Shown: piece by piece, positions 1 to 21,639 of the stretch
Layout of the letters: every line of letters begins with the position of its first letter
Position numbering within the stretch: the stretch's first letter is position 1
Source of the DNA: a virus
Length of the DNA: 21,639 bases
IMG/VR virus record: IMGVR_UViG_3300047409_000242
Span: 1-21,639 of that record
Strand: one strand, 5' to 3'
The notes under the pieces: generated by a model
Told to the model about the DNA's origin: nothing
Seen by the model: only the letters and a program-made list of their open reading frames with translations
Database searches by the model: none
Translations under genes and position numbers: made by a program

Positions 1-282
1 GTCGTTGGTGTAGGTGTTGCCCGCTGCCGCGGCAACGGTCGAGCCGTTGGTGATCCCGGCCGTAGCTCCAGCCGCGATGCCGGTCGCGCCGACCTTGCAG
101 AACTGCGCCATGTCGCGCCCGCCCGTAGCACTTCCCGCAGCGGTGACGGTAGAGCCGAGCGCGAACGGTGCCTGCCGGTCGTAGATCACATTGCCGGCGG
201 GATTCACCCCGTCGAGCACGGGCTTGAACACATTGGTGAGCGATGCACCAATCAGAGGTGTGATGATGCTTGGATTCGGCAT
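1..282 (-). CDS. Putative virion protein downstream of major capsid gene (partial, runs off left edge)
   Basis: An open frame reads leftward from an ATG at 282 to the edge of the window without a stop (94 codons visible). The start has a good ribosome binding site (GAAGGAG, 8 nt upstream). The visible protein begins MPNPSIITPL and is rich in Gly, Ala, Thr and Ser, with a segment of short AAG/GAT/TNG-like runs and no charged clusters, as in beta-rich surface or decoration proteins. It starts 50 nt after the capsid gene stop in the same direction, so it is probably in the head operon and translated in large amounts with the capsid protein. A head decoration or head-completion role is inferred from position and composition only; I do not recognise a family. 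Confidence 0.7.
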   Translation of the reverse strand, partial: MPNPSIITPLIGASLTNVFKPVLDGVNPAGNVIYDRQAPFALGSTVTAAGSATGGRDMAQFCKVGATGIAAGATAGITNGSTVAAAAGNTYTND

Positions 283-332
283 TTCGATTGCTCCTTCGAT
301 TCAGTTTGTCGAGTCGTACAAGGTGTTGTCGC

Positions 333-989
333 TTATGCGTCCGCGACGACTCCCTGGAATTGCGCTCCCGACACGCAGAGATTGCCGGCCCAGGCCAAGA
401 GCGAGACCACCGCGTCCTGGTTGGTCGAGTAACGCTTGCTCGGATCCAGCGGCACGAAATTCCGGTCGCGGTGCGGCCGTAGGAAGATGTACTTCGTGTT
501 CAGGAAGTACGCTGCATTCACCGGTGCAAAGCCACCGATCCCGCCATCGAGCACAACGTCGGCCTGCATGTACTTGACCGCCGGGAAGCCCAGGTCACCG
601 AGCTTGGAATCGGTAAAGCGCTGGATGTTCTGCAGCGACGCCATGTACAGCGCCCAGTAGCCGTTATCGACCATGATCAGATCGGTATGGTCGTTGCCAC
701 GCGCGCACTTCGCGTACATCGCGTTGAACTTCTGCTGGATGTTCGCCGACGTCGCCGCACCACCCACGGCAATCGCTGCCTGGTTCTGCCAGAACGTCCA
801 CGTCGCGCGATCGATGCCACCATACACACCCGACGTCGGCACCTTCGCCACCGCCACCGCAAGACCCACGATCTGCTTGCCACCGTTCGCCGTACCGTCC
901 GAATACAGCCCCGCAGAAATCAGGTTCTGCATCGTCGATTCGGCGACCTTGATCCGCGCCTCCATCAGATCGATGATCTGTTCCTTGCC
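333..989 (-). CDS. Major capsid protein, exon 2 (residues 107-324 of the spliced protein)
   Basis: This is the C-terminal two thirds of the major capsid protein. After the intron the frame resumes with GGC at 989 (GKEQIIDLMEAR...) and runs 218 codons to a stop at 333. The sequence contains signatures I recognise from a phage capsid family common in Burkholderiales podophages: YSDGTANGGKQIVGL near the start, GIDRATWTFWQNQ, and close to the end AYFLNTKYIFLRPHRDRNF. In those relatives the exon 1 ending LQNS is followed directly by GKEQ or GREQ, which is exactly what joining 1921 to 989 gives. The open frame extends upstream to 1025, but those 12 codons (MVTKAPERGCRL) are intron sequence and an unlikely native start. 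The protein forms the icosahedral shell, assembled on the scaffold encoded at 2400-3455. Assignment is strong; an HK97-type fold is inferred from family knowledge. Confidence 0.93.
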   Translation of the reverse strand, partial: GKEQIIDLMEARIKVAESTMQNLISAGLYSDGTANGGKQIVGLAVAVAKVPTSGVYGGIDRATWTFWQNQAAIAVGGAATSANIQQKFNAMYAKCARGNDHTDLIMVDNGYWALYMASLQNIQRFTDSKLGDLGFPAVKYMQADVVLDGGIGGFAPVNAAYFLNTKYIFLRPHRDRNFVPLDPSKRYSTNQDAVVSLLAWAGNLCVSGAQFQGVVADA

Positions 990-1920
990 CAGACGGCACC
1001 CTCGTTCCGGTGCCTTTGTTACCACGCGGGTTTTTTATCCCACGCTTCTAACGGTTCGTTTTCCCGTTAGCTCGGCATACATCATCAATCAAGGTCGTAG
1101 CGTTTCGACTTGCGCCGATTCTCGCTACGCGTCACGACGCGAAGATTTGCAATTACATGCAGACCTGACACCAATTTCCCGCGCAGGGGAATGATGTGAT
1201 CAACCTCGTGCGGTATTCCGGTTTCTTCGGAAAGGCGCTTGGCTTCGGCGTACACAGCCACCGTCGCGTCGCAGGGAATGCGCGGTGTTGCGCGCTGCCT
1301 CTGCCGCATGTACGCGTGCCAGTACCCGTTCTTGTATGCACGCGTAAGGGAGAGTCCACCACGAGTCCGTCTGCTTGCGATCGCCAAACAGCCGCAACTT
1401 TTGGTGATGCCCTGATTCACCCGGTCAAGCGTGGTGTAGATCGTTCCGCCACAGTCGCAAGTAAATTCCCATATAGCCCTGCGACCGTTATCGAATCCAA
1501 CCCGCTTTATTGCCGTCAACTTCCCAAAGACCTTTCCCGAAACCTCAAGACGAATGTTCGCGATGTACTCAGGACATTGCTTGCTGCAGAACTGCTGCCG
1601 CTTGATGAGAAACATTGCGCGAACCGCCTTGGTATTGCCGCACTTGCACTTGCAAATCCACATTGCGTTGCCGGCTCGATCCGAGGAAGTACGCTCGACG
1701 ACCGTGAGGACGCCGAATGTTTTTCCTGTCAGATCGAGTGCGATACCGCGTGTCATGCTTTTCCTTGATTGTCGGGCGCTCGTGGGTGGGTTATTGCCGT
1801 GGTTGGCTCACCACCTATGCTCTAGACCTTTCGCCTACGCTTTTCCCATTCGGCGACTTGGTACGGGATTGGCTTCGCAGCGTTCCCCGTTTCACCCGAT
1901 TTTCGAACTCCCGCTTCTTA
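990..1920 (-). ncRNA. Group I self-splicing intron interrupting the major capsid gene
   Basis: The 931-nt insertion separates the two capsid exons and folds by eye as a group I intron. P1: exon end AACUCU (1926-1921) pairs with GGAGUU (1911-1906), leaving the required U-G pair at the 5' splice site. P3: UCGGGUG (1899-1893) with CGCCCGA (1778-1772). P4: ACGGG (1890-1886) with CCCGU (1867-1863). The stretch AAACGGGGAAC...CAAUCCCGU closely resembles the T4 td core (subgroup IA). P6/P6a: ACC/GGU and UCGCC/GGCGA. P7: CGGCAAUA (1799-1792) with UAUGCCG (1079-1073), with the expected single bulged A. Three P9-type hairpins follow (1070-1048, 1045-1024, 1014-995). The intron ends in G at 990. An HNH gene fills the P8 loop. 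The splice site could shift by one base, but only this choice preserves the capsid frame and the S-G junction. Confidence 0.92.
1085..1756 (-). CDS. Intron-encoded HNH homing endonuclease with duplicated zinc-ribbon-like N-terminus
   Basis: This 223-aa protein lies wholly inside the capsid-gene intron, between the P3 and P7 3' strands (P8 loop). The C-terminal HNH nuclease motif is clear: HEVDHIIPL at residues 183-191 (His183, Asp186, His187), then Asn204 in HVIANLR, followed by a basic tail. Ahead of it are two copies of a module starting GKTFGVLTVVER (11-22) and GKVFGKLTAIKR (74-85), each followed by Cys clusters (C35, C37, C39, C57, C61; C100, C102, C121, C123) likely to bind zinc and contact DNA. 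Known intron HNH enzymes nick or cut the intronless allele near the insertion site, so the intron spreads to related phages. The start ATG follows AAGGAAAAGC. Its base composition looks less GC-rich than the flanking phage genes. Confidence 0.93.
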   Translation of the reverse strand: MTRGIALDLTGKTFGVLTVVERTSSDRAGNAMWICKCKCGNTKAVRAMFLIKRQQFCSKQCPEYIANIRLEVSGKVFGKLTAIKRVGFDNGRRAIWEFTCDCGGTIYTTLDRVNQGITKSCGCLAIASRRTRGGLSLTRAYKNGYWHAYMRQRQRATPRIPCDATVAVYAEAKRLSEETGIPHEVDHIIPLRGKLVSGLHVIANLRVVTRSENRRKSKRYDLD

Positions 1921-2238
1921 AGAGTTCTGCAACATCTCGAGGCCAGACATCGTAACTGCGGTCGCTGCCTGCTTAATATCGTATTGTGCGGCAGAAATTA
2001 CGTCTTGTGCGCCAATTGGTAAAGCTTCGTACCCGCTATACCAGCCAGCGTTGCCATTTTCCCGGAAGGAAAGCTCCTGCAAAATCACATTTCCGCCACC
2101 GAAAGGCTTGATATTTCCCTGTTCGGACATCTTGAGCAGGATTGCGTTGTTTTTTGTCACATTATCCGCAATCGTCCGCGACCGATTTTGTATGGTCGTG
2201 GCAATTACGTCAGAAATTGCCGCATTGGCAAAGGCCAT
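1921..2238 (-). CDS. Major capsid protein, exon 1 (residues 1-106)
   Basis: The N-terminal part of the capsid protein starts at the ATG at 2238 (ribosome binding site TAGGAG, 4 nt upstream) with MAFANAAISDVIATTIQNRS, a start typical of this capsid family, and ends in GLEMLQNS at 1921. The next codon, UAA (1920-1918), is the first three bases of the group I intron. The protein made without splicing would therefore be a 106-aa fragment; the 324-aa product needs splicing to the GGC at 989. The coding sequence appears less GC-rich than exon 2, which could reflect co-conversion of exon DNA along with the intron during homing. The scaffold gene lies about 160 bp upstream. Confidence 0.93.
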
Positions 2239-2290
2239 GACGCGCTCCTAAGAGTTGAGTGAAAAAGCACACAACCTCAGAAGGCTGGCC

Positions 2291-2306
2291 GCGAGAGAAC
2301 TCTCGC
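2291..2306. other. Short perfect inverted repeat between scaffold and capsid genes
   Basis: GCGAGAGAACTCTCGC can form a 6-bp stem closed by a GAAC loop (or a 7-bp stem in DNA). It sits in the roughly 160-bp gap between the scaffold stop and the capsid start. There is no following U run on the minus strand, so it is not a typical intrinsic terminator. An mRNA-stabilising or processing hairpin upstream of the highly expressed capsid message is possible. Confidence 0.4.
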
Positions 2307-2399
2307 AGTGCTGGAACCCGGTGGCCGCTGCGGCAACTGCGCGTTGGTCCGATTTCCGTGAGGGACGGGCGAAAGTGTGAGCCTGTGGGACAAATGCTG

Positions 2400-3455
2400 T
2401 CAACCGTTGAGCACGCGCTCGAGGCTGGCGCGGACTGATTCGCCGCGTGCTGCGCCGGCCGGTTGCACGCCGGTGCCGTTGGGGGCGCCCTTGATCGAGA
2501 CGTTGGCGGCGGCGGCTTGCTTCTGCGCCTGGGTGCGGGCCTGGTAGTCGCGCTCGATGAGGGTCTTGCGGATGTCGGCGTCCATGCCGATCGCCATGTC
2601 GTAGGCGGTGCGGAGATTCCCCGCGACGTTGTTCTCGATGAGCGCCGCCATGATGTGACGCACCTTGGGGAAGAACTCGTTCTGCGGGTCGTTGGCGAAA
2701 GCCTGGAACTCCTGCGAGGTCTGCTGCTGCACCTGCTGGTGGCTCGCGGCGGATCCGTACATCTTCTCGGTCAGGAGTTGCGCTGACTGTGCCTCGGCGC
2801 GCGCGATCTCGACGTTGACCGGCTCGCTCAGGTTTACCCCGTACTGCTGGGCGAGGGAGAGGATGATCGCCTTCCTGAACTCCGGCCCGCCGGTCCTGAG
2901 CTGGTGCGCGGTGGTGAGTAGCGTGCGCATGGCGGTGATCGGGGTCGCGCCTTCCGACTGCAGCTGGTCGGCGTAGGGCACGAACTCGTTGAGGATTGCT
3001 TCGGCGACATTGCCGCGGCGGGCGACGGCATCGAAGCCGTACTGGAGCTCCTGCTCGCGCTGGTGCAGGTAGGGGCGCACCTCGGCCGGGATCTTGTCGT
3101 AGTAGCCGCGCATTTCTGGGCGCCACGAGGCAGGCGGCTCGTTGAACTCCCGCGGTGGGGCAGCAACGCCGGGAGCGGGAGGGATGGCACCTTGGGGGCT
3201 AGTGGTCCCCTGCGGTGCCGGCGCCACTCCCGGCGCGCTACCTTCCTTGGGCGCGAAGCGGCCTTGCGCGTCGCGTGCACGTTCGCCGGTCGCGTCGGTC
3301 TTTTCGACGTCCGCCTGGATCGCTGGCGACTCGTCGAAGGCGAGCTCGAGGGATTCGGAGAGATTCGGCGCCGGTGTGGCGGGTGCCGCCGGTTCACCGC
3401 CGCCGCTATCCGGGGGAAGTACGTTCTCGCCTGAGACGTCCAGTGGGTCTGCCAT
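2400..3455 (-). CDS. Capsid scaffolding protein
   Basis: This 351-aa acidic protein is predicted to guide assembly of the major capsid protein and then leave the head. It lies directly upstream of the capsid gene and downstream of portal, the standard place for a scaffold in P22-like head modules. The N-terminal ~110 residues are rich in Pro, Ala, Gly and acidic residues and look disordered. The middle (about 110-300) is helix-rich with Gln/Glu/Arg-rich stretches suited to coiled coils (YLHQREQELQYGFDAV; SHQQVQQQTSQEFQAF). The C-terminus is short and basic. The start is ATG 3455, with AAGAGG about 9 nt upstream and the previous gene's TAG three bases before. There is no protease signature. 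The assignment rests on position and composition plus resemblance to scaffold-like phage proteins. Confidence 0.82.
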   Translation of the reverse strand: MADPLDVSGENVLPPDSGGGEPAAPATPAPNLSESLELAFDESPAIQADVEKTDATGERARDAQGRFAPKEGSAPGVAPAPQGTTSPQGAIPPAPGVAAPPREFNEPPASWRPEMRGYYDKIPAEVRPYLHQREQELQYGFDAVARRGNVAEAILNEFVPYADQLQSEGATPITAMRTLLTTAHQLRTGGPEFRKAIILSLAQQYGVNLSEPVNVEIARAEAQSAQLLTEKMYGSAASHQQVQQQTSQEFQAFANDPQNEFFPKVRHIMAALIENNVAGNLRTAYDMAIGMDADIRKTLIERDYQARTQAQKQAAAANVSIKGAPNGTGVQPAGAARGESVRASLERVLNG

Positions 3456-3458
3456 GTC

Positions 3459-3770
3459 CTAGCCTCTTGCCTTTCCGGTGCGCAGCGCGCGATCCGTGTG
3501 TTCCCAGAGTTGTTCCCTGAACGCCCGCCGCTCGCGCTCGGCGGCGTAGCGGTCGGCTACCGGCGCGTTGCCCTTCACTTCGTCATACGGGACCACATCG
3601 TGCTTGCCCATGTGCTCGCGTAGTGCCGAGCGCGACGCCACCACCGTGCCGTCGATCGGAGAGACGAAGGGCGTGATGTCATCGCGCACGGCTGGCGCGT
3701 CCGATACTCGTTCGCGATCAATTTCCACGAACGTCTCTGATAGGGGGTCATAGCGGTCGTAACGCGCCAT
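3459..3770 (-). CDS. Conserved hypothetical phage head-module protein
   Basis: The protein is 103 aa, starting MARYDRYD at the ATG at 3770. That start overlaps the stop of the upstream PP-loop gene in a TGATG arrangement, which favours it over an upstream in-frame GTG/ATG at 3794. It contains ITPFVSPIDGTVV followed by a short charged helix. I have seen this segment in small proteins of other phage head operons, where SPIDG precedes a Ser/Arg residue and a helical tail, but no function is known to me. No transmembrane segment, signal peptide or metal-binding cysteines are visible. Its place between the PP-loop protein and the scaffold suggests a role in head assembly or in whatever modification the neighbour performs; that is inference. 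Confidence 0.75.
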   Translation of the reverse strand: MARYDRYDPLSETFVEIDRERVSDAPAVRDDITPFVSPIDGTVVASRSALREHMGKHDVVPYDEVKGNAPVADRYAAERERRAFREQLWEHTDRALRTGKARG

Positions 3771-4516
3771 CAGGCCCCGCACATCCCCTCGCACTCCTCC
3801 GCGAACATCTCGCGCTGACCCTCGTGCTCATCACGAATGTCGGCACGCTCGAGCGGCACCAGACTGCGGTGCGCGTACTGCTCGACCCCATAGCCGCGAA
3901 TCGCCCGATCCACGGCCACCGCAGCGGCAAAGTCGCGGTCCGATAGCTCCCGCCACTCGGCGTTGCCCTTGTACGGACAGAACACGCAGGAGGATTTCGG
4001 CGGTCTTGGGTAGGCGCGGTCCGAAAGCCAGCGCAGGCAATGCAGGCGCGAGAGCCCGCGCTCGATCAGCGGATAGACGTTTCGCACGTACTGGACGCGC
4101 GCCGGTTTCATCCTCTGCGCCTCGTCGGTGGAAATCCCCACCCACAGATCGACCGGCTCCTTCGCGGTGGCGCCAAGCTCTTTCAACTTCCGGTAGAGCG
4201 GCAGGATCTTGTACCGCGCCGTGCACTGGCGCCGGCCCATGCCGCCGCGGGTGCGCCAGGGGATATCCTGAAAGTCATGCCCCGAGAGGGTCTTCCCGGC
4301 AAGCGCGTGCGCCTCGAGCGAGCCTGCGCTCACGACATGGATCGGGAACGGCAGTGACTCACTCAACCAAGCGAGCCAATCGTAGGTCGCCTCGCTTTCG
4401 GCCTGCGTGTCCGCAAAGATCGCGCACTCGGGCATCGGCGTGATCTCGCCGTGCGCGGCCATCAGCGCCATCGTGGAACTCTGCACACCGGCTCCCAGGG
4501 AGATCACGTGTCTCAT
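3770..4516 (-). CDS. PAPS-reductase/PP-loop (adenine nucleotide alpha-hydrolase-like) family protein
   Basis: This 248-aa protein has the PP-loop ATP-pyrophosphatase signature of the PAPS reductase/DndC superfamily near its N-terminus (SLGAGVQSSTMAL, residues 5-17, in place of the classic SGGxDS). Other family marks are FADTQAE (about 35-41), RRQCTARYKILPL in the middle and a paired-cysteine block SSCVFCPYKG near residues 175-184 that could bind metal. Family members activate a substrate by adenylation or handle sulfur (PAPS reduction, tRNA thiolation, DNA phosphorothioation). Which of these applies cannot be told here. The ATG at 4516 overlaps the upstream stop as TGATG, so translation is probably coupled; an upstream in-frame GTG at 4519 is less likely. 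A biosynthetic-type enzyme inside a head operon is odd, though similar genes occur in other phages. Confidence 0.85.
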   Translation of the reverse strand: MRHVISLGAGVQSSTMALMAAHGEITPMPECAIFADTQAESEATYDWLAWLSESLPFPIHVVSAGSLEAHALAGKTLSGHDFQDIPWRTRGGMGRRQCTARYKILPLYRKLKELGATAKEPVDLWVGISTDEAQRMKPARVQYVRNVYPLIERGLSRLHCLRWLSDRAYPRPPKSSCVFCPYKGNAEWRELSDRDFAAAVAVDRAIRGYGVEQYAHRSLVPLERADIRDEHEGQREMFAEECEGMCGA

Positions 4517-4701
4517 CACCAGCCCATCTCCTTGCGCGCGTCGGCGACGCTGTCGAGCACGGCCTTCAGCGCGTCGGCGGCTGTGGTGTCGGTGCGGTAC
4601 TTGTCGAAGAGCTCGAAGCGCGTCTCGAGCGCGAGCTCGAGGTGGGCGGCGAACTGCTGCGCATCACTCGGCTTCTTCGGCGGCAGGTGCAGCGCGCCCA
4701 T
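4516..4701 (-). CDS. Small hypothetical protein between portal and PP-loop gene
   Basis: A 61-residue acidic, mostly helical protein (MGALHLPPKK..., then ALETRFELFDKY and ADALKAVLDSVADARKEMGW). Its ATG at 4701 follows the portal stop codon with no gap, and its own TGA overlaps the ATG of the PP-loop gene. This seamless packing supports a real, co-translated gene. There are no cysteines or membrane segments. I do not recognise the family; a small head-assembly or adaptor role is only suggested by position. Confidence 0.7.
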   Translation of the reverse strand: MGALHLPPKKPSDAQQFAAHLELALETRFELFDKYRTDTTAADALKAVLDSVADARKEMGW

Positions 4702-7143
4702 TCAGCCGTCCCCGCCCGTGTCCTTCGGTGCGGCCTTTGCCGCTTGCTTCTGCTGCTCGAGCGCGAGCGCGCCGGCTTCCTGCTGGTGCGCCATGTCCTG
4801 CTCATGCGCGGCATCGGCGTGGGCCATTTCCTGCGCGCCCTGCACGATGTCGCCCTGCATCTGTGCGCTGGCAATCGTCGCGTCCTGCGCCGCCTTGTCG
4901 CGCGCGGCCTGCGCCTGCACCTGGGCCTTGATCAGGATCGCCTGCACCTCGGCCATCGTCTTCTCGCGGAAGGCTTCCATCTCCATCTGCACCTTGGCGC
5001 GGTCGTTCGCCATCTCGGCCTGCATCTTCTGCATCTCCATGCCGAGCTCCTGGCTTCGTGCCTGCGCCTCGGCGGCGATCTCCGCCTGCCGCGCCTGTCC
5101 TTCCATCTGCACCTTCTGCTGGTCGGACGCGGCCTTGGCCTTGAGCGCCTCGGTCTTCGGATCCGGCTGCTTCGGCGGCGGGTTCGCCTTCATGTCCTCG
5201 AAGGCGGCTTCGATGATGCCTTCGATGTCGCGTCCCACGCGGAAGCCGCGGATACCGAACATGAGGAGCGCCTGCGCGATCGGCATGAACTGCGGGTTGC
5301 CCTGCACGGCGGGGATCGCCTGCTGCAGGAACTGGGTGACCCCGGTCAGGAATTCGTTGCGCGCCGCGCGCTCCTGCTCCAAGTCCGGCTCAACCAGGGT
5401 GTCGGCGGTCACCTCGATGCGGTAGTCGATCATCTTGCCGTTACGCAGGAGCTGGAGCGCCTGCATGACCACACCCTGCGAGGACGGGAGCGGCGGTGGT
5501 GGCAGCGGTCCCGCGGGTGCGGCCGGCGGCGCGAACGGGACGACGTTGGCCGGCAGCATGCCGCCACCACCCATCGGGGGCATCGCAGGCGGTTGTGCAG
5601 AAACTGGGGGGGTACCCATTGGTGCCGGGGGTGGCTCACCGGGTGAGCCTGTCGGTGGCATCATCGGCGGTGGCGCCTGCCGTGCCGCCATCGCCGCCTG
5701 CGCGTCCTTGATCGCCTTCTGCCCGTCCGGGCTGTGCATGATCGCGCTCTGCTCGATCAAGGTCTGGTCGTCGAAGAAGGTGATCGCGACGTGGCCCATG
5801 AGCTGCACGATCTCGCCCACGAAGCGCGCCAGGTCCTGCTGCACGGCATCGAGGCGCATGGAGGCGAACTGCTGCTTGATCTTCTGCGCGCCGAGGGTCT
5901 CGTTGGGGTTCGACGCGCCGCGCACGATGTCGGAAATCCCCGTGATCTGGTAGATGTCCTGGATCAGCTGCTGGCGGATGTTGAAGAGCTTCTCCACCAC
6001 CAGGATCACCTGCTCGATCGGCAGGAAGTCCATGACGCCTTTGAGTCCGCCCTTCTCGGCGAACGCGGCCCAGGTGTCCACGGGAATCAGCTCGTTCTCG
6101 GCGCCCTCGGTCAGGAGGCGCGCGAGACCGTCCTCGGAGGCATCGCGCACGCCGACGACCTTGAGCGCCTTGGTGAGCATGTCCAAGCGCTGCGTCAGGT
6201 TGTCGATCTCGCCCGCCTGGTCCTGGTACATGCAGTAGTCGGGCACCGGAACGAGGTTCCCGGTGGTGTTGGTGGCGAAGAGCGGTCGCGGGCAGGGGAA
6301 GAACCCGGGGAAGCCCATCGGGTCCGGCTTCTCGTCGAGAAGGGTTTCCATCGCCATGTGCACCCAGCACACCTTCGAGCTGCGCTTGTCCCAGATCTCG
6401 TAGACCTTGGCCTGCTTGAACACGTTGTGCTTCGGCTCGTCGGTCTCGACGTTGCCGCGCGCGTCGGGGTGGCGCGCCGGCGTGTAGTCGAGCGGGATGT
6501 CCTTCACCTTGGGGAAGCGCGCTTCGAGCTCGTCGCGCGTCATGTAGACGATGCGCCACACGGCGGGGACTTCCTCCCACGTTCTCGAGGGGATGAAGCC
6601 GAAGTCTTCCCAGTAGACGAAATCGACCGCGGCGACGTTGCCGGAAAGGCGCGCGTAGTAGTCGTTGTCCACCGTCCCCGTCGGAGAGTTCTGCGCCTTC
6701 TGGTAGCGCACCCAGGCGCAGCCCATGCCGGGAAGCAGGCGGTCCTGCAGGGCGTGGCGCACGGTGGGATGAAAGTCCGACTGCGCCGACAACTGGAACG
6801 CGAGAACGCGCTCGAGGATCAAGCTCGCGACGCGCGCCACCTGGTCCGGGTCGGTGTAGCGGCGCATCACGATCGGCGCCGGCGGTCGCCCGTAGACGGC
6901 CGGCATCATGGTGTTGATGATCGACCACAGCAGGTTGTACTTCTTCTGCGCGGTGCCGAGCCCCGAGTCGCCCTCGCGCTCGTCGCGGTAGCGCTTGACC
7001 ACCTTCGCCGCGCGCTCGCGCCATTTCTCCATCTCCTTGTCGCAGGCGTGAATCTCCGCCTTCCAGTAGGCGCAGCGGCCCTTGCTGTCCTCGCCAAAGT
7101 CGGCGTAGGTCTCGGCGGTGGTGGCGAGTGCGGTGTCAGCCAT
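4702..7143 (-). CDS. Portal protein (P22-like, with long coiled-coil C-terminus)
   Basis: At 813 aa this is the longest gene in the window. It sits directly downstream of the terminase genes and upstream of scaffold and capsid, the standard portal position. The N-terminal ~450 residues resemble large podophage portals: helical start, YNLLWSIINTMMPAVYGRPP near residue 70-90, GMGCAWVRYQ near 140, a Trp-rich FVYWEDFGF block and ISDIVRGASNPNETLGAQK near 400. A Pro/Met/Gly-rich linker follows (about 485-565), then a second helical domain and a long Ala/Gln/Glu/Met/Lys-rich coiled coil from about 660 to the end. The dodecameric portal forms the DNA entry vertex; in P22-type portals a C-terminal helical barrel extends into the head, which could explain the coiled coil. 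Only a weak ribosome binding site (AAAGAA) precedes the ATG. Confidence 0.92.
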   Translation of the reverse strand: MADTALATTAETYADFGEDSKGRCAYWKAEIHACDKEMEKWRERAAKVVKRYRDEREGDSGLGTAQKKYNLLWSIINTMMPAVYGRPPAPIVMRRYTDPDQVARVASLILERVLAFQLSAQSDFHPTVRHALQDRLLPGMGCAWVRYQKAQNSPTGTVDNDYYARLSGNVAAVDFVYWEDFGFIPSRTWEEVPAVWRIVYMTRDELEARFPKVKDIPLDYTPARHPDARGNVETDEPKHNVFKQAKVYEIWDKRSSKVCWVHMAMETLLDEKPDPMGFPGFFPCPRPLFATNTTGNLVPVPDYCMYQDQAGEIDNLTQRLDMLTKALKVVGVRDASEDGLARLLTEGAENELIPVDTWAAFAEKGGLKGVMDFLPIEQVILVVEKLFNIRQQLIQDIYQITGISDIVRGASNPNETLGAQKIKQQFASMRLDAVQQDLARFVGEIVQLMGHVAITFFDDQTLIEQSAIMHSPDGQKAIKDAQAAMAARQAPPPMMPPTGSPGEPPPAPMGTPPVSAQPPAMPPMGGGGMLPANVVPFAPPAAPAGPLPPPPLPSSQGVVMQALQLLRNGKMIDYRIEVTADTLVEPDLEQERAARNEFLTGVTQFLQQAIPAVQGNPQFMPIAQALLMFGIRGFRVGRDIEGIIEAAFEDMKANPPPKQPDPKTEALKAKAASDQQKVQMEGQARQAEIAAEAQARSQELGMEMQKMQAEMANDRAKVQMEMEAFREKTMAEVQAILIKAQVQAQAARDKAAQDATIASAQMQGDIVQGAQEMAHADAAHEQDMAHQQEAGALALEQQKQAAKAAPKDTGGDG

Positions 7144-7153
7144 GATGGTTCTT

Positions 7154-7366
7154 TCAGCGCATCGCGAACGGATGCGAAGGCGTCACGATTTCGGTCATTC
7201 CCGGTGTCTTCCATAGCGGACGCAAGACGTGCAGGAGTTTCGGCGCGCGCCGTAACTTGGGTATAGGCCAGCCATAACTAAAAACGACTTTGAGCGGGCC
7301 AAACCTCCGTTCGGCTTCTGCCCACCATTTCGAGCGTTGGTTGAAGCGTTGCTTGGCGCGCTTCAT
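7154..7366 (-). CDS. Small basic hypothetical protein upstream of portal
   Basis: A 70-aa strongly basic protein (MKRAKQRFNQRSKWW..., many Arg, Lys and Trp). The preferred start is the ATG at 7366, which overlaps the TGA of the 44-aa gene upstream (ATGA). The frame stays open six codons further upstream, but those starts would overlap that gene more. The stop is 10 nt before the portal ATG. The coupled arrangement TerL, 44 aa, 70 aa, portal supports both tiny genes being real. No family recognised. The basic character suggests nucleic-acid contact, perhaps in packaging, but this is inference. Confidence 0.55.
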   Translation of the reverse strand: MKRAKQRFNQRSKWWAEAERRFGPLKVVFSYGWPIPKLRRAPKLLHVLRPLWKTPGMTEIVTPSHPFAMR

Positions 7367-7497
7367 GCGGTCAGCTTCCACCACCAGTTGCCCATGGCGC
7401 GCAGCGTGCCATTGAAGATGGCGAGATACGGAAATTCACCGCGTTCAAAGCGAATCTCCCAATGTCCGCGCCACCAGCGAATGTGCGGTTTCGTCAT
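7363..7497 (-). CDS. Tiny tryptophan-rich hypothetical protein (44 aa)
   Basis: This small frame runs from the ATG at 7497, overlapping the large-terminase TGA, to a TGA at 7363-7365 that overlaps the next ATG. The peptide starts MTKPHIRWWRGHWEIRF and ends GNWWWKLTA, so 6 of 44 residues are Trp, together with many basic residues. ATGA overlaps at both ends, in the same operon and strand, are the main evidence. Similar short W-rich proteins (a pattern like I-R-W-W-x-G-x-W) occur in other phages near terminase genes, as far as I recall, but without known function. Confidence 0.55.
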   Translation of the reverse strand: MTKPHIRWWRGHWEIRFERGEFPYLAIFNGTLRAMGNWWWKLTA

Positions 7498-9098
7498 ATG
7501 CGCCGGTACGCGGGTGCCCGCGACTGCTGCCACAGGTCATTCAGGCGCACGTTGCCGCCAAAGGGTTTCGCCGGGTCATAGGGGACCGCGGCGAACGCCG
7601 GATCCGAGCCGTCGTCACGCGGGACGGTGCGGGCGCGGAGTTTCGGCCACGCTCTCCCCACGTGCGCGAGCGCATCGGCCTGGTCGTCGTGTGCACCAAA
7701 GGGGAAACTCAGCATCTCGGCGAGGAACGCCTCGAGCCACAGAGCCTCGTCGGGGAGGTACACCCCGCGCTCCTGCGCGAGCCCCTGCAGGCTTCCCGCC
7801 TTCGCCGCCTTGCTCGCCTGCCGGGTGAGGCAGATGTGCCACAGCGGAAGGTTGGCGCGCTTGAGCCTCTGCCGCGCCCACGGCAGGACCGACTGCATGA
7901 TGTTGTCGTTCTCGTAGATCCACGCACTCGGCCGGTACTTCGAGCAGAGCGCAATCAGGGCGTTGAGCGAATCGTCGATCGCCACGCGCTGGCGCCACAG
8001 CGTCCGCACAAAAAGGTCGGAGGAGGGTGCGATGGAGACGACCACGAAGACCGAGTAGTCGCCCCCGCTCGGGGTGAGCGCCAGGTCGGAGCAGATGACG
8101 GTGTTGAGCTCCCGCTCAGGGGCGAGATCCTGCGGCCGGTAGTAGCGAAACCACGCGTCGCGGAAGAAGTCGCCCGTGGCCGCGGTGGGACGCCCCTGGT
8201 AGAGCGCCTGGAACTGACTCACGCCGAGCGTGACCTTGAGCGCGCGCACCGCGGGCTCGTCGAAGCGCGCCGGCCATAGGGCGCGGCCTTCCTCGTCCAG
8301 GGCCGGGTAGTTGCGATGCGTCCAGCGCTCCCCGCTCGCATCATCGCTTGATGCGATCAGCCTGCCGAGGATGTCGTTATAGCGCCAGCGGGTGCCGATG
8401 CCGACGATGAACCCGTTCGGCGGCAATCTGGTTCGCGCACTCGTCGCGTACCAGTTCCACAGCGTCGAGCGCATGAGCTCGGAATCGGCCTCCTCCTGGC
8501 CCTTCACCAGATCGTCGAGGATGAGATGCGCGCCGAGTCCGGTGAGCAAACCCCCGGCTCCGGTGCCACGGATGAACCCGTCCTGCGGGGTGCGCAGAAG
8601 GTCGGAGGCCTGCCCGTCATCGGCGAGCGTGGTGCCGGGAAAGATCTCGGCATAGGCCGGCGCCAGCATGACCCCGCGGCAAGCCCTGACATGCTCGCGC
8701 GAGAGCTCCAGCGAATAGGAGGCAACGATCAGCTTCTCGGTCGGCCGCGCCCCGACGAGAAACGCCGGAAAGAGAATCGCGCACAGCCTCGACTTGCCAT
8801 GCCTTGGCGGCGCGGAAATGAGGAGCCTCCTCTCCGTCCCATCAAACACCGCCTGCAGGTCGGCAATCACACTCTCGTGAAAGGCGTCGAACTGATACGC
8901 CTCGAGATCGTCCGCCGTCACGTAGGCAATGAACCAGCGCAGGCGCACCTGGGCAATCCGCCGCGCCAGACGCAGCGCAAAACTCTGATCCCCATTCGCC
9001 ATGTCGGGACCCAACTTCCTCGCCGGCAAGGCCACCGCGAAGATCTCCGCGCAACGCGCATCAGAGAACTCCGCTACGCTCTGCGGCGCATCAGGCAT
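7494..9098 (-). CDS. terL: Terminase large subunit (packaging ATPase and nuclease)
   Basis: The motor that translocates DNA into the prohead and cuts concatemers. From the ATG at 9098 the product is 534 aa. ATPase domain: Walker A SAPPRHGKS at 95-103, Walker B LILDD at 192-196, and the coupling motif region GIGTRWR near 233-239. The nuclease domain (RNase H-like) has ICSDLAL with Asp338, YEND with Glu396 and HDDQADA at 470-476, the expected acidic triad. The frame is open to a TTG at 9131, but the ATG at 9098 gives only an 8-nt overlap with the small-subunit gene, whereas the TTG would overlap 41 nt, so ATG is chosen. It is followed, with ATGA overlap, by the 44-aa gene. Confidence 0.95.
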   Translation of the reverse strand: MPDAPQSVAEFSDARCAEIFAVALPARKLGPDMANGDQSFALRLARRIAQVRLRWFIAYVTADDLEAYQFDAFHESVIADLQAVFDGTERRLLISAPPRHGKSRLCAILFPAFLVGARPTEKLIVASYSLELSREHVRACRGVMLAPAYAEIFPGTTLADDGQASDLLRTPQDGFIRGTGAGGLLTGLGAHLILDDLVKGQEEADSELMRSTLWNWYATSARTRLPPNGFIVGIGTRWRYNDILGRLIASSDDASGERWTHRNYPALDEEGRALWPARFDEPAVRALKVTLGVSQFQALYQGRPTAATGDFFRDAWFRYYRPQDLAPERELNTVICSDLALTPSGGDYSVFVVVSIAPSSDLFVRTLWRQRVAIDDSLNALIALCSKYRPSAWIYENDNIMQSVLPWARQRLKRANLPLWHICLTRQASKAAKAGSLQGLAQERGVYLPDEALWLEAFLAEMLSFPFGAHDDQADALAHVGRAWPKLRARTVPRDDGSDPAFAAVPYDPAKPFGGNVRLNDLWQQSRAPAYRRI

Positions 9099-9609
9099 CG
9101 GGCGGAGACATCGATTCGGGGTCGAGATCAATCACCGGCTGACCCATACCCCCGTTGCCGAAACGCTCCATCGCATGCTGGATCAACTCCGCGTCCGTCA
9201 TGCCAGCAAGCGTGTTGTTCGATACCAACCGCAGCGTCGCCTCCTTCGGCGCCGAGCCCCACCCCAGCTGCAGGAGATACCCCGCCGCCCTGCACCTCAC
9301 GTTCATCTCCTGCTTCGCGTCATTCACGCATGAACGCAACGTCTGCACCGCCTCCCACGTCGCCTCCCGCGAGAGCTCCCCCAACGTCACCTGCCGACCA
9401 TCAGGGGTCGCCACCAGCAGCGCCCGCCGACCCTGGTGCTGCCGCGGATCATCCTTCACGAACGGCTTGACCGGATTCCCATTCCCCGGCCCCTTGGCCG
9501 GACCACCGCAGCTCACTCCTTTGCCCGCACCCTTGGCGGGGCCGCTACCACTACCCTTCGCCGGACCTCCCCACCCCGCCCCCTTCGCCAGACCGTGGTT
9601 GTGGCTCAT
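9091..9609 (-). CDS. Putative terminase small subunit with GPAKG repeats
   Basis: This 172-aa protein is called small terminase by position: directly upstream of the large terminase, overlapping it by 8 nt. The first ~48 residues are four imperfect Gly-Pro-Ala-Lys-Gly units (GGPAKGSGSGPAKGAGKG), a basic flexible tail that could touch DNA or the motor. From about 60 onward it looks like a compact helical domain (VTLGELSREATWEAVQTLRS and EMNVRCRAAGYLLQLGWG), as in small proteins that bind pac/cos DNA. The ATG overlaps the methyltransferase stop (ATGA). No classic HTH consensus is obvious, so the function is inferred from context; recognition of the packaging start is the likely job. Confidence 0.7.
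   Translation of the reverse strand: MSHNHGLAKGAGWGGPAKGSGSGPAKGAGKGVSCGGPAKGPGNGNPVKPFVKDDPRQHQGRRALLVATPDGRQVTLGELSREATWEAVQTLRSCVNDAKQEMNVRCRAAGYLLQLGWGSAPKEATLRLVSNNTLAGMTDAELIQHAMERFGNGGMGQPVIDLDPESMSPPDA
9491..9594. repeat. Four imperfect 14-bp repeats encoding GPAKG units
   Basis: Copies of CCCTTSGCCGGACC-like sequence occur at 9491, 9530, 9554 and 9581 within the 5' end of the small-terminase gene. They encode the Gly-Pro-Ala-Lys-Gly repeats (read on the minus strand). Such in-frame repeats can expand or contract by slippage. Confidence 0.6.
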
Positions 9610-10730
9610 GCGATCACGCTCATCGCGGCGCGGACGAATTCCGCAGCCTGCGGCGCAACCAAAGAATTCCCATAGCCGCGCAAACGCATCACGCGCCCTT
9701 CCGCCGAGTTGTCCGCGTCGATTTCAGGTGACGGTGCGCCGCGATCGCCGCCTCGTCCCACGCCCTCGGCAAGCCGACCAGCCAGCGACTCAGGGCAGGA
9801 TTCAACTGGCCCCGGCCCGTGTATTCCGTCTGCGTACTCAAGCCCACGCTGCGCTTCCCGTCCGGTGTCCGTTGTCCGGCTACGTCGCTGCATTGCGGCG
9901 TCACCCACGGTGCGATTTGCAATGACGAGAGGACTGATCCCTCTCCCGGTAGGCCTCGCCTTCCCGTCGCGGCAGGCGATCCACTCGGCACCGGACCAGA
10001 AGCCGTTAGTTGCGCCGCCACTGGTAGATTCAGTCCTGCGTGCATTCCGCGCGCTACTTTCGATTCCGAATCCTCCAGCTGCTCCCGCGCTTGCGGCGTC
10101 GGCCACGGCGCTCGCTGCGCCGCTATATGCAGCGGCTGATGCAGGTTGATTCCTTCCTGCGCCTTCGTTTCCGCTCGCGCTGACCACTTCTCGATGCTCT
10201 CTCCCGCGCTCCCACCCGGCACCGCATTGGGACTCGGCCACCCAATACAGCCGCTGCCGGATGTGCGGACTGCCGTAGCCCGCAGCGCAGGTATCGACCG
10301 CCCCGACGGCGTAACCCTCGCCTTCCAGGTCAGCACAAACATGGTCGAGCCAAGCAAGCGCGTCCTTGCTTGCAACCTGCTCGCCAAAGACAGCGACAGG
10401 GCCGCACTCGCGGATGAGAGCGAACCACGCCGGCCATAAGTGGCGCTCATCTGCGAACTCATCACCCTTGCCGGCAGCACTGAACGGCTGGCAGGGACAA
10501 GAGCCCGTCCAAACAGGTCGGTCGTCAGGGAATCCTGCTTGTCGCAGGGCGTAACTCCACACCCCGATTCCCGCGAAGAAATGACACTGCGCGAATCCCC
10601 GAAGGTCGTCAGCTCTGACATCGACGATCGATCGCTCATCAACTTCGCCATCAGCAATGTGTCCCGCACGAATCAGGTTGCGCAGCCACTGCGCTGCAAA
10701 GGGATCGATCTCGTTGAAATACGCCACCAT
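9606..10730 (-). CDS. C5-cytosine DNA methyltransferase
   Basis: A 374-aa enzyme predicted to methylate cytosine at C5 using S-adenosylmethionine. Motif I is FAGIG (52-56), motif IV GSCPCQPFS with catalytic Cys80, motif VI GEQV (116-119, in place of the usual ENV), motif VIII HIRQRLYWVA (156-165) and motif X GYGNSLVAPQAAEF (352-365). The N-terminus YFNEIDPFAAQWLRNLI is typical of phage members of this family. The segment between about 166 and 330 is the target-recognition region and is low in complexity (Ala, Ser, Gly, Arg). It likely protects phage DNA from host restriction. It is the first gene of the minus-strand left arm. The ATG at 10730 has no clear ribosome binding site and is preceded by a run of eight A. 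A second long frame lies inside it (see 9689-10669). Confidence 0.92.
   Translation of the reverse strand: MVAYFNEIDPFAAQWLRNLIRAGHIADGEVDERSIVDVRADDLRGFAQCHFFAGIGVWSYALRQAGFPDDRPVWTGSCPCQPFSAAGKGDEFADERHLWPAWFALIRECGPVAVFGEQVASKDALAWLDHVCADLEGEGYAVGAVDTCAAGYGSPHIRQRLYWVAESQCGAGWERGREHREVVSASGNEGAGRNQPASAAAYSGAASAVADAASAGAAGGFGIESSARNARRTESTSGGATNGFWSGAEWIACRDGKARPTGRGISPLVIANRTVGDAAMQRRSRTTDTGREAQRGLEYADGIHGPGPVESCPESLAGRLAEGVGRGGDRGAPSPEIDADNSAEGRVMRLRGYGNSLVAPQAAEFVRAAMSVIA
9689..10669 (-). CDS. Possible overlapping gene nested in the methyltransferase frame (uncertain)
   Basis: A 326-codon open frame lies entirely inside the methyltransferase gene on the same strand, shifted by one base. 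Its translation resembles a set of phage proteins I have seen annotated as hypothetical next to or within C5 methyltransferases: LTTDLFGRAL, GSTMFVLTWKARVTPSGR, RTSGSGCIGWPSP, APWPTPQA, and near the end GQLNPALSRWLVGLP. The repeated W-P-(T/S)-P motif arises where the other frame encodes V-A-(D/E). Such resemblance could come simply from methyltransferase conservation seen in another frame in GC-rich DNA, so expression is not shown. Internal ATGs at 10669, 10651 and 10621 all lack a good ribosome binding site. Treat as a candidate dual-coding region, not a firm gene. Confidence 0.3.
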   Translation of the reverse strand: MRDTLLMAKLMSDRSSMSELTTFGDSRSVISSRESGCGVTPCDKQDSLTTDLFGRALVPASRSVLPARVMSSQMSATYGRRGSLSSASAALSLSLASRLQARTRLLGSTMFVLTWKARVTPSGRSIPALRATAVRTSGSGCIGWPSPNAVPGGSAGESIEKWSARAETKAQEGINLHQPLHIAAQRAPWPTPQAREQLEDSESKVARGMHAGLNLPVAAQLTASGPVPSGSPAATGRRGLPGEGSVLSSLQIAPWVTPQCSDVAGQRTPDGKRSVGLSTQTEYTGRGQLNPALSRWLVGLPRAWDEAAIAAHRHLKSTRTTRRKGA

Positions 10731-10843
10731 TTTTTTTCATCGCAAATTTATTTTTCGCCGCTATTCGAGAGAGGGACACCGACAGCGATGCAGGGACCGG
10801 AGTCCCGTCGCCGCTCGAGCCGGGGGGCCGCGGCCGACGCCGG

Positions 10844-10866
10844 CGCCAGGACAGCTCCACCTGGCG
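10844..10866. other. Stem-loop in the intergenic region
   Basis: CGCCAGG (10844-10850) and CCTGGCG (10860-10866) are perfect complements separated by 9 bases. No T run follows on either strand, so it is not a standard intrinsic terminator; its role is unknown. Confidence 0.4.
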
Positions 10867-11194
10867 AGCTCCACGGCGCGCGCTCCACGAAGGTAGGACG
10901 TTGCATCCTCCCTCTGACTCTGTGCATTCGGCATTGAGACCAATGACATAGCGCGCATTCCGATCCGAGCATTGCGCCGAGTTACCCGCCACATACCCGC
11001 GCAGTGTGCACGCGCTCAAGCGCTGCTGCAATCGCCGTCGCCCAGGTTGACGCGAACGTAAACGGAAAGGTCGATCCGTCGCGCGCAGGCGCGCGCGCGT
11101 TGCGGCTGTTGCGAAGTCGACTCCCTCTCTTTCCGTCCTCCGTTTTTCCCGCCTTCGCTTGTTTGCTTTTGCCGAGCTTTTCCCTTATGCCGCA

Positions 11195-11223
11195 TTGCGC
11201 TTTGCACTCGCTGTGCATATAGC
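11195..11223 (+). promoter_or_regulatory. Weak candidate sigma70 promoter for the plus-strand small-gene chain
   Basis: TTGCGC (11195-11200) and TATAGC (11218-11223) are separated by 17 bp in the AT-richer part of the intergenic region, about 100 bp upstream of the first gene at 11327. The match to consensus is modest (3/6 and 4/6), and other nearby hexamers such as TATTAT near 11259 are also possible. Confidence 0.25.
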
Positions 11224-11326
11224 AACACGGTATTTCCCTTATATGAACTCTGTGCGTATTATGTGGTCATACGTTGTGAATGCAGTACCGGCGCCTCGCG
11301 GGAAAACAGTGGGCCTAGGAGTAGCG

Positions 11327-11641
11327 ATGCAAACGTATGTTGATGGAAGCGGGCAAGGGCCCTACACGATCAGTCTTACTGATCACCTGGTTGCCGAATG
11401 GAGCAGATGCGCGAAGGCGATGTATGCGCGTGGTGCGAATGCCGAAGGCCACGCGTTATCCGTTGGCGCGGCGAAGGTAGTGCTGCCGATCGGGCAATAC
11501 GATCGCGTGAGCGCTATCTACCGTGCGTGGTTGTGCTTCGATGAACCGAAGGTAGCGGCGCCGTTTGTCGATGTCGCGTGGATCGACGACAACAATGGGG
11601 CGAATCCGCAAAGGCTTTCTAACGCCATTCGCTGTTTCTGA
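11327..11641 (+). CDS. Hypothetical protein, first gene of the plus-strand chain
   Basis: A 104-aa soluble protein starting MQTYVDGSGQGPYTISLTDH at the ATG at 11327. This start is chosen because it has a strong ribosome binding site (TAGGAG, 6 nt upstream); the longer frame from 11159 crosses the untranslated leader. The sequence is mixed alpha/beta with no signal peptide, membrane helix or cysteine cluster. It contains a central WSRCAKAMYARGANAEGHAL region and ends near AWIDDNNGANPQRLSNAIRCF. I do not recognise a family. It is separated by about 90 bp from the next gene and is probably part of an early or lysogenic accessory operon. Confidence 0.7.
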   Translation: MQTYVDGSGQGPYTISLTDHLVAEWSRCAKAMYARGANAEGHALSVGAAKVVLPIGQYDRVSAIYRAWLCFDEPKVAAPFVDVAWIDDNNGANPQRLSNAIRCF

Positions 11642-11732
11642 CCGATCCGCCTAGCGCCTCGCGAGGGGCGTTATGGGATGGGCCAATTGGCCGCATTACC
11701 GTGCTCCGGGTATCAGGGGCTTAGGAGTGGAA

Positions 11733-12077
11733 ATGAAGTCGCAGGATCGAACGAAGCATTCGAAGGTGGAATTCGCCGCGCTGATGGCGTTGCCTGTGGT
11801 CAACCCTGAGCGGCAGTCGTTGCGCGATCGGGTTCCGTACTCGGCGAAGAAGCTCGAGACGTTGACGCGCTCGTGGCTGTCGGCATCGCCTGAGTTCACG
11901 GTAAAGCGCAAGGCGCAATGGTGGATGGACACGCCGTCGAAGCCGATCTATCCGGCCTGGACCGCGAAGAAAACGCAAGCGCCATGCCTACCGTTTGAAT
12001 CCGGCCGGAATGTGCTTCCGGGTATGGAAGCTTTCGCCGAGTGCTTAGTGGGCTATGTGCAGAAGGAGGCGGCATGA
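11733..12077 (+). CDS. Hypothetical basic protein
   Basis: A 114-aa protein starting MKSQDRTKHSKVEFAALMAL at 11733, preceded by TTAGGAG 6-7 nt upstream. The frame is open 20 codons further upstream, without a ribosome binding site. It has a Lys/Arg-rich middle with paired Trp (KRKAQWWMD) and a C-terminal short helix. Its leader (GGCTTAGGAGTGG) resembles that of the gene at 11327 (GGCCTAGGAGTAG), suggesting duplication or shared translational control. The stop overlaps the next start (ATGA). Function unknown. Confidence 0.7.
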   Translation: MKSQDRTKHSKVEFAALMALPVVNPERQSLRDRVPYSAKKLETLTRSWLSASPEFTVKRKAQWWMDTPSKPIYPAWTAKKTQAPCLPFESGRNVLPGMEAFAECLVGYVQKEAA

Positions 12078-12211
12078 GCCTCGACCGATCGGCGATAGCG
12101 CGGGCGCTCGCGAAGGCGATTGCCTACAAGCAATGCGGGAAGCAACACGATGCCGAGCAGTGGGCCGCGGAGCTCGTGCGCTTGCTTGAGTGTGCGGAGA
12201 TTCTGTCATGA
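12074..12211 (+). CDS. Small helical hypothetical protein (45 aa)
   Basis: The peptide MSLDRSAIARALAKAIAYKQ... is amphipathic and helical with two cysteines (KQCGKQHD and LLECAEILS). It starts at an ATG overlapping the previous stop, with AGAAGGAGG about 5 nt upstream, and its own TGA overlaps the next ATG. Strong ribosome binding site and overlaps at both ends support a real gene too short for most automatic calls. No function recognised. Confidence 0.62.
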   Translation: MSLDRSAIARALAKAIAYKQCGKQHDAEQWAAELVRLLECAEILS

Positions 12212-12444
12212 GAGCGAACGAGATCATCGCGGGCACGCTTGGCATGGACATCGGCGAGATGAACGAGTGCCGGTATCAGCCCACGCGCAACCAGATTCCG
12301 ATTTATACCGTGGGTGACGACTACTTCTGCTGTCCACAGGCCGGAAAGGCTCCGCCGAAAGGATGGAAGTGGAAGCCGCACGGCGATCAGTTTTGGGCGG
12401 CACGCGTGAACCGGATCGTCTACGTGGCACAGGAGCAGCCATGA
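12208..12444 (+). CDS. Hypothetical protein with aromatic/Cys-rich core
   Basis: A 78-aa protein starting MRANEIIAGTLGMDIGEMNE at 12208, overlapping the previous stop (ATGA), with GGAG about 9 nt upstream. The middle carries YTVGDDYFCCPQAGKAPPKG followed by WKWKPHGDQFWAARV, a compact beta-like region with paired cysteines. The frame opens six codons earlier, but the overlap favours 12208. Similar short proteins with a Tyr/Trp-rich C-terminus occur in phage accessory regions, as far as I recall; no function is assigned. Confidence 0.65.
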   Translation: MRANEIIAGTLGMDIGEMNECRYQPTRNQIPIYTVGDDYFCCPQAGKAPPKGWKWKPHGDQFWAARVNRIVYVAQEQP

Positions 12445-12536
12445 TCGACCGCAAATCCTTTGCGCTGACGATGGTCGCGGCGCTGTTCGTTTTCTACGTT
12501 GTCATCGTAACTATTCGATTTGGAGTGCAAGCATGA
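12441..12536 (+). CDS. Tiny single-pass membrane protein (31 aa)
   Basis: The peptide MIDRKSFALTMVAALFVFYV followed by a short hydrophobic stretch and a charged end has one clear membrane helix (about residues 7-25) after a basic N-terminus. Both ends overlap neighbours as ATGA and the start follows AGGAGCAGCC. Real expression is likely given the chain of coupled genes. It could be a small host-membrane effector or a regulator; nothing specific is visible. Confidence 0.58.
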   Translation: MIDRKSFALTMVAALFVFYVVIVTIRFGVQA

Positions 12537-12985
12537 GCAAGCGTGATTTGATCCTGGACGTGCTGTCGGCTTTTGCCGCGCAGCGTCCGGGTCTGGAATT
12601 CGGCAACTATGGGGATGTCAGTGCGTATCGCTCGGAGATGCGCGCGATTACGAAGGACTTGCATACCTTTCGGACGTTGCTTTCCGCTGTTCGCTGGCGC
12701 TCGAGCATTGGCGAGGAGGAGCTCCGGGCGGCATTCAGGGATGCGTTCTCCGGCCGGCTGACGCTGACCGATCGGCCGGACGGATCGGTAACGCTCGACT
12801 ACTGCACGGGGCAGTATTTCCCGACGGAGTACCGGAAGGCATGCTGTGCTGTGCTTGCTTCGGCGCTGTGGGCGTATACGCGCGACAACACGCTGCTGCC
12901 GGATACGGACGGCAAGGCTGATCGGCTGCGGGCCACATTCCGCAAGGAATTCGGCCGCGGCATTGCGTCGCGTTACTTCCAATGA
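12533..12985 (+). CDS. Conserved hypothetical phage protein
   Basis: A 150-aa soluble protein (MSKRDLILDVLSAFAAQRPG...), with ATGA overlaps at both ends and TTGGAG about 7 nt upstream. It has an N-terminal helical half and a C-terminal part ending RLRATFRKEFGRGIASRYFQ, a tail (F-R-x-x-F/L-G-R-G-I-x-x-R-Y/W-F) that I have seen at the end of other phage and plasmid hypothetical proteins. Two adjacent cysteines lie in YRKACCAVLASALW. No enzymatic motif is visible. Function unknown. Confidence 0.75.
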   Translation: MSKRDLILDVLSAFAAQRPGLEFGNYGDVSAYRSEMRAITKDLHTFRTLLSAVRWRSSIGEEELRAAFRDAFSGRLTLTDRPDGSVTLDYCTGQYFPTEYRKACCAVLASALWAYTRDNTLLPDTDGKADRLRATFRKEFGRGIASRYFQ

Positions 12986-13233
12986 GCACCGTGGTCGATG
13001 CCTTCAAGTACCAGCAAAGCCTGCGCGCGAAAGGCATACCCGACGAGCAGGCAACCGCCTTCTCGCAGGCTCTCGCTGATGCCGTGTCGGCGGATGCGCT
13101 TGCCACTAAAGACGATCTCCGAATAGCCATCGCCGAAGCCACGACGAAGCTGATCCTGTGGCTAGTGGGTACGCAATTCACGCTGCTTGCGTTAGCGACC
13201 GCGATCATCCTGAAATTCGCGGGGCACGCATGA
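12982..13233 (+). CDS. CCDC90/DUF1640-like coiled-coil membrane protein
   Basis: An 83-aa protein with an N-terminal soluble part (MSTVVDAFKYQQSLRAKGIP, EEQATAFSQAL-like segment), a predicted short coiled coil with the typical TKDDLRIAIAEA phrase, and one C-terminal membrane helix (LILWLVGTQFTLLALATAII). This is the layout of DUF1640 (CCDC90-like) proteins that are common in phages and bacteria. Their function is not established; they are membrane anchored with the coiled coil on the cytoplasmic side. The start overlaps the previous stop and the stop overlaps the next start. Confidence 0.82.
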   Translation: MSTVVDAFKYQQSLRAKGIPDEQATAFSQALADAVSADALATKDDLRIAIAEATTKLILWLVGTQFTLLALATAIILKFAGHA

Positions 13234-13331
13234 ACATTTTCATCGTTGCGGGAATCATTGCCTTTGCAACGGGCAACTTTGCGATCGCGGGATTCTGCGC
13301 TGTTGCCTGGTTTGTAACGGCGCTGATATGA
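13230..13331 (+). CDS. Tiny membrane protein (33 aa)
   Basis: The peptide MNIFIVAGIIAFATGNFAIA... is almost entirely hydrophobic, with only one Asn-containing turn, so it is one long membrane span or a short hairpin. ATGA overlaps both neighbours (13230 and 13328). No strong ribosome binding site is visible, so it may depend on translational coupling. Function unknown. Confidence 0.52.
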   Translation: MNIFIVAGIIAFATGNFAIAGFCAVAWFVTALI

Positions 13332-13732
13332 GCTCGCCGTATACGGAACTACCCGACGTCAACTGTCGGGTTTTCCACTCCGAGGAAATCGACAACGATG
13401 GGTTGCCGGCCGAGCCTGGGTGGTACTGGGAGTGGAACGAAAACGGGATCTGGCTCGGTCCGTTCGCGGCGAAGGATGCGGCGATCGCGGATGCTGTCCA
13501 CAAGAAAGGGAAACCCATGACGGCGCATCCGAACCGGAACAAGGAAAGCCCGGGGGCGAACCCCGAGCCGGAGGCGGTGCGGGCAGCTCGAGAAGCTGCA
13601 GGTCTGACGCAGACCGCGGCGGCGCATCTCGTCTATTGCACGCTCAGGGCGTGGCAACAGTGGGAATCCGGCGAGCGGCGGATGCACCCGGCGACCTTCG
13701 AGCTCTTCCAGATCAAGACGCGCAGGGACTAG
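13328..13732 (+). CDS. HTH-domain protein with N-terminal GWYW-type domain
   Basis: A 134-aa protein made of two parts. The N-terminal half (1-60) has GWYWEWNENGIWLGPFAAKDAAIADA, a small domain seen in other phage proteins. The C-terminal half (about 80-134) is an XRE/YdaS-like helix-turn-helix: AVRAAREAAGLTQTAAAHLV, then TLRAWQQWESGERRMHPATFELFQIK. An internal ATG at 13517 with GAAAGGGAAACCC upstream could start a 71-aa stand-alone HTH protein, which is how this domain often occurs. It is therefore either a fusion or two nested products. It probably regulates transcription in the right arm. The stop codon shares its CTAG with the stop of the convergent helicase gene. Confidence 0.75.
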   Translation: MSSPYTELPDVNCRVFHSEEIDNDGLPAEPGWYWEWNENGIWLGPFAAKDAAIADAVHKKGKPMTAHPNRNKESPGANPEPEAVRAAREAAGLTQTAAAHLVYCTLRAWQQWESGERRMHPATFELFQIKTRRD

Positions 13733-14640
13733 CCGGCTGCGCGCTCCGGGTCGGCGTAGGTTTCGCCGGGTATTCCTGGGTGTCCCAGGTCGAAGTAGCG
13801 ACCGGTCGTTTTGTCGTACTTGAGCATTGCGGCGCCGACGCGGCCGATGTTCTTGAAGCGCACTTTCTGGACGTGGATTTCGACGTCCTGGCCGGCGCTC
13901 TGATCGCGGTGGACGGTGATGATGTTGTCGGCCTTGTTGTACCAATGGGCCGAGCCGCTGATGTCATAGGGAGTCGGCACGGGACGGGTGCCGTCCTTGT
14001 TGCGGGGGATCTTCGCCGGGTGGACGACGAGCCAGATGTGGGCGTCGGCGCTACGGGCGAGCTTAAGCACCTCGGTCAGGATGAAGGAAACGTAATCGGT
14101 TTCAGTCATGCCGCCGCGCTGGTGCTCGAGCGTGTTCCACGGGTCGAGGACGATGCCGAACTTCCTTTCATTGTCGCGGGCCTTGAGTGCGGTCTCGATG
14201 AGCTCGTCCGGGGTTTTCAGTTTCGGTTCGATCCAGAAGAAGCGCTCCTGGACCCAGATGGCGCCGAAGCGGTATTCCGTTTCGCTCATGCGTGGCACGG
14301 GTCCGGCGGCGAAGGGTTTGCGTTCGTGCTTCTCCACGAGTTTGATGAGGTGCGTCACCGGCGGATAGTTTTCCGGCGAGTAGATGGCGAACTCCCAGGC
14401 GTCGGCCTCGGCGAGGTTAACGAGGAGCGCGTCGAGGAACTCGGATTTGCCGGCGCCGGGGATGCCGGTGATGAGCGTCCACTGTCCGGTACGGACGGTG
14501 TAGAGCTCATCGAGGCAGGGCCAGCCGGAGCTCTGACCTTTGGGGAGTCCGCCGGAGCGGTAGAGCCGGAGACCTTCGGCGAGAAGCGACTCGCCGTCGA
14601 GGATGGCGGTTCCGGGCTGGAGCGGGATGACGTTGCTCAC
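13729..14640 (-). CDS. DnaB-like replicative helicase/RecA-fold ATPase
   Basis: A 303-aa RecA-fold ATPase resembling the C-terminal helicase domain of DnaB/Twinkle-type proteins. Walker A is GIPGAGKSE (about 59-67), the sequence IYSPENYPP (about 88-96) matches the motif following strand 2 in these helicases, Walker B is FGIVLDPWN (about 160-168), and DAHIWLVVHPAK (about 198-209) fits the H4/sensor region, followed by SGSAHWYNKADNII and HVQKVRFKN. The N-terminal primase-interacting domain of full DnaB is absent. The GTG start at 14640 overlaps the upstream TGA (GTGA), so it is translationally coupled to the replication initiator. It is the last gene of the minus-strand replication operon. Confidence 0.88.
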   Translation of the reverse strand: MSNVIPLQPGTAILDGESLLAEGLRLYRSGGLPKGQSSGWPCLDELYTVRTGQWTLITGIPGAGKSEFLDALLVNLAEADAWEFAIYSPENYPPVTHLIKLVEKHERKPFAAGPVPRMSETEYRFGAIWVQERFFWIEPKLKTPDELIETALKARDNERKFGIVLDPWNTLEHQRGGMTETDYVSFILTEVLKLARSADAHIWLVVHPAKIPRNKDGTRPVPTPYDISGSAHWYNKADNIITVHRDQSAGQDVEIHVQKVRFKNIGRVGAAMLKYDKTTGRYFDLGHPGIPGETYADPERAAG

Positions 14641-15353
14641 AGGGCGACCTTCAGTTTGCCGTCGGGAGTCTTCCCGGCGAGCTCGGGGAGCTCATCCTCC
14701 CAGCGGCGCTGGTTGAGGTAGGTCGCGGGTGCCGGGTTGTACCCGTCGCGCCAATCCTGGGTGCTGCGCATGGCGGTTACATGGGCAACGATGGTTGCGG
14801 CGAGCGGCTCGAGTCGGTTGGCCTTCCAGGTTGTTCGGCACTTCGCTTTCGCAACGCGTCGTTTGGACGGATAGGCGGTCCAGAACGCGACGAATCCGGG
14901 CAACAATTCGTCGGGCGTTTTTTGCCCGACATATGCTTTTAGTTCTTTTCTGGTTCTGGTTCTGGTAGGTATACCTCGGGCATTGCCATCGCTATGCTTT
15001 TGCATTGCGTGTGCATTACCGTCGCTATGCCAGCGCATTGCAGCCGCATTTCGACCGTGTTCGCTCAATGTCGTCAGGTAGTTAAGCTCGCGATCGCACC
15101 TGAAATTGCGCCAAACCGGACCCTCCTGAATGAAGAACTCGGCCAGGACGAACTCGACCGCCTGCCGTTCTTCGCCGGAAAGCGCGCCGCAGATGCGATG
15201 CAGTGCATGCAAATCACCACGTATTGGTTTGCCGGTCGCCATGTACGTGTCGAGCAGCAACCGATAAGCCCCGTGCTGCAGCATCGTGAGGTGTCCCGTA
15301 TCACGAGCGTAGTCGCCGGGGAACCAGCGGTAGTAGGGGAAGCTCATGGGCAT
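14637..15353 (-). CDS. DUF1376 (YdaU)/O-like replication initiator protein
   Basis: A 238-aa protein. Residues 1-95 match DUF1376: FPYYRWFPGDYARDTGHLTM, then HGAYRLLLDTYMATGKPI and GPVWRNFRCDRELNYL, a winged-helix-type domain used in phage and prophage replication proteins. A variable linker with a duplicated HSDGNA segment and Thr-Arg repeats follows. The C-terminal domain (about 148-220) FWTAYPSKRRVAKAKCRTTW...GYNPAPATYLNQRRWEDE resembles the end of O-like replisome organisers. It is predicted to bind the phage origin and load the helicase encoded next to it. The linker DNA contains repeats that could be the origin. ATG 15353 lies 3 nt after the upstream stop; ATG 15347 is an alternative. 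Confidence 0.85.
   Translation of the reverse strand: MPMSFPYYRWFPGDYARDTGHLTMLQHGAYRLLLDTYMATGKPIRGDLHALHRICGALSGEERQAVEFVLAEFFIQEGPVWRNFRCDRELNYLTTLSEHGRNAAAMRWHSDGNAHAMQKHSDGNARGIPTRTRTRKELKAYVGQKTPDELLPGFVAFWTAYPSKRRVAKAKCRTTWKANRLEPLAATIVAHVTAMRSTQDWRDGYNPAPATYLNQRRWEDELPELAGKTPDGKLKVAL
14979..15040. repeat. Candidate replication-origin iterons inside the initiator gene
   Basis: Two 18-bp repeats, GCATTGCCATCGCTATGC (14980-14997) and GCATTACCGTCGCTATGC (15013-15030), differ at two positions. Further GCATTGC copies lie at 15002 and 15034. They encode the duplicated HSDGNA of the protein linker, and an AT-rich plus TTCTGG-repeat segment lies next to them at about 14925-14968. Iterons in the middle of an initiator gene are how lambdoid origins are arranged; here it is inference. 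Confidence 0.45.
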
Positions 15354-15356
15354 CTT

Positions 15357-16028
15357 TCAGGCATTGGGATTGTCGCGGCTCAGGATTTCGTCGAGCCGCT
15401 CGAGTTGCCGGCGCCGTTCTTCTTCTTCGGCCGGACTCCCGGTGGGGATGCCGAGTTTGCGTAATTGCCTGCCCTCGCGCAGTTCCTGCTCATGCCTCTG
15501 CAATTCCTCCCGCGAAGGAAGCATTGCTATCGCCTCGCAGGCGGGCACGCGCCGTAGCGCCGACTGCGGCACCCACCAGGAGGGCGCGCGCTTGTGTTCG
15601 GGTTTCAACCACCATTCGTGGGCCGTGCCCTTGCTCATCGCCTCCCGGCCCAGCAACCACCCTTGGATGAAGTAGCGCGGCGCCTTGCCGGTCACCAGCA
15701 CGAACTTGTCCTCGGGTTTGTCCTCGGGATAGATGACCAGGTGTCCGTTGGCATACGCCGTATGCCGCGCCTGCCTGCCATCAACATCGAAGGCGGCGCG
15801 CTTGCCGTTGAACACCCCGCCCGACCAGTAGCGGTTCTGGTGCTTGGCGAGCACCATCTCGGCGCAGCAGGACTCGATCTCAGTCGCCCACTCGTCACCT
15901 TCCTCGGCGTCGTAGTGCTGGGCGGTCTGGCGGTGAAACAGGCACGTGACGCGGCGATGCACGGCAACGATCGCCGCCTGATAGAGCTCGTCTGGCGTCA
16001 AGCAGACCACGATCGCGTCGTCGCGCAT
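15357..16028 (-). CDS. Conserved hypothetical phage protein, possible restriction-endonuclease-like fold
   Basis: A 223-aa protein that I recognise as a widespread phage family of unknown function. The core is WATEIESCCAEMVLAKHQNR, YWSGGVFNGKRAAFDVDGRQ, HLVIYPEDKPEDKFVLVTGK, then PRYFIQGWLLGREA and SWWVPQSALRRV. The order of an acidic residue in a first helix (E-A-E near 57), an Asp before a G-R-Q-A-R strand and later hydrophobic strands is like PD-(D/E)XK nucleases, but the catalytic set is not certain. A Glu/Arg/Gln-rich coiled C-terminal tail follows. It sits between the DUF1064 nuclease-like protein and the replication initiator with no gap upstream (TAA then ATG), so a replication or recombination role is plausible. 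Confidence 0.75.
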   Translation of the reverse strand: MRDDAIVVCLTPDELYQAAIVAVHRRVTCLFHRQTAQHYDAEEGDEWATEIESCCAEMVLAKHQNRYWSGGVFNGKRAAFDVDGRQARHTAYANGHLVIYPEDKPEDKFVLVTGKAPRYFIQGWLLGREAMSKGTAHEWWLKPEHKRAPSWWVPQSALRRVPACEAIAMLPSREELQRHEQELREGRQLRKLGIPTGSPAEEEERRRQLERLDEILSRDNPNA

Positions 16029-16448
16029 TTAGCCGGTCTCGCGGATGCGAACGCCGTGCACCCACAGCATGAGCTTGCGTTTGATCCGGTAATCGCGGGT
16101 CTTGGTCGGCTCGCTCTTCACGTCCTCGACGACGAGCTCGCCGTTGGCGTCGCGGTACGTGAAGTCGGCGTAGTACGAGCACTCGCGCTCGATGAGCTCG
16201 CCATCGGCATCACGCTGCGTCGGAACGAGGACGAACTTGACCTGCTCGCGTAGCTCGCTGATGCCGCCGGCGCGCTCGAGCAACTGGAGCTCGACTGCCC
16301 GCTGCGCCTCTTTTTTCGACGCGTAGGCGCCGGTCTTCTCGTTGTGGTACTTGGAGGCCGGCGCCGGCGAGTACATCTCGTCCTTCGGCACGGCACGGCG
16401 TTGGAGCACGGCCTGGTACTGCTCTTCCGACAAACGGATGGCTTTCAC
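16029..16448 (-). CDS. DUF1064 nuclease-like protein
   Basis: The protein matches DUF1064, a phage family considered nuclease-like (PD-(D/E)XK type). Key stretches are SKYHNEKTGAYASKKEAQRA (N-terminal), VELQLLERAGGISELREQVK, SYYADFTYRDANGELVVEDV and KTRDYRIKRKLM. The Glu of KKEAQR, Asp of YADF and E-D-V-K make the usual catalytic set. Such proteins sit in early replication or recombination operons and may process DNA junctions. The start is uncertain: the frame is open to a TTG at 16475, but that codon lies in a stem-loop without a ribosome binding site; a GTG at 16448 with GGGAG about 11 nt upstream is preferred (139 aa). Confidence 0.83.
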   Translation of the reverse strand: MKAIRLSEEQYQAVLQRRAVPKDEMYSPAPASKYHNEKTGAYASKKEAQRAVELQLLERAGGISELREQVKFVLVPTQRDADGELIERECSYYADFTYRDANGELVVEDVKSEPTKTRDYRIKRKLMLWVHGVRIRETG

Positions 16449-16473
16449 CGCGACCGTCGCTCCCACAACCCAC

Positions 16474-16497
16474 AACCCCCGGTAAAAATGGGGGGTT
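16474..16497. other. Stem-loop in front of the DUF1064 gene
   Basis: AACCCCC (16474-16480) and GGGGGTT (16491-16497) form a 7-bp stem with a 10-nt loop in the spacer between the cysteine-rich 97-aa gene and the DUF1064 gene. On the minus strand it has no U tail. It could reduce readthrough or influence translation of the DUF1064 gene. Confidence 0.4.
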
Positions 16498-16507
16498 AGC
16501 CTTCCAT

Positions 16508-16801
16508 TTACTTTCGGACGTCCTGACGGAGCAGGCGACCCTGGTTATCGCGTTCCAGCGCGATTACTCCACGTTTTTGTGGGTCCGCTGACATTTCCTC
16601 GGCCTCATCGCGACCGTCTTGGTAGGGTCGCCAGCGGTAGAGCGGGCACTTCGTTGCCGTGCAGTCGGTGACGTCCTTGCGCACGTAGCCGACGCACTCG
16701 AGGCAAAACAGCTTGACCGCATTGGCCCGTGAGCGACACGCCGCGGCTGCGATCCCCTGATACAGCGGCGGCACGTCGCGGCCGGGTTGCGCGTATTTCA
16801 T
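16508..16801 (-). CDS. Small conserved cysteine-rich phage protein
   Basis: A 97-aa protein starting MKYAQPGRDVPPLYQGIAAA at the ATG at 16801; an upstream GTG at 16840 lies in the operator-like leader and is unlikely. The central NAVKLFCLECVGYVRKDV with DCTATKCPLYRWRPYQ has four cysteines in a C-x2-C...C-x5-C arrangement, suggesting a zinc-binding knuckle. I recognise this as a common small phage early protein of unknown function, usually near replication genes. It is the first gene after the Cro-like gene in the leftward early operon, so DNA binding or transcription control is plausible but not shown. Confidence 0.78.
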   Translation of the reverse strand: MKYAQPGRDVPPLYQGIAAAACRSRANAVKLFCLECVGYVRKDVTDCTATKCPLYRWRPYQDGRDEAEEMSADPQKRGVIALERDNQGRLLRQDVRK

Positions 16802-16825
16802 GGGACGCTTTCTATTGAATAAGTT

Positions 16826-16848
16826 TAGACATTGCTGCACTATGTCTA
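16826..16848. promoter_or_regulatory. Inverted repeat in the leader of the 97-aa gene (possible operator)
   Basis: TAGACAT (16826-16832) and ATGTCTA (16842-16848) are perfect arms around a 9-bp spacer. The left arm overlaps a GTTTAG half-site (16823-16828) like those of the immunity region. It lies 25-50 bp upstream of the cysteine-rich gene and downstream of the Cro-like gene, so it may control the rest of the replication operon. Confidence 0.45.
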
Positions 16849-16881
16849 TGACTGGCCCATTTTTGGGTCAGGGCCAATAGG

Positions 16882-17082
16882 TCAGCGATTTACAGTAGCC
16901 GCGTGCTCAACCATCTCCTCAAGAGAGACAGCGCCATGGGTCAGGTCGCGAACCGCGAACATACGGTCGATCGGCACACCGTTGGTACGCCACTGCGTGA
17001 TGGCCGACATGCTGATGTCGAAGTGTTCGGCAATGAGCGTTGCGCGACCGCGCTGCGCGTCGAGCCACTGCGGAAATGTCAT
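16882..17082 (-). CDS. Cro-like/YdaS-family HTH repressor
   Basis: A 66-aa protein with a YdaS/Cro-type helix-turn-helix: MTFPQWLDAQRGRATLIAEH, then FDISMSAITQWRTNGVPIDR, and the family tail MFAVRDLTHGAVSLEEMV. It is transcribed leftward, divergent from the CI-like gene, which is the place of Cro in a lambdoid switch. It likely represses the CI promoter and starts the lytic programme by allowing expression of the replication operon downstream. The promoter (17091-17120) places the transcript start within a few bases of the ATG, so the mRNA may be almost leaderless; no ribosome binding site is present in the 8 bases between the -10 box and the ATG. Confidence 0.87.
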   Translation of the reverse strand: MTFPQWLDAQRGRATLIAEHFDISMSAITQWRTNGVPIDRMFAVRDLTHGAVSLEEMVEHAATVNR

Positions 17083-17090
17083 GGTCGAGC

Positions 17091-17120
17091 AGTTTAGGCA
17101 AATCTAAACCAAGAGGTCAA
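17091..17120 (-). promoter_or_regulatory. Leftward early promoter for the Cro-like gene
   Basis: On the minus strand TTGACC (17120-17115) and TAAACT (17096-17091) are separated by 18 bp. The operator palindrome at 17092-17109 covers the -10 box and spacer, so repressor binding would block it. The -35 box overlaps the ribosome binding site of the CI-like gene. Confidence 0.6.
17092..17109. promoter_or_regulatory. Immunity operator (GTTTAG-N6-CTAAAC)
   Basis: A perfect inverted repeat, GTTTAG (17092-17097) and CTAAAC (17104-17109), lies between the divergent Cro-like and CI-like genes. The same half-sites recur at 16823, 17152 (as CTAAAC) and at the rightward promoter near 17.7 kb, as expected for a phage repressor acting at two promoters. 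A 12-bp direct repeat TCTAAACCAAGA is found at 17103 and 17151. Confidence 0.7.
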
Positions 17121-17636
17121 GTGAATTCCAAACCAGAAAGTAAAGCCACTTCTAAACCAAGATTGTTTACGATCAGGTTTATGGCGGATGAACACAGAAA
17201 GGCCGTGCTACGGCATCTGCTTGATCACGTCCTGGTCGGTGGCCGCGCCCAGCTCATGCGCAAGTCGGGATTCAAGAAGAGCTACGTATCGCAGTTGCTT
17301 GATCCGAAACGACCGTTCGGGGAGCGCACGGCGCGCAAGATCGCGCTCAGGCTGAAGCTACCGGCAGACTACTTCGAAAAGAAAATCGACGCGATCACGA
17401 TCATGAGCACCAGCGGCATCGGCGGTGCGCTCGATGAGCGCGAAGCTAAACAACTACTTATCTACTGGCAGCACTTCACATCGTCGCAGCGCACGCGGCT
17501 TATGGCCGAGATGGAGGCCAAGGTCGCCGAAAATATTGCGATCGCCAAGCACTTGAATGAGAATGATGTCGTCGCGAAACGCGATACGAAGGTCGTGCCA
17601 TTGAAGAAGAAGGTCACTCCTGGCGGCGACGGCTAA
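17121..17636 (+). CDS. CI-like phage repressor (HTH, no peptidase domain)
   Basis: The putative lysogeny repressor. The HTH is visible at GGRAQLMRKSGFKKSYVSQL and DPKRPFGERTARKIALRLKL. The rest is helical and ends in a Lys-rich tail (VVPLKKKVTPGGDG). There is no LexA/S24-type autocleavage domain, so induction would not follow the classic RecA route. Two starts are possible: GTG 17121, preceded by AGAGG with ideal 4-nt spacing (171 aa, with a Ser/Lys/Pro N-terminal extension), or ATG 17181 (151 aa). The ribosome binding site favours GTG. The gene is divergent from the Cro-like gene and ends before an intrinsic terminator at 17660. Confidence 0.83.
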   Translation: MNSKPESKATSKPRLFTIRFMADEHRKAVLRHLLDHVLVGGRAQLMRKSGFKKSYVSQLLDPKRPFGERTARKIALRLKLPADYFEKKIDAITIMSTSGIGGALDEREAKQLLIYWQHFTSSQRTRLMAEMEAKVAENIAIAKHLNENDVVAKRDTKVVPLKKKVTPGGDG

Positions 17637-17659
17637 AGCAATAACCGCTCCCGAAAAGG

Positions 17660-17685
17660 CCCGCGCATCGACGCGGGTTTTTCTT
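17660..17685 (+). terminator. Rho-independent terminator of the CI-like gene
   Basis: CCCGCG (17660-17665), 6-nt loop, CGCGGG (17672-17677), followed by TTTTTCTT. It lies 24 bp after the repressor stop codon and isolates that gene from the next promoter. Confidence 0.85.
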
Positions 17686-17694
17686 GTGTGCAAG

Positions 17695-17735
17695 GTTTAG
17701 AAAAGACTTGACTGGCGTTTAGGTTTAGCTAAACT
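17695..17735 (+). promoter_or_regulatory. Rightward early promoter with overlapping repressor operators
   Basis: TTGACT (17708-17713), a 16-bp spacer and TAAACT (17730-17735) form a good sigma70-like promoter. GTTTAG half-sites lie at 17695, 17717 and 17723, and CTAAAC at 17729; the last two make the palindrome GTTTAGCTAAAC over the spacer and -10 box. The repeat of immunity half-sites here indicates control of the rightward operon by the CI-like or Cro-like protein. Confidence 0.7.
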
Positions 17736-17757
17736 GGCTTCCCGACATGCGGGAGCC
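17736..17757 (+). other. Leader hairpin masking a ribosome binding site
   Basis: Directly after the -10 box, GGCT-CCCG (17736-17744, one bulged T) can pair with CGGGAGCC (17750-17757) around an ACATG loop. The 3' arm contains GGGAG, the only ribosome binding site for the ATG at 17762. Depending on the transcript start, the hairpin could hide that site. Confidence 0.45.
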
Positions 17758-17761
17758 TCCA

Positions 17762-17848
17762 ATGCAAAGCGCCGCGCGCATCACCATCTTGCACACGCTT
17801 GCATACGAGCAGCGTGATAGTTCCACGTGGAACTGGTTACGCGCGTAA
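17762..17848 (+). CDS. Possible 28-aa leader peptide of the rightward early operon
   Basis: The frame MQSAARITILHTLAYEQRDS... ends WNWLRA and a TAA at 17846-17848. The ATG has GGGAG 7 nt upstream inside a hairpin arm. It is the first possible start in the transcript from the 17.7-kb promoter and contains the parS-like palindrome, so the DNA could be under a non-coding constraint instead. The peptide has no recognised family; its existence as a protein is uncertain. Confidence 0.35.
   Translation: MQSAARITILHTLAYEQRDSSTWNWLRA
17819..17834. promoter_or_regulatory. parS-like palindrome (ParB-type site)
   Basis: AGTTCCACGTGGAACT is a perfect 16-bp palindrome. Its inner 14 bases match every fixed position of the chromosomal parS consensus GTTNCACGTGNAAC, and only the outermost pair (A/T in place of T/A) differs from the 16-bp form. 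No ParB gene is present in the window, so host ParB is the likely reader. It lies about 85-100 bp downstream of the early promoter. Confidence 0.6.
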
Positions 17849-17867
17849 ACAATTCCGAAGTTAGCGA

Positions 17868-18236
17868 ATGAACTCCACTTACGGATTCGGCTACGGCGAG
17901 GACGCGAAGCAGCAGATGCTCGATGACGCGCGAGAAGTGCGCGAGCAGGACGAAGCGAACGCACTCGCATTCGAGGAGGCGCATATGCGGCAGGAAATCA
18001 ACCGAGCCACTGCGATGCTCTGGTTCGCCGGCATCAAGCCGAAAGTCGCTGACGTCGAGCTCCTGGCGCGCGCCATCCTCGAGGTTGCGGCCGAGCTTGC
18101 CGGCGACGGCGATCCGGCGTTCTACGTTGCCGACGCCGCGCGCGAGTTGGAAAAGCGTATCGGCGGGAATCTGAAGAAGACCCTCCCCGGCTACATGGGC
18201 GTGCTGCGCGCTGCCGCGCCGCGAAGTGCCGCATGA
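17868..18236 (+). CDS. Hypothetical early protein
   Basis: A 122-aa acidic, helical protein (MNSTYGFGYGEDAKQQMLDD...). The N-terminal 45 residues are rich in Glu, Asp, Ala and Arg, consistent with a long helix or coiled coil; the rest includes FAGIKPKVADVELLARAILE and a basic end. The ATG at 17868 has only a weak GAAG upstream. Its TGA overlaps the next ATG (18233). It is the first sizeable gene of the rightward early operon. I do not recognise a function. Confidence 0.7.
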   Translation: MNSTYGFGYGEDAKQQMLDDAREVREQDEANALAFEEAHMRQEINRATAMLWFAGIKPKVADVELLARAILEVAAELAGDGDPAFYVADAARELEKRIGGNLKKTLPGYMGVLRAAAPRSAA

Positions 18237-18475
18237 AACCCGTGCCTCTAAAGCTGAAGGATGGCGGGCCGGCGTTCCCGCGTCCGGCTTCCTCGTTTGG
18301 GAACGAGATTGACTGGGTGAACCATCACGCGCAACAGGGCATGACGCTGCGCGATTACTTCGCCGCTGAGGCGTTGCGGACCTACACGGTCACGGACCAA
18401 GGAATCAACGTGATCAATCTCGCCGCGTATTGCTACAAGATCGCCGACGCGATGCTGAAGGAGCGCGCCAAATGA
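18233..18475 (+). CDS. Small conserved phage protein (GGPAFP type)
   Basis: An 80-aa protein of a type common in phage early regions: an N-terminal KDGGPAFPRPAS segment, then GMTLRDYFAAEALR and a C-terminal AAYCYKIADAMLKERAK. Homologous proteins usually pair GGxAFP with GMSLRDYFA and YxIADAML, and are annotated as hypothetical. ATGA overlaps at both ends. No catalytic motif is visible. Confidence 0.82.
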   Translation: MKPVPLKLKDGGPAFPRPASSFGNEIDWVNHHAQQGMTLRDYFAAEALRTYTVTDQGINVINLAAYCYKIADAMLKERAK

Positions 18476-18561
18476 GCTTCCTCGGCGGGGTGCTGGTGAT
18501 CGTCGCGGTGTTCCTGTTCGCGGACGCGCTCGCTGACCTTCTCGACGAGGAGGACGAATGA
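18472..18561 (+). CDS. Tiny membrane protein (29 aa)
   Basis: The peptide MSFLGGVLVIVAVFLFADAL followed by an acidic tail (ADLLDEEDE) is a single membrane helix with a negatively charged cytoplasmic or periplasmic end. It overlaps both neighbours by ATGA, with GAAGGAG 11 nt before the ATG. The coupled setting supports expression. Function unknown; similar tiny hydrophobic proteins are frequent in this phage's early genes. Confidence 0.6.
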   Translation: MSFLGGVLVIVAVFLFADALADLLDEEDE

Positions 18562-18746
18562 AACCGATCATCGGCTCGCATCACTCGATCCGCGACCAGG
18601 TGCATCTGTGGCACTTCCAGCGCACGAGCGGGTTGCCGCGCGACTACTTCAAACAACCATCAAGGGGAGACATTGCAGTGTGGATCTTTTGCCTCGGGGT
18701 ACTCGCCGGGATCCTCTCCGGCCTGATCGTGGAGTGGCTTTCCTGA
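18558..18746 (+). CDS. Small membrane protein
   Basis: A 62-aa protein with a soluble N-terminal half (MKPIIGSHHSIRDQVHLWHF..., His- and Arg-rich) and one C-terminal membrane helix (about 41-60, VWIFCLGVLAGILSGLIVEW). Start overlaps the previous stop (ATGA), with GAGGAGGA as a good ribosome binding site. An in-frame later start is not apparent. No family recognised. Confidence 0.65.
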   Translation: MKPIIGSHHSIRDQVHLWHFQRTSGLPRDYFKQPSRGDIAVWIFCLGVLAGILSGLIVEWLS

Positions 18747-18756
18747 AGGAGGACGC

Positions 18757-18969
18757 ATGGCGATGCGCGAGCTCTTGAGAGTGAGCATGAACGAGCGCCA
18801 GGTGCGGCAGGCGTGCGAGGACTGGGCGCGCAGCCGCTCGCGTGCCGACGGCGCGGCGGCGAGCGTCATCTTCCTGCCCGCCGATGCGGCGAATCCAGAC
18901 GTCACCGCCGAGGTGATCTTCACCAAGAAGCGCGAGCGGGCACCGAAGAAGCCTAATGGGCAAACTTGA
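18757..18969 (+). CDS. Hypothetical protein upstream of the exonuclease
   Basis: A 70-aa protein (MAMRELLRVSMNERQVRQAC...) with an excellent ribosome binding site AAGGAGG 5 nt before the ATG. The short beta-like segment ASVIFLPADAANPDVTAEVIF and a basic tail (KKRERAPKKP) follow. Its end overlaps the exonuclease start by 14 nt, so the two are probably translated together. A related arrangement of a small gene ahead of the exonuclease is frequent in phage recombination modules. No function assigned. Confidence 0.7.
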   Translation: MAMRELLRVSMNERQVRQACEDWARSRSRADGAAASVIFLPADAANPDVTAEVIFTKKRERAPKKPNGQT

Positions 18970-19843
18970 TCATGCCGCGCGCCTGACCGGCCTGGGCGGT
19001 AGCGATGCCGCCCCGGCGCTGGGGTTGTCGCCGTACAAGAGCGCGCTGGAGCTCTACTACGAGAAGTTGGGCGAGGCGCCGGCGGTCGAGGAGAGCGAGG
19101 CGATGCGCTTCGGCACGCTCCTCGAGCCAGTCGTGCGCGGCGAGTACATGCGCCGCACCGGCAAGAACGTCGTCTTCGGCCAACCGATGCTGCGAAGCGA
19201 GCGCTATCGCTGGATGCTCGCGAACCTCGACGGCCGCACTGACGATCGCGTCGTCGAATTCAAGACCGCGCGCGACGACAAGCTATGGGGCGAGCCGGGG
19301 TCCGACGATGTGCCCGCGGCCTATCTGCTCCAGGTCACGCACTACATGATCGTCACCGAAGCGCAACTCGCCGACATTGCGGTGCTGATCGGCGGGAGCG
19401 ATTTCCGCATCTACACCGTGCCGCTCAAGGCCGAGTTGGCCGAGCTGGTGATCGACGGCGAGCGCGAATTCTGGAGCGCGGTGGAAAGCCGGGATCCGCC
19501 GGCCCCGTCAACGCTCGCCGAGATCAACATGCGCTGGCGCGTGTCCCAGGCGCGCACGATCGACCTTCCGCCCAACATCGCGAAGGCGTGCGAGCGTCTG
19601 GCGGAACTGCGCGACGAGACCGTGCGTATCGAGGAGGAGTCCGAACGCTGCGAGGCGATCGTCAAGATGGAGATGCGCGACGCCGACACCGGCTTGATAG
19701 ATGGCGTGCCGGCCGTGACTTGGAAGCAGGCGAAGTCCTCACGGCTGATCGACGTCAAGCGGCTGCGCGCAGAAGCACCAGTTATCGCAATGCAGTTCGA
19801 GTACGAACGTCCCGGCGCGCGTAGATTTTTGCTCAAGCTATGA
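18956..19843 (+). CDS. YqaJ-type viral recombinase/exonuclease
   Basis: A 295-aa lambda-exonuclease-like protein (YqaJ family) that degrades one strand of double-stranded DNA ends so that the annealing protein can act. Signatures: GGSDAA at 14-19, FGTLLEP at 52-58 with Glu57, LANLDGR at 88-94 with Asp92, EFKTA at 101-105 (Glu101, Lys103), and QVTHYM at 126-131. This is the full catalytic set of the PD-(D/E)XK fold in this family. A helical C-terminal region (about 195-260) follows. It pairs with the RecT-like protein encoded after the HNH gene. The product is normal in length for the family. The stop overlaps the HNH start. Confidence 0.93.
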   Translation: MGKLDHAARLTGLGGSDAAPALGLSPYKSALELYYEKLGEAPAVEESEAMRFGTLLEPVVRGEYMRRTGKNVVFGQPMLRSERYRWMLANLDGRTDDRVVEFKTARDDKLWGEPGSDDVPAAYLLQVTHYMIVTEAQLADIAVLIGGSDFRIYTVPLKAELAELVIDGEREFWSAVESRDPPAPSTLAEINMRWRVSQARTIDLPPNIAKACERLAELRDETVRIEEESERCEAIVKMEMRDADTGLIDGVPAVTWKQAKSSRLIDVKRLRAEAPVIAMQFEYERPGARRFLLKL

Positions 19844-20259
19844 AGAAACGCGGTCCCAACGGCGGGCAGCATTTGACGCCGAACGGCTATCTACGTCAAA
19901 CGATCAATCACAAGCGCATGCAAGTGCATCGAGCGATTGCCGAAGCAGTTCTCGGCCGACCGCTCAAGAGTAACGAGGTCGTGCATCACATCAATGGCGA
20001 CAGGGCCGACAACAGCAACAGCAATTTGTTGATCTGCACCGCCTCCTATCATCAAGAAATCCATCGGCGCCAAGACGCGCTCATGATCTGCGGAAACGCC
20101 AACTGGCACTTATGTGTTCGCTGCAAAAAGTATGACGATCCGCAATTTATGGTGCGTCAGGGTAAGGGTTCAATGGAGCACCGTGCGTGCCGAAACGAGC
20201 ACGCGCGAAATATGATGAGGAAAAGGAAATGGGTGAATCCGCCGTTGCTGTTCCCGTGA
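19840..20259 (+). CDS. Free-standing HNH endonuclease between exonuclease and annealase genes
   Basis: A 139-aa HNH protein of the type that often invades phage genomes. The core is VVHHINGDRADNSNSNLLIC (about 47-66; His49, His50, Asn52, Asp54 and Asn62), followed by TASYHQEIHRR that completes the metal site, and preceded by RMQVHRAIAEAVLGRPL. Cysteines at WHLCVRCKKYDD and further on could form a small zinc knuckle. The ATG overlaps the exonuclease stop (ATGA), and the 3' end overlaps the annealase start by 31 nt. Codon use and base composition look less GC-rich than the exonuclease. It may be a homing enzyme without intron that separates two genes normally adjacent. Confidence 0.9.
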   Translation: MKKRGPNGGQHLTPNGYLRQTINHKRMQVHRAIAEAVLGRPLKSNEVVHHINGDRADNSNSNLLICTASYHQEIHRRQDALMICGNANWHLCVRCKKYDDPQFMVRQGKGSMEHRACRNEHARNMMRKRKWVNPPLLFP

Positions 20260-21092
20260 CCCCTGGGGTTGCGTCGCATTCCAATCCATCCCCTGAGCGT
20301 GAGGCGTTCGAGTTGGATCTACGCAAAGCAAAGGTCTTCGCGGCTTCGACGCTCGTTCCAGCCGCCTATCAAGATAACATCGCAAACTGCATGATCGCCT
20401 TGAATATGGCGCGGAGAATTGGCGCAGATCCACTGATGGTCGCGCAAAACTTGTATGTGGTGCAGGGCAAGCCGGGTTGGTCCGGCCAATTCCTCATTGC
20501 CACATTCAATCAGTGCGGACGGTTCACCTCGATGAAATTCGAGTGGGAGGGAAAGCCAACATCAAAGGATTGGTCATGTCGGGCCTATGCCACAGAGAAG
20601 ACGACCGGCGAAAAAATTGTCGGCGCTTGGGTGACTTGGAAGATGGTCGAAGCCGAGGGCTGGTCGAAGAAAGCCGGTAGTAAATGGAACACTATGCCCG
20701 AAGTCATGGCGACCTATCGTGCTGGTGCCTTCCTGGTGCGCGCCTACGCGCCGGAGATCGCGATGGGCCTGCAAACGATCGAGGAGATCCGCGACGTGAT
20801 CGACGTCGAAGTCCAGCCGGAAGCCACCAACAAGACCGATGCGGTTGCGGCCGTGCTCAAGGCAAAACGCGCAAAGACGCTCAAGGCCGAGCCGCAGGAG
20901 ACCCCGCTGGTATTCACCTACGCGCAGGTCCGGTCAGCCCTGGAAGAGTCCCTGGACGCGCCGGAAGAGGGATTCCTCCTCGCCCGGGAGATGATCCCCG
21001 GCGTGCCCGATCTCGGCCAGCAGGCGGAGCTCGAGGACGTCGCCAACCGGATCGCGCACCAGCGCGCCGATCGGAAGGCGGCGCAGGAATGA
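20229..21092 (+). CDS. RecT-like single-strand annealing protein
   Basis: A 287-aa protein similar to phage RecT-type annealing proteins. Recognisable stretches: ELDLRKAKVFAASTLVPAAY, NMARRIGADPLMVAQNLYVV, GKPGWSGQFLIATFNQCGRF, GAWVTWKMVEAEGW, SKWNTMPEVMATYRAGAFLV and PEIAMGLQTIEEIRDV. With the YqaJ exonuclease it makes a two-component recombination system that can repair, circularise or recombine phage DNA. The start ATG 20229 is chosen for its AGGAAAAGGAA ribosome binding site; the longer frame from 20187 reads through HNH coding sequence. The C-terminal ~80 residues are Lys/Glu/Ala-rich and may bind a host partner. Composition changes from less GC-rich to GC-rich within the gene. Confidence 0.87.
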   Translation: MGESAVAVPVTPGVASHSNPSPEREAFELDLRKAKVFAASTLVPAAYQDNIANCMIALNMARRIGADPLMVAQNLYVVQGKPGWSGQFLIATFNQCGRFTSMKFEWEGKPTSKDWSCRAYATEKTTGEKIVGAWVTWKMVEAEGWSKKAGSKWNTMPEVMATYRAGAFLVRAYAPEIAMGLQTIEEIRDVIDVEVQPEATNKTDAVAAVLKAKRAKTLKAEPQETPLVFTYAQVRSALEESLDAPEEGFLLAREMIPGVPDLGQQAELEDVANRIAHQRADRKAAQE

Positions 21093-21346
21093 CTGAGCGC
21101 AGCCCCCTTACGCCGGAAGATAGAGCGGCGATTGAACACGTCCGCGCGACATGGCATCTACTCTACGACACCGAGGCCGAGGCAATGTATGCGCTTGGTC
21201 GAGTCGCAGAGCGAGAGCGGTGTGCGCGGATATGCGACGACGACGCAAGATATTACCGGGATGCGCCCGCCAGCAAAGAGGAATTAGCGATGGCGGTTGC
21301 CGCCGATACTCTCGCCGCCGCCATACGCCAACAGGAGAGCCGCTAG
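21089..21346 (+). CDS. Small hypothetical protein
   Basis: An 85-aa protein (MTERSPLTPEDRAAIEHVRA...) with an ATG overlapping the annealase stop. The central GRVAERERCARICDDDARYY is a segment common in phage hypothetical proteins (V-A-E-R-E-R-C-A-x-I-C-D), followed by a helical end AMAVAADTLAAAIRQ. The cysteine pair could bind metal. Ribosome binding site: GCAGGA. No function known. Confidence 0.75.
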   Translation: MTERSPLTPEDRAAIEHVRATWHLLYDTEAEAMYALGRVAERERCARICDDDARYYRDAPASKEELAMAVAADTLAAAIRQQESR

Positions 21347-21639
21347 ATGAACGTCGTCGATTACGCGAACGCCGGATTTGAGGACGATAACGTGGTCAAG
21401 AACGAGATGGAAATGATCGACGCGCTGATTGATGCGTGTCCCTGTTGCAGCAGCGGGGCGGCGATCTGCAAGCGTCACCGCAGCCTTGCCGCAGCGCCGC
21501 CGCGAGAGCCGACGCAGGAAACCGTTCTTACACCAGATAAGGTGGGTAGTAGTAGTCCGCCTGTCGCATGGATGTACGAGAGCGAGCATTCCTGCGCCGG
21601 CCCATTCACTGAGCGCCGCGTGACGTTTACGCTAGATCG
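21347..21639 (+). CDS. Hypothetical protein (partial, runs off right edge)
   Basis: The frame begins with ATG at 21347, immediately after the TAG of the upstream gene, with AGGAG about 10 nt upstream, and is open to the end of the window. The visible 97 codons start MNVVDYANAGFEDDNVVKNE and include a CPCCSSGAAICKRH cysteine cluster, a Pro/Thr/Ser linker and then PVAWMYESEHSCAGPF. The linker followed by PVAW-type sequence resembles the end of small phage early proteins (PVAWxxxxxxG). Function unknown. Confidence 0.65.
   Translation, partial: MNVVDYANAGFEDDNVVKNEMEMIDALIDACPCCSSGAAICKRHRSLAAAPPREPTQETVLTPDKVGSSSPPVAWMYESEHSCAGPFTERRVTFTLD

Follow-up and report, generated by a model that had tools for sequence, protein, structure and literature searches.

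In an uncultured phage, what is the insert that splits the gene for the major capsid protein (MCP), and how did it come to lie there? The DNA analysed here is the 21,639-nt stretch at positions 1 to 21,639 of IMG/VR record IMGVR_UViG_3300047409_000242 (the window), whose list of open reading frames holds, on the minus strand, a frame of 106 codons at 2238-1918 and a longer one that ends at 333. Sequence comparisons confirm the reading that a minus-strand group I intron lies inside this MCP gene, and we consider it very probable that positions 990-1920 are a mobile self-splicing group I intron, IA-like, inserted after MCP codon 106 and carrying an HNH homing gene. The locus is composed of the following parts:

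1921-2238, minus strand: exon 1 of the MCP gene, codons 1-106 (phrog_9953 profile positions 4-107, E 6e-28; splice model).
990-1920, minus strand: group I intron, 931 nt (R1 covariance match, pair counts and splice model).
1085-1756, minus strand: HNH homing-endonuclease ORF, 223 aa, in the P8 loop (phrog_374, E 6e-32).
333-989, minus strand: exon 2 of the MCP gene, codons 107-324 plus stop (phrog_9953 profile positions 108-328, E 5e-77).

Both capsid frames match the same PHROG family, phrog_9953 (major head protein), and their profile positions 107 and 108 adjoin to the residue across a distance of exactly 931 nt, which bears out the claim of an earlier note on this DNA that they are two parts of one capsid protein; together they cover profile positions 4-328 of 329. 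Exon 1 ends in ...CTG/TTG CAG AAC TCT, the intron begins with TAAGAAG and ends in GTCTG, and the 3' splice site falls between GTCTG and GGC, with G as the last base of the intron. The first intron codon, directly past the 5' splice site, is an in-frame TAA (1918-1920). Joining AAC TCT to GGC AAG gives a 324-aa capsid protein with the NS-GKEQ sequence that had been expected of intronless capsid proteins, and the 80 viral relatives found with the spliced protein do run uninterrupted through the window's exon junction; one of the 80, L020, is interrupted at another place in the gene. Independent tests thus agree that the proposed intron borders, and the splitting of a phage major capsid gene, are correct to the base. 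Among annotated relatives, the MCPs of Stenotrophomonas phage BUCT555 and Myxococcus phage Mx8 are 62% and 57% identical; an AlphaFold model of a relative's capsid protein was poor (pLDDT 39) and was not used to argue for an HK97-type fold.

Within the intron, the structural elements are placed as follows:

1905-1927, minus strand: P1, exon end GAACUCU (1927-1921) with guide GGAGUUC (1911-1905) and a terminal U-G pair (splice model).
1893-1899, minus strand: P3 5' strand, UCGGGUG, partner at 1778-1772 (97.9% paired).
1863-1890, minus strand: P4, ACGGG (1890-1886) with CCCGU (1867-1863) and a short P5 inside (read from sequence).
1826-1862, minus strand: P6, ACC/GGU, and P6a, UCGCC/GGCGA (100% and 96% paired, covariation).
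1816-1822, minus strand: P7 5' strand, G-(bulged A)-GCAUA, partner at 1079-1074, the guanosine-binding helix (100% paired).
1785-1815, minus strand: P7.1, GGU.GG/CC.ACC (99% paired, covariation).
1772-1778, minus strand: P3 3' strand, CGCCCGA (pair counts).
1763-1771, minus strand: P8 5' strand, CAAUCAAGG, holding most of the ORF's AAGGA ribosome site.
1086-1094, minus strand: P8 3' strand, CCUUGAUUG, which overlaps the final ORF codons (93.9% paired).
1074-1079, minus strand: P7 3' strand, UAUGCC (pair counts).
1048-1070, minus strand: P9 hairpin, CUAACGG/CCGUUAG (pair counts).
1024-1045, minus strand: P9.1-type hairpin, GCGUGGG/CCCGCGU (read from sequence).
995-1014, minus strand: P9.2-type hairpin, GGCACC/GGUGCC, shortly 5' of the 3' splice site (read from sequence).

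All the elements named earlier are present: P1 with its terminal U-G, P3, P4, P6a, P7 with its bulged A, three 3' hairpins and the final G. The P1 guide pairs with its own exon over seven base pairs, and P8 has nine perfect pairs flanking the ORF. The presence of P7.1 (99% paired, with covariation) makes this a P7.1-bearing phage type, perhaps IA-like; P7.2 is without clear limits. The (G)TAACA stretch found before most 3' splice sites of the intron family is missing in the window, where an extra hairpin stands instead.

An Rfam scan of the window gave no match to the group I model RF00028, at the cut-off or at E<=10, most likely because the 672-base ORF in the P8 loop splits the core. We therefore used a covariance model, R1, built from 21 introns fetched by a core motif, with the window and L020 excluded. 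R1 finds one place in the window, 1902-1770 on the minus strand (99.6 bits, E 5.9e-23), so that a covariance search with a model built without the window supports the group I claim though RF00028 gave no match. In an alignment of 20 introns, including that of the window with its ORF removed, the 36 pairs of P3, P6, P6a, P7, P7.1, P8 and P9 are 97.5% formed, and 24 of the 36 show changes on both sides; P4 was left out of these counts because its register shifts by one base among relatives. As a control, one strand was displaced by one to three columns, which left only 32-39% paired. The P7 pseudoknot is 100% paired in the 20 sequences, with four of its six pairs covarying. Given the R1 score, the 97.5% pairing and the 24 compensated pairs, the helices go beyond chance. 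Sibling introns reach 53-96 bits with RF00028 (Intron_gpI; cut-off 50), and 12 of 16 sampled sibling loci score above the cut-off at 53-84 bits, whereas the window intron, its core split by its ORF, goes unreported. By BLASTN the window intron matches annotated phages in small pieces only, and short stretches of the sibling introns match published phage genomes.

The HNH frame, which had no part in the earlier claim, is open over 223 codons and is central to how the intron reached the capsid gene. Its protein has two Cys-rich repeats followed by a C-terminal HNH motif (read from sequence); the Pfam HNH score is 15.4 bits, under the cut-off of 21.4, and a PDB sequence search with the protein gave no useful match. 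The HNH ORF of the L182 site-106 intron is likewise placed behind P3' in P8, and its protein shares with that of the window 44% identity and the motif VDHI.PLRG..SGLHV..NL...TR..N..K. The AAGGA ribosome site of the window ORF overlaps the P8 5' strand, so the folded ribozyme should hide it, and the last ORF codons form the P8 3' strand. Sequestered ribosome sites are known for the endonucleases of the T4 td, nrdB and nrdD introns, as is exon co-conversion (PMC2988022).

The exons, borders, ribozyme core, intact ORF and empty sites are directly visible in the DNA, as is the filling of the same or a neighbouring site elsewhere; splicing, cleavage, homing and a translational switch are what we infer from them. 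Judging from the intron's anatomy, the transcript would fold so that the exon-1 end GAACUCU docks on the guide sequence to form P1. Free guanosine bound in P7 would attack behind the exon-terminal U, and the freed exon 1 would then attack behind the last G of the intron, which would rejoin NS to GKEQ and give back the capsid protein of 324 aa. Ribosomes would be halted at the splice site by the TAA with which the intron begins, and translation would thereby be kept out of the ribozyme. Because the ribosome site lies in a P8 strand, folding of the ribozyme and translation of the enzyme are probably mutually exclusive. The predicted target of the HNH enzyme is the region near codon 106 in capsid genes that lack an intron, and repair of a cut there would copy the intron in.

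Could this group I intron have lost the ability to splice, leaving a broken capsid gene in a defective phage or prophage remnant? We think this improbable. Splicing is deduced from the DNA, and the intron's 3' end departs from the family pattern, but all core helices are intact, the guide matches this very exon, the HNH frame is open over its 223 codons and both exons are open. The encoded capsid protein moreover equals that of L020 bar one residue, and this, with the open exons, argues that the gene is under selection.

Free-standing HNH genes beside structural genes are common in phages, and possible start codons are present in both capsid halves, so one might see no intron here at all, only an HNH gene flanked by two capsid genes, each translated on its own. 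If exon 2 had its own start, however, it would carry 12 extra residues that are absent from relatives, and a plain HNH insertion leaves a complete, covarying ribozyme core unexplained. Nor does an intein fit, since it requires an open frame, whereas the insert opens with an in-frame stop and its 931 nt are no multiple of three; we give either form of this explanation almost no credence. Just as improbable is a chimeric assembly joining a foreign intron to a capsid gene: the sequence is a metagenomic contig, but the guide pairs with the exon over seven base pairs, and L181, an unrelated contig, has an intron at this codon too. A mobile self-splicing intron thus remains our preferred reading of 990-1920.

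How often do such introns choose a capsid gene? A 17-base core stretch of the window intron, CCCACGAGCGCCCGACA, was searched in viral contigs, the capsid gene playing no part, and returned 54 loci, all of which except L131 and L161 share a wider core. Major capsid genes host 24 of the resulting 52 introns, a set that includes some near-duplicate loci. Eighteen of the 54 loci have introns in homologues of the window's capsid gene, and six further loci in a second major-head-protein family, phrog_1328 (L134, L147, L160 and L170 by profile, L144 and L149 by similarity to these). One locus, L172, has its intron in a ribonucleotide reductase gene, and profile searches for several other host genes gave no match. 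The earlier view that a capsid gene is an uncommon place does not hold for this lineage, and capsid introns have been published. Two genes of unknown function also hold introns of the lineage, three in L152 (10401-11826) and two in L154 (13880-14287); the core of L154 is, at 76%, the nearest to that of the window among those found.

Published cases place the locus in context. The intron in the MCP gene of mycobacteriophage LittleE, the splicing of which was shown in vivo by RT-PCR and protein sequencing, is about 820 nt long and lies in an HK97-like capsid gene; it resembles that of the window in its homing-endonuclease ORF and its place in a capsid gene (PMC3706429), and also in the U before the intron, the G at its end and the stop codon soon past the 5' splice site. 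It differs in capsid family and host and in being the single intron of its gene, and its ORF is LAGLIDADG-like and on the opposite strand, as against the window's HNH ORF (PMC3706429); the same paper cites Tuc2009 among capsid-gene introns. The T4 td, nrdB and nrdD introns are likewise phage group I introns with endonuclease ORFs (I-Tev) in peripheral loops (PMC2988022), but sit in nucleotide-metabolism genes.

Several introns in one gene are also on record. A crAss-like phage MCP gene lies in five fragments with group I domains in three of the four gaps (PMC7886860); those are large gut phages with recoded genomes and another capsid lineage, whereas in relatives of the window, on contigs of roughly 18-90 kb, single genes reach six to nine modelled introns. 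The MCP gene of Faustovirus has 12 introns, five of them group I and two with GIY-YIG ORFs (PMC6247863), but this is a eukaryotic giant virus with a mix of group I and spliceosome-like introns, while all those found here are group I and in bacterial viruses. Genomes of Jug phages hold 18.5 group I introns on average (PMC12363816), and Bastillevirinae have up to three introns per gene (PMC11878797). No report of nine introns in one phage gene was found in a literature search that left most subscription journals outside. Capsid introns and multi-intron capsid genes are thus already published, and it is their density in small phages that looks unusual.

This density was measured by a spliced-alignment script that requires a U at the exon end and a G at the intron end and gives a mild bonus for P1. 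It modelled both the window and L020 correctly and was then run on relatives with 60 intronless capsid proteins as its profile; introns predicted within codons 1-9 of genes with no other interruption are artefacts and were not counted. In the capsid genes of the window and its relatives it models 42 introns at 25 sites, of which 34 introns at 19 sites are backed by R1 at >=59 bits or by an RF00028 match (R1 training took in L126, L162 and L166 and left out the window, L020, L214, L217, L233 and L239). The motif (G)TAACA...G, of which the script had no knowledge, stands at the end of most modelled introns. Many of the 42, that of the window included, also have an in-frame stop right past the 5' splice site.

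In L178 (IMGVR_UViG_3300005434_000025, 2500-9500, minus strand), a complete capsid protein requires the removal of nine introns, at profile positions 6, 27, 65, 78, 123, 279, 295, 310 and 325, leaving exons down to about 40 nt; seven of the nine score 69-117 bits with R1, and those at positions 6 and 279 only 17 and 12. L180 has six introns (four strong), L239 six (four supported), L179 four, L181 three, and L182, L183, L214 and L187 two or more. Among 80 capsid loci sampled by exon segment, interior introns occur in nine, eight of them with model support, while none of 48 capsid loci from bacterial genome assemblies has a supported intron. L315, from a bacterial genome bin, was a candidate for a split capsid gene and was dropped for lack of intron support. 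Residue conservation is no higher at the insertion sites than at random sites (p 0.31).

The same genes offer a view of how the introns spread. L020, about 92% identical to the window in neighbouring DNA, is without the window's intron and has, after codon 84, a 1,025-nt intron with a GIY-YIG-like ORF inside. The window's own codon (site 105) is also filled in L181, and the next codon downstream in L182 and L214; an intron of L129/L182 first placed at the window's own site was reassigned to that downstream codon. In a tree of the cores, whose branches rest on about 130 positions, introns of different phages at the same site often group (123, 295, 310, and L178/L180 at 27), which fits homing or descent, whereas the grouping of L181 site 105 with L178 site 295 (88% identity) fits movement into new sites. 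The L181 intron therefore fails as the nearest relative of the window's, to which its core is 70% identical, and the two probably arrived separately at the same codon. The core of the L182 site-106 intron sits on another branch than that of the window despite the homologous HNH proteins, and GIY-YIG proteins are homologous between site 26 (L184, L185, L233) and site 27 (L178, L180, L186, L217). From these homologous endonucleases at adjacent sites, differing cores and cross-site groups, endonuclease genes and ribozyme cores seem to have been shuffled while targets persisted. Homologous endonucleases at sites exactly one codon apart make two independent cases (105/106 and 26/27), and the L181 intron at site 58 has a LAGLIDADG-like ORF (motifs read from sequence).

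A further feature of the gene is silent. Over codons 1-106 (window 1921-2238; L020 1724-1975 and from 3001 on) the proteins of the window and L020 are identical and yet only 48% of third positions are equal, against 92% over codons 107-250, and third-position GC is 0.55 and 0.64 there against about 0.8 downstream. Among 39 non-redundant intronless pairs with >=98% protein identity in this region none is as low (minimum 0.50, mean 0.73). The other intron-bearing pairs, which are few and mutually dependent, are equally low in two cases (L232/L233, 0.47; L182/L217, 0.48) and not low in a third (L178/L179, 0.66). Co-conversion from a distant phage normally brings amino-acid changes too. It is possible that the silent changes were selected to spoil the targets of rival endonucleases.

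We tentatively suggest, as a doubtful but possible view of the whole, that the capsid gene is a battleground on which one group I intron lineage with HNH, GIY-YIG and LAGLIDADG-like enzymes has taken some 25 sites, up to nine per gene, with synonymous recoding as escape or exclusion. Its parts differ in strength: a multi-site swarm is well supported, while arms-race recoding around targets with the protein unchanged is speculative. That one lineage has targeted the capsid gene repeatedly and at many sites is more interesting than the window intron alone. The gene is expressed in bulk late in infection, so self-splicing there strictly tests how benign an element is, and in a small phage's gene with nine introns every one would need correct removal. 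Close relatives with empty, single and multiple filled sites form a natural series for homing and site choice, and could show whether the silent recoding of an essential gene is driven by rival endonucleases. For annotation, the series carries two warnings: intron-bearing capsid genes show up in pieces, and an intron with a long ORF in the middle of its core is overlooked by standard Rfam scans.

Another HNH gene (Pfam HNH_3, E 8e-12) lies elsewhere in the window, at 19840-20259 on the plus strand; it has an early gene on either side and appears to stand free.
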